A stretch of DNA of 64,000 bases from Selenomonadaceae bacterium. Its GTDB lineage: Bacteria; Bacillota; Negativicutes; Selenomonadales; Selenomonadaceae. The notes under the pieces are model-generated. The model had not been told where the DNA came from, ran no database searches, and saw only the letters and a program-made list of their open reading frames with translations. Position numbers and translations under genes: made by a program. Shown in pieces: positions 1 to 64,000 of the stretch; position 1 is the first letter of the stretch; the number at the start of each line of letters is the position of its first letter. The stretch spans positions 1-64,000 of the forward strand of contig JAUNIB010000007.1 of NCBI GenBank assembly GCA_030523645.1, given 5' to 3'.

Positions 1-72
1 ATTTCATACAAGTTCTAAAATGTCAGTCAGGACATTCTTCTATAAGGTTTTGAGGATGTAATGCATCCCACA

Positions 73-190
73 ATCCGGTGACGATAGCTGCACGGCTCCA
101 CCTGTTCCCATTCCGAACACAGTAGTTAAGCGTGTAAACGTCGAAAGTACTTGGCTGGAGACGGCCCGGGAGGATAGAAAGTTGCCGGTT
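73..190 (+). rRNA. rrf: 5S ribosomal RNA
   Basis: The stretch has the conserved 5S core (CCGAACACAG near 113-122, then AGTTAAGC) and closing helix I, in which 75-82 pairs with 181-188. It is the last gene of an rRNA operon; 23S must lie upstream, outside the window, and nothing in bases 1-72 looks like 23S. A terminator follows at once. Ends are set by helix pairing, so they may be off by one or two bases. Confidence 0.93.
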
Positions 191-192
191 AA

Positions 193-223
193 AAGACCAC
201 CCGTAACAGGGTGGTCTTTTTTT
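193..223 (+). terminator. rRNA operon terminator
   Basis: Strong hairpin AAGACCACCC / GGGTGGTCTT with a short loop followed by a T-run, directly after 5S. Confidence 0.9.
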
Positions 224-282
224 GTTCCTAAATCACTGTCGAGCATATCTTTCGTGATAAGGTGTCTGCTCTTTGCATTTCT

Positions 283-359
283 TGTAGGGGTCGCCCGAAG
301 GCGACCCGGGATAGGATGTTACTTATCCGGCAGCGGGCTTGCTGCGGCAAGCCCCTACA
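283..359. repeat. family-B palindromic element, copy 1
   Basis: About 77 bp bounded by perfect 8-bp inverted ends TGTAGGGG / CCCCTACA. Inside are two hairpins, GGTCGCC..GGCGACC and GGGCTTGC..GCAAGCCC. The same plan recurs at 462-539, 18838-18914 and 19042-19118. It has no coding capacity, so it looks like a MITE or REP-type element. Confidence 0.8.
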
Positions 360-461
360 GTCTCTTCTTATTAACGTTTTTACAGACCTTGTTCACGGGA
401 TTTTACATTAATTACTGTCGAGCATATCTTTCGTGATAAGGTGTCTGCTCTTTGCATTTCT

Positions 462-539
462 TGTAGGGGTCGCCCGCAGGCGACCCGGGAATAGGATATT
501 ACTTATCCGGCAGCGGGCTTGCTGCGGCAAGCCCCTACA
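462..539. repeat. family-B palindromic element, copy 2
   Basis: Second copy, carried inside the second unit of the tandem duplication; same TGTAGGGG / CCCCTACA ends and the same two internal hairpins as copy 1. Confidence 0.8.
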
Positions 540-662
540 GTCATCTTCTTATTAACGTTTTTTTTACAGACCTTGTTCACGGGATTTTACATTAAGGATG
601 AGACACTTTAACAGAAATTATTTCCGAATTTGTTAGTCTGTATTCTAATTGCGCTTTGCTTA

Positions 663-671
663 TGGTATAAT
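663..671 (+). promoter_or_regulatory. extended -10 promoter of yaaR-holB
   Basis: TGGTATAAT is an extended -10 box (TG at 663-664, TATAAT at 666-671). The -35 is weak (TTCTAA, 643-648, 17-bp spacer). It lies 46 bases before the chosen yaaR start. Confidence 0.6.
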
Positions 672-716
672 GACAATGGTTTTTTTCGCTTTGAAGTCGA
701 CAGAGAGGTGAGTCAG

Positions 717-1169
717 ATGGCAATGAAGGTTGATGGTTTTTCTGCTCAGCGTCCCGCCGCGACTCTTTCTCATGGTCGAGTCGGCAGGGCTGATACGGCA
801 GATACTTCTTTCTCTATGGAGCTGGCAGGTCAGGAACGCCACATGAGCAAGGAAGAGCTGGAGGAGCTGCTGAAGAAAATAGATGAGCAGGGCGCACGAC
901 TGTCCGCTACGCCCACCTATGATGAGCTGGTAGCCTACCGCTCACTGGTTCAGACCTTCGTCAGCGAAGCCGTTGACCGTATGTACTATCTGCACACAGA
1001 TGCCGGCTGGGACCGTCTGGGACGGCAGAAGGTATTTACCACAGTCAGGAATGTTGACCGGGAGCTGGAAACTCTCGCTGAGAAAATCCGCCTTGGTCAG
1101 ACTAATCAGCTTGATATAGTTGCCAGTCAGGATGCCATCCGCGGTATGCTGGTAGACTTGTATATGTAG
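717..1169 (+). CDS. yaaR: YaaR family protein (DUF327)
   Basis: Protein of 150 residues matching the YaaR/DUF327 family, small helical proteins of unknown biochemical role that sit just upstream of holB in many Firmicutes. A disordered N-terminal 45 residues precedes a helical domain with the family-like stretch around YRSLVQTFVSEAVDRMYYLH. The start is set by GAGAGGTGAG a few bases before the ATG at 717; a longer frame from 630 would run through the promoter and is rejected. holB begins 9 bases after the stop, so the two are probably co-transcribed. The family is assigned from sequence pattern and neighbours; function is unknown. Confidence 0.8.
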   Translation: MAMKVDGFSAQRPAATLSHGRVGRADTADTSFSMELAGQERHMSKEELEELLKKIDEQGARLSATPTYDELVAYRSLVQTFVSEAVDRMYYLHTDAGWDRLGRQKVFTTVRNVDRELETLAEKIRLGQTNQLDIVASQDAIRGMLVDLYM

Positions 1170-1178
1170 TTCTTTATT

Positions 1179-2204
1179 ATGGATAGATTACCTAGCTGGC
1201 CGAGTATTGTCGGTCATAGTGACAAGGTACAGCGGCTGAGACAGATGGTGGCGGCCGACCGGGTTCCTCACGGGCTTCTTTTCTACGGTCCGAAGGGAAT
1301 AGGCAAGCGCCTGACGGCTGATGTGCTGGCAGCTTCACTGCTCTGCGAAGGCTTCGATTCAGCTGACGGCAGAAGCATCCCCTGCGGTGTCTGTGCTGCC
1401 TGTCGGGAAATGAAGGAGCAGACCCATCCTGATTTTCATGTGGTTGTTCCCGAGGGTGAGAAGCTAAAGACCATAAAGATAGAAATGATTCGTGAGGTAA
1501 TCGGACAGGCTCAGCGCGTGCCGGTGCTTTCTCACCGCCGGGTGGTCATTATCGACGGCGCCGATGCAATGAATGAGGCGGCGGCCAACAGTCTGCTGAA
1601 GACTTTGGAGGAGCCGGCCGGTGAGACGGTTTTTATCCTTATCGCCGAGCGGCAGGCGGCCATATTGCCGACTATCTTGTCCCGAGTTACACCGATTGCC
1701 TTTTCTCCGCTGTCGGATGATGAGCTGCTGTCTCTTTTGAAGCGAAGCCCGGAGAAGTTTCCCTCCCCGCAGCTTTTGGCTCTTATTGCCGACGGCAGTG
1801 CCGGACGGGCGCAGGAGCTGGCTGAAAACGGCGGCCTGGAGCGGCGGGCAGAGGCGTTGGCAATACTAAAGGAGATACGAGGCTGTTCCGGTAAAAAGCC
1901 GGATATGCCGGAAATTTTTGCCAGAGGTGAAAAGCTGGGCAAGCTGAATCGCAGCGAACTGGCAGACTACTATCACTATTTCCGACGGATAATTGAGGAT
2001 GTGCGGCGGATGGGAAGCGGATTGCCTCCCCGCTACCGTGATTTGCAGGCAGACTTGAGAGAGCTGTCGGCCACATTCACGCCATCGCAGCTGATGGCGG
2101 CTGCCGATATTCTCAGTGAAGCCTACCGGCGGCTCACTACCAGTAATCTGACCGCAAGGCTGTCCGCAGAGGCGTTGCTGATAGAGCTGCGGGATATTGC
2201 CTGA
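1179..2204 (+). CDS. holB: DNA polymerase III delta' subunit
   Basis: Clamp-loader delta' subunit of 341 residues, part of the complex that loads the beta clamp on DNA. It has a P-loop-like GPKGIGK at 37-43, a four-cysteine zinc module (Cys56, 69, 72, 75), the clamp-loader stretch LLKTLEEPA near residue 142 and SRVTPIAF near 170. The glycine-rich loop is intact, although delta' subunits commonly do not hydrolyse ATP. The ribosome binding site is weak, consistent with coupling to yaaR just upstream. The neighbourhood yaaR-holB-ricT is a known Firmicutes arrangement. Confidence 0.93.
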   Translation: MDRLPSWPSIVGHSDKVQRLRQMVAADRVPHGLLFYGPKGIGKRLTADVLAASLLCEGFDSADGRSIPCGVCAACREMKEQTHPDFHVVVPEGEKLKTIKIEMIREVIGQAQRVPVLSHRRVVIIDGADAMNEAAANSLLKTLEEPAGETVFILIAERQAAILPTILSRVTPIAFSPLSDDELLSLLKRSPEKFPSPQLLALIADGSAGRAQELAENGGLERRAEALAILKEIRGCSGKKPDMPEIFARGEKLGKLNRSELADYYHYFRRIIEDVRRMGSGLPPRYRDLQADLRELSATFTPSQLMAAADILSEAYRRLTTSNLTARLSAEALLIELRDIA

Positions 2205-2214
2205 GAGTGTGAAT

Positions 2215-2258
2215 AAAAGGGACTGGGCCGGATTAATCCAACCGGATAATCCCTTTAT
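2215..2258 (+). terminator. probable terminator after holB
   Basis: AAAGGGA pairs with TCCCTTT around an inner CCGG..CCGG stem and is followed by ATTATAT. The T-run is poor, so read-through into ricT is likely. Confidence 0.5.
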
Positions 2259-2285
2259 TATATAGATATTAAATAGGAGTTTTAT

Positions 2286-3476
2286 ATGCAAACAGTAGTA
2301 GGTGTCCGCTTTAAGCAGGCGGGCAAGGTTTATTATTTCGGTACCGGCGGACTTGATTTGAAATTCGGTGATGAGGTTATTGCTGAAACTGTCCGTGGTC
2401 TGGAGTACGGCAAGGTGCTTCTGCCGCCCCGTGAAATAGAGGATGCCAAGGTCACGCTCCCTCTCCGAGCAGTCATTCGCCTGGCCAGTGACGAAGACCG
2501 CAAGAAGGTTGCCGAGAATAAGGAGAAGGAAAAGGAAGCCTTCACTATCTGCAGCAAGAAAATCGCCGAGCGCGGCTTGGAGATGAAGCTGGTCAATGTA
2601 GAGTATACCTTCGATGTTAATAAAATCGTCTTTTACTTTACCGCAGAGGGTCGCATTGACTTCCGCGAGCTGGTAAAGGATTTGGCAGCTGTCTTCCGCA
2701 CCCGCATTGAGCTGCGCCAGATTGGTGTCAGAGATGAGGCCAAGATGATGGGCGGCATGGGCTGCTGCGGTCGTCCGCTCTGCTGTGCTACCTTCCTTGA
2801 TGAGTTCGTTCCCGTGTCAATCCGTATGGCGAAGGAGCAGAGCCTTTCTCTCAATCCCACGAAGATTTCTGGTATCTGCGGCCGTCTCATGTGCTGCCTG
2901 AAGTATGAGAATGACTGCTATGTAAGCCGCCGGAAGGAGCGCAGGAAGATACAGGCTCCGAAGCAGGGATGCCGGGTTGCTACCATGGAGGGTGACGGAA
3001 AGGTTATCTCCATCAGCGAGCAGCGCCGTACAGCTACTATCCTTCTGGACGACAGCAAGACCATCGTTGCTTCCTGGGAGGATATAGTGGAGAAGGAGGA
3101 CGAGGGCGTATCTCCTGAGGAAATGGCGGCGGCTATTGCTGTAGCCACCATGCTCAACGAGCGTGAGCAGGCGGCTCTGGCCGAAGCCATGAATGCGGAG
3201 AACAATCACGGCCGTCGGGAAAGAGGCGACGGTGACAGGAAGCCACGCCGGAAAGAGTTCCGGGAGAACCGGGAAGGCAAAGGCGGTCACGGCCCGAAAG
3301 GTCCCCGTCCGGAAAAAGGCGAAATGCGCGGTCGCGGTGAAGGCCGTGAGAAGCGGGAGAACAAAGGAGAGCATCGCCGCCGGGATAATCACAACGGCGA
3401 TTTCAGACCGCAGCGCGGGCCTCGTCCGGAGCGGCCGCACAAGCCCCGCAATAATGAAAACGGCGAAAATAAATAA
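2286..3476 (+). CDS. ricT: PSP1-domain protein RicT (YaaT)
   Basis: Protein of 396 residues with a PSP1 domain. In Bacillus, RicT (YaaT) joins RicA and RicF in an Fe-S complex that affects RNase Y-dependent mRNA maturation and phosphorelay signalling. Seven cysteines cluster at 160/161, 166/167, 198 and 203/204 (GCCGRPLCC and CGRLMCC), fitting Fe-S ligation. The last 90 residues or so are a basic, Arg/Lys/Gly-rich disordered tail, longer than I would expect for the family and possibly RNA-binding. TAGGAG precedes the ATG. The stop overlaps the next start (TAATG), implying translational coupling. No ricA or ricF is in the window. Confidence 0.9.
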   Translation: MQTVVGVRFKQAGKVYYFGTGGLDLKFGDEVIAETVRGLEYGKVLLPPREIEDAKVTLPLRAVIRLASDEDRKKVAENKEKEKEAFTICSKKIAERGLEMKLVNVEYTFDVNKIVFYFTAEGRIDFRELVKDLAAVFRTRIELRQIGVRDEAKMMGGMGCCGRPLCCATFLDEFVPVSIRMAKEQSLSLNPTKISGICGRLMCCLKYENDCYVSRRKERRKIQAPKQGCRVATMEGDGKVISISEQRRTATILLDDSKTIVASWEDIVEKEDEGVSPEEMAAAIAVATMLNEREQAALAEAMNAENNHGRRERGDGDRKPRRKEFRENREGKGGHGPKGPRPEKGEMRGRGEGREKRENKGEHRRRDNHNGDFRPQRGPRPERPHKPRNNENGENK

Positions 3477-4240
3477 TGGACGCCCTGCGAGAAAACGAGA
3501 CCCTCGATGACCTGGGGGGCGGACGAAAAATTATTCAAGCGAGAGACGAATTTCGTTTCTCGCTTGATGCTGTACTATTGGCAAATTTTGTCAGGCTGCG
3601 ACCGAACTGCCGGGATGACATTGCCGATTTGGGTACCGGCACCGGCATCCTGCCGCTGCTGCTGGCGGATAAAATAAAGTCGGCGGCAGCAATCGAGCTG
3701 CGGGAAAACCAGGCGGAAATGGCCGGCCGAAGCGTCAGGCTCAACGGCTTGGAAGACCGGATAAGAATTATCACCGGAGACTACTGCAGCCGTGATGTGC
3801 TGAATACTGCCGGTCGAGAGTCCTTTGATGTGGTTGTTGCCAATCCTCCCTACTTTGGGACAGAGATAGGGGCGGCCAATCGGCAGGCCGGGGTTAATGA
3901 TGCCCGACATGAGACGACAGCCACTATCGGTGATGTGGCTCGGGCGGCAGCCTATCTGCTTAAATACGGCGGGCGGTTCAGCCTCATCCATGTTACCGAC
4001 AGGCTGGTGGAGGTCATGGCGGCTCTCACGGCGGCAAATCTTCAGCCAAAGCAGCTGCGGATGGTAACTGCCAGACCGGGGAAGGCAGCGACGCTGTTTC
4101 TGCTGGAGGCCAAGAAGGGGGCAAAGCCCGGTCTGAAGATGATGCCGGAGCTTATCGTCCACGGGGACTGTTACGGCGGATACAGCCGGGAAGTGGCAGG
4201 GTACTATACAGCCCGATATGATAAAAGCCCGGATGTGTAA
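3476..4240 (+). CDS. tRNA1(Val) A37 N6-methyltransferase family (TrmN6/YabB)
   Basis: SAM-dependent methyltransferase of 254 residues. The SAM-binding loop DLGTGTGILPLLLA lies near residues 45-58 and the amino-methyltransferase motif VVANPPYF near 120. The N-terminal stretch around RDEFRFSLDAVLLANFV is typical of the TrmN6/YfiC/YabB group, which modifies the adenine next to the anticodon in tRNA. It overlaps ricT by one base; in Bacillus yabB also lies close to yaaT. The rRNA methyltransferase rsmI, often next, is absent. Specificity for tRNA-Val is from family knowledge only. Confidence 0.82.
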   Translation: MDALRENETLDDLGGGRKIIQARDEFRFSLDAVLLANFVRLRPNCRDDIADLGTGTGILPLLLADKIKSAAAIELRENQAEMAGRSVRLNGLEDRIRIITGDYCSRDVLNTAGRESFDVVVANPPYFGTEIGAANRQAGVNDARHETTATIGDVARAAAYLLKYGGRFSLIHVTDRLVEVMAALTAANLQPKQLRMVTARPGKAATLFLLEAKKGAKPGLKMMPELIVHGDCYGGYSREVAGYYTARYDKSPDV

Positions 4241-4256
4241 AACTTTATATTTTTTC

Positions 4257-4285
4257 TTGATATTTCTTTCCTTATTTAGTACAAT
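4257..4285 (+). promoter_or_regulatory. sigma-A promoter of the amino-acid-binding lipoprotein
   Basis: TTGATA (4257-4262), a 17-bp spacer and TACAAT (4280-4285). Confidence 0.75.
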
Positions 4286-4328
4286 AAAGCAAGCTGAATG
4301 CTCGTAAATTTTTTTGGAGGTTATAGCA

Positions 4329-5129
4329 ATGAAAAAACTGTTGGCAATTTGTATGCTCCTGTCCATGCTGGTTATGGCAGGCTGCGGCGGCTCCGATAAG
4401 TCGTCTCAGGCTCCCAAGACGGACAACAAGGCAAAGATTATCGTCGGCCTCGACGACAATTTCCCGCCCATGGGCTTCAAGGATGAGAAGAATCAGATTG
4501 TAGGCTTCGATATCGATCTGGCCAAGGAAGCTGCAAAGCGTCTTGGTCGTCCGGTAGAGTTCAAGGCTATCGACTGGTCTTCCAAAGAGGCAGAGCTGAA
4601 GTCCAAGCGCGTAGATGTTCTTTGGAACGGTCTCGATATCACCGAGAAGCGCAAGGAAAACATGATGTTCAGCGATCCTTACATGGAAAACCGTCAGATT
4701 GTCTTCCTGAAGAAGGACAGCACCCTCGTTGTTAAGAACGAGAAGGATCTCTCCGGTAAGGTTGTCGGCACTCAGGCCGGCGGTACCACCGAGGAGTACA
4801 TCGATGCTACTCCTGCTTTCAAGAGCAGCATGAAGGAAGTAAAGCGCTATGCTGACTATATCGCTTGCTTCATGGATCTCGAGAACGGTCGTCTTGATGC
4901 AGTCGTCTGCGATGAAATCACCGGTCGTTACTACATTTCCAAGCATCCGGATAAGCTGAAGGCTCTCGATGTTGTCATCGGACCTGTTTCCAACTTCGGT
5001 ATCGGCTTCCGCAAGGATGACAAGACTCTCCGTGATGATGTTCAGAAGGTTCTCAACGATATGAAGAAGGACGGCACCATGGCCAAGATTTCCAAGACCT
5101 GGTTTGCTGCCGACATCACCAAGAAGTAA
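4329..5129 (+). CDS. amino-acid ABC transporter substrate-binding lipoprotein
   Basis: Protein of 266 residues with a lipoprotein signal (short Lys-rich start, hydrophobic core, lipobox VMAGC with Cys21) and a solute-binding family 3 fold: IIVGLDDNFPPMGF at the domain start, then FDIDLAKEAAKRLG. The family captures polar amino acids for ABC importers. GGAGG lies 9 bases before the chosen ATG. The gene has its own promoter and terminator and no permease or ATPase nearby, so it must work with a transporter encoded elsewhere. The ligand cannot be deduced. Confidence 0.88.
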   Translation: MKKLLAICMLLSMLVMAGCGGSDKSSQAPKTDNKAKIIVGLDDNFPPMGFKDEKNQIVGFDIDLAKEAAKRLGRPVEFKAIDWSSKEAELKSKRVDVLWNGLDITEKRKENMMFSDPYMENRQIVFLKKDSTLVVKNEKDLSGKVVGTQAGGTTEEYIDATPAFKSSMKEVKRYADYIACFMDLENGRLDAVVCDEITGRYYISKHPDKLKALDVVIGPVSNFGIGFRKDDKTLRDDVQKVLNDMKKDGTMAKISKTWFAADITKK

Positions 5130-5153
5130 TCAATAGACAAGGCCATAAAAAAA

Positions 5154-5181
5154 GGAGCTGTTGAAAAACAGCTCCTTTTCT
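5154..5181 (+). terminator. terminator of the binding-protein gene
   Basis: AAGGAGCTGTT / AACAGCTCCTT hairpin with a T-containing tail. Confidence 0.85.
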
Positions 5182-5197
5182 ATTGAAAAAATTCTCT

Positions 5198-5303
5198 TTA
5201 TAACCTCACCCACCGTCTGACGACGGTCCCCCCTCCCCAGTGGGGAGGGTAAAGACCTTCCCCTATGGGGAAGGTGTCAGCCGACGGCTGACGGATGAGG
5301 TGA
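5198..5303. repeat. family-A palindromic repeat cluster
   Basis: Two hairpins (CCCTCCCC/GGGGAGGG and CCTTCCCC/GGGGAAGG), each with a small GACGAC-like or CCGACGG-like palindromic spacer, bounded by AACCTCACC and GATGAGGTGA. This is the first occurrence of the family that recurs up to 26.2 kb. It abuts the 3' end of the minus-strand sulfatase gene. Confidence 0.85.
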
Positions 5304-5304
5304 G

Positions 5305-7269
5305 TTATTTCTGTTTCATAAACTCACGCCAACGGCTGGCATGCTGGTAATAGTTGATGGCGATGGACAGAAGCTCTTTGCCGTCCTTCTCACTGGCACC
5401 GGGATTCAGGTGAAGTGTAGACTGTCGGACCGGCTTCAGTATGGCTAGACCGCGCTGGTCGCCGTAGCCGATATACTGATAGTTGCTGATGAAGTAGCGG
5501 GATTTGTAGCTGGGGGAGAGGGCATTCTCACCGTAGAAGGAGCTGTCGTATTCAAAGCCGATGGCTCCCAGCAGAGTGGGAATGGCATCTATCTGACTGA
5601 TTACGGTATCTACCCGCTTCGGCTGTATGAGCTTCGGAGCGTAGATGATGAGAGGAACGAGGTGCTTCTCCGGGTTCAGCTCCTGCTTGCCGGCGGAGGC
5701 GGCACCGTGGTCGCCGATGAAAAGGAATACCGTGCTGTCAAACCACGGCTTTTCCTTCGCCCGCTTCAGGAAGTCACCGATTGCCCAGTCCGCGTAGCTG
5801 ACGGCACCGAGGCGGCCGGAGCCGGAGGGAGCGGAGACGCGGCCCTCGGGATAGGTGTAAGGGCTGTGGTTGGAGGTGGTGAGGACAAGCTGGAAGAACT
5901 TCACGCCGACATCGAAGGACATATCGGCCTGATGCAGTACCTCGGTGAAGGTGTCTTCGTCAGCGATGCCCCAGGCTGTCTGATGAGTCACGGCGTTGTC
6001 AGGGATGTTCGTCCGGTCGACGATGGTGAAGCCGTTGCCGGAGAAAAACTCATTCATATTGTCAAAATAGCCGTAGCCGCCGTAGACCCACTTTACATCG
6101 TAGCCTCTGTCCTTGAAAAGACGGCCGGTATTGTACAGCTTGCCGTTGTCCTTCTGACGGATGACGGACATGCCGGCCTGAGGCGGCATGGAGAGAGTCA
6201 GCGCCTCGAGACCGCGGACGGTACGGGTGCCGGTAGCATAGACATTGCTGAAATAGAGACTCTCTCCGGTGAGCTTATCCATCACAGGAGTCAGTCCGGA
6301 GTGCTTGCCGTATTCGGTGAGGAATTCCTTTCCCAGACTCTCCATTACCACCACGATAACATTCGGCTCGGCGGCAGAGGGGGAAGGCTTTTTGGTGCTG
6401 ACAATATGGCGGCGGATAGACTGGTCATTGCCGCCGTTCAGCAGGCGGCCGTCCTTGCTGTAGTGTTCCCGGAGGAAGCGGGCAATGGCACTGTCGTCGC
6501 CCTTGATATAGAAATCACGATAGGAGAGATTGTTGGCGAGGAAGGCAGCGCCGAAGCTGTAGAGGTCGTTCTTGGCGGCCTCCTGATTGTAGCGGTTGGA
6601 GCTTATCTTCTCGGCCATGCCGGCATTTACCAGCGTATACAGAGTGAAGGTGAAGAAGACTGAAATGAAGAAAGCGGTAAGCCGCTTGAAGAAGCCGGGA
6701 TAACGCTCCTCGTAGATATCGTCCATGGATCTGATGAAAACATAGGTGACGACGGTAAGGAGCAGCACCAGCAGCAGCAGCGGAACAACATGGAAGGTCT
6801 GCCAGATATTCAGCAGCATTTCGCTGGTATATATAAGGTAGTCAACGGCTATGAAATTGAAGGAGCAGCCAAACTCCCGCCAGAACATGAACTCGGACAC
6901 ACGGGACAGGAAAATAATGAACAGCAGAAGGAAAAGCCCAATGCGGCAGAGCACCTGAAAGGGACGCCAATCCTGCAGCTTGTCCGGGATTATGAGCCGG
7001 AAAAACAGCATTATGGAGGCAATCCAGGCGAAGGCGGCGGCTGTTTCGACAGCGCCGAAGGCAAAGGTTTTCACCAGCGTGAAAATTTTCCAGCTGAACC
7101 GCTCGCCGGTGAAGGAGTGAACGGTCAGCGCCTTCAGCAGCGTGGCGAAAAAATTCATCCCCAGCAGCAGGAAGAATATGGGAATAATTCGGCGGTAAAG
7201 GTAATGATCTCTGGCCGACAGGTCGGTATGCGGCGGATTTTTTGAGGCTGTTCTGGCAAATGGCTTCAT
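5305..7269 (-). CDS. LTA synthase-family membrane sulfatase
   Basis: Protein of 654 residues: about five hydrophobic segments in the first 210 residues, then an extracytoplasmic sulfatase-fold domain. Active-site features include VVVMESLGKEFL (metal-binding Glu), the nucleophile threonine in TGTRTVRGLEAL near residue 345, and FIGDHG near 520. Family members transfer phosphoglycerol or phosphoethanolamine from lipids to teichoic acids, glycans or LPS. In a diderm Firmicute a classical lipoteichoic acid role is doubtful, so a glycan or lipid modifying role is equally possible. AGGAG lies 15 bases before the ATG, rather far. It is monocistronic, with flanking genes on the other strand. Confidence 0.85.
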   Translation of the reverse strand: MKPFARTASKNPPHTDLSARDHYLYRRIIPIFFLLLGMNFFATLLKALTVHSFTGERFSWKIFTLVKTFAFGAVETAAAFAWIASIMLFFRLIIPDKLQDWRPFQVLCRIGLFLLLFIIFLSRVSEFMFWREFGCSFNFIAVDYLIYTSEMLLNIWQTFHVVPLLLLVLLLTVVTYVFIRSMDDIYEERYPGFFKRLTAFFISVFFTFTLYTLVNAGMAEKISSNRYNQEAAKNDLYSFGAAFLANNLSYRDFYIKGDDSAIARFLREHYSKDGRLLNGGNDQSIRRHIVSTKKPSPSAAEPNVIVVVMESLGKEFLTEYGKHSGLTPVMDKLTGESLYFSNVYATGTRTVRGLEALTLSMPPQAGMSVIRQKDNGKLYNTGRLFKDRGYDVKWVYGGYGYFDNMNEFFSGNGFTIVDRTNIPDNAVTHQTAWGIADEDTFTEVLHQADMSFDVGVKFFQLVLTTSNHSPYTYPEGRVSAPSGSGRLGAVSYADWAIGDFLKRAKEKPWFDSTVFLFIGDHGAASAGKQELNPEKHLVPLIIYAPKLIQPKRVDTVISQIDAIPTLLGAIGFEYDSSFYGENALSPSYKSRYFISNYQYIGYGDQRGLAILKPVRQSTLHLNPGASEKDGKELLSIAINYYQHASRWREFMKQK

Positions 7270-7387
7270 AATTTGATGACAAATCTCCTGATTTTTGGAT
7301 TAAAAGTGTAATAAAATAATTTTATCGTTTTTTGGCAGATTGTCAATCTTTTGTAGAGTCACATGTGTTGCAGGGCAGAAAAACTTC

Positions 7388-7416
7388 TTGACTTTACCGG
7401 TCATAAACCATAAAAT
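7388..7416 (+). promoter_or_regulatory. sigma-A promoter of ilvE
   Basis: TTGACT (7388-7393), a 17-bp spacer and TAAAAT (7411-7416). The untranslated leader is about 80 nt and no terminator-like hairpin was seen in it. Confidence 0.75.
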
Positions 7417-7502
7417 AGAAATGTTACAAAGTTACACACAAACTTTGCAAAAACTATTATTCAGCATGAGAATTGCAATAAAAATAAGGAGATGTTTTTC
7501 AA

Positions 7503-8579
7503 ATGGCAGAAATCAAATTCGTCAAAGCCGACAAGCTGAAGGAAAAGGTGGATGTATCCACTATCGGTTTCGGTACTCATTTCACTGACTATATGTTCCG
7601 CATGGACTACAACCCGCAGGAAGGCTGGCATGGCGCCAGCATCGTTCCCTACGAGGATGTAAAGGTCAGCCCGGCCAACACCACTCTCCACTACGGTCAG
7701 GCTATTTTCGAGGGCTGCAAGGCTTATGTTACCAAGGAAGGCAAGCCGGTTCTCTTCCGCGGCAAGGATCACATTGCCCGTCTGAACCGCTCCGCAAAGA
7801 TTCTCGATATCCCGCAGCTTCCGGAGGATGTAGCCTACGAAGGACTCATCAAGCTCCTCGCCATTGAGAAGGACTGGATCCCCAACGGCCCCGGCCAGAG
7901 CCTCTACATTCGTCCCTTCGTCTATGCTACCGATCCGTTCCTGGGTGTCAGCGTCAGCCAGACCTACACCTTCCTCATCATCCTTTCCCCGGTTGCCGCA
8001 TACTACGCTCACGGCTTCGCACCGGTAAAGATTATGGTTGAGGACAAATACTCCCGCGCCTGCCACGGCGGTCTCGGCGCAGCCAAGACTCCGGCCAACT
8101 ACGCTGCCAGCCTCCATGCCGGCCTCGTAGCACACGAGAAGGGCTATGATCAGGTTCTCTGGACCGATGCTGCCGAGCATAAGTGGATTGGCGAAGTCGG
8201 CTCCATGAACATCCTCTTCAAGATTGACGGCAAGATTGTCACTCCGGAGCTGGACGGCACCATCCTCGACGGTATCACCCGCCGCACCGTTCTCCGTATC
8301 GCCCGTGAGTGGGGCTACGAAGTAGAGGAGCGCAAGATTTCCGTTGACGAGCTGCTTGAGGCTCACAAGAACGGCAAGCTGGAGGAAGTATTCGGCTCCG
8401 GTACCGCTGCCGTTATCTCCCCGGTCGGCGAGCTTATCTGCGGCACCGAGAACCCGGTTCACATGGTGCTGAATGATGGCAAGATTGGCCCCTTCGCTCA
8501 GAAGATGTACGATTATATTGACCAGCTCCATACCTGTGAGACTGAAGACAAGTACGGCTTCGTAGAGCCTATCGAATAA
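7503..8579 (+). CDS. ilvE: branched-chain amino acid aminotransferase
   Basis: Class IV PLP-dependent aminotransferase of 358 residues, the length of the type II BCAT group, interconverting Leu/Ile/Val with their keto acids. Recognisable stretches are LHYGQAIFEGCKAY near 60, GGLGAAKTPANYAAS with the likely PLP lysine near 198, EVGSMNILF near 235 and LDGITRRTVL near 260. GGAG and a 9-base gap precede the ATG. Codon choice is strongly biased, suggesting high expression. The gene stands alone between its own promoter and a terminator, away from the liv importer at 50 kb. Confidence 0.93.
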   Translation: MAEIKFVKADKLKEKVDVSTIGFGTHFTDYMFRMDYNPQEGWHGASIVPYEDVKVSPANTTLHYGQAIFEGCKAYVTKEGKPVLFRGKDHIARLNRSAKILDIPQLPEDVAYEGLIKLLAIEKDWIPNGPGQSLYIRPFVYATDPFLGVSVSQTYTFLIILSPVAAYYAHGFAPVKIMVEDKYSRACHGGLGAAKTPANYAASLHAGLVAHEKGYDQVLWTDAAEHKWIGEVGSMNILFKIDGKIVTPELDGTILDGITRRTVLRIAREWGYEVEERKISVDELLEAHKNGKLEEVFGSGTAAVISPVGELICGTENPVHMVLNDGKIGPFAQKMYDYIDQLHTCETEDKYGFVEPIE

Positions 8580-8618
8580 TTTGTCTCCCGTAGATGGGAG
8601 CCTTATGACACATAATAG

Positions 8619-8658
8619 TTTGGCGGCTGCATAATTTGTGCAGCCGCCAAATTTTTTT
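8619..8658 (+). terminator. terminator of ilvE
   Basis: TTTGGCGGCTGC / GCAGCCGCCAAA hairpin followed by seven Ts. Confidence 0.92.
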
Positions 8659-8782
8659 CATCTTTTAAGTATATAATTTTTTTCGTTCTTCCTATGATTT
8701 TTAGAGGAGTTCCTTTATATAGGAGAGAATATTATAAACAGCTGTACTTGCAGATGAAATTATCAGGAAAGGAGACGGTCCG

Positions 8783-9670
8783 ATGGAGCAGTATCTGCTT
8801 ACAATATCTAGTCTGCCGCTGCCGCAGCAGGTTCGCGGTCTGCTGATGACAGTCGGTATTCTCGACATCATCGACATTATCATCGTGGCGGTCATCCTTT
8901 ATCACTGCTATAAGATGCTGGAGGATACCAGTGCCGTCACGCTGGTGAAGGGCATTTTCTCGCTGCTGATGCTCACAGTCATCTGCGGTGTGCTGGAGCT
9001 TCATGTCATCAACTGGCTGCTTCAGAAAGCAGTTGCCGTCCTCATGGTCGCCCTGCCGATTATTTTCCAGCCGGAGCTGCGTCGTGCGCTGGCCCGCATC
9101 GGTCAGGGACGATTCTTCGGTGCATCCGCGGTATTCAACGAGAACGAATCCGAAGTCTGCATCCGTGAGATTTGCGATGCGGTAGAGTCCATGTCCAAGT
9201 CCCATACCGGTGCCCTTATCGTCTGCGAGCGCGGCACCCGCCTGAACGATATTATAGATGAGAGAAACGGCACGAAGCTGGATGCCGTTATTTCCGCCGA
9301 CCTGCTGGAGCAGATTTTCTACATTAATACTCCGCTCCATGACGGAGCGATGATTATTCGCGGCAGCCGCATCATGGTAGCCGGGGCAAAGCTGCCCAAC
9401 AGCTCCAATGCAAACATCCCTCACGAGCTTGGTACCCGCCATCGGGCGGCTATCGGTATTTCCGAGCAGGTAGATGTACTGTCCATCGTAGTCAGCGAGG
9501 AAACCGGAATTGTTTCCGTTGCCGAGCGTGGGCATATCGTCCGCCATATCAGCCGACTGGAGCTGCAGGAGCGCCTGAAGACCGTATTCCCCACCGAGAA
9601 GAAGGAGAAGGTAAACTTCAAGGAGATTTACAGCGCGGTGAAGGCCCGCATTAAGGGGGATGGAAAATGA
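8783..9670 (+). CDS. cdaA: diadenylate cyclase CdaA
   Basis: Membrane-bound diadenylate cyclase of 295 residues making c-di-AMP from two ATP. Three hydrophobic segments occupy roughly residues 22-95, followed by the DAC domain with catalytic DGA at 187-189 and RHR at 219-221. c-di-AMP controls potassium and osmolyte transport and wall homeostasis. AAAGGAG precedes the ATG. Its stop overlaps the cdaR start (ATGA). The cdaA-cdaR-glmM order is conserved in Firmicutes, though another gene is inserted here before glmM. Confidence 0.95.
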   Translation: MEQYLLTISSLPLPQQVRGLLMTVGILDIIDIIIVAVILYHCYKMLEDTSAVTLVKGIFSLLMLTVICGVLELHVINWLLQKAVAVLMVALPIIFQPELRRALARIGQGRFFGASAVFNENESEVCIREICDAVESMSKSHTGALIVCERGTRLNDIIDERNGTKLDAVISADLLEQIFYINTPLHDGAMIIRGSRIMVAGAKLPNSSNANIPHELGTRHRAAIGISEQVDVLSIVVSEETGIVSVAERGHIVRHISRLELQERLKTVFPTEKKEKVNFKEIYSAVKARIKGDGK

Positions 9671-10623
9671 AATTTCTGCACAAAATTTTCCAGAGAAACC
9701 TCCCTATAAAGATAATGGCCATCCTCACGGCAATCGTCCTCTGGTTCTATGTAATGAACGAGCAGAACCCGGCTATTGAGGCGACCGTCACCAGAGAAGC
9801 TCAGATGATAAATGTCCCGGAAGGGGCAGTAGTTTCTTTGGAAGAAAACAAAGTACACATGAAGGTAAGGGCCCTGCGTTCTTCCTTTGTTTCCGCCGGT
9901 ACCAACGACTTCCGGGCGGAGATTAATGTGGAGGACCTGCCGGAAGGCCGCTCCATGGAGAAAGTGAATGCTATTCTGCCTCACGGCTTTGAGCTGCTGG
10001 AGATAGACCCGCCGGAGCTGCCGGTGGTGGTGGACTCCGTGGTAAAGCGGTATGTGGACGTCAGTATCGTCACTACCGGAAATCCGGCTGACGGAGTCAC
10101 TCTTGCCAGCGTAAGCGGCGATATGGAGCAGGCTCAGCTTGTGGGCCCCCGTTCCAAGGTCAAGCAGGTTGTGAAGGTGATTGCCTATCTTCCTCTGACC
10201 GGTCACGAAAAGGATTTCAGCCAGCGGGTACCTCTGCTGCCGGTGAACCGGCAGGGCCGGGTAGTGGATGATGTGTCTACAGTTCCCTCTGCGCTGACCG
10301 CAGATGTTCAGCTGGCCCGTGGTCTTTCCAAGAAGGTCGTCACCGTCAGCCCGGCGGTAACAGGTCAGCTTCCGGAGGGCTACGCCCTTGATAAGATTAC
10401 GATTGTCCCGGCGAAAATCGAGATAGCCGGCCGCAAGGAAGTCATCGACAAGATACAGTCGATAGCGACTCAGGATATCGACCTGTCGGATATTGAGCCG
10501 GAGGAGCTGAAAAACGGCACCCAGACTGTCAGCGTCATGCTGCGGCCTACGCCGGATGTGGTGGTCATTGACAGGATGGTGAAGGTCGAGATTTCCACGA
10601 AGAAAAAAGGTCGTGAGAAGTAA
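9667..10623 (+). CDS. cdaR: CdaA regulator CdaR (YbbR domains)
   Basis: Protein of 318 residues with one N-terminal membrane anchor (residues 14-32), a short conserved WFYVMNEQNP-like linker and repeated YbbR-type beta domains outside the cytoplasm. CdaR binds CdaA and modulates its activity. It overlaps cdaA by 4 bp at its start and the next gene by 1 bp at its end (TAATG), so the three genes are translationally coupled. The C-terminal 20 residues are lysine-rich. Confidence 0.9.
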   Translation: MKFLHKIFQRNLPIKIMAILTAIVLWFYVMNEQNPAIEATVTREAQMINVPEGAVVSLEENKVHMKVRALRSSFVSAGTNDFRAEINVEDLPEGRSMEKVNAILPHGFELLEIDPPELPVVVDSVVKRYVDVSIVTTGNPADGVTLASVSGDMEQAQLVGPRSKVKQVVKVIAYLPLTGHEKDFSQRVPLLPVNRQGRVVDDVSTVPSALTADVQLARGLSKKVVTVSPAVTGQLPEGYALDKITIVPAKIEIAGRKEVIDKIQSIATQDIDLSDIEPEELKNGTQTVSVMLRPTPDVVVIDRMVKVEISTKKKGREK

Positions 10624-12362
10624 TGCTCAGAATTACGGATTTTCATGTCCCCATCACTGCTGATGGAGAAGTTTCCTACAATAATATTGAGCCGCCGATG
10701 GAAGCATTGGCGGCTCGTCTTAGACTGCCGCTTCACGCTATCGGTGGAGCGGCAGTTTTGCGTCGTGGGATAGATGCCCGCCGCCGCAACGGTGCTCCTA
10801 TATCCTATGTTTATCAGCTGGAGTTCTCTCTGGCCGGCGGAGAGCGGGAGGAAAAGAAATTCCTAGCCGCCTGCAGCCGGGGGCGTGACGGCATAAAGAA
10901 TCTCATCGTGGCGCCGGAGCAGCAGCCTGTCCTCTGGGACAAAGCCTCCCAGCTGAGGGAGAAGCTGACGAAGGGGCAGGAGAGCGGTGAGTCCCGGCCT
11001 GTGGTGGTGGGCTTTGGCCCTGCCGGGATGTTTGCAGCACTGCTGCTGGCCAGAGCCGGACTGTCTCCCCTCGTACTGGAGCGCGGAGCCGATGTCGATA
11101 GCCGCACGACACAGGTGGCGAACTTCTGGGCAGGGAAGAGTCCACTCGACCCGACGACAAATGTTCAGTTTGGTGAGGGCGGAGCCGGAACATTTTCCGA
11201 CGGCAAGCTCACCACCAGAGTAGATTCGCCGCTTATCAGGGATGTCCTCGAAGCGATGGTGGAGTTCGGCGCTCCGGAGGAAATAAGATTTCTGCACAAA
11301 CCCCATATCGGCACCGACGAGCTGGTGCATGTGGTGAAAAATCTCCGGCAGGAGATTATCGCCAGGGGAGGAGAAGTGAGATTTCTCACTACGGTCAGAG
11401 AACTGGAGCTGGACAGCAGCCGCAATGTGACAGCGGTGGTCACGGAGGACGGACAGCGGATAAAGGCGTCCGCCGTATTCCTCGGCATCGGCCATTCTGC
11501 CCGGGATACCTATCACCGGCTCCGGGCTATGGGAGTGGCCATGGAGCCGAAGCCCTTCGCAGTAGGTGTCCGTATCGAGCATCCACAGGAGATAATCGAC
11601 CGTGCCCAGTACGGCAGACCTGCCGTAGTGTCTAACGGAAAAGGACAGGACAAGGAGCCGAGACTGCCGGTGGCGGACTACTCCCTCACCTGGCAGGATA
11701 GAAGCACCCCCAACAGCCGCAGCGTTTACTCCTTCTGTATGTGTCCCGGCGGCAAGGTAGTGGCTGCCGCCAGTGAGGAAGGGCGGCTCGTCACTAACGG
11801 AATGAGTCTTCATGCCAGAGACAGCGGCACAGCCAATGCCGCCCTGCTGGTGAATGTGCGGCCGGAGGACTTCGGCGGCGATGTGCTGGGAGGAATTGAG
11901 TTCCAGCGGAAATACGAGGCGCTGGCATACAGAGCCGGCGGCGGAGACTACACGGCCCCCGTACAGGCAGTGGGAGATTTCATCGCCACTGTGGAGGGCA
12001 GTCCCCGCTGTGACACGAAGGACTTCTGCACTGCTCCCACCTATCGGCCGGGAGTGAAGAACGCCCTGCTCACGGAATGTCTGCCGGAATTCGTCACCTC
12101 ATCACTGGCGGCGGCACTGCCGGCATTCGACAGGAAGATAAAAGGCTTCGGGGCTTCTGATGTGCCGATTACCGGCGTGGAAATGCGCTCATCGGCTCCC
12201 TGCCGGATAATCCGCGACCGGGAAAGCTATCAGTCCCTCTCTCACGGCGGTTTGTACCCCATCGGGGAAGGAGCCGGCTACGCCGGAGGGATTATGAGTG
12301 CCGCCTGTGACGGATTGAATGCGGTGCTTGCATATTTACGCTCTTTGGGGCATAATGTATAA
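10623..12362 (+). CDS. FAD-dependent dehydrogenase (COG2509 family)
   Basis: Flavoprotein of 579 residues. An N-terminal domain of about 110 residues, resembling the family's substrate-side module, precedes a FAD-binding fold with VVVGFGPAGMFAALLLA near residue 124 and NVQFGEGGAGTFSDGKL near 181; GAGYAGGIMSAACDGL near the end closes the FAD site. COG2509 proteins are widespread but have no established substrate. Start by the TAATG overlap with cdaR. Its position between cdaR and glmM ties it to the c-di-AMP/GlmM unit by co-expression, but a functional link is unproven. Confidence 0.82.
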   Translation: MLRITDFHVPITADGEVSYNNIEPPMEALAARLRLPLHAIGGAAVLRRGIDARRRNGAPISYVYQLEFSLAGGEREEKKFLAACSRGRDGIKNLIVAPEQQPVLWDKASQLREKLTKGQESGESRPVVVGFGPAGMFAALLLARAGLSPLVLERGADVDSRTTQVANFWAGKSPLDPTTNVQFGEGGAGTFSDGKLTTRVDSPLIRDVLEAMVEFGAPEEIRFLHKPHIGTDELVHVVKNLRQEIIARGGEVRFLTTVRELELDSSRNVTAVVTEDGQRIKASAVFLGIGHSARDTYHRLRAMGVAMEPKPFAVGVRIEHPQEIIDRAQYGRPAVVSNGKGQDKEPRLPVADYSLTWQDRSTPNSRSVYSFCMCPGGKVVAAASEEGRLVTNGMSLHARDSGTANAALLVNVRPEDFGGDVLGGIEFQRKYEALAYRAGGGDYTAPVQAVGDFIATVEGSPRCDTKDFCTAPTYRPGVKNALLTECLPEFVTSSLAAALPAFDRKIKGFGASDVPITGVEMRSSAPCRIIRDRESYQSLSHGGLYPIGEGAGYAGGIMSAACDGLNAVLAYLRSLGHNV

Positions 12363-12414
12363 CAGTAATCCATCTGGTAGGCTTCTTTCCAGGGATAGAG
12401 TCGATGATTCATGA

Positions 12415-12652
12415 GCCTTCCCTCTATGGGAGGCGGCACGAAGTGCCGGAGGGGTGACAGTAACCCTCTCCTATGGAGAGGGGGGACCGGCGAAGCCGGT
12501 GGGTGAGGTTAGGTGTGCGGACATCCTGCAAAACCTCATCCGACCTCGCTGCGCTCGGCCACCTTCCCCAGAGGGGAAGGTCATTGGTCGGAATATATGA
12601 AACCTCATCCGACCTCGCTGCGCTTGGCCACCTTCCCCAGAGGGGAAGGTTA
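12415..12652. repeat. family-A palindromic repeat cluster (four hairpin units)
   Basis: The 350 bases between the COG2509 gene and glmM consist almost wholly of family-A units: a CCTCC-type unit with GGAGGGGT end, a CCCTCTCC-type unit ending GGTGAGGT, and two near-identical units beginning CCTCATCCGACCTCGCTGCG (near 12535 and 12603). No gene seen. Transcription of glmM must pass through or start inside this block. Confidence 0.85.
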
Positions 12653-12715
12653 TGACTGGTAGTTACCCACCCTGGAAGGCTGCTAGATGAATATAATAAT
12701 GAGAGGAGCCATAGA

Positions 12716-14074
12716 ATGGCTAGACTTTTTGGTACCGACGGCGTCCGCGGTGAGGCAAATATCGGCCTTCGCCCGGAGCTGGCCTATCGCATGGGCCGCG
12801 CTGCCACTTTATATTTCGGAGAGAAGACCGACGCTGAGCGCCGCCCGGTCATTGTTATCGGCCGGGACACCCGCATATCCGGCTCCATGTTTGAAGCCGC
12901 ACTGGCAGCAGGTATCTGCTCTGCCGGCGGACAGGTCGTACTTGTAGGCGTTATCCCTACTCCGGGCATCGCTTACCTTGCCCAGCAGCTTGGCGCTGTC
13001 TGCGGCATCGTGGTGTCCGCCTCCCACAACCCCTTCGGTGACAACGGCATTAAGTTCTTCGGCGGAGACGGCTACAAGCTGCCGGACGCAGTAGAAGATG
13101 AGATTGAGAAGCTGGTAGCCGCCATCGAGCAGCAGGATGATTTCACCCGCAGCTACGGCAAGAGCATGGGCTTCATCGACTACCGCCCTGAGCTGGTAGA
13201 GCGCTATATCGGATACCTCCGCAGTACGGCACCCTGCCGCCTCGACGGCCTGCGGGTCGTGCTTGACTGTGCCAACGGTGCCGCCAGTGCCGTAATGCCC
13301 CGACTCCTTGAGGAGCTGGGCTGCACTCTGAAGGTAATCAGCAAGACTCCCAACGGAGTAAATATCAACGATGACTGCGGCTCCACTCATTTGGAGCGGC
13401 TGCAGGCTGCCGTGCAGAAATACGGAGCCGACATCGGTATTGCCCATGACGGCGACGCCGACCGCTGCCTCTGCGTAGACGAGAAGGGCAATGTCCTCGA
13501 CGGCGACCACATCCTCGTCATTTGCGCCTTGGCTATGAAAGCAGCCGGCACCCTGAAGAATGATACCGTTGTAAGCACCGTCATGGCCAACATCGGCTTC
13601 CATCAGGCATTGAAGAAAGCCGGCATCAAGGTAGAGGTCACCGGTGTCGGCGACCGCTATGTCCTTGAAAATATGCGGGCAAACGGTCACAATATCGGCG
13701 GCGAGCAGTCCGGACACATTATATTCAGTGACTTCGCCACTACCGGTGACGGTCTTATTACCGCCACTCAGGTTCTCTGCGCCCTCGTGAAATCCGGCAA
13801 GAAAGCCTCCGAGCTGAACGAGCTGATGACCAGCTATCCGCAGCTTCTGGTGAATGTCCGGGTCAAGAGCAAGGAGGGCTGGGAAGAAAACGGCAAAATC
13901 ATGGCTGCTATTGCCGCAGGCGAAAAGCAGCTTGGCGACAGAGGCCGCGTCCTCATTCGCCCCTCCGGTACCGAGCCTCTCATCCGCGTCATGGCTGAAG
14001 GCCCCGACCAGGCAGAGCTTGAGCAGGTCTGCAATGATATTGCGGATGTAATTAAGGAAGAAATCGGAGCGTAA
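12716..14074 (+). CDS. glmM: phosphoglucosamine mutase
   Basis: Protein of 452 residues, full length for the family. It converts glucosamine-6-phosphate to glucosamine-1-phosphate for UDP-GlcNAc synthesis. Active-site phosphoserine Ser103 lies in SASHNPFGDNG, the metal loop is DGDADR near 244 and the sugar-phosphate loop PSGTEPLIRVM near 420. GAGAGGAG precedes the ATG. In other Firmicutes c-di-AMP cyclase activity is inhibited by GlmM, which explains the operon context. No glmS follows; family-A repeats do. Confidence 0.96.
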   Translation: MARLFGTDGVRGEANIGLRPELAYRMGRAATLYFGEKTDAERRPVIVIGRDTRISGSMFEAALAAGICSAGGQVVLVGVIPTPGIAYLAQQLGAVCGIVVSASHNPFGDNGIKFFGGDGYKLPDAVEDEIEKLVAAIEQQDDFTRSYGKSMGFIDYRPELVERYIGYLRSTAPCRLDGLRVVLDCANGAASAVMPRLLEELGCTLKVISKTPNGVNINDDCGSTHLERLQAAVQKYGADIGIAHDGDADRCLCVDEKGNVLDGDHILVICALAMKAAGTLKNDTVVSTVMANIGFHQALKKAGIKVEVTGVGDRYVLENMRANGHNIGGEQSGHIIFSDFATTGDGLITATQVLCALVKSGKKASELNELMTSYPQLLVNVRVKSKEGWEENGKIMAAIAAGEKQLGDRGRVLIRPSGTEPLIRVMAEGPDQAELEQVCNDIADVIKEEIGA

Positions 14075-14077
14075 ACC

Positions 14078-14337
14078 TCACCCCTCAGTCGCCTTCGGCG
14101 CCAGCTCCCCTATAGGGGAGCCTTGCTTTGGCATTACCGGTACCCGAAGCCTCCCCTCTAGGGGAGGTGGCCGAGCGTAGCGAGGTCGGAGGGGTAAATA
14201 AAGCGAGTTGCTAGTCTGTTACCCCTCAGTCAGCTTCGCTGACAGCTCCCCTAGAGGGGAGCCTTTGCGGTGTCGTTGACGAAAATAAGCCTCCCATTGA
14301 GGGGAGGTGGCTGAGCGAAGCGAGGCCGGAGGGGTGT
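14078..14337. repeat. family-A palindromic repeat cluster (four units)
   Basis: Four units in alternating orientation (ACCCCTCAGTCGCC.. then CCTCCCCTCTAGGGGAGG.., ACCCCTCAGTCAGC.. and CCTCCCATTGAGGGG..). Each has a CCCC/GGGG hairpin with a GCCTTCGGCG-, CGTAGCG- or GCTTCGC-like spacer. This fills the 309 bases between glmM and cbiK; no gene seen. Confidence 0.87.
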
Positions 14338-14383
14338 ACCATAATATCACCGATAAATTTTCAAACATAAAGGAGAGAACAAA

Positions 14384-15190
14384 ATGAATCAGGCAATCGT
14401 CCTCGTCAGCTTCGGTGTCCTCGACACAAAACAGCGTGAAAAGTGCATAGAGCCCATCGCCGCCGAAATCCGTGATGCCTTCTACGACTATATGGTCTTC
14501 GAGGCATACACCAGCAGCATGATCCTCAAGACCTTGAAAGAGGACGGCGCCTATGTCTACTCCCTCCCGGAAGTTCTCGACCGTCTCATCGAGGAGAAAT
14601 ACGACCGTGTTATCGTTCTCCCGACCCACCTCATGGCCGGAAAGGAATACAACGAGAAGGTCATCGGCGTAGTCGAAGCATACAAAGAAAAGTTCAAGGA
14701 ACTGGAACTGACCCGTCCCGTCTTCGTCGGTGACGGTGCGGCTGCCACTCCGGAGATAGTCAGCGCAGTTACTTCTATCTCCTACGGTATGGAGCGTCAG
14801 GACGGCGAAGCCCTCGTTATGATGGGTCACGGTACCAATCCTACCAACCACATCTATGAGGCTATTCAGGCAGCAGCCGATGAAGCAGGTATCAATATGC
14901 ACATCGGCGTACTCACCGAAGGTGACAAGCCGACTCTCGATGATGTAATCGCCCGTCTGGAAAAGGCCGGCACCAAAAAGGTTGTACTGGCACCTCTGCT
15001 TCTGGTAGGCGGCAGCCATGTCAACAAGGAAATGGCCGGCAAAGGCGAGAACACCTGGGAGAAGCGTCTGCAGGCAGCAGGCTGCGAAGTCCGCGTCTGG
15101 CCGGACGGACTGGGTGCCAACATGGAATTCCGCGGCATATATATGCAGCGCCTGATGGAGATACTGGAGAAGCTGGAATACGGCTGCTGA
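14384..15190 (+). CDS. cbiK: anaerobic sirohydrochlorin cobaltochelatase CbiK
   Basis: Protein of 268 residues of the CbiK class-II chelatase family, inserting Co2+ into sirohydrochlorin in oxygen-independent B12 synthesis. Likely metal-binding histidines lie in MMGHGTNPTNH near residue 148 and GGSHVNKEMAG near 210. No signal peptide is seen, so it is cytoplasmic. AAAGGAGAG precedes the ATG. No other cob/cbi gene is nearby. The product also fits the siroheme branch at 35.2 kb. B12 would be needed for methylmalonyl-CoA mutase in succinate-to-propionate metabolism (inference). Confidence 0.9.
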   Translation: MNQAIVLVSFGVLDTKQREKCIEPIAAEIRDAFYDYMVFEAYTSSMILKTLKEDGAYVYSLPEVLDRLIEEKYDRVIVLPTHLMAGKEYNEKVIGVVEAYKEKFKELELTRPVFVGDGAAATPEIVSAVTSISYGMERQDGEALVMMGHGTNPTNHIYEAIQAAADEAGINMHIGVLTEGDKPTLDDVIARLEKAGTKKVVLAPLLLVGGSHVNKEMAGKGENTWEKRLQAAGCEVRVWPDGLGANMEFRGIYMQRLMEILEKLEYGC

Positions 15191-15269
15191 CAATCAAAAA
15201 TTTTGTATACACAATTTCGCCTCCCTGTCAAGGGGGGCGAAAATTTTTTTCAGTAAATTTTCATTTCGC

Positions 15270-15296
15270 TTGACAGTAAAAATATTTTGTTATAAT
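15270..15296 (+). promoter_or_regulatory. promoter of the decarboxylase leader
   Basis: TTGACA (15270-15275) and TATAAT (15291-15296), both consensus, with a short 15-bp spacer. The predicted start near 15303 gives a 5' untranslated region of about 360 nt. Confidence 0.7.
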
Positions 15297-15302
15297 CTAT
15301 CA

Positions 15303-15666
15303 CTTAGGTGGGGGAGAATGCCCTTTACGGTATAAGAGGTAGAGGCGCTCTCTCTCAGGTATAATTCATATTCATAACTGTCCTAGCGCGGCTGTTGGGT
15401 GGAGGAGCTTAGGCTCCCGGTCGCTGCGAAGACACCGGAGTGGTGAGCCGGACGGAACTCACGAAACGGACGGAAAGAGCTCGTCGAGCGAAAGCCGGCC
15501 CGGTAGCTTCGGCAGTTCGCCAGGAAACCGACATTTTGGACGAAGTGATTTGTCGGGGACTGGAATGAAAGGAGGAGAGATGGCAGCAGTCCGAAGGGAT
15601 TGCATTTCCGTGTTGTTATTATTAGCCCGATGACTATTCGGGCAATCAGATGAGGTGAAAAACTCT
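15303..15666 (+). ncRNA. long structured leader RNA, class not recognised
   Basis: No gene explains 15191-15666 apart from a possible 17-codon frame. The leader is GC-rich and dense in complementary segments: GCGCT/AGCGC (15345/15385), CTCCCGGT/ACCGGAG (15414/15434), GTGAG/CTCAC (15443/15458), GAGCTCGTCGAGC, CCGAC/GTCGG (15528/15553) inside CCAG/CTGG, and GCCCGA/TCGGGC (15625/15638) just before the ribosome binding site of the next gene. AGAGGTAGAGGCGC near 15335 recalls the 5' core of a lysine riboswitch, but the rest of that core is missing. Its place before Na+-decarboxylase genes suggests cis-regulation. Confidence 0.55.
15580..15633 (+). CDS. possible 17-residue leader peptide
   Basis: ATG at 15580 follows AAAGGAGGAGAG, one of the best ribosome binding sites in the window. 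The frame reads 17 codons, ending with four consecutive leucine codons (TTG TTA TTA TTA), Ala and Arg, then TGA. Its stop falls inside the GCCCGA/TCGGGC hairpin that precedes the next gene. It could be a regulatory leader peptide; no homologue is claimed. Confidence 0.4.
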   Translation: MAAVRRDCISVLLLLAR

Positions 15667-16011
15667 ATGGGTAACATTCAATTGGGTGTAACAATCATGT
15701 TGATCAACATGACCATCGTATTCTGCGTACTGTTTGGTCTCTGCATCATGATTCGCGTCATCCACGCTGTTGATCCTACCAACAAAAAAAAAGAGGTAGC
15801 GCCTGCTAAGGCTGCCGCCCCCGCACCGGCTCCGGTTGCTGCTGCTCCTGCAGCTGCTCCGAAGGCTGACAACAGTGCCGTAATCGCTGTTATTGCCGCT
15901 GCTGTTGCTGCTTACGAAGGCGACGATGTTAAGATCGTAGCTGTTCGTCCGGTTGAATCTACCACTTGGAAGAATGCCGGCCGTGCTGTCGGTATCGCCA
16001 ACAAGGTATGA
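15667..16011 (+). CDS. sodium-translocating decarboxylase small subunit (OadG/MmdD-like)
   Basis: Protein of 114 residues: one N-terminal transmembrane helix (residues 5-35), a flexible Ala/Pro-rich linker (about 40-68) and a C-terminal segment with WKNAGRAVGI, like the W..GR motif of OadG/MmdD subunits. Such subunits hold the carboxyltransferase and membrane beta subunit together. GAGGTG lies 10 bases before the ATG at 15667; an upstream GTG at 15655 overlaps that site and is rejected. Codon use (GCT, GTT, GGT) is strongly biased. The beta subunit follows 57 bases downstream. Substrate (methylmalonyl-CoA, oxaloacetate or glutaconyl-CoA) is undetermined. Confidence 0.82.
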   Translation: MGNIQLGVTIMLINMTIVFCVLFGLCIMIRVIHAVDPTNKKKEVAPAKAAAPAPAPVAAAPAAAPKADNSAVIAVIAAAVAAYEGDDVKIVAVRPVESTTWKNAGRAVGIANKV

Positions 16012-16068
16012 TAACAGGGCTAACCAAACTAAATTTATAGGTTAGTCACTAAGGAGGAATTATCTAAT

Positions 16069-17211
16069 ATGGGTATTTTTGACGCATTTGGTACAGCCCT
16101 CCAAGCTCTGTGGCATGACTCTGGTTTCTATTCCTTGACCATGGGTAATGTCATCATGATGCTCGTAGGCTGCATTCTGATGTACATGGCTTTCGCCAAA
16201 GAGTTCGAGCCGCTTCTTCTCGGCCCTATCTCCTTCGGCTGCGTTATCGCTAACTTCCCGGTTACTCACATGCTCGATGAGCCTGGTGCTATGCAGCTCA
16301 TCAGCTACGGTATCAAATACGAAGTATTCCCGCCGCTGATTTTCATGGGCGTAGGCGCTATGACCGACTTTGGTCCGCTGCTTGCTAACCCGAACACCAT
16401 TCTCCTCGGTGCTGCTGCTCAGTTCGGTGTATTCATCGCCCTGTTCGGCGCTATGGCTCTCGGCTTCACCCCGCATCAGGCTTCCGCTATCGGTATCATC
16501 GGCGGTGCAGATGGCCCGACCGCTATCTACATGTCCGCTAAGATGGCTCCGGAGCTCCTCGGTGCTATCGCCGTTGCCGCTTACTCCTACATGTCTCTCG
16601 TTCCGCTGATTCAGCCGCCTATCATGATGGCTTTCACCACTCAGAAAGAGCGCTCCATCCGCATGGGTCAGCTCCGTCAGGTTACCAAGTTCGAGAAGAT
16701 CGTATTCCCGGTTGTCTGCACCATCGTAATCAGCCTCCTGCTCCCGCCGGTAGCTGCTCTTATCGCTATGCTCATGCTCGGCAACCTGCTTCGTGAGTCC
16801 GGTGTTACCGATCGTCTCAGCGACACCGCTCAGAACGCACTCTGCAACATCGTCACCATCTTCCTGGGTACCGGTACCGGTATGACCATGAACGCTGATG
16901 ACTTCCTCAAGATTCAGACCATCGAAATCATCTGCCTCGGCCTCGTTGCCTTCGCTGGTGGTACCTGGGCTGGTCTTATGTTCGCTAAGCTCATGAACAT
17001 CGTCATGGGCGGCACTATCAACCCGCTCATCGGTTCCGCTGGTGTATCCGCAGTTCCGATGGCAGCTCGCGTCAGCCAGGTTGTCGGTCAGAAGTCCTGC
17101 CCGGGCAACTTCCTCCTGATGCAGGCTATGGGCCCGAACGTAGCAGGCGTTATCGGTACCGCTGTTGCAGCTGGTGCTATGCTCGCTATCCTCGGCGCTC
17201 CGACCAAGTAA
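16069..17211 (+). CDS. sodium-translocating decarboxylase beta subunit
   Basis: Very hydrophobic protein of 380 residues of the OadB/MmdB/GcdB family, which decarboxylates carboxybiotin in the membrane and exports Na+. The signature [15 protein letters not shown] near 145 contains the conserved Asp, and [14 protein letters not shown] near 265 is another conserved stretch. Length fits MmdB/GcdB better than the longer OadB. GGAGG precedes the ATG. Codon bias indicates very high expression, as for an energy-conserving enzyme. No carboxyltransferase alpha or biotin-carrier gene is adjacent, so those must be elsewhere. Confidence 0.92.
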
Positions 17212-17282
17212 TTTGACCCTTAGGGATTAAAGCTACTTAGTCACTAGGCTTCGCTTCGGCGATGATCGTACCCTGAAATTTA

Positions 17283-17327
17283 AATACAGGACGGCGGCCG
17301 GTTTACCGGCTGCCGGACACTGTATAT
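17283..17327 (+). other. stem-loop between beta subunit and transporter genes
   Basis: TACAG..GGCGGCCGG/CCGGCTGCC..CTGTA forms a long hairpin. No T-run follows, so it looks more like an mRNA processing or stabilising hairpin than an efficient terminator. Confidence 0.5.
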
Positions 17328-17376
17328 TGTTGTGTGTGTGTTAGAATCTCGTTTTCAAACACATAGGAGGGTTAAT

Positions 17377-18669
17377 ATGTCTAAAGCAGTACAGTGCTTA
17401 ATCATGTTGGCCGTAGTTGCTATCTGCTTCGTAACGGAAATCATTCCTCTTGCAGTTACCTCTATGGCTGGCGCCACCGCCTGCGGCGTACTGGGCTTCG
17501 TTCCGGTAAAGGCAACTTACAACGGCCTGGCTAACTCCACCGTTGTACTCTTCGCTGCAATGTTCGTACTTTCCACCGCTATGTTCAAGACCGGCCTTGC
17601 TCAGAAGGTTGGTATCTCCGTTGTTAATGCCGTAGGTTCCGGCGAAAACAGCCTCATGATCGGTGTTATGGCTATCACTGCTACCCTTTCTGCAGTTTGC
17701 TCCAACACCGGTACCGCTGCTGCTCTTCTCCCGGTTGTCGTAGGTATCTGCGAGACCTCCGGCCTCTCCAAGAAGCGTCAGCTCATGGCTATGGCCTTCG
17801 CTGCTGGTTCCGGCGGTATCATCACCCTGATCGGTACCCCCCCGAACATCATCGCTTCCGGTGCTCTTGGTACCGCTGGCCTGAAGGAATTCGGTTTCTT
17901 CGAGTTCGCTTGGATTGGTGTTCCTCTTGCTGCTGCTACCATCGCTTACATGGTTCTCCTTGGCAAGCGCTTCTTCCCGGAAGGCAATGCTGATGCTGCT
18001 GCTTCCGATGCTGGTGCTGTTGATGACGAGTTCGCCGCTGAAGCTAAGGCTGATGACGACGATCCGAAGAAGCAGGCTATCGTTGGTATCATGATGCTCG
18101 CAGTTGTTGCTGTAATGGCTCTCAACCTGAAGGCTCTGCCGCTCCATGTAGCTGCTACCATCGGTGCTCTTCTCCTCGTTATCCTCAAGGTTGTTAAGGT
18201 TACCGATGCTTACTCCGGTATTGACTGGACCACCATCTTCCTGTTCGCAGGTATGATGACCGTTGCTTCCGCTATGGACAAGACCGGCGCTGGTAAGCTC
18301 ATCGCTGACCAGGTCGTAGGCGTTCTCGGTGGTTCCCCGAGCCCGCTCTTCGTTACCGCCGTTCTCTTCACCCTTTCCTGCGTACTGACCCAGTTCATGT
18401 CCAACACTGCATCTGCAGCTCTGCTCTGCCCGATCGGTATTTCCATTGCAAATTCCATCGGCGCTGACCCGCATGCCGTTCTCATGGCTATCGCTGTTGC
18501 TGCATCCTGCGCATATGCTACTCCGGTTGGTACCCCGCCGAACACCCTGGTTCTTACCCCGGGTAACTTCACCTTCATGGACTACATGAAGAGCGGTATT
18601 CCTTTGATCATCGTTTCCTTCGCTGTATCCCTCGTTGTTATTCCGATGGTATGGCCCTTCTTCCCCTGA
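17377..18669 (+). CDS. DASS/SLC13-type Na+:dicarboxylate symporter
   Basis: Membrane protein of 430 residues with around ten or more hydrophobic segments and the two-fold motifs of the family: SNTGTAAALLP near 107 with GTPPNIIASG near 150, then SNTASAALLCP near 345 with GTPPNTLVL near 388. An acidic linker near 205-230 separates the halves. AGGAGG, 7 bases before the ATG at 17377, sets the start; a longer frame from 17332 lacks a site. Relatives import succinate or other anions with Na+. Beside a Na+-pumping decarboxylase, succinate uptake for decarboxylation is the attractive reading (inference). Codon use is as biased as in the preceding two genes. Confidence 0.82.
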   Translation: MSKAVQCLIMLAVVAICFVTEIIPLAVTSMAGATACGVLGFVPVKATYNGLANSTVVLFAAMFVLSTAMFKTGLAQKVGISVVNAVGSGENSLMIGVMAITATLSAVCSNTGTAAALLPVVVGICETSGLSKKRQLMAMAFAAGSGGIITLIGTPPNIIASGALGTAGLKEFGFFEFAWIGVPLAAATIAYMVLLGKRFFPEGNADAAASDAGAVDDEFAAEAKADDDDPKKQAIVGIMMLAVVAVMALNLKALPLHVAATIGALLLVILKVVKVTDAYSGIDWTTIFLFAGMMTVASAMDKTGAGKLIADQVVGVLGGSPSPLFVTAVLFTLSCVLTQFMSNTASAALLCPIGISIANSIGADPHAVLMAIAVAASCAYATPVGTPPNTLVLTPGNFTFMDYMKSGIPLIIVSFAVSLVVIPMVWPFFP

Positions 18670-18729
18670 TAGTCTGAGCTGTTAGGGAAGTCGGACGAAG
18701 GCTTCGTGATTGAAGACTTTGTAAGACTC

Positions 18730-18764
18730 AAAAGCCCCTTGCCGAAAGGCAGGGGGCTTTTTTT
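18730..18764 (+). terminator. terminator of the decarboxylase/transporter unit
   Basis: AAAAGCCCCTTGCC / GGCAGGGGGCTTTT hairpin with a T-run. Confidence 0.92.
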
Positions 18765-18837
18765 ATGCAAAAAATATTAAAGGCTCCCCTATAGGGGAGC
18801 TGACGGCGTAGCCGTCTGAGGGGTAAAAGAGGTGACA

Positions 18838-18914
18838 GTAGGGGTCGCCAGCAGGCGACCCGAAATAAAGGGTTTCTTCTGTATCATAGCGGGCTTGCTG
18901 CGGCAAGCCCCTAC
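18838..18914. repeat. family-B palindromic element, copy 3
   Basis: GTAGGGG / CCCCTAC ends with internal GGTCGCC..GGCGACC and GGGCTTGC..GCAAGCCC hairpins, as at 283-359. Confidence 0.8.
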
Positions 18915-19041
18915 AACTTGAAGCCTCCCCTGCCGACACATAAACGCCTCCCCTCTAGGGGAGGTGGCCGAGCACAGCGAGGTCGGAGGGGTAAAATATT
19001 CGTTGAGCGGCGTAGCCGTCTGAGGGGTAAAAGAGGTGACA

Positions 19042-19118
19042 GTAAGGGTCGCCAGCAGGCGACCCGAAATAAAGGATTTCTTCTGTATCATAGCGGGCTT
19101 GCTGCGGCAAGCCCCTAC
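19042..19118. repeat. family-B palindromic element, copy 4
   Basis: Same structure as copy 3, with one change in the left end (GTAAGGG). Confidence 0.78.
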
Positions 19119-19185
19119 AACTTGAAGCCTCCCCTCTAGGGGAGGTGGCACGAAGTGCCGGAGGGGTGACAGAACAAAATTCCCG

Positions 19186-19214
19186 TTGAGATTTGAGGTA
19201 AAATGTATTATAAT
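19186..19214 (+). promoter_or_regulatory. sigma-A promoter of the Nudix gene
   Basis: TTGAGA (19186-19191), a 17-bp spacer and TATAAT (19209-19214). It starts about 16 bases after the end of a family-A repeat. Confidence 0.7.
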
Positions 19215-19245
19215 ATTTCAGATTAAAATTCAGGAAGTGACTTCG

Positions 19246-19800
19246 ATGAACGGCGTTGAGAACAGCGATGCAAATCTCATTGAAACAAGAATAAACTCAA
19301 AGGAAATATACCATGGTCGTCTGCTCCATGTCTTCCGGGATGAAGTCAGACTTCCGGACGGCCGCACGGCTGAGCGCGAGTGGATAAAGCATCCGGGAGC
19401 GGCGGCGGTAATCCCTATAACTGATGAGGGGGAGGTAATCCTCGTCCGTCAGTACCGTTACCCGGTAGGGCAGGTTACGCTGGAGGTTCCGGCAGGCAAG
19501 CTGGATGTCATCGGCGAGGAGCCGTTGTCCTGTGCCTGTCGTGAGCTGGCAGAGGAGACAGGCTGCTCTGCTCGTGAAATGAAGTATCTTACGGAAATAA
19601 AAACTACCGTGGGCTTCACCAATGAACGGATTTATATTTATATGGCCCGGGGCCTGGCGATGGGACCACAGAATCTTGATGACGATGAGTTCATCAATGT
19701 GGTGAGGATGCCTATGGCAGACGCCGTGGAAAAGGTCATGAACGGAGAAATAACCGACGCAAAATCCTGCGTCGCGATTTTAATGGCGAGCCGCTTATAA
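19246..19800 (+). CDS. Nudix hydrolase, ADP-ribose pyrophosphatase type
   Basis: Protein of 184 residues. The Nudix box begins PAGKLDVIGEEPLSCACREL and continues AEETG (about residues 85-109), with a one-residue longer first loop than the minimal consensus. VRQYRYPVGQVTLEVPAG before it is typical of the NudF/ADP-ribose pyrophosphatase group, which cleaves ADP-ribose to AMP and ribose-5-phosphate. AGGAAGTGA precedes the ATG at 19246; the longer frame from 19186 would begin in the promoter. Monocistronic. Confidence 0.88.
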   Translation: MNGVENSDANLIETRINSKEIYHGRLLHVFRDEVRLPDGRTAEREWIKHPGAAAVIPITDEGEVILVRQYRYPVGQVTLEVPAGKLDVIGEEPLSCACRELAEETGCSAREMKYLTEIKTTVGFTNERIYIYMARGLAMGPQNLDDDEFINVVRMPMADAVEKVMNGEITDAKSCVAILMASRL

Positions 19801-19811
19801 TAATCCATACA

Positions 19812-19931
19812 AAAGGCTCCCCTATAGGGGAGCTGTCAGCGAAGCTGACTGAGGGGTAATAGCTAAAATAATTTCTCTTTTTACCCCTCCGACCTCGCTA
19901 CGCTCGGCCACCTCCCCTGAATGGGAGGCTT
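19812..19931. repeat. family-A palindromic repeat pair, inverted
   Basis: One unit GGCTCCCCTATAGGGGAGC..GAGGGGTAA and one opposite unit TTACCCCTCCGACC..GGCCACCTCCCC, separated by about 25 bp. Fills most of the Nudix-M50 gap. Confidence 0.85.
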
Positions 19932-19973
19932 TAAGGTTTATATTTAACAACAGCTGGTATTCGGAGGAACATC

Positions 19974-20615
19974 TTGTTTGATTTCGATTTAATGGGCATG
20001 ATAGCCGGCCTGCCCGGTCTGCTCATCGCCCTTGTTTTTCACGAGTATGCCCATGCCCGCATGGCGGTGGCAATGGGTGACTTCACTCCCCGGCTCATGG
20101 GCAGGCTGACGCTCGACCCGCGAGCTCACATCGACCCTATCGGTCTGGTCATGCTGCTGGTGGCCCGTTTCGGCTGGGCGAAACCGGTAGAGTACAACCC
20201 GATGAACTTCCGCGAGCGGACTAAGGGAGAAATTCTCACCGCGCTGGCTGGCCCGGCAGCGAACTTCATCACGGCTTTTGTGGCACTGCTGGTGCTTGTA
20301 CTTCTGCGTAGATTTGTGCCGTCGGTCGTTACCGGCGGAGTTTATACTGTCCTGTGGATGATTGTTATCTACAATATCAACTTTGGCATTTTCAACCTGA
20401 TACCACTGCCGCCGCTCGACGGCTCGAAGGTGCTGTATCACATCATCCCCTATGAGCATCGATGGCGTTATATGCAGCTGGAGCGTTACAGCTTCCTCAT
20501 TCTTATCGCTATGATGATGACGCCGATTTTGGGCAGTATTCTCGTGCCTCTGGCGCGTCTGACTCTGAAACTGTTTTCGATTATTATTTCCCTGCTTCTT
20601 GGAGGTATCTTATAA
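19974..20615 (+). CDS. site-2 protease family (M50) membrane protein
   Basis: Protein of 213 residues with about five hydrophobic segments. The zinc site HEYAHA (HExxH) lies near residues 23-28 and the second metal-binding motif NLIPLPPLDGSK near 142. This is the short M50 group without PDZ domain (YwhC/Rip-like), presumed to cleave membrane proteins; substrates are unknown. It appears to start with TTG at 19974, supported by CGGAGGA seven bases before it and no better ATG nearby. trpS begins immediately after its stop. Confidence 0.85.
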   Translation: MFDFDLMGMIAGLPGLLIALVFHEYAHARMAVAMGDFTPRLMGRLTLDPRAHIDPIGLVMLLVARFGWAKPVEYNPMNFRERTKGEILTALAGPAANFITAFVALLVLVLLRRFVPSVVTGGVYTVLWMIVIYNINFGIFNLIPLPPLDGSKVLYHIIPYEHRWRYMQLERYSFLILIAMMMTPILGSILVPLARLTLKLFSIIISLLLGGIL

Positions 20616-21608
20616 ATGAGTAAAGGTCGTATATTCAGCGCAATGCAGCCGTCCGGCAAGTTCCATCTTGGCAATTATCTCGGAGCTTTGGAGAATTGGG
20701 TCAAGCTGCAGAATGATTACGATTGCATTTTTGCTATTGCTGACTTGCATGCTCTCACCAGCTCCTACGCTGACCCTTCCAAACTGAAGGAGAACAGCTA
20801 TAATCTCCTGCTTGACTGGCTGTCTGCCGGTCTCGACCCGGAGAAGAATATCATCTTCGCGCAGTCTCATGTAAAGGAGCACGCCGAGCTTCATCTTATT
20901 CTCTCCATGATGACCCCGCTGTCCTGGCTGGAGCGTGTACCGACCTACAAGGACAAGCTGCAGAATCTCGGTGAGCAGGGCAAGGATATCAACACTTACG
21001 GCTTCCTTGGTTATCCGGAGCTGATGACAGCTGATATTATTCTCTACAAGGCGAACTTCGTACCGGTAGGCGAGGATCAGAATCCGCATCTGGAACTGGC
21101 GCGTGAGATAGTCCGCCGCTTCAATATGCTCTACAATAAAGAGATATTCGTCGAGGCACAAGGACTCATGAGCCGCGCCAAGGTACTGCCGGGCATTGAT
21201 GGACGCAAGATGTCCAAGTCCTACGGCAATACTATTCCGTTTGCTGCTTCGCCGGATGAAATTCGCGAGCGGGTTCGCATGATAGTCACCGACCCTCAGC
21301 GCATCAAGAAGACCGATAAGGGCAATCCGGATGTCTGCGTTGCTTTCAAGTTCCACAAGCTCTTCAATGAGGCTGAGGTTCCCGACATCGAGATGAAGTG
21401 CCGCGCCGGTGAGATAGGCTGCGTTGCCTGCAAGAAGTGCCTGGCTGAAAAGCTGGTCGACACCATGGGCAAGATGCACGGCCTCCGTCAGAAGTATGAA
21501 GGCCGCTACGACCTGATGGATGAGATACTTGAAAATGGTGCCGTGAAGGCAAGAGCCATTGCCGAGCAGACGATGTCCGAGGTCAAGGAAGCCATCAATC
21601 TGATTTGA
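20616..21608 (+). CDS. trpS: tryptophanyl-tRNA synthetase
   Basis: Class I aminoacyl-tRNA synthetase of 330 residues, normal family length, charging tRNA-Trp. The HIGH-type motif is GKFHLGNYLG (residues 14-23) and the KMSKS motif is GRKMSKSYGN near 197. GGAGG lies before the ATG, inside the end of the M50 gene, so the two are co-transcribed. A family-D terminator follows. No tRNA-Trp gene is in the window. Confidence 0.96.
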   Translation: MSKGRIFSAMQPSGKFHLGNYLGALENWVKLQNDYDCIFAIADLHALTSSYADPSKLKENSYNLLLDWLSAGLDPEKNIIFAQSHVKEHAELHLILSMMTPLSWLERVPTYKDKLQNLGEQGKDINTYGFLGYPELMTADIILYKANFVPVGEDQNPHLELAREIVRRFNMLYNKEIFVEAQGLMSRAKVLPGIDGRKMSKSYGNTIPFAASPDEIRERVRMIVTDPQRIKKTDKGNPDVCVAFKFHKLFNEAEVPDIEMKCRAGEIGCVACKKCLAEKLVDTMGKMHGLRQKYEGRYDLMDEILENGAVKARAIAEQTMSEVKEAINLI

Positions 21609-21660
21609 AAAAAGGGGCTGTGAAAAAATGAGTAATCATTTTTCACAGCCCTGTTGTTTA
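21609..21660 (+). terminator. family-D terminator hairpin after trpS
   Basis: GGGCTGTGAAAAAATGA / TCATTTTTCACAGCCC followed by TGTTGTTT. One of five hairpins in the window sharing the arm CTGTGAAAAATGA. Confidence 0.85.
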
Positions 21661-21679
21661 TTGGAGCAGGAATCACCAA

Positions 21680-22002
21680 AAGCCTCCCATTTAGGGGAGG
21701 TGGCCGAGCGTAGCGAGGTCGGAGGGGTGACTGCTGCTCGGTCTCAAAGCCTCCCATCTAGGGGAGGTGGCCGAGCGCAGCGAGGTCGGAGGGGTAAATA
21801 GAACGAGCTGCTAGTCTGATTACCCCTCAGTCGCCTACGGCGCCAGCTCCCCTAGAGGGGAGCCTACCAGATTGATTAGTAGTTACCCCTCAGTCTGCTT
21901 CGCAGACAGCTCCCCTATAGGGGAGCCTATGAGACGGAATGTAGAAACCTCATCCGTCTCGCTTCGCGAGCCACCTTCCCCAAAGGGGAAGGTCATTAGA
22001 CG
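21680..22002. repeat. family-A palindromic repeat cluster (five units)
   Basis: Units begin near 21682, 21748, 21820, 21886 and 21945, in both orientations, all with the CCCC/GGGG hairpin and a CGTAGCG, GCGCAGCG, GCCTACGGCG, GCTTCGC or CGCTTCGCG spacer. They fill the trpS-scpA gap; no gene seen. The last unit ends about 20 bases before the scpA ATG. Confidence 0.87.
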
Positions 22003-22014
22003 GAATGTAGGATA

Positions 22015-22809
22015 ATGAACGAACAATACAAAGTAAATCTGCCGGTATTTGCCGGCCCTATGGATTTGCTTCTCTCCCTCATCGAGAAGCATAAAATCGA
22101 CATATACGATATCCCTATGGCAGTCATTACCGGGGAATACCTCGACTATCTGGCCAAGATGAAGGAGTTTGCCATCGAGCCGGCCAGTGAATTCCTCGTG
22201 ATGGCGGCGACGCTTCTCCTTATCAAGTCCCGGATGATGCTCCCCAAGGAGCCGAAGCCGGCAGAAGAGACGGAGAACACAGAGGAAGCTGACCCGCGCA
22301 AAGAACTGGTAGAGCGCATACTTGAGTACCGCCGCTACAAGGAGGTCTCCGGTGAGCTGCAGGATATAGCGGAGTCTGCAGGCAGATTTGTGGGTCGTCC
22401 GGCTATGGATATTCCCTGCCGCCGGGTGGCACCGGCCGGACTGAATATTGCTGACCTTATTGCGGCCTTCCGCATCGTGCTGGAGGCAGAGCAGGAGCAG
22501 GAGATACCGGCGGTAATCGTCCCTCGGGAAAGGTATACCGTCGAGGACAGGATGAAATATGTGACTGAGCGGGTGGAGGCCGAGGGTGAGCTGCTCTTTA
22601 CTGAGCTGTTCCGGGCTTATGACCGTGAGGCATGTATCACTACCTTCCTGGCGCTGCTGGAGCTTATCAAGCTGGGAACGGTAGTTGCCAGACAGACGGA
22701 AAACTTCGGGGAGATTGTGATAGGAAAGCCGCAGCTAATCGGACTCGCAGCCTCCCATCTAGGGGAGGTGGCCGAGCGAAGCGAGGTCGGAGGGGTGATT
22801 CTAATATGA
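22015..22809 (+). CDS. scpA: segregation and condensation protein A
   Basis: Kleisin subunit of the SMC-ScpAB condensin, 264 residues. It starts with the family-typical FAGPMDLLLSLIEKHKIDIYD and ends its winged-helix part with FLALLELIKLGTVVARQTEN. From about residue 246 the sequence is no longer ScpA: the last 19 residues (LAASHLGEVAERSEVGG..) are a translated family-A repeat lying at 22749-22797. The repeat thus supplies the C-terminus and the stop, which overlaps the next ATG (ATGA). scpB, the usual next gene, is absent. The core is complete, so function is probably kept. Ribosome binding site weak (TAGGA). Confidence 0.9.
   Translation: MNEQYKVNLPVFAGPMDLLLSLIEKHKIDIYDIPMAVITGEYLDYLAKMKEFAIEPASEFLVMAATLLLIKSRMMLPKEPKPAEETENTEEADPRKELVERILEYRRYKEVSGELQDIAESAGRFVGRPAMDIPCRRVAPAGLNIADLIAAFRIVLEAEQEQEIPAVIVPRERYTVEDRMKYVTERVEAEGELLFTELFRAYDREACITTFLALLELIKLGTVVARQTENFGEIVIGKPQLIGLAASHLGEVAERSEVGGVILI
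22749..22797. repeat. family-A repeat inside the scpA coding end
   Basis: Single unit CCTCCCATCTAGGGGAGG with GCGAAGCGAGG spacer and GGAGGGGT end, in frame within the 3' end of scpA. It is the left flank of the DUF559 gene. Confidence 0.9.
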
Positions 22810-23207
22810 AGTACGAATACCATGACGGATACAACCACACGCTTTGCGGCAATGCCCGTACCCTCCGGAAAAATATGACTCCGGAGGAAAGGCACCTCTG
22901 GTACGACTACCTTCGTAGTTATCCCGTAAAATTCTATCGTCAAAGAGTAATCGATAATTACATAGCAGACTTTTACTGCGGTAACGCAAAGTTAGTGATT
23001 GAAATTGATGGGTCGCAGCATTTTACGAAAGATGGTCAGATTTACGACAGGAAAAGAACAGAGTCGTTAAGCGAGTACGGATTGCTGGTCATTCGTTTTT
23101 CCAACCTTGATATCAAGGGCAACTTTAGAGGTGTCTGTGATATGATTGATATAGAGGTGGCAAAAAGGATAGATAGGAATCCGTGGGAAGGTGAGGAAGG
23201 GAATTGA
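22806..23207 (+). CDS. DUF559 endonuclease-domain protein
   Basis: Protein of 133 residues of the DUF559 family, which has the Vsr/very-short-patch-repair-type restriction endonuclease fold. Family landmarks: LRKNMTPEERHLWYDYLR near 22, FYRQRVIDNYIADFYC near 45 with the putative catalytic Asp, LVIEIDGSQH near 65, and GLLVIRFSN near 95. The ATG overlaps the scpA stop by 4 bp; the upstream extension of the frame is repeat sequence in scpA. It is flanked by family-A repeats at 22749-22797 and 23210-23420. No function is established for this subgroup; nicking or cleavage of DNA is inferred from the fold. Confidence 0.87.
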   Translation: MKYEYHDGYNHTLCGNARTLRKNMTPEERHLWYDYLRSYPVKFYRQRVIDNYIADFYCGNAKLVIEIDGSQHFTKDGQIYDRKRTESLSEYGLLVIRFSNLDIKGNFRGVCDMIDIEVAKRIDRNPWEGEEGN

Positions 23208-23209
23208 AC

Positions 23210-23420
23210 TTCACCCCCCAGTCAGCTTCGCTGACAGCCCCCCTAAATGGGGGCCTGTGGGGTAGGAGCTTCGCTGACAGCCCCCCTAAATGGGGGCCTT
23301 TGGAGGAGGGCTTCGCTGACAGCTCTCCAAATGGCTCAGCGGGGTAGAAGTATCGCCGATATCCCCCTTGCGGACTTTTCTGACCGTCACCTAAATGGGA
23401 GACATTTGAAGGAGTATTCC
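23210..23420. repeat. degenerate family-A repeats downstream of the DUF559 gene
   Basis: Three direct units of about 55 bp (near 23214, 23268 and 23310) with AGCTTCGCTGACAGCCCCCC and AATGGGGGCC parts, the third decayed, followed by a more diverged fragment to about 23405. Sequence differs from other copies (CCCCCC/GGGGG hairpin) and is clearly eroding. Confidence 0.75.
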
Positions 23421-23476
23421 ATAAGTTGTTTCCGATGGGAAGAAGCCCTGATAATGTATACTTGAATAAAGACGCG

Positions 23477-23514
23477 AAAACACGGGTTATCGCCTTGACG
23501 ACCCGTGTTTTTTA
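23477..23514 (+). terminator. terminator between DUF559 gene and sucC
   Basis: AAAACACGGGT / ACCCGTGTTTT hairpin with T-rich tail. Confidence 0.88.
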
Positions 23515-23575
23515 TTGTAAACTTAACAAATATTACAAAACAGAAAGAAAACCACGAACTTTTTGTTAATTTTTA

Positions 23576-23587
23576 GTAGTATACTAC
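23576..23587. promoter_or_regulatory. 12-bp perfect palindrome in the sucC promoter region
   Basis: GTAGTATACTAC is perfectly symmetric and contains a -10-like TATACT (23580-23585). It sits 24 bases before the sucC start and could be an operator; no matching regulator is identified. Confidence 0.4.
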
Positions 23588-23610
23588 CAAAGTATCAAGG
23601 AGGAAAAGGT

Positions 23611-24786
23611 ATGAATATCCATGAGTACCAAAGTAAAGCAATCCTCAGGGAATTTGGCGTAAAGGTGCCTAACGGCGCTCCCGCTTTCTCCCCGGAGGAG
23701 GCAGCTCGTGTAGCGAAGGATCTGCCCACCCGCATCAAAGTCGTCAAGGCACAGATTCATGCCGGCGGCCGCGGCAAAGCCGGCGGCGTAAAGCTGGCTC
23801 AGTCCATCGAGGAAGTAAAGAAATATGCAGTAGAGCTGCTGGGCAAAGTGCTGGTCACCCACCAGACCGGTCCGGCCGGCAAGGAAGTTGGCCGTCTCCT
23901 CATCGAGGAAGGCTCCAACATCGAGAAGGAATACTACCTCAGCTTTGTTGTTGACCGTGCTACTGCCCGCATTGTAATGATGGGCTCCGAAGAAGGCGGC
24001 ATGGACATTGAGGAAGTTGCCGCTACCCGTCCGGAGAAGATTCTGAAGGAATCCATTGACCCGGCTGTCGGCCTCATGCCTTTCCAGGCTACCCGCATGG
24101 CCTACAAGATGAACTTCAAGCCGGAAGTCATCAGCAAGGTTACTACCCTGATGCTGAATCTCTACAAGGCGTTCACTGCCAAGGATTGCTCCCTGGCTGA
24201 AATCAATCCGCTGGTCGTCACCAAGGAGGACGATGTAATCGCTCTCGATGCCAAGCTGAACTTCGACGACAGCGCACTCTTCCGTCATCCGGAAATTGAG
24301 GCTCTTCGCGACAACACCGAGGAAGATCCGAAGGAACTGGCTGCCGGCAAGATTGGTCTTTCCTACGTTACTCTCGACGGCGATGTTGCCTGCATGGTAA
24401 ACGGTGCAGGTCTGGCTATGGCCACCGTCGATATCATTAAATTCTACGGCGGCGAGCCGGCCAACTTCCTTGATGTCGGCGGCGACAGCACCGTAGAGAA
24501 GATTGCCGAGGCATTCCGCATCATGCAGTCCGACGGCAAGGTAAAGAGCGTATTCGTAAACATCTTCGGCGGCATCAACAAGTGCGATGTCATTGCCGGC
24601 GGTGTCGTAGAGGCTGCCCGTACTATCGGCCTGAAGCTGCCGGTAGTTGTCCGTCTTGATGGTACCAATGTTGAAGCAGGCCGTGCCATCCTCGAAGAGG
24701 CAAAGCTGCCCATGGTCTATGTTGCCAAGACCATGAGCGAGGGCGCTCAGAAGGTAGTAGAGCTGGCAAAGCAGGCACAGGCTTGA
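23611..24786 (+). CDS. sucC: succinyl-CoA synthetase beta subunit
   Basis: Protein of 391 residues, usual family length, beginning [20 protein letters not shown]. It has the N-terminal ATP-grasp nucleotide site and a C-terminal CoA-ligase domain with [20 protein letters not shown] and DVGGDS. With SucD it interconverts succinyl-CoA and succinate with nucleotide phosphorylation. AAGGAGG before the ATG at 23611 sets the start; a longer frame from 23563 lies in the promoter. Codons are strongly biased. No other TCA-cycle gene is nearby, fitting a fermentative succinate/propionate role (inference). Confidence 0.95.
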
Positions 24787-24799
24787 GGAGGGAACGGAC

Positions 24800-25702
24800 A
24801 TGGGTATTTTTGTAAATAAAGACAGCCGGGTCCTCATTCAGGGCATCACCGGCAAGCAGGCTACTTTCCACACCAAGATTTCTATGGACTACGGCACCAA
24901 CGTGGTTGCCGGTGTCAAGGCAGGCCGTGCCGGCGAGAAGGTTCTCGGCGTTCCGGTATTTGACTGCGTAAGCGATGCGGTAAAGGAGACCGGCGCCAAT
25001 GTCGGTATGCTCTATGTACCGGCTCGCTTCGCTGCCGATGCTATTATGGAAGGCGTAGATGCCGGCCTTGATTTCATCTGCTGCATCACTGAGCATATTC
25101 CCGTACAGGATATGATAAAAGTTCGCCGCTACATGGAAGGCAAGAAGACGAAGCTCCTGGGACCTAACTGCCCGGGTATCATCACTGTTGATCAGTGCCG
25201 TCTCGGCCTTCTCCCGACCCATATTTTCAAGAAGGGTCATGTCGGCGTTATCAGCCGCTCCGGTACCCTTACCTATGAGGTTGCCTATCAGCTGACTCTG
25301 GCCGGTATCGGACAGACCACCGCTATCGGTATCGGCGGTGACCCGGTCAAGGGTCTCGACTTCATCGAAGTCCTCGACAACTTCAACAAGGATCCTGAGA
25401 CCGAAGCTGTCCTCATGATCGGTGAAATCGGCGGTACTGCTGAAGAAGATGCTGCCAAGTGGATTCAGGCCAACATGAAGAAGCCGGTCGTCGGCTTCAT
25501 CGCCGGCCGTCAGGCGCCTCCGGGCAAGCGTATGGGCCATGCCGGTGCTATCATTGCCGGCGGCAAGGGCACCGCAGCTGACAAGATCAAGGCTATGAAT
25601 GCTGCCGGTATTCAGGTTGCTGATACTGTTGCCGATATGGGCGAGCTGGCTGTTAAGGTTCTGAAAGAAGCAGGACTCTACGAGAAGTGCCACACCTGCT
25701 GA
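24800..25702 (+). CDS. sucD: succinyl-CoA synthetase alpha subunit
   Basis: Protein of 300 residues, full length. CoA-binding Rossmann domain with [14 protein letters not shown] near 14, [16 protein letters not shown] near 117, and the phosphohistidine site [15 protein letters not shown] near 244. It starts 13 bases after sucC with GAGGAGG, so they form one transcript. The stop is followed directly by a tandem repeat. Confidence 0.96.
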
Positions 25703-25708
25703 TTCTCG

Positions 25709-25973
25709 CTCGGTCTTTTTCCGCATCTCTGCGTTGCAGCTCGAAGCCCTTGCTTGTGTACCATTAGTACACGGCACTGCGGACTTCATCGCCGCGCCTT
25801 GACCTGCGAAAAAATCCCTTCGCGATAAAAGACTCGGCTTTTTCCGCATGTCTGCGTTGCAGCTCGAAGTCCTTGCTTGTGTACCTTTAGTACACGGCGC
25901 TGCGGACTTCATCACTGCGCCTTGACCTGCGAAAAAATTCCTTCGCGATAAAAGACTCGGCCTTTTCCGCATA
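25709..25973. repeat. family-C tandem repeat, 124 bp x 2 plus partial third
   Basis: CTCGGNCTTTTTCCGCAT begins at 25709, 25833 and 25957 with a constant 124-bp period. Each unit has a central palindrome GTGTACC..AGTACAC, outer arms GAAGTCC/GGACTTC and an end GACCTGCGAAAAAAT. No spacer diversity, so it is not CRISPR; no coding capacity. Confidence 0.88.
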
Positions 25974-25989
25974 AAAAAAATAATGTCAC

Positions 25990-26030
25990 AAGGCTGTGAA
26001 GAATGAGAAATCATTTTTCACAGCCTTTTT
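25990..26030 (+). terminator. family-D terminator hairpin after sucCD
   Basis: AAGGCTGTGAAGAATGA / TCATTTTTCACAGCCTT followed by TTT; one arm differs by one base from the family core. Confidence 0.85.
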
Positions 26031-26044
26031 AGTATTCGATACAT

Positions 26045-26147
26045 TAACCTCACCCACCAGCTTCGCTGGTCCCCCCTCTCCAGAGGAGAGGGTCAAGACC
26101 TTCCCCTTTGGGGAAGGTGGCTCGCGAAGCGAGACGGATGAGGTTAT
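26045..26147. repeat. family-A palindromic repeat cluster (last in the window)
   Basis: AACCTCACCCACCAGCTTCGCTGG.. and ..GGCTCGCGAAGCGAGACGGATGAGGTT with two hairpins, the same two-unit plan as 5198-5303. No family-A unit was recognised after this point except a decayed fragment near 41905-41945. Confidence 0.85.
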
Positions 26148-26222
26148 TTTTCAGTAGATTTTTCCGTTTCTTTCAGTTACAATAACTTCTGTGTGTAATT
26201 TTGCGAGATGGAGGCGTCGATG

Positions 26223-27323
26223 ATGCTGCAAGACTGGAACAAAGTCAAAATCGCTCCGGAATTTTCCGATCAGGGTGTAGACTGCTACAAGCTGACCGGG
26301 GGAAGATTCCAAAACGAATACTATATCATTTCCGAGGCAGAGAGCCGCAAGCTGATGAACCGTCCCGAGGTGGTGGGCTATGAGGTATACACCTCTCTGC
26401 TGACCGCCACTTCTCAGATGATGTACTATCTGAAGGACAACAAGCGTATATCATCGGCCAATATTCTGTCGATACTGCGAGGCGCGCTGAACTTCCCGCT
26501 GGAGGAGAGCTGCAGCCGTGAGCATATCAGAGTCCACTCTATCAGCTTCCTGTCCAGCGAGCGGGTCTTCGATGAAGCCGGTGCCATCAGCGGTCTGGAT
26601 ATAAAGTACTGCAAGCTGGCTCCGGTGCCGAACAGCACTCTGCTCATCGGTGATATCATCGCCTCCGGTGATACGCTGGTTAAGAGCTTCCGCTATGTGA
26701 TTAAATACTATCAGGAGCATAACATCCGCTTGCGGAATATCGTGTTCTTCACCATCGGGGCCCGGCGGGGCATCGAGCTGCTGGAGGAGCTGACGGAGGA
26801 AATCCGCGGCTATTGGCCGGAGTTCGAGGGCTTTATCGCCGTGTACTACGAGGGAATATTCAACTGCTACGAGCCGGGGGACAAGGGAGTGTCCGGCATT
26901 AACCGGGCGCTGGTAGACTTCTACTGGAAGGGCGGCATCATTGCGCCGGCTTTCCGTCGTCAGACTCTGTCCCTGCAGAACGCTCTTTTCGAGAAATGCA
27001 CTATCTACGATGGCGGCGCCCGCCGCTACGAAATCCGCGAGCATATCGACGAGGTGCTGGAGTTCTGGCAGGAGATTGCCAAGCGGGCGGATGATATTGA
27101 TAAGGAAGCTCTGCTGGAGGAGAAGCTGGGACATTCGCTGCCTATCTCCTATGAGGACTGGCTGGCAGACTGTCACTACGGTCTTCTTGAGGAGAAGGAA
27201 TGCCGCTGGCTCTACAGTCAGGAGAAGGGCTTCGTAGAGAGCAGCCGTCAGGTGAGCCTGAAGGACATGGCCAATGAGCGCATTGCCGAGTTCTCGGCGG
27301 CACTGAAGAAGTATATTATTTAA
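26223..27323 (+). CDS. phosphoribosyltransferase-like protein of unknown substrate
   Basis: Protein of 366 residues. A type I phosphoribosyltransferase PRPP loop, LLIGDIIASGDTLVKSF, lies near residue 141, preceded by a SILRGALNFPLEE segment near 80 that could bind pyrophosphate. After about residue 230 comes a helical C-terminal region I do not recognise. GGAGG sets the start at one of two adjacent ATGs (26220 or 26223); 26223 gives the better 8-base spacing. codB follows after 12 bases, so the pair could take up and salvage a nucleobase, but this is inference; the substrate is unknown and it is longer than ordinary salvage enzymes. Confidence 0.65.
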   Translation: MLQDWNKVKIAPEFSDQGVDCYKLTGGRFQNEYYIISEAESRKLMNRPEVVGYEVYTSLLTATSQMMYYLKDNKRISSANILSILRGALNFPLEESCSREHIRVHSISFLSSERVFDEAGAISGLDIKYCKLAPVPNSTLLIGDIIASGDTLVKSFRYVIKYYQEHNIRLRNIVFFTIGARRGIELLEELTEEIRGYWPEFEGFIAVYYEGIFNCYEPGDKGVSGINRALVDFYWKGGIIAPAFRRQTLSLQNALFEKCTIYDGGARRYEIREHIDEVLEFWQEIAKRADDIDKEALLEEKLGHSLPISYEDWLADCHYGLLEEKECRWLYSQEKGFVESSRQVSLKDMANERIAEFSAALKKYII

Positions 27324-27335
27324 GGAGATGTAGAG

Positions 27336-28571
27336 ATGAGCAATCTGAATAACCACGACCATGATTATGCAGAGTCTGCGGTACCGGCCTACGACCGGCG
27401 CGGCACTTTGACGATGTTCATGATTATGCTGGGCTTTACCTTCTTCTCTGCCAGTATGTGGGCCGGTCAGACTTTGGCGCAGGGGCTTGACTGGACAGGC
27501 TTTTGGGCAGTGCTGCTGGTGGGCGGTGCCATCCTCGGTGCCTATACCGGTGCCCTTGGCTATATCGGGGCAAAGACCGGTCTCAGCATGGACCTTCTCG
27601 CCCGTAAGGCCTTTGGAGACAGAGGCTCATTTTTGCCGTCTTTCATGATTGCCTTTACTCAGATTGGCTGGTTCGGTGTCGGCGTAGCCATGTTTGCCAT
27701 CCCGGTAGCCAAGGTGATTTCCAACGGAAATCCTACGGTGGAATGGGCGCTGGTTATCGTCGGCGGCTTATTAATGACGGCTACCGCCTACTACGGGATA
27801 AAATCACTTACGGCCATCAGCTATGTGGCTGTTCCGGCTGTCGGCATCCTCGGTCTTGCCGCAACCTATATGGCCATATCTCAGGGCAATGCTTCGCTGG
27901 TTGACCAGTTCGCCAAGAATTCCGGCAATCTGACGGTAATCAGCGGGGCCGGCATCGTAATCGGCTCTTTCGTTTCCGGCGGTACTACCACTCCGAATTT
28001 CACCCGCTTTGCCAAGAGCGGCTCCATCGGTGCGGTCACTACGGTAGTAGCATTCCTGTTGGGCAATTCTCTCATGTTCTTCTTCGGCGGCGTTGCTTCT
28101 GCCTACGCCGGAGGTAATGATATTTTCGAGGTCATGATTAAGCTGGGCCTTTTTTATACGGCATTCATCGTGCTGGGTCTGAATATCTGGACCACCAATG
28201 ACAATGCGCTCTATTCCGGCGGTCTCGGTCTGGCCAATATTACCGGCTTCTCCAAGAAGACTATGGTATTAATCAGCGGTGCCGTCGGTACTGTCGGTGC
28301 CGTATGGCTCTACAACAATTTCTGCGGCTGGCTGAATATGCTGAATGCCACACTGCCGCCGGTGGGAATTATCCTGATTCTCTCCTATATGTGCAACAGC
28401 CGCGACTACGAGCATGACCGGGTCACTACCGTGGTGAACTGGTTTGCCGTCGCCGGTGTAGTCATCGGTGCGGCAGTCGCCAACCATATCACCTGGGGCG
28501 TATCCGCCATCAACGGAATGGCAGTGGCTGCCGTCTGCTATCTGGCAGGGGAAGCGCTGGGTCGTCACTGA
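27336..28571 (+). CDS. codB: cytosine permease-type NCS1 transporter
   Basis: Membrane protein of 411 residues with about twelve hydrophobic segments, NCS1 family, CodB branch: ASMWAGQTLAQGLDW near 37, IGWFGVGVAMFA near 112, SGGTTTPNFTRFAKS near 214 and NIWTTNDNALYSGGLGL near 286. CodB imports cytosine with Na+ or H+. AAGGAG precedes the ATG. It shares an operon with the phosphoribosyltransferase-like gene; no cytosine deaminase is nearby. Substrate could be another pyrimidine or purine base. Confidence 0.85.
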   Translation: MSNLNNHDHDYAESAVPAYDRRGTLTMFMIMLGFTFFSASMWAGQTLAQGLDWTGFWAVLLVGGAILGAYTGALGYIGAKTGLSMDLLARKAFGDRGSFLPSFMIAFTQIGWFGVGVAMFAIPVAKVISNGNPTVEWALVIVGGLLMTATAYYGIKSLTAISYVAVPAVGILGLAATYMAISQGNASLVDQFAKNSGNLTVISGAGIVIGSFVSGGTTTPNFTRFAKSGSIGAVTTVVAFLLGNSLMFFFGGVASAYAGGNDIFEVMIKLGLFYTAFIVLGLNIWTTNDNALYSGGLGLANITGFSKKTMVLISGAVGTVGAVWLYNNFCGWLNMLNATLPPVGIILILSYMCNSRDYEHDRVTTVVNWFAVAGVVIGAAVANHITWGVSAINGMAVAAVCYLAGEALGRH

Positions 28572-28605
28572 CTCGGTTTATTGCCTAAAATTTAGCGGTT
28601 TCCGC

Positions 28606-28634
28606 TTGTAATCCGCAGGGAATTATGCTATCAT
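28606..28634 (+). promoter_or_regulatory. promoter and structured leader start of tig
   Basis: TTGTAA (28606-28611), a 17-bp spacer and TATCAT (28629-28634). The 130-nt leader that follows can form GGGCAG..CTGCCC (near 28677/28695) inside a larger GAGAGCC..GGCTCT stem, perhaps controlling tig expression. Confidence 0.6.
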
Positions 28635-28769
28635 TACACGGATAGCGTATCGGAGAGCCGGCGGCATTTGGCGGCGGGCAGTTTTTTGTGCGTCCTGCCC
28701 GGATGCAGGAAATGATTCCGAGGCTCTTTACTGAATAAGAAAATAACGCAAATCGGGAGGAAGTTTTTA

Positions 28770-30059
28770 ATGAACGTCACTAAGGAAAATCTTGAAAACA
28801 TGGAAATGGCTCTCACGGTCGAGGTACCTGTTGAAGAGTGGGAAAAGGCAATTAAGCAGGCAATCAACCGCATTGCTCACAGCATAAATATTCCGGGCTT
28901 CCGCAAGGGCAAGGCTCCCCGCAGCATCATTGAGCGTACCGTTGGTATGGATGCAGTTCTCGATGAGGCTTATGAGATTTGCGCTCCGGATGCTTTCGAC
29001 AAGGTACTCCGCGATGAGAACATCGAGCTGGGTGCATATCCCAAGTTCGAGCGCGTTACCGCTGTTGCCGGTCAGCCGCTGGTATTCAAGGCCGTTATCG
29101 TTCCGAAGCCGGCTGTTACCCTCGGCGAGTACAAGGGCGTAAAGGTCGAGAAAAAGGCTGTTGAGGTTGCTGATGAAGAAATCGCAAAGCACATCGACCG
29201 TATGCGTGAGCGCAAGGCCAAGCTGGTAGATGCTCCGGCTGATGCTGTAGTTGCCAACGGCGACATGATTACCCTTGATTTCAAGGGCTTTGTAGATGAT
29301 GAAGCTTTCGAGGGCGGCGAGGGCAAGGATTATCCTCTGTCCATCGGCTCCGGTGCTTTCATTCCGGGCTTTGAGGAGCAGCTCATCGGCGTTGCTGTAG
29401 GCGGCGAGAAGGATGTAGAGGTTACCTTCCCCGAGCAGTATCATTCCGAGAAGCTGGCTGGCCGTCCGGCTGTATTCAAGTGCAAGGTCAACAGCATTAA
29501 GCACAAGGAGCTGCCTGAGCTCACCGATGAGTTCGTAAAGGAAAACAGCACCTTCCAGACTGTTGACGAGCTGAAGAACGATGTTAAGGAAAACCTCCTC
29601 CGTCAGGCTGAGAACAAGGCTAAGCAGGACCGTGAGGAAGCTGCCATTGATAAGGCTGTAGAGAATGCAACCCTCGAGGTTCCGCCGCAGATGGTTGAGG
29701 ACCGCATCAATCAGATGATTGAGTCCATGGCCAACCGTCTTGAGAGCCAGGGTCTGAAGTTCGAGCAGTATCTCCAGTACACCGGCACCGACATGACCCG
29801 TCTCCGCGCCGACTACAAGGAGACCGCTGTAAAGAGCGTCAAGGCTGACCTCGTTCTGGAGGAAATTTCCAAGAAGGAAGAAATCAAGGTTACCGCTGAG
29901 GAAATTGAGACTGAGATTGAGGCTATGGCAAAGGCTTACAATGCTACCCCGGCTCAGGTCAAGAAGATTATCCGTGAGCAGGGTACCTATGGCGGACTCG
30001 TTGCCAACATCGGCCGCCGCAAGACTGCTCAGCTGATCATCGACAACATGGCTGAGTAA
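28770..30059 (+). CDS. tig: trigger factor
   Basis: Ribosome-associated chaperone and prolyl isomerase, 429 residues, normal length. The ribosome-binding N-domain has NIPGFRKGKAPRSIIE near 31-46 (the GFRxGKxP signature). A FKBP-type domain spans about 160-245 (GDMITLDFKGFVDDEAFEGG) and a long helical C-domain follows. GGGAGG precedes the ATG. It stands at the head of the tig-clpP-clpX-lon-ysxC block common in Firmicutes, with its own terminator. Confidence 0.95.
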   Translation: MNVTKENLENMEMALTVEVPVEEWEKAIKQAINRIAHSINIPGFRKGKAPRSIIERTVGMDAVLDEAYEICAPDAFDKVLRDENIELGAYPKFERVTAVAGQPLVFKAVIVPKPAVTLGEYKGVKVEKKAVEVADEEIAKHIDRMRERKAKLVDAPADAVVANGDMITLDFKGFVDDEAFEGGEGKDYPLSIGSGAFIPGFEEQLIGVAVGGEKDVEVTFPEQYHSEKLAGRPAVFKCKVNSIKHKELPELTDEFVKENSTFQTVDELKNDVKENLLRQAENKAKQDREEAAIDKAVENATLEVPPQMVEDRINQMIESMANRLESQGLKFEQYLQYTGTDMTRLRADYKETAVKSVKADLVLEEISKKEEIKVTAEEIETEIEAMAKAYNATPAQVKKIIREQGTYGGLVANIGRRKTAQLIIDNMAE

Positions 30060-30087
30060 TTTCTTCGCTGTCAAGTATGTGAATAGT

Positions 30088-30122
30088 ACGGAGGGCAGGC
30101 TTAGAGCCCGCCCTCCGTTTTG
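30088..30122 (+). terminator. terminator of tig
   Basis: ACGGAGGGC / GCCCTCCGT-type hairpin with a following T-run. Confidence 0.88.
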
Positions 30123-30142
30123 ACTTAAAGAAGGAGAACGAC

Positions 30143-30751
30143 ATGGGCTATATGGTTCCTATGGTTGTGGAGCAGACCAACCGCGGTGAGTGCTCCTATG
30201 ATATTTATTCCCGCCTTTTGAAAGACCGTATCGTATTTCTGGGCGGCGAGATAAATGACGATGTAGCGAATCTCGTAGTAGCACAGCTGCTGTTCCTTGA
30301 GTCCGAGGATCCGGACAAGGATATTCATCTGTACATCAACAGCCCCGGCGGCGTAATCACTGCCGGTCTGGCTATCTACGATACCATGCAGTACATCCGC
30401 CCGGATGTATCCACTATCTGCATCGGTCAGGCTGCCAGCATGGGCTCCCTGCTGCTGGCTGCCGGTGCGCCCGGCAAGCGCTATGCGCTGCCCCTGTCCC
30501 GCATCATGATTCATCAGCCGCTGGGCGGTGCCCGCGGTCAGTCCACCGATATTCAGATTCAGGCCAAGGAAATCCTCCGCATGAGAGAAATCCTCAACGG
30601 AATCTATGAGAAGCATACCGGCCAGCCGGTAGACCGTATCAATCAGGATACGGAGCGTGACAACTTCATGAGTGCCGATGAGGCAAAGGCCTACGGTCTT
30701 ATCGATCAGGTAGTGACCAATCGCCCGGCGGCAAACAAGGAACAGGAATAA
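30143..30751 (+). CDS. clpP: ATP-dependent Clp protease proteolytic subunit
   Basis: Serine protease of 202 residues forming the ClpP chamber. The triad is visible: Ser99 in QAASMGS, His124 in [14 protein letters not shown], and Asp in the [16 protein letters not shown] stretch near 175. A short propeptide precedes the core. AAGGAG supports the first ATG; internal Met4 and Met7 are possible starts. clpX follows after 34 bases, so ClpXP is made from one transcript. Confidence 0.96.
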
Positions 30752-30785
30752 TTTGAGATAAATCAGGTAAAGGAGGGCTGTCATC

Positions 30786-32069
30786 TTGAATTTCGGAGAA
30801 GAAAATGGTCAGCTGAAATGCTCCTTCTGTGGGAAAATGCAGGACCAGGTCCGCAAGCTGGTGGCCGGTCCCGGTGTTTATATTTGTGACGAGTGCATTG
30901 AGCTCTGCAATGAAATAGTCGAGGAGGAGCTGGCGGACGAGCCTATCGAGGCAAATCTTGAAGATGTGCCGAAGCCAAAGGCTATCCGGGAGATTCTCGA
31001 CCAGTATGTCATCGGTCAGGATGCGGCTAAGAAGGCGCTGTCTGTAGCGGTCTACAATCATTACAAGCGAATAAACTCCAACGGGAAATCCAACGGGGAA
31101 TACGGTGATGTAGAGCTGCAGAAGGCAAATGTGCTGATGCTTGGCCCTACCGGCAGCGGCAAGACTCTGCTGGCTCAGACAATGGCTCGCATTTTGAAGG
31201 TACCCTTTGCTATCGCTGATGCAACCAGTCTTACTGAAGCTGGCTATGTAGGTGAGGATGTAGAGAATATCCTGCTGAAGCTCATCCAGGCTGCTGACGG
31301 TGATATTGAGAAGGCGGAGAAGGGTATCGTCTACATTGACGAAATTGATAAAATTGCCCGGAAGTCGGAGAATACCTCTATCACGAGGGATGTCTCCGGT
31401 GAGGGTGTCCAGCAGGCTCTGCTGAAGATAATGGAAAGCACTATTGCTTCCGTTCCTCCCCAGGGAGGCAGGAAGCATCCCCATCAGGAAATGGTGCAGA
31501 TTGATACCACCAATATCCTGTTTATCTGCGGCGGTGCATTTGCCGGGCTGGACAAGATAATCCGCAATCGTCTGGGGCAGAACTCCATCGGCTTCGGAGC
31601 CAAGGTGGAGAGCAAGGCAAACCTGAAGGACGATGATGTGCTGGCGAAGCTGGAGCCGGAGGACTTGCTGAAGGCCGGGCTTATCCCGGAGTTTATCGGC
31701 CGTGTGCCGGTGCTGGTAACGCTGAATGCTCTGGAGGAGGAGGCCCTCTGCCGGATTATCACCGAGCCGAAGAATGCGCTGGCCAAGCAGTATCAGAAGC
31801 TGCTGGATATGGACGGCGTGAAGCTGACCTTCGATGAGGGCGCAGTTAGAGCCATCGCCAAAAAGGCACTGAAGCGAAAGACCGGAGCCAGAGGGCTTCG
31901 CTCCATCGTGGAGGATGTCATGCGTGATGTCATGTACGAGCTTCCTTCCGTGGAGGGAGCCAGTGCCTGCCGGATTACCGCCGAGGTCATCAACGGCGAG
32001 CAGAAACCGATAATAACCCTGCAGCCTGTGAAAAACGACAGACGCAGCAGCCGGGCGGTCACGGCGTGA
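30786..32069 (+). CDS. clpX: ATP-dependent Clp protease ATP-binding subunit ClpX
   Basis: AAA+ unfoldase of 427 residues that feeds substrates to ClpP. An N-terminal C4 zinc domain ([10 protein letters not shown] near 11-20 and CDECIELC near 36-43) precedes Walker A GPTGSGKT near 120 and Walker [11 protein letters not shown] near 181; the ClpP-contacting IGF loop reads SIGFGAK near 268. Start is TTG at 30786, chosen because AAAGGAGG lies 9 bases upstream and the N-terminal zinc domain begins correctly from there. Confidence 0.95.
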
Positions 32070-32084
32070 ATAAACCGCAAACTG

Positions 32085-32121
32085 CAAGGGGTCATTGCTG
32101 GTGCAATAACCCCTTGTTTTT
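32085..32121 (+). terminator. terminator of clpPX
   Basis: CAAGGGGT / ACCCCTTG hairpin with TTTTT following. Confidence 0.88.
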
Positions 32122-32161
32122 GAAATATGTGAGTAGTTTTCCGATTTAAGGATGTATATAA

Positions 32162-34501
32162 ATGAGTGAACCGCAGATTTACCCGTTGCTCCCCCTTCGG
32201 GGCATGATGATTTTCCCCTACATGATAATAAACTTCGATGTGGGCAGAGCGCGCTCTCTGGCGGCGGTGGAGACTGCCAACCGGAACGACAAGAAAATAT
32301 TTCTGACAGCCCAGCGGGATGAAAACACCCAAAGCCCTGAGATGCGTGACCTGTATGAAATGGGTACCGTGGCGGAGATAAAGCAGGTAATGCGGCTCCC
32401 CAACGGCGGGGCAAGAGTGGTAGTGGAGGGCCTTGGCAAGGCTCGCCTACTGCAGCTCAATCATGAGGCGGATTTTGATCTGGTGGCAGTACAGCCAGAG
32501 CATGATATGGGAGTGAATGACTCTCAGGAGCTTACCGCACTGGTGAGAGCCGTCGTCCACAAGTTTGAGGAGTGGGTGAAGCTCTCCAAGCAGCTGCCGG
32601 CGGAGGCACTCATTTCCGTAGCCATCACCGATGATTTGCCCCGGATGGCGGATGTCATCAGCGGCCATCTCAATCTGCGGCTTGACCAGAAGCAGGAGCT
32701 GCTGAGTACTCTTGATTTGCGGCAGCGGCTTGGGCTGCTTTTCAATCACCTTCAGCGGGAAATCGAGATACAGTCCATCGAGCAGGAAATTGAGAGCAAG
32801 TTCCGGGCCAGAGTGGAGAAGGTACAGAAGGAATTCTACCTTCGGGAGAAAATAAAGGCTATCCACGAGGAACTTGGGGACGACATCAGCCGGGACGGAG
32901 AAAATCAGAAGCTGAAGGACCGGCTGGCTGCGGGAGACTACCCTGAGGCCGTAAAGGAAGCTGTGGAGAAGGAAATACAGCATCTGGCCGGGATGTCCGT
33001 ATACTCTCAGGAGGCGGCAGTCGCCCGTACCTATGTGGAGTGGCTGCTGGATTTGCCCTGGAATGTATCGACTGAGGACAACGACAGCCTGAAGCAGGCG
33101 GCTGAGATACTGGATCGTGACCACTACGGACTGGAGAAGGTGAAGGAGAGAATCCTCGATTATCTGGCAGTCCGGAAGCTGACAAAGGACTCCGGAGAGT
33201 CGGATGCCCGTCGGGCGCCCATCCTCTGTCTGGTAGGTCCGCCGGGGGTAGGCAAGACCTCACTGGCGTCCTCCATTGCCCGAGCTACCGGGCGGAACTT
33301 CGTGCGGGCGGCTCTGGGCGGCGTACACGACGAGGCCGAGCTGAGAGGTCATCGCCGCACCTATGTGGGGGCATTGCCGGGACGAATCATTGAGGGAATA
33401 AAAAAGGCAGGAACCAAGAACCCCGTGTTCCTGCTGGATGAAGTAGATAAACTGAATTCCGACTTCCGGGGCAATCCGGCAGCTGCTCTGCTGGAAATCC
33501 TTGACCCGGTACAGAGCGAGTTCTTCACCGACCACTACATCGGACTTCCTTTTGACCTTTCCGAGGTGCTGTGGATTGTCACCGCCAATAACGGTGCAGA
33601 GATACCGCGGGCTCTGCGGGACCGTTTGGAGATAGTGGAGCTGTCCAGCTACACAGCGGCGGAGAAGGAAGAGATAGCCAAAGGCTTCCTTGTGAGCCGC
33701 GCTCGGAAGGCGACCGGCCTGAAGGCGAAGGATGTAGCAATCGGTCTGCCGGTAATCCGGCGGCTCATCAACGAGTACACCCGTGAAGCCGGTGTCCGTG
33801 AGCTGGAGCGAACGCTCACCCGCCTTTGCCGCAAGGTGGCAAGGGAAATCGTGGAGAACGAAGACAGCCGGGGCAAGACAATACGGCTGAAGGCAAGCGA
33901 GCTGGAGAAATATCTGGAGCGGCCCCGCTACGGACGGACAAGAGCCGACCACAAGGCGAAGGTGGGCGTTGTCACCGGTATGGCGTGGACTTCTGTAGGC
34001 GGCGATATTCTCCCCACCGAGGTTGCGGTGCTGCCGGGCAAGGGACAGCTTATCCTCACCGGTCAGCTGGGCGATGTGATGAAGGAGTCGGCAAGAGCCG
34101 GACTTTCTTACATCAGAAGCCGCAGCAAGGCGCTGAAGCTGCCGGATGAATTCTACGAAAAGAATGACATTCACATTCATCTGCCGGAGGGTGCTATCCC
34201 CAAGGACGGCCCCTCTGCCGGTATTACCATGGCGACGGCGATGATTTCGGCTCTCACCGGAAGGAAAGTCCGGGGCGATGTGGCCATGACCGGAGAGATT
34301 ACCCTCCGGGGCAGGGTGCTGGCAATCGGCGGCCTGAAGGAAAAGGTGCTGGCTGCTCACCGTGAGGGCATGAAGACGATAATTCTGCCGAAGGAAAATG
34401 AGAAGGACATTGCTGATATTCCCGAGGCTGTAAGAAAAGATTTGGAGTTCGTCCCGGTGGAAACTATGGACGAAGTACTCCGTCATGTATGGGAGGTATG
34501 A
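32162..34501 (+). CDS. lon: ATP-dependent protease Lon
   Basis: LonA-type protease of 779 residues: N-terminal substrate domain beginning [18 protein letters not shown]+ module with [13 protein letters not shown] near 360 and [10 protein letters not shown] near 421, and the Ser-Lys protease domain with [14 protein letters not shown] (Ser685) and the paired lysine near 728. It degrades misfolded and regulatory proteins. AAGGATG precedes the ATG. Its stop lies inside the ribosome binding region of ysxC (GGGAGGTATGA), so translation is probably coupled. Confidence 0.96.
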
Positions 34502-34503
34502 CA

Positions 34504-35127
34504 ATGGCTGAAATCGTAAACATTACCGGAGCCAGCTTTCTGACCTCGGCAATATCCAAGAGTCAGTACCCGCTGGAAAAGCGGCCGGAAATAGCTTTCG
34601 TTGGGCGCTCCAATGTAGGTAAGTCAACGCTGACAAATTCTCTGATGAACCGCCGCAATCTTGCTCACACCTCCAAGACTCCGGGCAAGACTCAGATGAT
34701 TAACTTCTTCCTTGTGGGTGCAAACATAGCATCCAAGGGCCGCCGTCACGACTTCTATCTGGTGGATTTGCCGGGCTACGGCTACGCCAAAGCTGCTAAG
34801 AGCGAGCGTCTGAACTGGGCAAATTTCATCGAGGAATATCTGCAGACCAGCCCACAGCTGAAATTCGTCTGCCAGCTCATCGACAGCCGTCATGAGCCGA
34901 TGGCGTCCGATATCTATATGTTCAACTGGCTGGTAAGCCACAACATTCCGGTGCTGGTCATTGCCACCAAGATGGACAAGCTGGGTAAGCAGGCACAGCT
35001 GGAGAGCGTCAGCCGCATAAAGCGGGTGCTGGGTGTGCCTGACCTTGATGTGCTGCCGTACTCCTCCGTCAAAGGAATTGGCCGGGCCGAGCTGCTGAGT
35101 GCCATTGCTGAGGCGATTGCAGAGTAA
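34504..35127 (+). CDS. ysxC: ribosome biogenesis GTPase YsxC/EngB
   Basis: GTPase of 207 residues needed for 50S assembly. G1 is GRSNVGKST near 33, G3 DLPGYGYAKA near 85, G4 TKMDK near 155. Three in-frame ATGs exist (34489, 34498, 34504). GGGAGG at 34491-34496 can only serve the last, 7 bases downstream, so 34504 is chosen. The lon-ysxC pairing is conserved in Firmicutes. Confidence 0.94.
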   Translation: MAEIVNITGASFLTSAISKSQYPLEKRPEIAFVGRSNVGKSTLTNSLMNRRNLAHTSKTPGKTQMINFFLVGANIASKGRRHDFYLVDLPGYGYAKAAKSERLNWANFIEEYLQTSPQLKFVCQLIDSRHEPMASDIYMFNWLVSHNIPVLVIATKMDKLGKQAQLESVSRIKRVLGVPDLDVLPYSSVKGIGRAELLSAIAEAIAE

Positions 35128-35135
35128 ATAATTCT

Positions 35136-35173
35136 CCGCCCCAATAGCTGAAAAAGCCGGGGCGGATTTTTAT
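35136..35173 (+). terminator. terminator of lon-ysxC
   Basis: TCCGCCCC / GGGGCGGA hairpin followed by TTTTTATT. Confidence 0.88.
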
Positions 35174-35230
35174 TGTCTTTTTGCGAGGTTTAGGCTATAA
35201 TAAACTATCCTTATTGTAGCGGAGTATATT

Positions 35231-36256
35231 ATGAATGATATTTCTAATGCAGCGGCGGAACTGGCCAATATTGACCGGGCTATCCTTGACGCATTGCAGC
35301 GGGGGCTTCCGGTAACAGAGCGTCCCTTTGCCATGATTGCCCAGGAGCTTGGTGTATATGAGCGGGTAGTCGTTACAAAGACGGCGGCGCTGAAGAGGGC
35401 CGGATATATACGGCGGCTGGGAGCATTTTTTTCCTCCCGGTGTCTTGGCTACCGGGGGACATTGGTTGCCCTGTCGGTAGAGGAGGAAAAGCTGGCGGCC
35501 ATTGCCGAATTCGTCAATGGTTTCACCGGCGTGACCCACAACTATCAGCGTGAGGGAAAATATCAGCTGTGGTTTACGCTGCTGACGATGGACGATGCGG
35601 AAAAGCAAAGCGTGCTTAGTGCCGTGGAGAAGACTGATGGCGTAAATGCCATAATAGAGCTGCCCAGCGAAAAAACCTACAAGATAAGAGTGACGCTGCC
35701 CATGAATGAGGCGAAGCCCCTCCCGATTCCACAGGAAAGCGGACAGCCTGAGCAGAATGACAGCGATGCAATGAAGGAGCTGGACTATCTGGACAGACAG
35801 CTCATCCACCTCATGTCTGACGAGCTGCCCGTAGTAGACAATCCCTATGATATTTTGGCGAAGAAGCTGAATATCCCGGTCGGCGAGGTACTGAACCGGA
35901 TAAATAAGTATCTGTCGCTGGGCGTAATGCGCCGTCTCGGTATCGTGCTGGCTCACCGGCGGGCAGGCTACACGGCCAACGGCCTCTGTGCGTGGCAGGC
36001 ATCACCGGAACAGGTGGATGAAATCGGAGCAACTATTGCGGCAGAGGAGCTGCGGGTGTCTCACTGCTACCGCCGACAGGCCGATGAGACGAAGGGCTGG
36101 CCGTATACTCTCTATACCATGATTCACGGCCACAGCCGTGAAGAGGTGGAGAGAATAGCGGCGTCTATGGCCGAGAGATACAGCGGACTGGGAGACAGAG
36201 TGATGCTCTATTCCGTCAGGGAATGGAAAAAGGCATCCATGACTTATTTCGGATGA
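35231..36256 (+). CDS. fused siroheme decarboxylase AhbA-AhbB (Lrp/AsnC-like)
   Basis: Protein of 341 residues made of two similar halves, about 5-165 and 185-335, each with an AsnC-type helix-turn-helix then a RAM-like domain. The first half has LPVTERPFAMIAQELG, RRLGAFFSSRCLGYRG and GVTHNYQREGKYQLWFTL, the second YDILAKKLNIPVGEVLNRI, MRRLGIVLAHRRAGY and VSHCYRRQ. These are AhbA/AhbB hallmarks rather than DNA-binding regulators: they decarboxylate siroheme to didecarboxysiroheme in the alternative haem pathway (or haem d1 synthesis). Usually two separate subunits; here one chain. No ahbC/ahbD is adjacent. No strong ribosome binding site seen (AGCGGAG, 10 bases away). Confidence 0.8.
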   Translation: MNDISNAAAELANIDRAILDALQRGLPVTERPFAMIAQELGVYERVVVTKTAALKRAGYIRRLGAFFSSRCLGYRGTLVALSVEEEKLAAIAEFVNGFTGVTHNYQREGKYQLWFTLLTMDDAEKQSVLSAVEKTDGVNAIIELPSEKTYKIRVTLPMNEAKPLPIPQESGQPEQNDSDAMKELDYLDRQLIHLMSDELPVVDNPYDILAKKLNIPVGEVLNRINKYLSLGVMRRLGIVLAHRRAGYTANGLCAWQASPEQVDEIGATIAAEELRVSHCYRRQADETKGWPYTLYTMIHGHSREEVERIAASMAERYSGLGDRVMLYSVREWKKASMTYFG

Positions 36257-36334
36257 CCGGTGAATTTTTGTAAAGCTGTAAATAGCTCTTGCAAAAAATT
36301 TTATCATGTGATAAGCTATCTCCCATAATGTATT

Positions 36335-36588
36335 AAGCAAAGGCCGAGAAACGGAAAAGTAATCGCCGAATATTCTCAGAGAGCTGCCGGCTGGTGTGAA
36401 GGCAGTGTCTAAAGGAAGCGATGAACTCGCCGCGGAGCTGCGTCCCCGAAAGTGAAACGAGTAGGCGGCGACGGAACTCACCGTTACGGAGAGAGTGCAC
36501 GGGATACATACAGCTGAGGGCTGTATCCGTGAAGCAGAGTGGTACCACGCAGGCAATGCCTTTCGTCTCTATGACGAAGGGCTTTTTT
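36335..36588 (+). promoter_or_regulatory. T-box leader of leuA (leucine specifier CTC)
   Basis: Tandem T-box features: stem I with AGAGAGCTGCC..GGTGTGAAGGCAG (near 36378-36403), a specifier-loop candidate GAACTCGCC with CTC at 36426-36428, the stem II/III part GTAGGCGGCGACGG, the T-box AGAGTGGTACCACGC (36537-36550) and a terminator GCCTTTCGTC / GACGAAGGGC then TTTTTT (36557-36587). Uncharged tRNA-Leu would bind and stop termination. A weak promoter TTGCAA with 17-bp spacer to TAAGCT lies near 36289-36317. The 36257-36665 gap has no other gene. Confidence 0.9.
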
Positions 36589-36665
36589 GTTTACAGCCGA
36601 CAGCGCGGTCTCTGACGAGCCGCTTTATATTCGTATCTGACCAGACACCCAAGGAGGACACTACA

Positions 36666-38366
36666 ATGCAGATGAACACACTACAGAAAAACATGATGCC
36701 TAATTGCGCCAAGTATCGCCCCGGCTACTTCATGCCGCCGGTCTGTGATATGAGCTGGGCTCAGAAGCAGTATCCCGAGCAGGCTCCCACCTGGTGCAGC
36801 GTAGACCTTCGTGACGGCAATCAGGCTCTTATCATCCCTATGTCCCTTGACGAAAAGATTGAGTTCTACAAGACTCTCGTGAAGATTGGCTTCAAGGAAA
36901 TTGAGGTAGGCTTCCCGGCCGCCAGCGAGACTGAGTATGCTTTCCTCCGCCGCCTCGTAGAAGAAGACCTCATCCCTGACGATGTTACCATTCAGGTACT
37001 GACTCAGGCTCGTGAGCATATCATCAAGAAGACCTTCGAGGCCCTGAAGGGCGTAAAGAACGCCATTGTCCATGTCTACAACTCCACCTCCTTTGCTCAG
37101 CGCCAGCAGGTTTTCAAGATGAGCAAAGAGGAGATAAAGCAGATTGCCATCGACGGAGCAAAACTCCTGAAGCAGCTCACCGAAGAAGCCGGTGCCAACT
37201 ACCGCTTCGAGTATTCCCCGGAGAGCTTCACCGGTACTGAGCCGGAGTATGCTCTGGAGGTCTGCAACGCTGTCCTCGATGTATGGCAGCCTACCGCGGA
37301 CCGCAAGGCCATCATCAACATCCCGGTTACCGTCGAGATGTCCATGCCTCACATCTATGCTATGCAGGTAGCCTACATCTCCCAGAACCTGAAGTATCGT
37401 GACAATGTTGTCCTCTCCCTCCATCCCCACAATGACCGCGGCTGCGGCGTAGCTGACTCCGAGCTTGGTCTCCTTGCCGGTGCAGACCGCATCGAGGGTA
37501 CTCTCTTCGGCAACGGCGAGCGTACCGGCAATGCCGATATTGTCACCATCGCTATGAATATGTTTGCTCTGGGCATTGACCCGCAGCTTGATTTCACCAA
37601 TATGCCGGCTCTCGTAGATATGTACGAGCGGGTTACCCGCATGACTGTCCATGCCCGTCAGCCCTATGCCGGTGCCCTCGTCTTCGCAGCCTTCTCCGGC
37701 TCTCATCAGGATGCCATTGCCAAGGGCATGAAGTGGCATGAGGAGAAGGAGCAGGATCGCTGGACCGTTCCCTATCTGCCGGTGGATCCGCAGGATGTGG
37801 GCCGCCGCTACGACGGCGATGTCATCCGCATCAACAGCCAGTCCGGCAAGGGCGGCGTCGGCTTCATCATGGAGAACAAGTACGGCATCGACCTGCCGAA
37901 GAATATGCGTGAGGACTTCGGCTACTGCGTCAAGTCTGTTTCCGACCATCGTCATCAGGAGCTGCAGCCGGATGAAATCTATCAGATTTTCCAGGCTGAG
38001 TATGTAAATGTGGAAGCTCCCATCAAGCTGGTGGACTTCCTCCTGAAGAAGGATCCCAACGGTGTACGGGCCGGCGAGGTAAACTTCGTCATCGACGGCA
38101 AAGAGGTCACCTACAAGGCTGTGGGCAACGGCCGTCTCGATGCTATCAGCAACGCCATCAAGGAGAACCTTGGCGTCACCTACAGCGACCTGGTCTACAG
38201 CGAGCATGCGCTGGAGATTGGCTCCACTTCCCGAGCTATGGCCTATATCGGCATAAAGGATACCGAGGGCAATATGCATTGGGGTGCCGGTATGGATACC
38301 GATATTATTACCGCTTCCGTCATGGCTCTTGTTTCTGCCGTCAACCGCATGAAGGCAGGCAAGTAA
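36666..38366 (+). CDS. leuA: 2-isopropylmalate synthase (type 2)
   Basis: Protein of 566 residues of the LeuA2 subfamily, condensing acetyl-CoA with 2-ketoisovalerate, the first step of leucine synthesis. TIM-barrel part with SVDLRDGNQALIIPM near 46 (metal-binding Asp), EVGFPAASETEYAF near 82, HPHNDRGCGVADSE near 255 and GNGERTGNADIVT near 285; a C-terminal regulatory LeuA domain follows after about residue 440. AAGGAGG before 36666 sets the start; a longer frame from 36495 crosses the T-box and is not translated. Other leu genes are not in the window. Confidence 0.95.
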   Translation: MQMNTLQKNMMPNCAKYRPGYFMPPVCDMSWAQKQYPEQAPTWCSVDLRDGNQALIIPMSLDEKIEFYKTLVKIGFKEIEVGFPAASETEYAFLRRLVEEDLIPDDVTIQVLTQAREHIIKKTFEALKGVKNAIVHVYNSTSFAQRQQVFKMSKEEIKQIAIDGAKLLKQLTEEAGANYRFEYSPESFTGTEPEYALEVCNAVLDVWQPTADRKAIINIPVTVEMSMPHIYAMQVAYISQNLKYRDNVVLSLHPHNDRGCGVADSELGLLAGADRIEGTLFGNGERTGNADIVTIAMNMFALGIDPQLDFTNMPALVDMYERVTRMTVHARQPYAGALVFAAFSGSHQDAIAKGMKWHEEKEQDRWTVPYLPVDPQDVGRRYDGDVIRINSQSGKGGVGFIMENKYGIDLPKNMREDFGYCVKSVSDHRHQELQPDEIYQIFQAEYVNVEAPIKLVDFLLKKDPNGVRAGEVNFVIDGKEVTYKAVGNGRLDAISNAIKENLGVTYSDLVYSEHALEIGSTSRAMAYIGIKDTEGNMHWGAGMDTDIITASVMALVSAVNRMKAGK

Positions 38367-38397
38367 TCTCGGCAGGATAATCACATAGAAATAAAAA

Positions 38398-38442
38398 TGG
38401 CTGTGAAAAATGATTGCTCATTTTTCACAGCCTGTTTTGTTT
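38398..38442 (+). terminator. family-D terminator hairpin after leuA
   Basis: GGCTGTGAAAAATGA / TCATTTTTCACAGCC with a TGTTTTGTTT tail. Confidence 0.88.
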
Positions 38443-38470
38443 GGTGATAGATGAATTTTGTCAGACGGAT

Positions 38471-38770
38471 CTACGCATACTGGTAGACGGGGATACTTGC
38501 CAAGTCGTCTGCCATATTTTGTTTTGCGTCTCTCAGGTCGATATCGTCCTGAAGGCGCAGAAAATATCCATCCGAGAGACCGAAGAAGGCGGCAAGCCGG
38601 AGAGATGTGTCAACTGTGATTTTTCTGCGTCCGTGGAGAATGTCCTGTATGCGTGATACCGGAACATGAATTGATTGGGCCAGTTTGTATGCGGAAATGT
38701 TTAAGGGGGCCATGAATTCTTCGTAAAGAATTTCACCTATGGTTGGTGTAGGAATAGATTGACCAATCAT
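38471..38770 (-). CDS. higA: HigA-type antitoxin (XRE helix-turn-helix)
   Basis: Protein of 99 residues of the HigA/VapI antitoxin family. The family start PTPTIGEILYEEFMAPLNIS is followed by a helix-turn-helix (AYKLAQSIHVPVSRIQDILHGRRKITVDTSLRLAAFFG). It would neutralise HigB and repress the operon. GAAAGGAG precedes the ATG. It lies 17 bases downstream of the toxin gene on the same strand, in the toxin-first order typical of higBA. Confidence 0.9.
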   Translation of the reverse strand: MIGQSIPTPTIGEILYEEFMAPLNISAYKLAQSIHVPVSRIQDILHGRRKITVDTSLRLAAFFGLSDGYFLRLQDDIDLRDAKQNMADDLASIPVYQYA

Positions 38771-38787
38771 TGTGCTTCTCCTTTCAT

Positions 38788-39069
38788 TTAGTGATAATCA
38801 ACAATTTCGAGGTCGAAGTAATCGCCGTTCTGTTCACGGAAACAAATTCTGTACTGTTCATTGATGCGGATACTGTGTTGTCCTTTCCTGTCTCCGTGCA
38901 GCTCCTCCAGATGATTGTTGGGAGGTATGCGTAAATCGTTTACATTGGCAGCGTTATCAATCATAATAAGCTTTCTGAGAGCAATGCGCTGAATGTTGTG
39001 AGGGAGTTTTGTCGAAAACTGCTGATTATAGATTTTCTGGGTCTCCTTGTCTTTGAACGATTTAATCAT
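38788..39069 (-). CDS. higB: HigB/RelE-type toxin
   Basis: Protein of 93 residues, RelE superfamily (HigB/plasmid killer branch): MIKSFKDKETQKIY at the start, ELHGDRKGQHSIRINEQYRICF near 60-82 with the arginines used in ribosome-dependent mRNA cleavage, and VDYH at the end. Start 39069 is chosen because the family begins there; an extension to 39099 would add ten atypical residues and leave almost no leader after a -10-like TACTAT. AT-rich compared with neighbours, consistent with acquisition. Confidence 0.88.
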   Translation of the reverse strand: MIKSFKDKETQKIYNQQFSTKLPHNIQRIALRKLIMIDNAANVNDLRIPPNNHLEELHGDRKGQHSIRINEQYRICFREQNGDYFDLEIVDYH

Positions 39070-39158
39070 GATTTTATTATATATGAGGTGTATGTACATG
39101 TCAAACAGATATAGTACGCAATCAGATTGTCATAATAACCTGCTGCAGATGAATCTGT

Positions 39159-40715
39159 TTAAGCCTTATGTCCGCCGATTTGCCCGTTCCGTTCCCGCAT
39201 GGTAGCAAACTCCTGCATGTTCATTGCTCTCAGGATGGCATTCTTGCCGAACTTGCCCTTTATTTCATTTATGGCCTGTTGGACATTCTTCTCCTTCTTG
39301 AGCAGGATGTCCTTTTCTTTTTCCTCCGGCAGCTCGGCGAAGAGGTCGGCTTCTTTGTAGAGGTCATCGGCTGCCTCATCTGCATCCGTTGTGTTATCCG
39401 CCACGATGGTGATGCGGCGGATGAGGAGACTCATGTCGGTGATGCTGCTGAACAGCTCCATGGCCGCTTCGGTGATTTGCCGGGCGGAATAGGTAGGCTT
39501 CTCCAAACGGACTGTGCCGTGAGAGTGGGCGGGAACAGCTCTGCCGTAGTGGTCGATGCGGATTGGGCCGTGATACTGAGCGGCAATATCGGGACGGGTG
39601 AGATTCTCAATGTCGTAGCCGATGGTGAGGACAATCCGGTCGGTGAAAAGGTTTTTTCGTACCAGTTCACAGCTGAGATTGTCTGCCATTTCCCGGACGA
39701 TGATGGCGGCTTTGTCCGCAGGGTAGGGGAGCTGCAGCACCTGTCCGCTGGAGAGGCTGGTGCTTTTCGGTATGTAGGCCCGGATGTCGGCAATGGTGGT
39801 GGGGTCCTCTCCCCAGGCGTGGCAGATGAGAAGGCCGGCGTTTACACCGAACAGCCGATAGAGCAGAGCTTCGTTGTAGTAGTCCCTGGGGCCGCCTTTT
39901 GAGCAGCGGGCAATGTCACCCATAGTATAGAGGTGGTGAGCAGCCAGCCGCTTCTGATAGCCCTTGCCAATCTGCCAGAAGTCCGTGAGTGGCTGGTGAG
40001 ACCAGAGCTTCTCCCTGTATTCTTCCTCGTTAAGCTCGGCGATTCGCACACCGTCCTTGTCCGGAGGCATTTTCTTTGCCACGATGTCCATGGCGATTTT
40101 CGCCAGATACATATTGGTGCCGATGCCGGCGGTGGCAGTAATGCCGGTCTTGGCCAGAACGGCCCGGACGAGCTGGATTGTCAGCTCGTGAGGTGTCTGC
40201 CGGGAGACTTTCAGGTAGGGAGTAAGGTCGATGAAGACTTCGTCAATGGAGTAAGCATGAATATCCTCAGGGGAAACGAAATCGGTATATGTATCGTAAA
40301 TCAGCTTGCTGCATTTCACATATTCCGCCATACGGGGCGGAGCAACGATGTAGCTTACGGCAAGGGACGGATTTTTTTTCAGCTCTTCACCGTCGGCAGA
40401 TTCTCCGGTGAGTTTTTTGCCGGGGGCATAGAATTTTCGTCGGGCGTTGACTTCCTTCACCCGCTGGATAACTTCAAAGAGGCGGGCTCGGCCGGAAATG
40501 CCGTGGGCTTTCAGTGAGGGAGACACAGCCAGACAAATCGTTTTGTCGGTGCGGGTGGGGTCGGCTACCACCAGATTGGCGGTGAGAGGATTCAGTCCTC
40601 GGGCGACGCATTCAACCGAGGCGAAGAAGGATTTCATGTCAATGGCGGCGTATACCCGATTGCCGCTTCCTTCTCCATGTACTGAGGATGTCTGTTTGAA
40701 ATTGTTTACCAGCAC
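39159..40715 (-). CDS. Y-family DNA polymerase (DinB/UmuC-like)
   Basis: Error-prone translesion polymerase of 518 residues, longer than DinB (about 350), with an extended C-terminal tail like the UmuC/UvrX-type proteins of Firmicutes. Palm motif YAAIDMKSFFASVEC near 23-37, catalytic YSIDEVFIDLTPYL near 155, and a helix-hairpin-helix TDFWQIGKGYQKRL near 240. The start appears to be GTG at 40715; GGAGG is 13 bases upstream, rather far, so the first residues are uncertain. Promoter TTGACT, 16 bp, TATAAT lies on the minus strand near 40757-40784. No LexA-box palindrome was seen. Confidence 0.87.
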   Translation of the reverse strand: MLVNNFKQTSSVHGEGSGNRVYAAIDMKSFFASVECVARGLNPLTANLVVADPTRTDKTICLAVSPSLKAHGISGRARLFEVIQRVKEVNARRKFYAPGKKLTGESADGEELKKNPSLAVSYIVAPPRMAEYVKCSKLIYDTYTDFVSPEDIHAYSIDEVFIDLTPYLKVSRQTPHELTIQLVRAVLAKTGITATAGIGTNMYLAKIAMDIVAKKMPPDKDGVRIAELNEEEYREKLWSHQPLTDFWQIGKGYQKRLAAHHLYTMGDIARCSKGGPRDYYNEALLYRLFGVNAGLLICHAWGEDPTTIADIRAYIPKSTSLSSGQVLQLPYPADKAAIIVREMADNLSCELVRKNLFTDRIVLTIGYDIENLTRPDIAAQYHGPIRIDHYGRAVPAHSHGTVRLEKPTYSARQITEAAMELFSSITDMSLLIRRITIVADNTTDADEAADDLYKEADLFAELPEEKEKDILLKKEKNVQQAINEIKGKFGKNAILRAMNMQEFATMRERNGQIGGHKA

Positions 40716-40930
40716 GGCTGTCCATTCACCTCCGGATTTGAATTGTTCCTGTCTCTAAATTATAGTAAATACTTTCGGAAAGTCAAGGCGGTAAGCTGAG
40801 AAAATGATTGGCATCTGCCGCGGGGGAAATGAAATTGGAAATATGGTGTCATGGTGCTTAAGATTTGAGAAAAGCATATCGATTAATTGAAGAAGATGTT
40901 TTTTACAAGAGATTATGGGAGAGTATTATC

Positions 40931-41671
40931 ATGCGTATTCTGCAAAATGTAACAAAGGAAGAAATGAATTATTATCTGCGACAGCCAAATGGTAAAGAGT
41001 TCAGAGAACGCGTGATGAGAGACGGAATTTATATACAGCCGGGAGACAAGGAAGCGCTTTCTGCTTACGTGGCCGAGCACTATCCGGAGAAAGAGGCTGC
41101 CTTCATAGAGATATCTGATGAAGGAAAGAGCACGATGACAAGCGGTCAAAAGGAGCGAGCCTTTTCTAATATCAATGATCTGTGTAAGCACCTGTTCAGC
41201 AACTACGAAGTTGTCAAAGGCGGCATGGTTAATATTTCCTCCAAATATTTACGGTCGTGTGTCAAGGACGATGAGAAATTGCAATCACTTTATGAAATCT
41301 TGTCTGCTGCTGATGCAAATCTGAAGGAAAAACGGGGAGAAAAGGGATTTCAAGGACTGCGGATTTCTATCGGTGACGATGGGGAAGTGACGATGGAATC
41401 CGGTAAGAAGACCGTCGGGTTTAACCATGATAAGCGAAAGAGACAGCTCTCAGCGGCCGCCACGAGGGGAGATATGAATGCTGTTCTGGCGCTTTTAGAG
41501 CAGGATGTTAAAGAGCTTGAGCGTGGCCTGAAGGAAAATGCATGTGACGCCGCAGAGGTTGAGAAGGCCAAGAAACTTCTCGAGCAGGCGAAACAAAAAA
41601 TGGCTGCACTGCCTGATCGCGCACCGACACAAGCAGAGCAAACCGCTATGGCAATAAATATGCTAATTTAA
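40931..41671 (+). CDS. hypothetical protein
   Basis: Protein of 246 residues that I do not recognise. No signal peptide or membrane segment. The N-terminal third is mixed; residues 150-180 contain GLRISIGDDGEVTMESGKKT, a short beta-rich stretch, and a long charged helical region (about 185-235, coiled-coil-like, Lys/Glu/Ala-rich) ends the protein. GGGAGAG, 7 bases before ATG 40931, sets the start; a TTG at 40865 would extend it by 22 residues. Lower GC than core genes. It lies between a Y-family polymerase and a tRNA-Gly gene with its own hairpin terminator. Confidence 0.7.
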   Translation: MRILQNVTKEEMNYYLRQPNGKEFRERVMRDGIYIQPGDKEALSAYVAEHYPEKEAAFIEISDEGKSTMTSGQKERAFSNINDLCKHLFSNYEVVKGGMVNISSKYLRSCVKDDEKLQSLYEILSAADANLKEKRGEKGFQGLRISIGDDGEVTMESGKKTVGFNHDKRKRQLSAAATRGDMNAVLALLEQDVKELERGLKENACDAAEVEKAKKLLEQAKQKMAALPDRAPTQAEQTAMAINMLI

Positions 41672-41690
41672 TATACCGTTACTATAAAAC

Positions 41691-41726
41691 AATGGGCTGT
41701 CGCATTTAGTGCGACAGCCCATTTTA
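41691..41726. terminator. bidirectional terminator between hypothetical gene and tRNA-Gly
   Basis: ATGGGCTGTCGCA / TGCGACAGCCCAT hairpin with Ts on the plus side and an A-rich side (AAAACAATGGG) that gives Ts on the minus strand. Confidence 0.85.
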
Positions 41727-41734
41727 TAATCTCA

Positions 41735-41808
41735 TGGAGCGGGCGAGGGGTGTCGAACCCCCCTCTAAAGCTTGGGAAGCTTTCATTCTACCGATGAACT
41801 ACGCCCGC
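41735..41808 (-). tRNA. tRNA-Gly (anticodon CCC)
   Basis: Minus-strand cloverleaf of 74 nt including encoded CCA. Acceptor GCGGGCG pairs with CGCCCGC, the anticodon stem AAAGC/GCTTT closes the loop TTCCCAA giving anticodon CCC, and GGTTCGA is in the T-arm. Reads GGG codons. Confidence 0.94.
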
Positions 41809-41821
41809 AACTGACTCGAAT

Positions 41822-41850
41822 ATATTAGCATAAAACTGACATATTGACAA
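41822..41850 (-). promoter_or_regulatory. promoter of tRNA-Gly
   Basis: On the minus strand: TTGTCA (41850-41845), a 17-bp spacer and TAATAT (41827-41822). Confidence 0.7.
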
Positions 41851-42053
41851 GGAGTTTTTCGCGTAACATGCGGCATAACAGTCTGTACTTTATTTTAACG
41901 GAGCCTCCACTGTATGGACTGAGTGCAGCGAGGCAGAGCGGCAAATAAAAACGCAGGAATGATGGAAACTTTTTCCGTTGCATGTTATAATCAATAGGTT
42001 AAGAAACAGGCTCCTTGAGAGCCAGGAAAAATATTTGCGTGTCGGAGAAGACA
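41851..42053 (+). promoter_or_regulatory. leader and extended -10 promoter of the PBP gene
   Basis: TGTTATAAT (41983-41991) is an extended -10 box. Upstream, 41898-41945 (GGAGCCTCCACTG.. AGTGCAGCGAGGCAGAGCGG) looks like a decayed family-A repeat. Nothing else seen in this gap. Confidence 0.5.
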
Positions 42054-44069
42054 ATGGCAAGAGACAAACGACATTCCGGACAGAGAGCAGCGGCACAGAA
42101 CATCGCTATAATAGTGGGACTGATGTGGCTGGCGCTGTTTGTGCTGGTGGGACGATATTTTTATATTCAGGTTATAAAGGGTGAAGAATTTGCCAATCTG
42201 GTGAAGCAGTCCACCGGCAGCGAGTGGATGCGTCAGACACCCCGTGCGGCTATTGTTGACCGCAACGGCCGGGAGATGGCTGTCACCCTCATAATGAAGT
42301 CGCTGTACATTGACCCGAACAATGTAAAAGACGCTCACGATGTAGCCAAGAAGCTGGCGCCGCTCATCGGCATGAAGGAGGAGGAAATCCTCAAGGATAT
42401 CGATGAGGGAGGCGGCTTCGTATGGGTGAAGCACTTCCTGCCGGATGCGGAGTATCGGGCGGTGCAGAAGCTCATTAACGAGGAGAATTACAACTGCCTC
42501 GGCTTCAATGACGAGCCGAAGCGATTCTATCCCAACGATTTGCTGGCGTCCCATGTTCTTGGCTTCGTCGGTACCGATGATGTGGGTCTCTACGGTATAG
42601 AGCAGGCCTTTGACAAGGAGCTGAAGGGTGACAAGCGGGAGATTTTCATCAAGACCGATAAGGCCTCGGGAAATCCTATTCTCGACTCTATTCACGATAC
42701 TCCCCACTATGACGGCAGTCAGGGCAAGAAGGTTGTGCTGACCATTGATTCCACGGTACAGTTCATCGTGGAGCAGGCACTGGATGAAATCATGGCGGAG
42801 AATCAGCCGGTGGCCACAACCGCCATCGTCATGAATCCCAAGACAGGCGAGATACTGGCTATGGCCAACCGTCCCACCTTCAATCCGAACAAGTTCGAGG
42901 AGAGTCCTCAGGACCGCTGGGCAAACCGGGCGGTGTCCTATCTCTATGAGCCCGGCTCTACCTTCAAGACTGTAGTATCCGCTGCTGCGCTGGAGGAGAG
43001 AGTCGTTACTCCAAACCGGGTATTTCAGGACCCCGGTATTGTAGAGGTATCCGACAGGAAGATAATGAACTGGAACGGCGAGAGCTTCGGGACAGTTACA
43101 TTCACCGATATTGTCCGTCATTCCATTAACACCTGCTTTGCGCAGGTAGGTCTGGAGATGGGTGCCGACGCTCTGCTGAAGTACGCTTCCCGCTTTGGCT
43201 TCGGTGAGTCCACCGGTATTGAGCTGGCCGGCGACGAGGAAGGTCTTCTTTACGATAAGAAGGATATGCACGACCCGGAAATCGCCACCATGGCTATCGG
43301 TCACAGCGTCACGGTAACACCGCTGCAGCTTGTGACGGCGGTCAGCGCTATCGCCAATGACGGCAAGCTCATGCGTCCCTACATTGTCAAGCGGATAGAG
43401 AAAAATGACGGAACGGTAGTAATGGAGACCGAGCCGAAGGAACGGCGAAGGGCCATTACCTCGGTAACGGACAAGGCGCTGGTGGATATGCTGGAGCAGG
43501 TAGTATCAACCGGCGGCGGTCACAAGGCGTATGTAGAGGGATATCGAATCGCCGGTAAGACCGGTACGGCTCAGAAGGTTCAGGAACTGGGCAAGGGCTA
43601 CATGGAGGGACATTACATTGCCTCCTTCTGCGGCTTCGCTCCTGTAGAGAACCCGGAGCTGGTAGTCTATGTAATGATTGATGATCCCTCCGGTATATAC
43701 TACGGCGGTCAGATTGCCGCACCGGTGGCCGGCAGGATATTCACTCAGTTGTTCCGCTATCTTCACATCGAGCCTTCCGGCGACCCGCTGGAGATGGTGT
43801 CAGGTGTGGCCGGCGGAACCAGCACCGCTCCGAAGGTCCGTCAGGAAGGCCGCGTACCGGATGTGACAGGCATGGATGCAGCAGAGGCTCAGCTCACTAT
43901 CGAGGCGGCTGGCTTCTCAATGGCACCCAGAGGCCGGGGTATAGCAGTCAGTCAGAATCCGGCAGCGGGTACAGTGACGGCCAAGGGTACGGCGGTAGGG
44001 GTTATCTTCGAGCCGGAGCAGCCGCCGCCGCCGAAGCAGGCCGCGGCACCGCCATCCGACCATGATTGA
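42054..44069 (+). CDS. class B penicillin-binding protein with PASTA domain (FtsI/SpoVD-like)
   Basis: Transpeptidase of 671 residues that cross-links peptidoglycan outside the membrane. One membrane anchor at about 18-40, a PBP dimerisation domain, then the penicillin-binding domain with STFK near 302, SIN near 357 and KTGTAQ near 502, and one PASTA domain near 600-655 (VPDVTGMDAAEAQLTIEAAGF). GGAG, 7 bases before ATG 42054, sets the start. It is not in a dcw (division and wall) cluster here, so whether it serves septation or another process cannot be told. A proline-rich tail ends the protein. Confidence 0.9.
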   Translation: MARDKRHSGQRAAAQNIAIIVGLMWLALFVLVGRYFYIQVIKGEEFANLVKQSTGSEWMRQTPRAAIVDRNGREMAVTLIMKSLYIDPNNVKDAHDVAKKLAPLIGMKEEEILKDIDEGGGFVWVKHFLPDAEYRAVQKLINEENYNCLGFNDEPKRFYPNDLLASHVLGFVGTDDVGLYGIEQAFDKELKGDKREIFIKTDKASGNPILDSIHDTPHYDGSQGKKVVLTIDSTVQFIVEQALDEIMAENQPVATTAIVMNPKTGEILAMANRPTFNPNKFEESPQDRWANRAVSYLYEPGSTFKTVVSAAALEERVVTPNRVFQDPGIVEVSDRKIMNWNGESFGTVTFTDIVRHSINTCFAQVGLEMGADALLKYASRFGFGESTGIELAGDEEGLLYDKKDMHDPEIATMAIGHSVTVTPLQLVTAVSAIANDGKLMRPYIVKRIEKNDGTVVMETEPKERRRAITSVTDKALVDMLEQVVSTGGGHKAYVEGYRIAGKTGTAQKVQELGKGYMEGHYIASFCGFAPVENPELVVYVMIDDPSGIYYGGQIAAPVAGRIFTQLFRYLHIEPSGDPLEMVSGVAGGTSTAPKVRQEGRVPDVTGMDAAEAQLTIEAAGFSMAPRGRGIAVSQNPAAGTVTAKGTAVGVIFEPEQPPPPKQAAAPPSDHD

Positions 44070-44077
44070 GGCTATAT

Positions 44078-44118
44078 AAGAAATTGCCTTGCAATTTCTT
44101 GAATGTCTGCATTATAAT
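44078..44118 (+). promoter_or_regulatory. promoter of the GlpA-like operon with overlapping palindrome
   Basis: TTGCAA (44089-44094), an 18-bp spacer and TATAAT (44113-44118). The -35 lies within a perfect inverted repeat AAGAAATTGC / GCAATTTCTT (44078-44100), a good operator candidate. The element also sits 8 bases after the PBP stop. Confidence 0.55.
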
Positions 44119-44198
44119 TACCTTATTATTGTATACATTGTGCTTTTCGGTTTTTCAACAACGGTACCTCCGGTGCCGATAAGAAGAGAGGAGAAACG

Positions 44199-45650
44199 AT
44201 GAAAGAAGTAGATGTTGTCGTCATTGGCGGCGGTGTCACCGGTACAGCAATCCTGTCGTATCTCAGCCGTTACGACCTTCGCTGCATGCTGGTGGAAAAG
44301 GCTCCCGACATCGCGATGGGAACCACCAAGGCAAACAGTGCCATTCTTCACGCCGGCTTTGATGCGCCTACCGGCAGCAATAAGGCTCGTCTGAATGTGG
44401 AGGGCAATACGCTTTACCATGAGCTGAAGGATGAGCTTGATTTGGATATCAAGTGGACAGGCTCCTATGTAGTAGCCAAGACCGATGAGGAGGTTGCCTC
44501 CCTCGAGGAGCTGAAGGCCCGCGGCGAAGCCAACGGCGTTCCCGGTCTGGAAATTGTCAGCGGTGAGAAGCTCCGTGAATCCGAGCCGAATCTTACCGAG
44601 GAGATAAAAGCTGCTCTCTTTGCTCCTACCGCCGGTCTGTGCTGGCCTTTCGGCGTAGCGGCCGCCTTCGCTGAGAATGCTGTGGAGAACGGTGCCGAAA
44701 TCGTCCGGGACTGCGAAGTTATCCGCATCACCCCAGAGGCTGACGGCAGCGGCTTCATCGTCCGCACCATGCAGGGCGAGCTGAAGGCAAAGACCGTAGT
44801 CAATGCCGCCGGTGTATACGCCGACAAGGTCTCCGCTCTGGCCGGAGATGATTCTTTCACCATCAAGCCTCGCAAGGGTGAATATATCCTCTTTGATAAG
44901 ACCACTCAGGAGAGCCTTGTCAAAGGTATTATTTTCCCGGTACCCTCCAAGACCAGTAAGGGTATCCTCGTTTGTGCCACCACTCACGGCAATGTTTTCA
45001 TCGGGCCTAACGCCAACGATACCGATGACAAGGAAGATTTGTCCGTAAGCACTCCCGGCATGAATGAAATTATCGCCGGAGCAAAGAAGATGATTGCAAA
45101 CCTCCCCATGGGTGCAGCCATCACCCAGTTCGCCGGACTTCGTGCCGTTTCCAGCACCGGTGACTTCATCATCGGCCGCTCCGAGAAGGTAAAGGGGCTT
45201 TATCAGGCCGCCGGTATTCAGTCTCCCGGTCTCACCTCCGCTCCGGCTATCGGCAAGGAAATTGCCGCCATGGTAGCTGAGGATTTGGGCGCAAAGGAGA
45301 AGACTGAGTACAAAAAGGGTCGTCCGGCCCAGCCGGTTGTCCGTGAGATGACCATGGAGGAGCAGAAGAAGCTCATTCAGGACGACAAGCGCTACGGCCT
45401 CATCGTCTGCCGCTGCGAGACTATCACCGAGGGCGAAATCTGCGATGCTATCCATCGTCCCTGCGGTGCCCGCACCGTTGACGGCGTAAAGCGCCGTACC
45501 CGTGCCGGTATGGGACGCTGCCAGGGCGGCTTCTGCGGCCCCCGCGTTGCACTTATTCTGGCTCGTGAGCTTCATCTGCCTGTAACGGAAATCAGAAAAG
45601 ACGGGGAAGGCTCCTTCCTTTATTATGACAAAGAACAGGAGGCCTATTGA
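44199..45650 (+). CDS. FAD-dependent oxidoreductase, GlpA-like with [2Fe-2S] BFD domain
   Basis: Protein of 483 residues. FAD-binding start VVVIGGGVTGTAILSYLSRY near 5-24, a DAO-type core with ANSAILHAGFDAPTGS near 45, and a C-terminal bacterioferritin-ferredoxin-type domain with Cys-x-Cys (CRCETITEGEI near 408) and CQGGFCGPR near 450. It resembles anaerobic glycerol-3-phosphate dehydrogenase subunit A and related 2-hydroxyacid or hydroxyglutarate-type oxidases. GAGAGGAG precedes the ATG. It heads a three-gene operon whose other members match the GlpB-like and DUF1667 partners. Substrate not proven. Confidence 0.82.
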   Translation: MKEVDVVVIGGGVTGTAILSYLSRYDLRCMLVEKAPDIAMGTTKANSAILHAGFDAPTGSNKARLNVEGNTLYHELKDELDLDIKWTGSYVVAKTDEEVASLEELKARGEANGVPGLEIVSGEKLRESEPNLTEEIKAALFAPTAGLCWPFGVAAAFAENAVENGAEIVRDCEVIRITPEADGSGFIVRTMQGELKAKTVVNAAGVYADKVSALAGDDSFTIKPRKGEYILFDKTTQESLVKGIIFPVPSKTSKGILVCATTHGNVFIGPNANDTDDKEDLSVSTPGMNEIIAGAKKMIANLPMGAAITQFAGLRAVSSTGDFIIGRSEKVKGLYQAAGIQSPGLTSAPAIGKEIAAMVAEDLGAKEKTEYKKGRPAQPVVREMTMEEQKKLIQDDKRYGLIVCRCETITEGEICDAIHRPCGARTVDGVKRRTRAGMGRCQGGFCGPRVALILARELHLPVTEIRKDGEGSFLYYDKEQEAY

Positions 45651-45651
45651 G

Positions 45652-47025
45652 ATGATTGAGATTAAAGACCTCTACGATATAATCATCGTCGGCGGCGGCC
45701 CCGCCGGCCTCTCTGCTGCCCACAGCGCCGTCGAGAACGGTGCAGAGTCTGTGCTTGTCCTCGAGCGTGACCGTGAGGTAGGCGGCATCCTTCAGCAGTG
45801 CATTCACAACGGCTTCGGTCTCCACCACTTCAAGGAAGAGCTTACCGGCCCCGGCTATGCCCAGCGCTGCTATGAGATGGTAAAGGATTTGCCCCAGGTG
45901 CAGATTCTCACCAACACTATGGTTCTTGAGGTACGGGAGAACAAGTCCGTACTGGCTATCAGCCCGGAGCTTGGTACCGTAGAAATCAAGGGCAAGACTA
46001 TCATCCTCACCATGGGCTGCCGTGAGCGTACCCGCGGTGCCATCCGTATCCCCGGCGGCCGCCCGGCCGGTATCTTCACTGCCGGTGCTGCTCAGCGTAT
46101 GGTAAATATCGAGGGTTATCTCCCCGGCCGCGAGGTAGTCATCCTCGGCTCCGGCGACATCGGTCTCATCATGGCCCGCCGCATGAGCCTTGAGGGCTGC
46201 AATGTGTCCGAGAAGAAGCCTTCTTCCTCCACGAAGCGTACTCCTGCCGATGCTTCTCCGGCAGATATCGATAACGATTGGGGCAACGGCGGCTGCCGCG
46301 TCAAGGCAGTACTGGAAATCTGCCCCTTCTCCAACGGACTTACCCGCAATATGGTACAGTGCCTGGATGACTTCAATATTCCGCTGTTCCTTGCCCACAC
46401 CATCGTGGACATCAAGGGAACCGACCGTGTCACCGGTGTTACCGTTGCCAAGGTTGACGAGAAGATGCAGCCTATCCCCGGCACCGAGTTTGACATTCCC
46501 TGCGACACCGTTCTCCTCTCCGTCGGTCTTATCCCGGAGAATGAGCTGAGCCGTGAGCTGGGTGTCAGCCTCCATCCGCTGACTTCCGGCCCCATCGTTG
46601 ACCAGCATCGTGAGACGGACAAGGAAGGCATCTTTGCCGCCGGCAATGTTGTCCATGTCCATGACCTGGTTGACTTCGTAAGCGATGAGGCAGAGATTGC
46701 CGGCAAGTACGCCGCTCTCACCGCACAGGGCAAGCTTGCTCCGGCGGAGCGCCGCCTGTCGGTAAATACCGGCAACGCCGTCCGCACCTGCGTCCCCCAG
46801 AAGCTCAATCTCCCGGCTGCCGAAGAAATCACCGCCGGTACCAGACTCTTCATGCGCGTGACGAAGCCTATGAAGAAGGTAAAGCTGCTGGTGAAGTGCG
46901 GCGATGAGGTCGTCCTGAGCCGTCCGCTGATGATAGCGAAGCCAAGTGAAATGATTGCCGTAGAGATTCCTGCCGATAAGATGAAGACCCTGAATGGGGA
47001 TATTACCGTGGGCATTGAGGAGTGA
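45652..47025 (+). CDS. FAD/NAD(P)-binding oxidoreductase, second subunit
   Basis: Protein of 457 residues of the pyridine-nucleotide-disulphide oxidoreductase type. FAD fold DIIIVGGGPAGLSAAHSAVE near 9-28, second nucleotide fold VVILGSGDIGLIMARRMSLEG near 161, and a closing GIFAAGNVVHVHDLVDFVSDEA near 325. Between the second fold and CPFSNGLTRN sits a polar stretch of about 30 residues (near 185-213, SEKKPSSS.. to DNDWGNGG) that looks inserted. AGGAGG overlaps the end of the previous gene, one base apart, so translation is coupled. Works presumably with its two operon partners. Confidence 0.82.
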   Translation: MIEIKDLYDIIIVGGGPAGLSAAHSAVENGAESVLVLERDREVGGILQQCIHNGFGLHHFKEELTGPGYAQRCYEMVKDLPQVQILTNTMVLEVRENKSVLAISPELGTVEIKGKTIILTMGCRERTRGAIRIPGGRPAGIFTAGAAQRMVNIEGYLPGREVVILGSGDIGLIMARRMSLEGCNVSEKKPSSSTKRTPADASPADIDNDWGNGGCRVKAVLEICPFSNGLTRNMVQCLDDFNIPLFLAHTIVDIKGTDRVTGVTVAKVDEKMQPIPGTEFDIPCDTVLLSVGLIPENELSRELGVSLHPLTSGPIVDQHRETDKEGIFAAGNVVHVHDLVDFVSDEAEIAGKYAALTAQGKLAPAERRLSVNTGNAVRTCVPQKLNLPAAEEITAGTRLFMRVTKPMKKVKLLVKCGDEVVLSRPLMIAKPSEMIAVEIPADKMKTLNGDITVGIEE

Positions 47026-47030
47026 TAAAG

Positions 47031-47402
47031 ATGGCTGTAGAAAAAGTAGAACTTACCTGCATAACCTGCCCGATGGGCTGCCAGCTCACTGCCACTGTTG
47101 AGAATGGTACGGTAACCGATGTTACCGGCAACACCTGTCCCCGCGGCGCTCAGTACGCCCGGGAAGAGCTGACTACTCCCATGCGTATGCTCACCGGCAC
47201 CGTAAAGTGCAAGCGCGGCCGTCTGCCGCTGCTGCCGGTAGTATCGGCGGCCAAGCTGCCGAAGTCCGGTATAGTCGCTGCCGCTGCTGCCCTTCGTTCT
47301 GTGAAGGTAACGGCACCGGTGAAGGCCGGTGATGTCATCGTGAAGAACATCATGGGCTTCGGGGTAGACATCGTAGCTGCAAGAGATATGCAGATGGCGT
47401 AA
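47031..47402 (+). CDS. DUF1667 cysteine-rich protein
   Basis: Protein of 123 residues with a four-cysteine N-terminal cluster (CITCPMGC near 11-18 and NTCPRGAQYA near 39), typical of DUF1667 proteins that accompany GlpA/GlpB-like flavoproteins. An Fe-S or metal-binding electron-transfer role is inferred. AGGAG sits 8 bases before ATG 47031; a GTG at 47022 that overlaps the previous stop is less likely. Last gene of the operon, followed by a family-D terminator. Confidence 0.85.
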   Translation: MAVEKVELTCITCPMGCQLTATVENGTVTDVTGNTCPRGAQYAREELTTPMRMLTGTVKCKRGRLPLLPVVSAAKLPKSGIVAAAAALRSVKVTAPVKAGDVIVKNIMGFGVDIVAARDMQMA

Positions 47403-47408
47403 AACAAA

Positions 47409-47455
47409 AGGGGCTGTGAAAAATGAGTGATCATTTTCCACAGCCCTACTTTAAT
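47409..47455 (+). terminator. family-D terminator hairpin after the GlpA-like operon
   Basis: GGGGCTGTGAAAAATGA / TCATTTTCCACAGCCC, with an imperfect downstream arm. Confidence 0.8.
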
Positions 47456-47463
47456 GTAAAACC

Positions 47464-47607
47464 TTGTGAATAATGTCTGTAAGAAAACCGTTAATCAACA
47501 CCGGTACTTGGCGATTGACAAGTAAGCATACGAAGTCAGAGCCTAGTACCGCTGTGTTGATTACCGAGTGCAAGCGTGTTTTCATCAGACATTATTCACA
47601 ATTTTTT
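47464..47607. repeat. long imperfect inverted repeat between convergent genes
   Basis: Outer arms TTGTGAATAATGTCTG (47464-47479) and CAGACATTATTCACAA (47587-47602) are perfectly complementary; inner arms TAATCAACAC..CGGTACT (near 47491) and AGTACCGC..GTGTTGATTA (near 47545) pair as well. One side carries about 10 extra bases. A T-run follows (47604-47608). It could be a terminator, a MITE remnant or a structured RNA; no gene in it. Confidence 0.75.
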
Positions 47608-47610
47608 GTT

Positions 47611-48432
47611 TTAGAAGTCCGAATAAACATCATTGACGATGCTCTGCTTCAGCAGCGGACGCCGGGGAATCGGCTCCAGATTGTGGCGGCGGAGAGCCGT
47701 CACATTTGCCAGGTCATCGTAAAGGGGAGTAACGGAAATCAGTCCGTGATGAATGGCGTAAATGTCGGTGGTGGGCTCGTTGTCGCCGTCACAGATTTCC
47801 CCCGCCAGACGATAGTAGGTACGGTCGCTGTCTTTATGTAGCGTGTAGGCGTTCAGGTAGTCCCTGTGTCCGAGGGCCGCCCAGCGCCATTCGGGAATGC
47901 CGCCGACAAACTCCTTTGGGAAGTTTATGTTCAGCAGGAAGGGTCCAGGCTCCTGAGCGATAAAGGTGTCTATTTTTTCTGCGGTGAGTTTTGCGGCTTC
48001 ATCGTATGAAATCGAGCTGTTTACGACAACGGAGACAGCCAGCGTGTTGATGCCGTGCATATACCCTTCCAGAGCGGCGCCGACGGTGCCGGAGTACAGC
48101 ACATCGGTACCCAGATTGCCGCCGTGGTTGATGCCGGAGATGATAAGGTCGGGATAGTCCTCACCGCGTCCGGGAGCAATGGCCTCCAGGTAGAGCTTCA
48201 CGCAGTCGGCAGGAGTGCCGGTGATACTGATGGCCTCTGCAGCACCAAGCTCCAGCAGATGGGGGCAGTTCTCTACCACCATGTCATTGAACACCGTGAT
48301 AGCGTGACCCATGCCGCTTTGCTGCTGGGCAGGGGCGCAGACCACCACATCGTGATGGGGGGAGAGGGCGCGGACGAGAGCCTTTATGCCCTCGGCGTCT
48401 ACGCCGTCGTCGTTGGAAAGTAAAATCTTCAT
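47611..48432 (-). CDS. surE: 5'/3'-nucleotidase SurE
   Basis: Metal-dependent nucleoside monophosphate phosphatase of 273 residues. Starts MKILLSNDDGVDAEGIKAL with the metal-binding DD at 8-9, followed by CAPAQQQSGMGHAITV near 37, ISGTPADCVKLYL-like ITGTPADCVKLYL near 71 and ISGINHGGNLGTDVLYSGTVGAALEG near 97. Slightly longer than the usual 250 residues. GAAGGAG precedes the ATG. Monocistronic and divergent from hypC. Confidence 0.94.
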   Translation of the reverse strand: MKILLSNDDGVDAEGIKALVRALSPHHDVVVCAPAQQQSGMGHAITVFNDMVVENCPHLLELGAAEAISITGTPADCVKLYLEAIAPGRGEDYPDLIISGINHGGNLGTDVLYSGTVGAALEGYMHGINTLAVSVVVNSSISYDEAAKLTAEKIDTFIAQEPGPFLLNINFPKEFVGGIPEWRWAALGHRDYLNAYTLHKDSDRTYYRLAGEICDGDNEPTTDIYAIHHGLISVTPLYDDLANVTALRRHNLEPIPRRPLLKQSIVNDVYSDF

Positions 48433-48581
48433 GGTAGCTCCTTCGTATAACAGACTGTCTGACTGAATTGCAGTATTAAAAGCTGTGACTTAATCCTACC
48501 ATAAGATGAGGCTCCTTTCAAACGATTTGACTTGTCTGCTACAATATAAACTATAATACTTATGCAACCGAGGTAATGACT

Positions 48582-48884
48582 ATGTGTTTGGCGGTACCGG
48601 CAAAAATAACGGCAATAGAGGACAGCATGGCCACCGTAACTCTGGACGGTGTTTCCCGCAGGGCAAGTCTGATGCTGCTGCCGGAGGCGAAGCTGGGTGA
48701 CTTCGTACTCGTTCATGCAGGCTTTGCAATGGAGATTGTAGACGAACATCTGGCAATGGAGTCGCAGGCTCTCTGGCGGGAGATGGGCGGCGCCGGACGG
48801 GACGGCGAGCTGCAGGAAACGATAGCTCAGGAGATAGCCGGGCTTCGTCCCTCGGCAGAATTTATTGCGGAGCAGAAGCGATGA
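48582..48884 (+). CDS. hypC: hydrogenase maturation chaperone HypC
   Basis: Protein of 100 residues, MCLAVPAKITAIE at the start. Cys2 must be N-terminal after Met removal for transfer of the Fe(CN)2CO moiety, which fixes the start at 48582; an ATG six bases earlier would bury it. GAGGT is 9 bases upstream. Slightly longer than most HypC. Overlaps hypD by 4 bp (ATGA). A -35-like TTGACT (48527) and TATAAT (48552) with a long 19-bp spacer may be its promoter. Confidence 0.93.
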   Translation: MCLAVPAKITAIEDSMATVTLDGVSRRASLMLLPEAKLGDFVLVHAGFAMEIVDEHLAMESQALWREMGGAGRDGELQETIAQEIAGLRPSAEFIAEQKR

Positions 48885-50017
48885 GCATGGATACAGCAAG
48901 TGCAGCCGGGAATATTGCAGCCCGGATTGCCGAAGCGGCGGCTGAATGCGGCCGCGATGGGAATAATCCTCTTCGCTTCATGGAGGTCTGCGGTACCCAC
49001 ACCGTTACTATCTTCCGCTCCGGCCTTCGTCAGCTGCTGCCGCCCTCGGTGGAGCTGGTGTCCGGCCCCGGCTGTCCTGTCTGTGTTACTGTGGACGGAT
49101 ACATAGATGAAGCGGTTGCTCTCGCCGGGCGGCCGGAAATAATTATTGCCGCCTTCGGTGATTTGCTGAAGGTGCCCGGCTCGGCATCGGCCGACGGCAG
49201 GCCGAATAATCTGGCGGAAGCCAAGGCGAGGGGCGCGGATATCAGAGTAGTTTATTCGCCTCTCGATGCTTTGACCATTGCGGCGGATAACCCCGATAAA
49301 AAGGTCGTGTATTTGGCAGTAGGCTTCGAGACCACGGCTCCCACCGCAGCAGCACTGGTACTGGCTGCCGAAAAGTCCGGACTGAAAAATCTTTTCCTTC
49401 TTACTGCGCACAAGCTGGTGCCGCCGGCCATGAAGGCAATCCTCAATCAGCCTCATCGGATAGACGGCTTCATTCTTCCCGGTCATGTGGCGGTAGTCAC
49501 CGGCCGCAGCGAATTTGATTTTCTCACAGATTACCGGCAGCGGGGAGTTGTCACCGGCTTTGAGCCGCTGGGGATTATGGCGGCGATTTTGCGGCTGGCG
49601 GAAATGACCCGCGACAATATTTCTGCGGTGGAAAATTTCTATCCTTCGGTAGTTAGGGAGGACGGCAATCCGTCGGCAAGAGGGACGATGATGTCGGTCT
49701 TTGAGGAGACGGACGAGCTGTGGCGCGGCCTTGGCATGCTGGAGAAGTCCGGTCTGTCGCTGCGGGACGAGTATGCAGTATTCGATGCCCAGCGGCAGAT
49801 GCCGTTGGAGAGAGCTGCCGCTGAAAGCAGCGGAACACCTCTCGCGAAAATGTGCCGCTGCGGAGATGTGCTGACGGGGGCTATCACTCCTAAGAGCTGT
49901 CCATTATTCGGCAAGGCCTGCACTGATCGTCATCCGGTAGGCCCCTGCATGGTTTCCGTGGAGGGAACCTGTGCGGCATGGTACAAATACGGAGCAGGGA
50001 AATTCATGTTTACATAA
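48881..50017 (+). CDS. hypD: hydrogenase maturation protein HypD
   Basis: Fe-S protein of 378 residues that, with HypC, assembles the Fe(CN)2CO group of [NiFe] hydrogenase. Conserved CGTHT (with EVCGTHTVTIFRSG near 31), SGPGCPVCVT near 64, PGHVAVVTG near 203, and C-terminal cysteines MCRCGDV, CPLFGKAC and EGTCAAWYKYG near 320-370. Coupled to hypC. hypE, hypA, hypB and hypF are not adjacent, and no hydrogenase structural gene is in the window. Confidence 0.94.
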   Translation: MSMDTASAAGNIAARIAEAAAECGRDGNNPLRFMEVCGTHTVTIFRSGLRQLLPPSVELVSGPGCPVCVTVDGYIDEAVALAGRPEIIIAAFGDLLKVPGSASADGRPNNLAEAKARGADIRVVYSPLDALTIAADNPDKKVVYLAVGFETTAPTAAALVLAAEKSGLKNLFLLTAHKLVPPAMKAILNQPHRIDGFILPGHVAVVTGRSEFDFLTDYRQRGVVTGFEPLGIMAAILRLAEMTRDNISAVENFYPSVVREDGNPSARGTMMSVFEETDELWRGLGMLEKSGLSLRDEYAVFDAQRQMPLERAAAESSGTPLAKMCRCGDVLTGAITPKSCPLFGKACTDRHPVGPCMVSVEGTCAAWYKYGAGKFMFT

Positions 50018-50104
50018 TTCCGAAGTTTTGCGAAAATTTTCGCAGTTTTCTGTATGCTTTTGTAAAAAGTCCAAAAGTATACATTGTTGAACGGCAATTT
50101 TTAC

Positions 50105-50134
50105 TTGACGAATTGTAAACCTGTAACATATAAT
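50105..50134 (+). promoter_or_regulatory. promoter of the liv operon
   Basis: TTGACG (50105-50110), an 18-bp spacer and TATAAT (50129-50134). Confidence 0.75.
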
Positions 50135-50135
50135 A

Positions 50136-50179
50136 AGCCCATTAGTCACAAGGAGAATTGTGACCGGTGGGCTTTTTGA
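50136..50179 (+). terminator. attenuator-like hairpin in the liv leader
   Basis: AAGCCCA pairs with TGGGCTT, enclosing GTCAC/GTGAC, and TTTTT follows. It stands between the promoter and livJ, so it may attenuate transcription. An AAGGAG in its loop and GTG at 50160 open a frame in phase with livJ. Confidence 0.65.
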
Positions 50180-50219
50180 CTGCCTGCTGTGGAGAGAAAA
50201 TATTTTTGGAGGGATTGTA

Positions 50220-51416
50220 ATGAAATTCGGCAAAAAAATGTTGAAAGCCATGAGCCTCCTGGCCGGTGCTGCTCTCATGGGCGCTGTCCTCACCGGTTGC
50301 GGTGGCGGCGGCGAGAAGAAAGCTGACAATGGTGCCAAGGCCGGCGGCGAAATCAAAATCGGCGCTAACTTTGAAATGACCGGTGGCGTAGCAAACTACG
50401 GCTCCGCAAACTTCAAGGGTTTGGACCTCGCCATTGAGGAAATCAACGCCAAGGGCGGTGTCCTCGGCAAGAAGATTGTCCTCGTAAAAGCAGATACCAA
50501 GTCTGATCCGGCTGAGGCTGCCAATGCTGCAACCAAGCTGATTTCTTCCGATAAAGTAAAGACCATCATTGGACCGGCTACCACCGGCGGCGTTATGGCT
50601 GAAATCCAGATTGCCAACGATGCAAAGGTTCCTGTAATCGGACCTTCCGCTACCAGCCCGAAGGTAACCGTAGAGAACGGTCAGGTTAAGCCCTTCATCT
50701 TCCGCAGCTGCTTCATCGATCCGCTGCAGGGCGATGTAATGGCTACCTTCGCTGCCAAGACTCTGAAGGCCAAGACTGCTGTCATCTATGTTGACTCCAG
50801 CTCCGACTATTCCAAGAGCCTCGGCGATGTATTCAAGGAGAAGTTCGAGGCTGCCGGCGGCAAGATTGCCATGCAGGAAGCTTTCCTCCAGAAGGATCAG
50901 GACTTCAAGGCTACCCTTACCAAGCTGAAGGGTGCAAATGCAGATGTTATCTTCGTTCCGGCTTACTATGAAGAAGTCGGCAAGATTGTAAAGCAGGCTC
51001 GTGAGCTGGGCATCACCTGCCCGATCCTCGGCACCGACGGCTGGGATGATACCAAGACCGTTGAGCTGGCCGGTAAGGACGCTCTCAACAACACCTACTT
51101 CTCCACTCACTACTCCGATCAGGATAAGGAAGTCCAGGGCTTCATCAACGCTTACAAGAAGAAGTACAACGAAGCTCCGAATGTATTCGCAGCTCTCGGC
51201 TATGATGCCGGTATTCTCCTCGTAGACGCTATCAAGCGTGCCGGCAGCGATGATCCGGTCAAGATTACCAAGGCTCTCGAAGAGACCAAGGATTTGGCTG
51301 TAGGTACCGGTAAGATTACCATGGACAAGAACCACAATCCTATCAAGTCTGCTGTTATCCTCGAGTACAAGGACGGCAAGACTGTTCTGAAGGAAAAGAT
51401 TACCCCGAAAGCCTAA
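50220..51416 (+). CDS. livJ: branched-chain amino acid ABC transporter, substrate-binding lipoprotein
   Basis: Protein of 398 residues with a lipoprotein signal (lipobox LTGC near residue 23) and a type I periplasmic-binding fold: EIKIGANFEMTGGVANYGSANFKGLDLAIEEIN near 44, then GPATTGGVMAEI and IGPSATSP. Captures Leu/Ile/Val or related ligands. GGAGGG before the ATG at 50220 sets the start; a GTG at 50160 would put 20 residues before the signal peptide. First gene of livJHMGF, codon-biased like a highly expressed gene. Confidence 0.92.
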   Translation: MKFGKKMLKAMSLLAGAALMGAVLTGCGGGGEKKADNGAKAGGEIKIGANFEMTGGVANYGSANFKGLDLAIEEINAKGGVLGKKIVLVKADTKSDPAEAANAATKLISSDKVKTIIGPATTGGVMAEIQIANDAKVPVIGPSATSPKVTVENGQVKPFIFRSCFIDPLQGDVMATFAAKTLKAKTAVIYVDSSSDYSKSLGDVFKEKFEAAGGKIAMQEAFLQKDQDFKATLTKLKGANADVIFVPAYYEEVGKIVKQARELGITCPILGTDGWDDTKTVELAGKDALNNTYFSTHYSDQDKEVQGFINAYKKKYNEAPNVFAALGYDAGILLVDAIKRAGSDDPVKITKALEETKDLAVGTGKITMDKNHNPIKSAVILEYKDGKTVLKEKITPKA

Positions 51417-51602
51417 TGTGAACTTTTAGGGCGTAAGACAATTACAGACCCTTTACGATGGAGTAGGGGCGTGCCGTCGAGGTTAAACGGGCAGCATCAG
51501 CTGCTCCGCCTCAGCGGCCGCTCCTATATTCATGTCTTTAATGGATTAAATCAGTGTATTGCAATCATTGCATTATTTCCGCCACTTACGGAGTGACCTT
51601 TA

Positions 51603-52490
51603 ATGGATTTTTTTAATGTTTTTGTCCAGCAGATAATCAACGGCGTTTCGCTGGGCAGCATATACGCACTTATTGCCTTGGGCTATACTATGGTCTACGG
51701 CATTATCAAGCTCATAAACTTTGCCCACGGCGATATATATATGGTAGGCGCCTATGTGAGCTTCTTCGCTGTCACTATGGCGAATATGTCCATCGTTCCG
51801 GCTCTGCTTATCTCAATGGTAGTTACGGCTCTGCTGGGTATGCTGGTAGAGCGTCTTGCTTATGCGCCGCTGCGTCATGCACCGCGCATTTCTGTACTTA
51901 TCACTGCTATCGGTATGTCCTTCCTTCTGGAGTACGGCAGTATGTATTTTGTTTCCCCGACTCCCCGTACTTTCCCGGAGGTAATGGGTAATCTTGCATA
52001 CAACATCGGCGGTTTTGTCATTAACGGACAGCAGCTGCTGATTTTTGCCATAACGATTATTCTCATGGTCGTGCTTACTTACGTCGTTCAGAAGACGAAG
52101 GTGGGCCAGGCAATGCGCGCCGTATCCTTCGATACCGAGACGGCACAGCTCATGGGTATTAATGCCAACCGCATCATCAACTTCACCTTCGGTATCGGCT
52201 CCGCTCTGGCAGCAGCCGGCGGTGTACTGGTAGGCGTATACTACAACAGCATCGACCCGCTCATGGGCATTATGCCGGGTCTGAAGGCATTCGTTGCCGC
52301 TGTATTCGGCGGTATCGGCAGCATTCCCGGTGCTATGGCCGGCGGTATTATGCTTGGTGTTATCGAGGCGCTGGTTTCCGGCTTTATCTCGTCCACATTC
52401 CGTGATGCGGCAGCCTTCGCCATTCTCATTCTCGTCCTGTTATTCAGACCCTCGGGCATCTTCGGCAAAGCTGTCCGGGAGAAAGTGTGA
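51603..52490 (+). CDS. livH: branched-chain amino acid ABC transporter permease LivH
   Basis: Permease of 295 residues with about eight hydrophobic segments. Family start VFVQQIINGVSLGSIYALIALGYTMVYG, and GLKAFVAAVFGGIGSIPGAM near 223. GGAG near 51591 precedes the ATG. Separated from livJ by 186 bases without gene, which hold TAGGGGCG-type repeat remnants; the operon continues tightly after it. Pairs with LivM in the membrane. Confidence 0.93.
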   Translation: MDFFNVFVQQIINGVSLGSIYALIALGYTMVYGIIKLINFAHGDIYMVGAYVSFFAVTMANMSIVPALLISMVVTALLGMLVERLAYAPLRHAPRISVLITAIGMSFLLEYGSMYFVSPTPRTFPEVMGNLAYNIGGFVINGQQLLIFAITIILMVVLTYVVQKTKVGQAMRAVSFDTETAQLMGINANRIINFTFGIGSALAAAGGVLVGVYYNSIDPLMGIMPGLKAFVAAVFGGIGSIPGAMAGGIMLGVIEALVSGFISSTFRDAAAFAILILVLLFRPSGIFGKAVREKV

Positions 52491-52499
52491 GGTGTCATC

Positions 52500-53498
52500 G
52501 TGATTGAACGCAGAACCGATGCCCTCCTGGCAGTAGTAGGGCTTGTATTATTCGCAATCATCTACGGTCTGATTGAAGCAGATGTAATCGGCCCCTTCTG
52601 GAAACTCAATATCATCATCATCTGCATCAATGTCATCATGTCCGTGAGCCTGAATCTTATTAACGGCTACACCGGACAGTTCTCTCTCGGTCATGCCGGT
52701 TTTATGGCCGTTGGTGCTTATGTTTCCGTCGTCCTCACGGCGAAGCTGCACCTGCCCTTTGCCGTAGCAATTCTCGTGGCTGCCGTGGCGGCCGGATTTG
52801 TCGGCTTCCTTATCGGTATACCGACGCTGCGGCTCAACGGTGACTATCTGGCAATCGCTACGCTGGGTCTCTGCGAAATTATCCGCATCGTCATTATGAA
52901 CATCAATTATGTCGGCGGTGCCGCAGGCTTCACCGGCATACCGCACCATACGACATTTACATGGGCATTCCTGGTCATGCTGGCCACCCTGTTCTTCGTC
53001 AAGAATTTTGTAAACTCTGCCCACGGCCGTGCCTGTATCGCAATCCGTGAGAACGAGATTGCCGCAGAGGCAATGGGCGTAAAGATTGTAAATTACAAAG
53101 TGCTGGCCTTCACTCTCGGCGCTGCCTTTGCCGGTGTTGCCGGTGCATTGTTTGCCCACAGCTTCTACATCCTCATGCCCGGTACCTTCAGCTTCCTCCA
53201 GTCCTTCAATTACCTCATCATGGTAGTTCTCGGCGGTCTTGGCTCCATTACCGGTTCCATTGCCGGTGCTTTCGTAGTTACCGGTATCTCCGCTGCCCTT
53301 GCCGGTGTGCCGGAGTTCCGCATGATTATCTACTCCATCATCCTCATTCTTCTGATGTTCTATCGTCCGCAGGGTCTCTTTGGCTATGTGGAGATTACGA
53401 ACCTGCCGATCTTCCGGTATCTGAAGAATATGTCCCCCGAAGCAAAGCGTGCAATGGGTATCGATGGGGAGGACAAAGGTAAAGGAGGCGAGGCATAA
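52500..53498 (+). CDS. livM: branched-chain amino acid ABC transporter permease LivM
   Basis: Permease of 332 residues with about nine hydrophobic segments; NLINGYTGQFSLGHAGFMAVGAY near 50 and LGGLGSITGSIAGAF near 248 are typical of LivM. Start is GTG at 52500, supported by GAGGTG six bases upstream. Ends TAATG, overlapping livG. The charged C-terminal tail is cytoplasmic. Confidence 0.93.
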   Translation: MIERRTDALLAVVGLVLFAIIYGLIEADVIGPFWKLNIIIICINVIMSVSLNLINGYTGQFSLGHAGFMAVGAYVSVVLTAKLHLPFAVAILVAAVAAGFVGFLIGIPTLRLNGDYLAIATLGLCEIIRIVIMNINYVGGAAGFTGIPHHTTFTWAFLVMLATLFFVKNFVNSAHGRACIAIRENEIAAEAMGVKIVNYKVLAFTLGAAFAGVAGALFAHSFYILMPGTFSFLQSFNYLIMVVLGGLGSITGSIAGAFVVTGISAALAGVPEFRMIIYSIILILLMFYRPQGLFGYVEITNLPIFRYLKNMSPEAKRAMGIDGEDKGKGGEA

Positions 53499-54268
53499 TG
53501 GCAGAATCAATTTTGAAATGCAGCAATGTCTCAATCGTCTTTGGCGGCCTCACTGCTGTTGATGACTTCAATATGTATATAAACGATGGGGAACTCATCG
53601 GCCTCATCGGCCCAAACGGTGCCGGAAAAACTACAGCCTTCAACCTGCTGACCGGCGTATATGCGCCCACCAGCGGAAAGATTGAATTCTGCGGTGAGAA
53701 TGTTACCGGCATGAAGCCCTCCGAGATAACAGCCCGCGGTATGGCCCGTACCTTCCAGAACATCCGCCTGTTCTCCGAGCTCTCCGTATTGGACAATGTA
53801 AAAATCGCCTTCCATAAGCATATCCGCTACAATCTGCTGGAAGCAGCTCTGCGTATCGGCCGCTACATGGAAGATGAAATAAGGACGGATATCGAGGCAC
53901 ACAAGCTGCTGAAGATATTCGGTCTTGATGAACTGGCTAATGAAACGGCGAAAAATCTTCCTTACGGTGCCCAGCGTCGTCTGGAGATTGCCCGCGCTCT
54001 GGCTACTGGGCCGAAGCTCCTGCTGCTGGATGAGCCGGCTGCCGGTATGAATCCGCAGGAAACACAGGACCTGATGAATCTTATTGCTTGGCTGCGGAAG
54101 GAATTCAAGATTACCATTCTCCTTATCGAGCATGATATGAGTCTTGTAATGGGAATCTGCGAGCGTATCTATGTGCTTGAGTACGGCAAGACCATCGCCA
54201 TGGGCGGACCGGCTGAAATTCAGAGGAATCCCCATGTCATCAGAGCATATCTTGGAGGTGACGACTGA
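53498..54268 (+). CDS. livG: branched-chain amino acid ABC transporter ATPase LivG
   Basis: ATPase of 256 residues. Walker A GPNGAGKTTAFNLL near 36, signature LPYGAQRRLEIARAL near 150 (YGAQQR-type as in LivG), Walker B LLLLDEPAAGMNP near 170, H-loop IEHDMS near 210. AAGGAGG lies in the end of livM. Overlaps livM and livF by one base each. Confidence 0.95.
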   Translation: MAESILKCSNVSIVFGGLTAVDDFNMYINDGELIGLIGPNGAGKTTAFNLLTGVYAPTSGKIEFCGENVTGMKPSEITARGMARTFQNIRLFSELSVLDNVKIAFHKHIRYNLLEAALRIGRYMEDEIRTDIEAHKLLKIFGLDELANETAKNLPYGAQRRLEIARALATGPKLLLLDEPAAGMNPQETQDLMNLIAWLRKEFKITILLIEHDMSLVMGICERIYVLEYGKTIAMGGPAEIQRNPHVIRAYLGGDD

Positions 54269-54981
54269 TGGCCGCTATGCTGGAAATGAAGGATGTAAAT
54301 GTCTTTTACGGCAACATCCATGCAATACAGGATGTCAATCTCACTGTTAATCAGGGAGAGGTTGTTACCCTTATCGGAGCCAACGGCGCCGGAAAGTCGA
54401 CTACCCTGAGAACAATATCCGGACTGCTGAAGCCCAAGAGCGGTGAAATAACCTTCGAGGGACAGGCAATCGGCGGACGGCCGGCGCAGGAAATCGTCAA
54501 GGCCGGTATCAGTCAGGTACCGGAGGGCCGTCGTATATTTGCAAACATGACAGTTCTGGAAAATCTGGAGCTGGGTGCATATACAAGAACCGACAAGGAC
54601 GGTATTGCCGCCGACATGGAAGTAATATTTGGCCGCTTCCCCCGTCTGAAGGAGCGTCTCCAGCAGGAGGCGGGTACCCTTTCCGGCGGCGAGCAGCAGA
54701 TGCTGGCTATGGGCAGAGCGCTCATGAGCCGTCCGAAGCTCCTGCTGCTGGATGAGCCCTCCATGGGTCTTGCGCCTATCCTTATAAAGGAAATATTCTC
54801 CATTATTTCTGATATTAATGCTGCCGGTACCACTATCCTGCTGGTAGAGCAGAATGCAAACATGGCTTTGAAGGTTGCCCATCGGGCTTATGTACTGGAG
54901 ACGGGCCGTATTACCATTTCCGGTGATGCCGATGAGCTGGCCTCCAGTGAAGCTATCCGCAAAGCATATCTTGGCGGCTGA
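54268..54981 (+). CDS. livF: branched-chain amino acid ABC transporter ATPase LivF
   Basis: ATPase of 237 residues. Walker A GANGAGKSTTLRTISG near 37, LSGGEQQMLAMGRAL signature near 137, LLLLDEPSMGLAP near 157, LVEQNA near 190. One base overlap with livG (TGATG), GGAGG upstream. Last gene of the importer; no clear terminator follows before the tRNA promoter. Confidence 0.95.
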   Translation: MAAMLEMKDVNVFYGNIHAIQDVNLTVNQGEVVTLIGANGAGKSTTLRTISGLLKPKSGEITFEGQAIGGRPAQEIVKAGISQVPEGRRIFANMTVLENLELGAYTRTDKDGIAADMEVIFGRFPRLKERLQQEAGTLSGGEQQMLAMGRALMSRPKLLLLDEPSMGLAPILIKEIFSIISDINAAGTTILLVEQNANMALKVAHRAYVLETGRITISGDADELASSEAIRKAYLGG

Positions 54982-55023
54982 GGAAAATTTTTCAGAAAAT
55001 TTCAATTTTTTTCAAAATACCCC

Positions 55024-55052
55024 TTTACAAATAAAATCCGTTATGGTAATAT
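55024..55052 (+). promoter_or_regulatory. promoter of the tRNA cluster
   Basis: TTTACA (55024-55029), a 17-bp spacer and TAATAT (55047-55052), 39 bases before the first tRNA. Confidence 0.6.
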
Positions 55053-55090
55053 CTGTATCTGTCAGTCGGACATGACGACAGACAAGACAT

Positions 55091-55166
<76 letters not shown>

Positions 55167-55203
55167 AGATATAAACAGCATCGGTCAGCTGTTTGTATAT
55201 AGT

Positions 55204-55289
<86 letters not shown>

Positions 55290-55293
55290 TTAT

Positions 55294-55369
55294 GCTGATG
55301 TAGCTCAGTCGGTAGAGCGTATCCTTGGTAAGGATAAGGTCACCAGTTCAATTCTGGTCATCAGCTCCA
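55294..55369 (+). tRNA. tRNA-Thr (GGU)
   Basis: 76 nt. Acceptor GCTGATG/CATCAGC, anticodon loop TTGGTAA, encoded CCA. Confidence 0.95.
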
Positions 55370-55376
55370 TTTTTTT

Positions 55377-55453
55377 GGCGGCGTAGCTCAGCTGGCTAGA
55401 GCATTCGGTTCATACCCGGAGTGTCAAGAGTTCGAATCTCCTCGCCGCCACCA
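55377..55453 (+). tRNA. tRNA-Met (CAU), elongator
   Basis: 77 nt. Acceptor GGCGGCG/CGCCGCC, loop TTCATAC with anticodon CAT. A paired first base (G1-C72) separates it from the initiator. A tRNA-Ile with lysidine-modified CAU cannot be fully excluded by sequence alone. Confidence 0.88.
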
Positions 55454-55460
55454 TTTGTAA

Positions 55461-55492
55461 AAAACCCCTTTCAAAGGGGTTTTCTTTATGTC
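55461..55492 (+). terminator. terminator of the tRNA cluster
   Basis: AAAACCCCTTT / AAAGGGGTTTT hairpin with T-rich tail. Confidence 0.88.
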
Positions 55493-55577
55493 ATAAAGCA
55501 GAATCATCAATGAGCTTGCTCAACCTCATTGATGGCGTGCTCCTCTCTAACAGCCGCAAAAAATTTGCGGCCGTTAT

Positions 55578-55606
55578 TGACATGCTTTAATGATTATGAT
55601 AGATTA
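55578..55606 (+). promoter_or_regulatory. promoter of rpmG-secE-nusG
   Basis: TTGACA, a 17-bp spacer and TAGATT. Upstream, two hairpins (CATCAATGAG/CTCATTGATG and AACAGCCGCAAA/TTTGCGGCCGTT) occupy 55507-55578 without T-runs. Confidence 0.6.
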
Positions 55607-55666
55607 TATAGTGCCGTTTTGCCCCTGTGACAAATGGCTGAATCTGAGAAGAAGGAGTGTATCGGC

Positions 55667-55816
55667 ATGCGCACTAACATCACGTTGGCTTGCTCTGAGT
55701 GCAAGAACCGCAACTACCGCACCAACAAGAACAAGAAGAACGATCCTGATCGTATCGAGCTCACTAAGTATTGCAAGTTCTGCAAGAAGCATACGGCCCA
55801 CAAGGAAACGAAGTGA
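55667..55816 (+). CDS. rpmG: 50S ribosomal protein L33
   Basis: Protein of 49 residues with two zinc-type Cys pairs (CSEC near 9-12, CKFC near 36-39), the cysteine-containing form. AAGGAG, 9 bases before ATG 55667, fixes the start; a longer frame from 55634 is rejected. rpmG-secE-nusG is a conserved Firmicutes order. Confidence 0.95.
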
Positions 55817-55849
55817 TTCCGGCGCGTCGGTTGCGGGGATGTGAACGAT

Positions 55850-56089
55850 ATGGCAGAAGATAAAGCGAAAGCAAACGCTAAAGCAGCAGTTCCTACGTCT
55901 TCGTCCGGTTTCAACCCCATCACATTTATGGGCGAGGTAAACACCGAGATGAAAAAGGTATCCTGGCCAAACCGCCGGGAGCTTGTGTCCTACACTCTTG
56001 TTGTAGGGCTGGCTACCTTTATCGTCTGTGTTCTGGTGTGGGCCTGTGACGCATTTTTCGCGTGCCTTTTTGAGCTTTTGTTGAAATAG
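55850..56089 (+). CDS. secE: preprotein translocase subunit SecE
   Basis: Protein of 79 residues with a low-complexity N-terminus, the SecE motif EMKKVSWPNRRELVSYTLVV (32-51) and a single membrane helix near 46-70. It stabilises SecY in the translocon. ATG 55850 is preferred to GTG 55841, which lies only three bases from the GGGG that would serve as its binding site. Confidence 0.93.
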   Translation: MAEDKAKANAKAAVPTSSSGFNPITFMGEVNTEMKKVSWPNRRELVSYTLVVGLATFIVCVLVWACDAFFACLFELLLK

Positions 56090-56130
56090 CGCGGGGAGGT
56101 GTGGGGATGCCGGTCATCCCCGGATAGATC

Positions 56131-56733
56131 ATGGAACAAGAAAAAGATTTGGAAGTCAAAGAAGCAGCGGCAGCTCACATGGATGATTGTGAGCCCGAGA
56201 ACGAGCGTCATTGGTATGTAATTCATACTGCTACCGGTTACGAGAACAAGGTCAAGAACGACCTTGAGCGCAAGGTTCGCTCCATGGGCCTTGAAGCACA
56301 GATTTTCAATGTAATCGTGCCGCTGGAAAAGGAAATCGTCATCAGGAACGGCAAAGAGCATACAGTAGAGCGCAAGCTCTTCCCAGGCTATGTTCTGGTA
56401 GAGATGCTCATGAACGGCTTTTCCTGGTATGTCGTCCGCAATACCCCGGGCGTTACCCGCTTCGTAGGACCCGACGGCACCAAGCCGAGTCCTTTGACAA
56501 GGTCCGAGGTAGAAAGCATATTAAAGGCAACTCAGGCAGAAGCCAAAGTCACCTTTGATATACAGGTAACGGAAGGCGAAGGCGTTCGCGTCATCAAAGG
56601 CTCGTATGAAAACTATACGGGCACCGTGGTGGCTATCGACCGTGAGAATGGCCGCGTTACCATCGTCACCCAGGTAATGGATGGCAGGGATGTCCGGGTA
56701 GAACTGGGCGTCGATGAAATAGAGGCTCTCTGA
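56131..56733 (+). CDS. nusG: transcription termination/antitermination protein NusG
   Basis: Protein of 200 residues: NGN domain (WYVIHTATGYENKVKNDLERK near 24, FPGYVLVEM near 81) and KOW domain (GEGVRVIKGSYENYTGTV near 149). The first 20 residues are an acidic extension. It couples RNA polymerase to ribosome or Rho. Ribosome binding site weak. Confidence 0.95.
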   Translation: MEQEKDLEVKEAAAAHMDDCEPENERHWYVIHTATGYENKVKNDLERKVRSMGLEAQIFNVIVPLEKEIVIRNGKEHTVERKLFPGYVLVEMLMNGFSWYVVRNTPGVTRFVGPDGTKPSPLTRSEVESILKATQAEAKVTFDIQVTEGEGVRVIKGSYENYTGTVVAIDRENGRVTIVTQVMDGRDVRVELGVDEIEAL

Positions 56734-56772
56734 TAAAAGGGAAGCTTCAGTACCCAAGGAGGTGAAATTAGA

Positions 56773-57201
56773 ATGGCAGCAAAGAAGGTTACTAAAGTTG
56801 TAAAACTGCAGGTCCTGGCAGGCAAGGCTACTCCGGCTCCTCCGGTAGGTCCGGCTCTGGGTCAGGCTGGTGTCAACATCATGGAGTTTGTTAAGCAGTT
56901 CAATGACCGCACAGCTCAGCAGGTTGGCCTCGTCATCCCGGTAGTTATTTCTGTCTATGAAGACCGTTCCTTCACTTTCATCACCAAGACTCCGCCGGCA
57001 CCGGTCCTCCTGAAGAAGGCCGCTGGTATCGAGACTGCCTCCGGTGAACCCAACAAGAAGAAGGTTGCAAAACTGCCCCGTGCAAAGGCAAAGGAAATTG
57101 CCGAGCTCAAGATGCCGGATCTCAACGCATCCGATATCGAAGCCGCTACCCGCATGATCGAGGGTACCGCACGCAGCATGGGCATCGACATCGTCGACTA
57201 A
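56773..57201 (+). CDS. rplK: 50S ribosomal protein L11
   Basis: Protein of 142 residues, full length: [20 protein letters not shown] near 9 and the RNA-binding C-domain ending [19 protein letters not shown] precedes the ATG. It contacts the GTPase-associated centre of 23S rRNA. Confidence 0.97.
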
Positions 57202-57263
57202 GATGGAGTCGAATGTCGTGGGAGGGAAATCCCGTTTGACCACGAAAGGAGAAACACAAACAA

Positions 57264-57950
57264 ATGGCAAAACACGGTAAGAAGTACCAGGACGCCGCAA
57301 AGCTCATCGAGGAAGGCAAGGCTTATGCTCCTGCCGAAGCTATGGAGCTTGTAAAGAAGACTGCGACGGCTAAGTTCGATGAGACCATCGAGCTCCATGT
57401 TCGTCTCGGCGTCGATCCGAAGTATGCTGATCAGCAGGTCCGTGGCGCAGTTGTACTGCCCAATGGCACCGGCAAGACCAAGCGAGTTCTCGTCTTTGCA
57501 AAGGGCGACAAGGTTGCCGAAGCAGAGGCTGCAGGTGCTGACTATGTAGGCGCTGAAGAGCTCGTAACCAAGATTCAGGGTGGTTGGTTCGATTTTGATG
57601 TGGCTGTAGCTACTCCCAACATGATGGGCGTTGTCGGCCGCCTCGGTAAGGTTCTCGGTCCTCGCGGCCTGATGCCGAACCCGAAGCTGGGCACTGTCAC
57701 CATGGACCTCACTAAGGCCATCGCTGAAATCAAAGCCGGTAAGGTCGAGTACCGTACCGACAAGCAGGGTAATGTCCATGTTCCTATCGGTAAGGCTTCC
57801 TTCGAGGGCGAGAAGCTCCTCCAGAACTACCAGACCATCATGGATACCCTTATTAAGGCTAAACCTGTAGCTGCAAAGGGACAGTATGTAAAGAGCGTAA
57901 CCGTGGTTTCCACCATGGGCCCGGCTGTCGATGTAGCTGCTCAGGGCTGA
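57264..57950 (+). CDS. rplA: 50S ribosomal protein L1
   Basis: Protein of 228 residues forming the L1 stalk; [15 protein letters not shown] near 130 is the L1 signature. GAAAGGAG precedes the ATG. The 62-base gap after rplK could hold an L1-binding control site, but I could not confirm one. Confidence 0.97.
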
Positions 57951-57957
57951 TAAAACG

Positions 57958-58107
57958 GCCTTCACTAATTTTGCAAATAGCATAGGTTCGCGGCTGTAGA
58001 CAGCTGGCATGCAGAAGCATTTAATGGGTTTATCCCACCCGCCGAGGTCGGAACGCCTGTCAAGATAAATTGACGGCCTCCGACATACAGTCGGAGGCCG
58101 TTTTCTA
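57958..58107 (+). ncRNA. L10 leader of rplJL
   Basis: Between rplA and rplJ a structured leader (GCTGTAGACAGCTGG.. AATGGGTTTATCCCACC.. GAGGTCGGAACGCCTGTC) ends in a terminator ACGGCCTCCGAC / GTCGGAGGCCGT with TTTTCT (58072-58106). Position and layout match the L10 leader at which the L10-L7/L12 complex represses its own operon. Confidence 0.85.
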
Positions 58108-58133
58108 CGAATTTGTCGAGAGGAGGTGTTTTC

Positions 58134-58682
58134 ATGGGAGTAACGAAAGAGAAAGAACTCAAAGTTGCCGCTCTCAAGGAAGCGATGACTACTGCACAGG
58201 GTGTAGTTTTCACGACGTACAAGGGGCTGACGGTGCTCGAGGACACTCAGCTGCGTCGCGAGCTTCGCGCTGCCGGCGTCACCTACAAGGTTGTTAAAAA
58301 TACGCTGACTGCTATCGCAGCCAAGGAGGCAGGTCTTGACGACCTCACTCCGAGCCTCAATGGCACTACCGCTATGGCATACTCTCTTACTGATGCTGTA
58401 GCTCCGGCCAAGGTTATTTCTGAGTTCGTCAAGAAGAACAAGCTGGACAAGGACGAGAAGCTCGTCGTTAAGGCTGGTATCGTTGATGGTACCGTAATCG
58501 ATGCAAAGGGTGTTGCTGCTCTGGCAGATCTGCCGAGCCGCGAGGTCCTCATCGCAAAGCTGCTCGGTTCTATGCAGGCTCCGATCAGCGGAACTGTCAG
58601 CTGCCTGTCCGGCATTATCCGCAACGCCGTCTATGTGCTTGAGGCTATCCGCAAGCAGAAGGAAGGTCAGGGCGCTGCCTAA
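58134..58682 (+). CDS. rplJ: 50S ribosomal protein L10
   Basis: Protein of 182 residues that anchors L7/L12. MGVTKEKELKVAALKEAMTT start, YKGLTV near 31, KNTLTAIAAKEAG near 54. GAGGAGGTG precedes ATG 58134; a TTG seven codons upstream overlaps it and is rejected. Confidence 0.95.
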   Translation: MGVTKEKELKVAALKEAMTTAQGVVFTTYKGLTVLEDTQLRRELRAAGVTYKVVKNTLTAIAAKEAGLDDLTPSLNGTTAMAYSLTDAVAPAKVISEFVKKNKLDKDEKLVVKAGIVDGTVIDAKGVAALADLPSREVLIAKLLGSMQAPISGTVSCLSGIIRNAVYVLEAIRKQKEGQGAA

Positions 58683-58744
58683 TATGAGGCGACAGATTGT
58701 CGCATAGATTTTAAGAAAAACAAAACTTTATGGAGGGTTTTACA

Positions 58745-59113
58745 ATGACTAAAGAAGAATTCATTTCTGCTGTTGAAAGCATGACTGTTCTTGAGCTTGC
58801 TGAGCTCGTTAAGGCTATGGAAGAGAAGTTCGGCGTTAGCGCTGCTGCTCCGGTTGCTGTTGCTGCCGCTGCTGCTCCGGCTGCTGCTGCTGAAGAAGAG
58901 AAGACCGAGTTCGACGTAATCCTTGCCAACGCTGGCGCTCAGAAGATTGGCGTTATCAAGGTTGTTCGCGAGATCACCGGTCTCGGCCTGAAGGAAGCTA
59001 AGGCTCTCGTTGATGGCGCTCCGGCTCCGGTTAAGGAGAAGGTTGCCAAGGCTGATGCTGAAGCTATGAAGGCTAAGCTCGAAGAGGCCGGCGCTACTGT
59101 TGAGGTTAAGTAA
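58745..59113 (+). CDS. rplL: 50S ribosomal protein L7/L12
   Basis: Protein of 122 residues: dimerising N-domain, Ala-rich hinge near 36-52, and a C-domain with [20 protein letters not shown] that recruits translation factors. GGAGG precedes ATG 58745. A terminator follows and rpoB does not, unlike the usual rplJL-rpoBC order. Confidence 0.97.
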
Positions 59114-59162
59114 TTTAATTACTCAACATTTTTACCACGATTCCAAAAACACAGCAAAAATT

Positions 59163-59196
59163 TCCCGGTACATTACTTATGTACCGGGATTTTTTA
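59163..59196 (+). terminator. terminator of the rplKAJL unit
   Basis: TCCCGGTACAT / ATGTACCGGGA hairpin followed by TTTTTT. Confidence 0.92.
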
Positions 59197-59225
59197 TTGC
59201 GAAAAGGGTTATTCTGTGGTATGCT
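59197..59225 (+). promoter_or_regulatory. promoter of purC
   Basis: TTGCGA (59197-59202), a 17-bp spacer and TATGCT (59220-59225), starting inside the T-run of the preceding terminator. No purine riboswitch seen. Confidence 0.6.
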
Positions 59226-59274
59226 ATCGTATGCCGTAAGAATATTATGATTTGTAATCTAGGAGGCAATTTTA

Positions 59275-60150
59275 ATGCAGGAATATAAACCCTTTAAGTC
59301 CGGAAAAGTTCGCGAGATGTACGATGCCGGTGATTCCATCATCATGGTAGCCACCAATCGTATTTCCGCTTTTGACCATATTCTGAAGAACAACATCAGA
59401 ACCAAGGGTGCTGTCCTCACTCAGATTTCCAAGTTCTGGTTCGATTTCACCAAGGACATCGTTCCCAATCACATGATTTCCGTTGATACCAAGGATATGC
59501 CGGAGTTCTTCCAGAAGCCTGAGTTCACCGGCAACAGCATGAAGTGCAAGAAGCTCACCATGCTTCCCATGGAGTGCATCGTCCGCGGCTATATCACCGG
59601 CAGCGGCTGGGAAAGCTATCAGAAGACCGGCGAAATCTGCGGCATTAAGCTGCCGGAGGGTCTGAAGGAATCCCAGAAGCTCCCCGAGCCTATCTTCACA
59701 CCCAGCACCAAGGCTGAGATTGGCGACCACGACGAGAATATCTCCGTTGAACAGGGCGCTGAGATGATGGAGAAGCTCTATCCTGGTCACGGCAAGGAAT
59801 ATGCCGAGAAGCTGAAGGAGTATACCCTCGCCATCTACAAGAAGTGCGCTGATTACGCTCTTACCCGCGGTATCATCATTGCCGATACCAAGTTCGAGTT
59901 CGGTCTCGATGAGGATGGCAACATTGTCCTGGGCGACGAGATGATTACTCCGGACTGCTCCCGCTTCTGGCCGCTGGAGGGCTATGAAGCCGGCAAGTCC
60001 CAGCCTTCCTATGACAAGCAGTTCGTCCGTGACTGGCTCTCTGCCAATCCGGCCAGCGACTACTGCCTGCCTATGGAAATCATCGACAAGACCATTCAGA
60101 AGTACCACGAGGCCTATGAGCTTCTCACCGGAAAGAAGTTTGAGGCTTAA
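59275..60150 (+). CDS. purC: SAICAR synthetase
   Basis: Protein of 291 residues, the longer PurC form. Joins aspartate to CAIR in purine synthesis. SGKVREMYDAGDSIIMVATNRISAFD near 8, MECIVRGYITGSGW near 96, IIADTKFEFG near 197 and LGDEMITPDCSRFWP near 216. TAGGAGG precedes the ATG. Stands alone, without other pur genes. Confidence 0.95.
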   Translation: MQEYKPFKSGKVREMYDAGDSIIMVATNRISAFDHILKNNIRTKGAVLTQISKFWFDFTKDIVPNHMISVDTKDMPEFFQKPEFTGNSMKCKKLTMLPMECIVRGYITGSGWESYQKTGEICGIKLPEGLKESQKLPEPIFTPSTKAEIGDHDENISVEQGAEMMEKLYPGHGKEYAEKLKEYTLAIYKKCADYALTRGIIIADTKFEFGLDEDGNIVLGDEMITPDCSRFWPLEGYEAGKSQPSYDKQFVRDWLSANPASDYCLPMEIIDKTIQKYHEAYELLTGKKFEA

Positions 60151-60159
60151 TAAGTAAGA

Positions 60160-60206
60160 AGGAGCTGTGAAAAATGAGTATTCATTTTTCACAGCTCTTA
60201 TTTTAT
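60160..60206 (+). terminator. family-D terminator hairpin after purC
   Basis: GAGCTGTGAAAAATGA / TCATTTTTCACAGCTC with TTATTTTATT tail. Confidence 0.88.
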
Positions 60207-60282
60207 TGTGTCATCATTGGGCTATGTACTAATTCATTCACAGCTTTTTCAAAACGCAGGCAGGAGATACTGAGGTTTGGCT

Positions 60283-61188
60283 ATGGTAAACTTAGATTTG
60301 ATTGCAACCGAGCAGCGCAATGACAGGACGGCAGGAATTGATGAAATGACTACTGCCGAAATGCTTCGGGTGATAAATGAGGAAGATATGGGCGTGCCTC
60401 AGGCCGTGAGCCGGTGTCTCAACGATATTGCTGCCGTAGTGGATGAAGTTACCGCGCGGCTGCGGCAGGGAGGGCACCTCTACTATCTGGGAGCAGGCAC
60501 CTCAGGCCGGCTGGGGATACTGGATGCCTCCGAGTGTCCGCCTACCTTTGGTGTTGAGCCTGATATGGTTGTGGGGCTGATAGCCGGCGGTGACACGGCA
60601 ATCCGCAATGCTGTCGAGGGAGCAGAGGATGATCGGGAGCAGGGGGCTAGAGACTTGCAGGCACACGCTGTCAACGAAAGGGATGCTGTCATCGGCATAG
60701 CCGCCAGCGGACGGACGCCTTATGTCATCGGGGCGCTGGAATATGCCAAGAGCATCGGAGCATATACTGCTGCCGTGACCATGGCACCCGGTGCGGCCAT
60801 TGCGGAGATTGCTCAGCGAGGCATTGTTTGCCCGGTGGGCGGCGAGGTCGTCACCGGCTCCACGCGACTGAAGGCTGGGACGGCCACAAAGCTGATTCTC
60901 AATATGATTTCTACCGGCACAATGATAAAGCTGGGGAAGGTTTACGGAAATCTCATGGTGGATGTCCGGGCAACAAATGAGAAGCTGAAAGCAAGAGCGG
61001 TACGAATTGTAAAGACTGCCACCGGCTGCAGCGATGAAGCGGCAAAAGCAGCGTTGGCGGAGGCCGATGGCCGTGCAAAGAACGCAATACTGATGATTAT
61101 TGCCGGAATAAGCGGAGCAGAAGCCGCAAGGCGTCTGACCGAGGTAAATGGAGTACTGGCGGCAGCAATCAACTGCGGCAAGGAGTGA
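60283..61188 (+). CDS. murQ: N-acetylmuramic acid 6-phosphate etherase
   Basis: SIS-domain lyase of 301 residues splitting MurNAc-6-phosphate to GlcNAc-6-phosphate and lactate in cell-wall recycling. Typical GAGTSGRLGILDASECPPTFG (near 70-90, catalytic Glu in the segment) and STRLKAGTATKLILNMIST near 190. GAGG, 8 bases before ATG 60283, sets the start. Seven bases separate its stop from the mupG start. Confidence 0.95.
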   Translation: MVNLDLIATEQRNDRTAGIDEMTTAEMLRVINEEDMGVPQAVSRCLNDIAAVVDEVTARLRQGGHLYYLGAGTSGRLGILDASECPPTFGVEPDMVVGLIAGGDTAIRNAVEGAEDDREQGARDLQAHAVNERDAVIGIAASGRTPYVIGALEYAKSIGAYTAAVTMAPGAAIAEIAQRGIVCPVGGEVVTGSTRLKAGTATKLILNMISTGTMIKLGKVYGNLMVDVRATNEKLKARAVRIVKTATGCSDEAAKAALAEADGRAKNAILMIIAGISGAEAARRLTEVNGVLAAAINCGKE

Positions 61189-61195
61189 TGGCACT

Positions 61196-62305
61196 GTGAA
61201 AAATGACTTTATCCGAGGAATATCACTCTATCCTGGTCTGCATGACTGCACTGCCGAAGAAAACGAAAAGCGGCTGATGACGGCGGCAGCTCATGGCTGT
61301 ACGGCGCTCTTTACTTCTCTGCAGCTGCCGGAGGCAGACTATGAAGCAGGCCGCAATGACCTTCAGCGGCTTTTGTCAATGGCTCGACAGCAAGGCATGG
61401 ATGTTATTGCCGACTATTCGCCGGAGGGAGCAAGGGGACTGGGTTTTACCGGAAAGCTTGAAGAAGATATTGCTCTGGCGAAAAAGCTTGGGGTCACGGT
61501 ACTGCGACTAGACGGCGGGCTGTCGGCAATGGAGCTGAAGTCTTTGCTTTCGGCAGCGGACTCTATCAGGTTTTGTCTCAATGCCAGTACAGTGACTGAC
61601 TGCACTCTTTTATCTGGGCTGAAGGGAACAGACAGCTTCGCCGACAGTAAGATTATCGCTGTCCACAATTACTATCCCCGGCTAAATACCGGGCTGGACA
61701 TTTCCTTCTTCTGCGAGCAGAATCGCCGCTGGCAGGAGCGGGGAATACCGGTGGGGGCATTTATCCCGGCGGCAAAGCATCGGGGGCCGGTCTTCGCAGG
61801 GCTGCCGACTCTTGAGGAGCATAGAGACATGCCGGCGGCAGAGTCGATCAGGATGCTGGCAGCGATGGGAGTCGATGCGGTATTCTTCGGAGATCCGGCT
61901 GTTACGGAGGAAGAACTGGGGGCTTTTGAGTCATTCGGCGGTGATGAGCCGGTGTTTCACTTGACAGTTGAGCCGGATGCGGGCGTTCCCAGGGATTTTT
62001 TTGATGAGGCTTTTGCAGTGCGTCCGGACAGAGCGAGAGACGCAGTGCGGGCAGCCGACAGCCGTCCGCGGCTGAAGAAGCTGGGTCTCGTCGTGAAGCC
62101 GCAGCAGGCAAAACCTCGACCGGCAGGGACACTGACCATCGACAACGAACTGGCCGGGCGCTATCAGGGGGAGCTGCAGATAACTCTTAGGGATTTGCCA
62201 AGCGACCCGACAGTGAATGTCGTCGGGCATCTCAGCCCGGAAGAATTTTCTTTGCTTAAGACAGTGCAGAGAATTATAGATCAGCTTAAGATTGATGTAA
62301 CATAA
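61196..62305 (+). CDS. mupG: 6-phospho-N-acetylmuramidase MupG (DUF871)
   Basis: Protein of 369 residues, TIM-barrel plus C-terminal domain (DUF871). MupG hydrolyses MurNAc-6P-GlcNAc, giving the substrate of MurQ, so the pair forms a wall-recycling unit. Conserved IISLYPG-like GISLYPGLH near 8, ADYSPEGARGLGF near 75, and VHNYYPRLNTGLD near 160 with GVPVGAF-like GIPVGAFIP. Start GTG at 61196 follows AGGAG by 11 bases; a longer frame from 61148 overlaps murQ and is rejected. No phosphotransferase uptake gene follows. Confidence 0.9.
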   Translation: MKNDFIRGISLYPGLHDCTAEENEKRLMTAAAHGCTALFTSLQLPEADYEAGRNDLQRLLSMARQQGMDVIADYSPEGARGLGFTGKLEEDIALAKKLGVTVLRLDGGLSAMELKSLLSAADSIRFCLNASTVTDCTLLSGLKGTDSFADSKIIAVHNYYPRLNTGLDISFFCEQNRRWQERGIPVGAFIPAAKHRGPVFAGLPTLEEHRDMPAAESIRMLAAMGVDAVFFGDPAVTEEELGAFESFGGDEPVFHLTVEPDAGVPRDFFDEAFAVRPDRARDAVRAADSRPRLKKLGLVVKPQQAKPRPAGTLTIDNELAGRYQGELQITLRDLPSDPTVNVVGHLSPEEFSLLKTVQRIIDQLKIDVT

Positions 62306-62307
62306 TG

Positions 62308-62343
62308 AAAAAATCCGGCATTTACGATTGCCGGATTTTTTCG
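62308..62343 (+). terminator. terminator of murQ-mupG
   Basis: AAAAAATCCGGCA / TGCCGGATTTTTT hairpin. Confidence 0.9.
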
Positions 62344-62416
62344 TGTCTGTGCTTATAATGGGACATATCTTGTAATAAATTTAATGCGGCGATAAAATCA
62401 AGATGAGGTGACAAAA

Positions 62417-63685
62417 ATGAAAACCGTATCGCTGAAATGTCCGCATTGTGGTGCGCCTGTAAACGGAACTAATCAGCAGGAGTTTATTAAATGCTCATAT
62501 TGTGAATCTACAATCTATATCGAGCACCCGGAGCAGCCAAAGACGGTGCGTGAGAATACTTCCAATATGATTGAAGCAGCGAGAAGTGCTGTGGATAGTG
62601 GTATGTACGAGCGGGCCTACGAAGTTTATAATATGATACTTCTTGAAGACCCTAAAAATATTGAAGCCGGAGTATATTCACAAATTCTTTACTTGAAACG
62701 CCACATAAGTAATTATGCAGAATTTAATCGATACGAGTGCAGTGCTAAGGTAAAGTCTTTTATTGCCGAAATCTGTGCAGAAAATATATCCGACGAAGAG
62801 AAGGCATTTATTCTTTCCAATCTGTTTTTCCTGCTCGGAGACATAGCAACTGATGTAGATTTATATATTTCCGGTGAATTTGACTATGTTGATTCAGGGG
62901 ACTATGCTGAAATTTTTAGCTGCAGATATCTTATACTTGATGCGGCTGACAAACTGTGTGAATTATATCCGGACAACGAGCTGTTTAAGCGTATTTATAT
63001 TGGGCAGTGGACAATTCAACTGATCTGGATTAAGGACAAGGAGCGCATTAAGGAAGTCAGGGAAAAACTGAAACGATATAATGCAGATGGGATGGATATG
63101 CTGGCTGCAGAGAAAAAGCCCTCAAGCAAAAAGAGCTGTATGGGCTGCCTCGGCATTCTTGCGGCACTGTTCTTTATTTGTCTCTTGATAAGCAGTTGTT
63201 TCGGAGCAAACAAGTCTGCTGATAAAATGAATCAGGATGCGGCAATACAACAGCCCGCAACGCCTATCGCCTATAATAGTATTCAAAAAATATTTTTAGC
63301 AATAAATGAGAAAACAACGCCGGAAGATATTGAGGATGCAATTAAGAAAAGTAATTTGGAATATACACATGAAAGATACAGTGGTTCCCATCGGTATCGC
63401 ATTGCCTTTGAAAAAGAGGTGGCGTTGCAGCGACGAGGAAAATCTGGTGAGTCGATATCTGTTAGCTTTGAGGATAAAGGAAATACTTTTCAATACGCAG
63501 CATATTATAGAGAACTGGGGACAACGGCAATCGCAATAGTCAGCGGCTATTACTATGAATTGCACGAGAAAGATAATAAAACGCCTAAATACTACTTAAT
63601 GAAAAGCTCCGGAGCGAAAAACGAGTATATACGATGCACATCGGCAGAAGAGGTCATAAAAAGGTCGTTGGAGAAGACGAGGTAA
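62417..63685 (+). CDS. zinc-ribbon membrane protein of unknown function
   Basis: Protein of 422 residues, not recognised. N-terminal zinc ribbon (CPHCGAP near 8, CSYCES near 27), a helical TPR-like region (about 45-100, SGMYERAYEVYNMILLEDPKN), a further helical part to 220, one membrane helix after a CMGC motif (about 238-256, ending in SSCFG) and a C-terminal domain near 285-415 resembling no family I know. Thus it is cytoplasmic in front and probably outside behind. GAGGTG precedes ATG 62417. Lower GC and different codon use from the core genes. Terminator follows at 63702. Confidence 0.75.
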   Translation: MKTVSLKCPHCGAPVNGTNQQEFIKCSYCESTIYIEHPEQPKTVRENTSNMIEAARSAVDSGMYERAYEVYNMILLEDPKNIEAGVYSQILYLKRHISNYAEFNRYECSAKVKSFIAEICAENISDEEKAFILSNLFFLLGDIATDVDLYISGEFDYVDSGDYAEIFSCRYLILDAADKLCELYPDNELFKRIYIGQWTIQLIWIKDKERIKEVREKLKRYNADGMDMLAAEKKPSSKKSCMGCLGILAALFFICLLISSCFGANKSADKMNQDAAIQQPATPIAYNSIQKIFLAINEKTTPEDIEDAIKKSNLEYTHERYSGSHRYRIAFEKEVALQRRGKSGESISVSFEDKGNTFQYAAYYRELGTTAIAIVSGYYYELHEKDNKTPKYYLMKSSGAKNEYIRCTSAEEVIKRSLEKTR

Positions 63686-63701
63686 AGAGTAAATAGATAG
63701 A

Positions 63702-63737
63702 AAGACAGCCGACGGTCCTTTGGGACAGTCGGCTGTT
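63702..63737 (+). terminator. terminator after the zinc-ribbon gene
   Basis: ACAGCCGAC / GTCGGCTGT hairpin with weak T-run (TGTTATAG). Confidence 0.65.
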
Positions 63738-63805
63738 GTTATAGAATAGGGACGGGTTATATTTATACTCAGAAAATACCATATTAATAATTCTAAAGTT
63801 TTACT

Positions 63806-64000
63806 CTATACATTCAAGGTTGAACGCAGACCTTTTTGTAAAACGGTTGACAGGCTCAAATTGTTCTCTGATGCCAGCGTATCGAGCCACTTGGGCAGGG
63901 AAACATTCCTTCTGACAGACCCAGAATTATATTTTCTGTCGTAAGCGGTCTTGTCAAAAGGGACTGCCACAATAACATCACCCTCATTAAGTTCATCCAT
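63806..64000 (-). CDS. hicB: HicB-family antitoxin, partial (5' end outside the window)
   Basis: The last 64 residues visible. The end RRNVSLPKWLDTLASENNLS followed by LSTVLQKGLRS is the ribbon-helix-helix-like C-terminus of HicB antitoxins, and VPFDKTAYDRKYNSGSV is the usual linker. HicB proteins are about 130 residues, so the ATG at the window edge is probably internal and the gene continues beyond 64000. hicA would be expected upstream on the minus strand. Confidence 0.75.
   Translation of the reverse strand: MDELNEGDVIVAVPFDKTAYDRKYNSGSVRRNVSLPKWLDTLASENNLSLSTVLQKGLRSTLNV

Follow-up and report, generated by a model that had tools for sequence, protein, structure and literature searches.

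The locus and the repeats of the window

The window analysed here, meaning the whole stretch of 64,000 nucleotides from a Selenomonadaceae bacterium, carries a DUF559 nuclease gene (22806-23207, + strand, 133 aa product) sited between scpA and sucC. The protein was assigned to PF04480 DUF559 with the Pfam profile at 95.1 bits and E 2.9e-27 (curated cut-off 20.6). The features at the locus are as follows.

22015-22809, + strand: scpA; its C-terminal residues ..GLAASHLGEVAERSEVGGVILI come from the left-end repeat, and the ScpA ends of relatives differ
22749-22797, + strand: left end, A-type repeat, matching the left end of homologous units; its parts are hairpin 1 CCTCCCATCTAGGGGAGG, hairpin 2 GGCCGAGCGAAGCGAGGTC (GAA loop, tandem G-A mismatches) and tail GGAGGGGTG
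22806-23207, + strand: DUF559 gene, Vsr-like fold (Pfam, AlphaFold2 model, Foldseek)
23211-23257, - strand: right end, B-type repeat, inverted, CCCCCCAGTCAGCTTCGCTGACAGCCCCCCTAAATGGGGGCC, matching the right end of homologous units
23266-23408, - strand: eroding B-type copies 3' of the right end (repeat families D3 and D7, inverted match I19)

Every repeat consists of two adjacent hairpins and a G-rich tail. The A-type repeat stops about 9 bases before the DUF559 ATG, as had been described in an earlier note on this DNA, and lies within the scpA reading frame, with the last ~20 residues of ScpA encoded by the repeat and the scpA stop TGA (22807-22809) overlapping the ATG of DUF559. The inverted B-type repeat begins 4 bases past the DUF559 stop and is followed by eroding copies up to ~23408. 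The same note had placed a run of eroding family-A repeats just after the gene; the run is present, and its type had to be corrected to B, in opposite orientation, since the downstream repeat is the inverted B-type partner right end. The A-type and B-type palindromes around the gene do not stand there by chance; they form the two ends, left and right, of a single unit. Within this genome scpA and scpB (G000:C9:160173-160643) are far apart, and in relatives the sequence directly after the scpA stop resembles the start of scpB.

A pattern scan of the window located copies at ~5.25 kb, at 12.4-14.3 kb, at 18.8-23.4 kb and at 26.0-26.1 kb; from 26.2 to 64 kb it gave none that was convincing. The description of the first 26 kb as saturated was thus loose. 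A search of the window against Rfam returned no family covering the repeats. Four of the copies or pairs of copies are relevant to the argument below.

14147-14268, + strand: gene-less miniature unit, A+ then B-, with a 29-nt spacer GTAAATAAAGCGAGTTGCTAGTCTGTTAC
19812-19932, - strand: gene-less miniature unit, B+ then A- (A+B- on the other strand), with a 29-nt spacer
21747-21865, + strand: gene-less miniature unit, A+ then B-, with a 30-nt spacer
26097-26145, + strand: C-type repeat with GGATGAGGT tail, the left-end class of the genome's second DUF559 lineage (cognate genes L001 and L002)

Direct duplications were also observed in the window, namely two adjacent copies of 123 nt at 25715-25960 (94% identical) and two copies of 128 nt at 18804-19135 (98% identical, 204 nt apart).

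Two patterns detected 151-179 dispersed palindrome copies in the window's own genome (2.31 Mb), in which all four high-scoring DUF559 genes have such repeats nearby; three of the genes lie between repeats, and at the fourth an A and a B copy are both found past the same end. A 461-kb sample of this genome contained 11 adjacent A+B- pairs with a spacer of 22-32 nt and the end order of the gene-bearing unit. Judged by their sequence, these gene-less pairs look like non-autonomous derivatives. In another genome, G228, a miniature spacer TTGCAGTTCACTAATATCTATCGATGATAAAAAGCAA matches, at its start and end, the sequences adjoining the ends of the DUF559 unit; miniature spacers vary, and therefore not all of them are plain deletions of the gene.

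Association of DUF559 genes with the repeats

Eighty homologous DUF559 loci, mostly from Clostridia with some from Negativicutes, were taken from a genome-contig scan. In the 400 nt on each side, 55 of them had a two-hairpin repeat upstream, 69 had one downstream and 47 had both, and repeat density was 2.12/kb near DUF559 vs 0.171/kb more than 1 kb away (the scan gave 36 hits in composition-shuffled DNA vs 354 in real DNA). Control ORFs of 90-250 aa were taken from the same loci, and DUF559 genes proved to be flanked far more often than these genes of similar size, a comparison that the earlier note had proposed: 32/72 testable DUF559 genes vs 0/299 controls had a repeat on each side at a distance of up to 150 nt, and 67/72 vs 28/299 had one on either side. 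Five DUF559 matches of low score, each Vsr-like or a domain within a large protein, served as negative controls, and none was adjoined by a two-hairpin repeat of this kind.

The DUF559 gene is surrounded by terminal inverted repeats and is the sole gene in a unit of 445-510 bp, with no transposase within the element; the modal length, 445-446 bp, was found at 14 of the 34 loci having both ends. The commonest unit has the left end GCCTCCCTTGTGTAAAGGGAGGTGGC-hairpin2-GACGGAGGGA and, inverted, the right end GGCTCCCTTGTGTAAAGGGAGCTGTC-hairpin2-GACTGAGGGA, and its outside boundary falls between AAA and GCC on one side and between GGC and TTT on the other. No GTAG or CGTC tag was found at the hairpin foot, where the conserved boundary is AAAG/CCTCC and its mirror. 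Matches between the two flanks of 27 units, scored as possible target-site duplications, were no longer than in shuffled pairs, one array excepted.

Across 300 Negativicutes genomes, 58 of which have a full-length DUF559 (E <= 1e-15), at least 20 copies of the A/B pattern were counted in 17/58 DUF559 genomes vs 0/242 others (p = 8.6e-14), and at least 6 copies in 24/58 vs 12/242 (p = 1.9e-11); genomes were treated as independent and are phylogenetically non-independent, so both p values are optimistic. A reversed-pattern control mostly gave 0-2 hits per genome. The 17 repeat-rich genomes span 12 genera and all carry DUF559, which comes out in favour of the relation between repeats and gene that the earlier note had proposed to count across genomes. 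Within genus g33, two DUF559 carriers have 62 and 79 copies and 13 non-carriers have 0-6. In G243 and G042, two genomes with fewer copies that had initially been counted among those without DUF559, broken remnants of the gene lie beside repeats, and ten further genomes with 6-19 copies gave neither an intact DUF559 nor a remnant (the remnant search excluded G150). The earlier note had held that a genome rich in repeats and devoid of DUF559 would speak against the link; the wording fits one genome alone, G002, a fragmented MAG outside the 300 with 69 copies and no DUF559 found, which is 79% complete, in about 280 contigs, and has many of its repeats at contig ends. Where a DUF559 genome is without the A/B pattern, the gene is in most cases adjoined by two-hairpin repeats of another class, and in some DUF559 genomes (e.g. 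G138) the scan gave no clear flanking repeat.

Mobility, cognate end classes and the nuclease

Over ~460 nt, units of different species share as much as 97% of their sequence, and their flanks show hardly any similarity or none; 146 neighbour proteins fell into 136 clusters, of which 126 were singletons. Unoccupied sites were found in two genera. Between the rplQ terminator and the gene that follows it, G243 of genus g90 carries a 461-bp unit whose DUF559 is frame-broken; at this site the congeners G203, G224 and G255 have ~98 nt of intergenic DNA, with the rplQ-side DNA 97-98% identical. In genus g33, G228 and G233 hold an array of ~1.1 kb (miniature unit, DUF559 unit, miniature units) where G039, G069, G076, G141 and G172 have a short intergenic region. 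From these shared unoccupied sites we infer gain of the unit, with boundaries resolved to a few nucleotides because the intergenic DNA has diverged. Two DUF559 copies stand in tandem in G242. The intergenic DNA of g33 is very labile between genomes that are roughly 88-94% identical, with several other repeat types beside terminators (L193, L196, L220-L224), and was too labile for clean indels to be called between G228 and G233.

An AlphaFold2 model of the window protein (pLDDT 87, pTM 0.80) was compared with solved structures using Foldseek. The nearest solved chain was 3hrl (6.2e-6), and a match was also obtained to the Vsr-like homing endonuclease I-Bth0305I (3r3p, 4e-4). D55, D68, H72 and D81 are invariant in 48 aligned rows and E66 is nearly so, and the protein is under purifying selection (median dN/dS 0.078, 97 pairs).

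A homing endonuclease among the nearest folds, together with the position of the DUF559 gene at the spacer of A+B- pairs, would suit an explanation by homing, under which the enzyme cuts the spacer of gene-less pairs or repeat-free sites, the gene is copied in by recombination, and the palindromes are targets of separate, older origin. We consider this unlikely. Whole units, both ends included, enter sites that are repeat-free in congeners, and in g33 repeat counts rise with the nuclease, so that the palindromes themselves multiply.

Repeat tail class was then mapped on a tree of 105 DUF559 proteins, requiring 13 changes vs 34.6 with shuffled labels, and one clade of the TGAGG class unites Clostridia and Negativicutes. 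Both classes occur in the window's genome, where the window gene and L004 use A/B ends and L001 and L002 use C/D ends; two lineages with two repeat classes in one genome are more than host phylogeny by itself would account for. Hairpin 2 was represented by 74 distinct sequences among 126 ends, with 94.6% of the inner positions paired vs 47% with arms shuffled. Its loop is GNA in 88/126 copies (70%). GNA/GCGAAGC hairpins are unusually stable as DNA, and a loop reading GNA rather than TNC points to the strand running inward from each end as the one that folds.

These cognate classes also bear on the idea that a HUH/RAYT or other enzyme spreads the palindromes and that a nuclease gene with another job was caught in one composite copy. 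RAYT-REP is a known precedent (PMC3116915, PMC2817692) and Y1_Tnp proteins are common (157/300 genomes); repeat class nevertheless tracks the DUF559 tree, gene order and spacing inside the ends are fixed across two classes, and six repeat-rich genomes (G025, G013, G014, G282, G302 and G151) are without a Y1_Tnp match. We regard such hitch-hiking as quite improbable, and a HUH/RAYT (Y1) transposase was rejected as mobiliser on the missing matches in several repeat-rich genomes. The window's genome has a single marginal Y1_Tnp match (E 5.5e-4), and there the repeat-flanked gene is DUF559.

It is extremely unlikely, in our estimate, that DUF559 is a defence or repair nuclease of the host, with the palindromes acting as terminators, mRNA stabilisers or an RNA partner (cf. 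type III toxin-antitoxin). Weak similarity of DUF559 to DpdF and a methyl-directed restriction enzyme agrees with such a function, as does the location of many repeat copies after genes. Inverted repeats on both sides, presence/absence polymorphism, unrelated neighbours and lineage-specific ends are none of them expected of a terminator or antitoxin.

Matching repeat ends probably also surround related DUF559 genes in other phyla, for which the loci collected here are a lead and not a census. In Deinococcus psychrotolerans (L155 1893-2366) a DUF559 gene inside the paa operon has perfect 45-bp inverted repeats (control maximum 12), and that of D. proteolyticus (L154) is bracketed by perfect inverted repeats of 22 bp. 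At the DUF559 loci of Sphingomonas and Sinorhizobium there are palindromes that are found again on plasmids from related genera. The ycjD gene of E. coli K-12 (L163 6408-6761; also L164), which is present in 3365/5426 complete E. coli genomes, has its 3' end within a palindrome. The sequence on the gene's 3' side is a dispersed repeat, with a median of 16 sites per E. coli genome, and probably resembles the Box C element. E. coli was tried and set aside as an empty-site system, the ycjD-lacking strain examined having an RND efflux locus at this position and no clean empty site. Cyanobacterial DUF559 loci gave no clear unit ends. On two cyanobacterial plasmids (L160 and L162) DUF559 lies beside DUF1156 genes, with a DUF499 gene nearby in L162, and the fold may there serve another, system-linked purpose. 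DUF559 with similar two-hairpin repeats also occurs on contigs of gut phages or viruses (L161 3807-4357, L005 and L006), which are a possible vehicle for the units between hosts.

Proposed element and comparison with known systems

We think it probable, from sequence comparisons, that gene and palindromes together constitute a single family of small mobile elements with cognate repeats, most likely a REP/RAYT-like selfish element whose enzyme would be a Vsr-like nuclease. The suggestion in the earlier note that gene and repeats travel together as one selfish unit is well supported by the sharp boundaries in unrelated contexts, the orthologous empty sites and the cognate repeat classes. The full unit, of about 445-510 bp, would comprise a left end (A or C), DUF559 and an inverted right end (B or D), and the gene-less A+B- pairs would be non-autonomous derivatives spread in trans by DUF559. 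As single-stranded DNA, the strand running inward from each end may fold into two hairpins, whereupon DUF559 would recognise the end class via its tail and cut at the hairpin or close to it. Once released or nicked, the end would be copied into intergenic DNA that is AT-rich, with no duplication of the target and perhaps with the help of host repair or replication enzymes. Such an element would be the functional counterpart of REP/REPIN and RAYT, with a Vsr-like PD-(D/E)XK nuclease replacing the HUH transposase.

Many bacterial palindromic repeat families are without a known mobiliser. RepRanger names no associated nuclease (PMC12306157), and CGTC REPs were reported without a dedicated transposase in a study of GTAG and CGTC elements (PMC3733652). 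If DUF559 mobilises the G-rich two-hairpin repeats, an uncharacterised multi-phylum family would gain a function and a class of repeats an explanation, and at about 450 bp the unit would be among the smallest candidate autonomous mobile elements. The presence of matching ends at related nuclease genes of many gut bacteria suggests, at the level of sequence, an undescribed kind of selfish DNA. More tentatively, and with somewhat more doubt than conviction, we put forward that this may be a categorically new class of bacterial mobile element. In it, DNA with hairpin ends would be mobilised by a lone Vsr-like PD-(D/E)XK nuclease of ~120 residues, no DDE, HUH, serine or tyrosine transposase being involved, and a set of orphan palindromic repeats in several phyla, among them the one beside E. 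coli ycjD, would have this nuclease as its dedicated source.

DUF559/PRK09767 proteins, among them E. coli YcjD and N. gonorrhoeae 3hrl, belong to the same family as the window protein and share with it, in the case of ycjD, a dispersed repeat at the 3' flank. The family is annotated as of unknown function, and a link to palindromic repeats is absent from the open-licence PMC literature searched, in which no report connecting DUF559/PF04480 with REP, RAYT or palindromes was found; earlier work elsewhere is possible. With I-Bth0305I the nuclease shares similarity of fold and the character of a free-standing selfish gene, but the unit described here lies outside introns and inteins, has palindromic ends of its own and is accompanied by many dispersed copies that lack the gene. 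Insertion sequences with MITE derivatives likewise have a gene between inverted ends and gene-less derivatives with the same ends, whereas the present element is without a DDE transposase or target-site duplication above chance and is about 450 bp in total. The closest parallel is REP/REPIN with RAYT (TnpA-REP), which has in common with it short, dispersed, intergenic palindromes, often in inverted pairs, a full copy holding a small nuclease gene bracketed by palindromes, a repeat class that follows the nuclease lineage, and no target duplication seen. It differs in that RAYT is a HUH tyrosine transposase and the enzyme here a PD-(D/E)XK Vsr-like nuclease, in that the ends here have two hairpins and a G-rich tail without the GTAG/CGTC tag of REPs, and in that left and right ends here are unlike each other (A/B, C/D).
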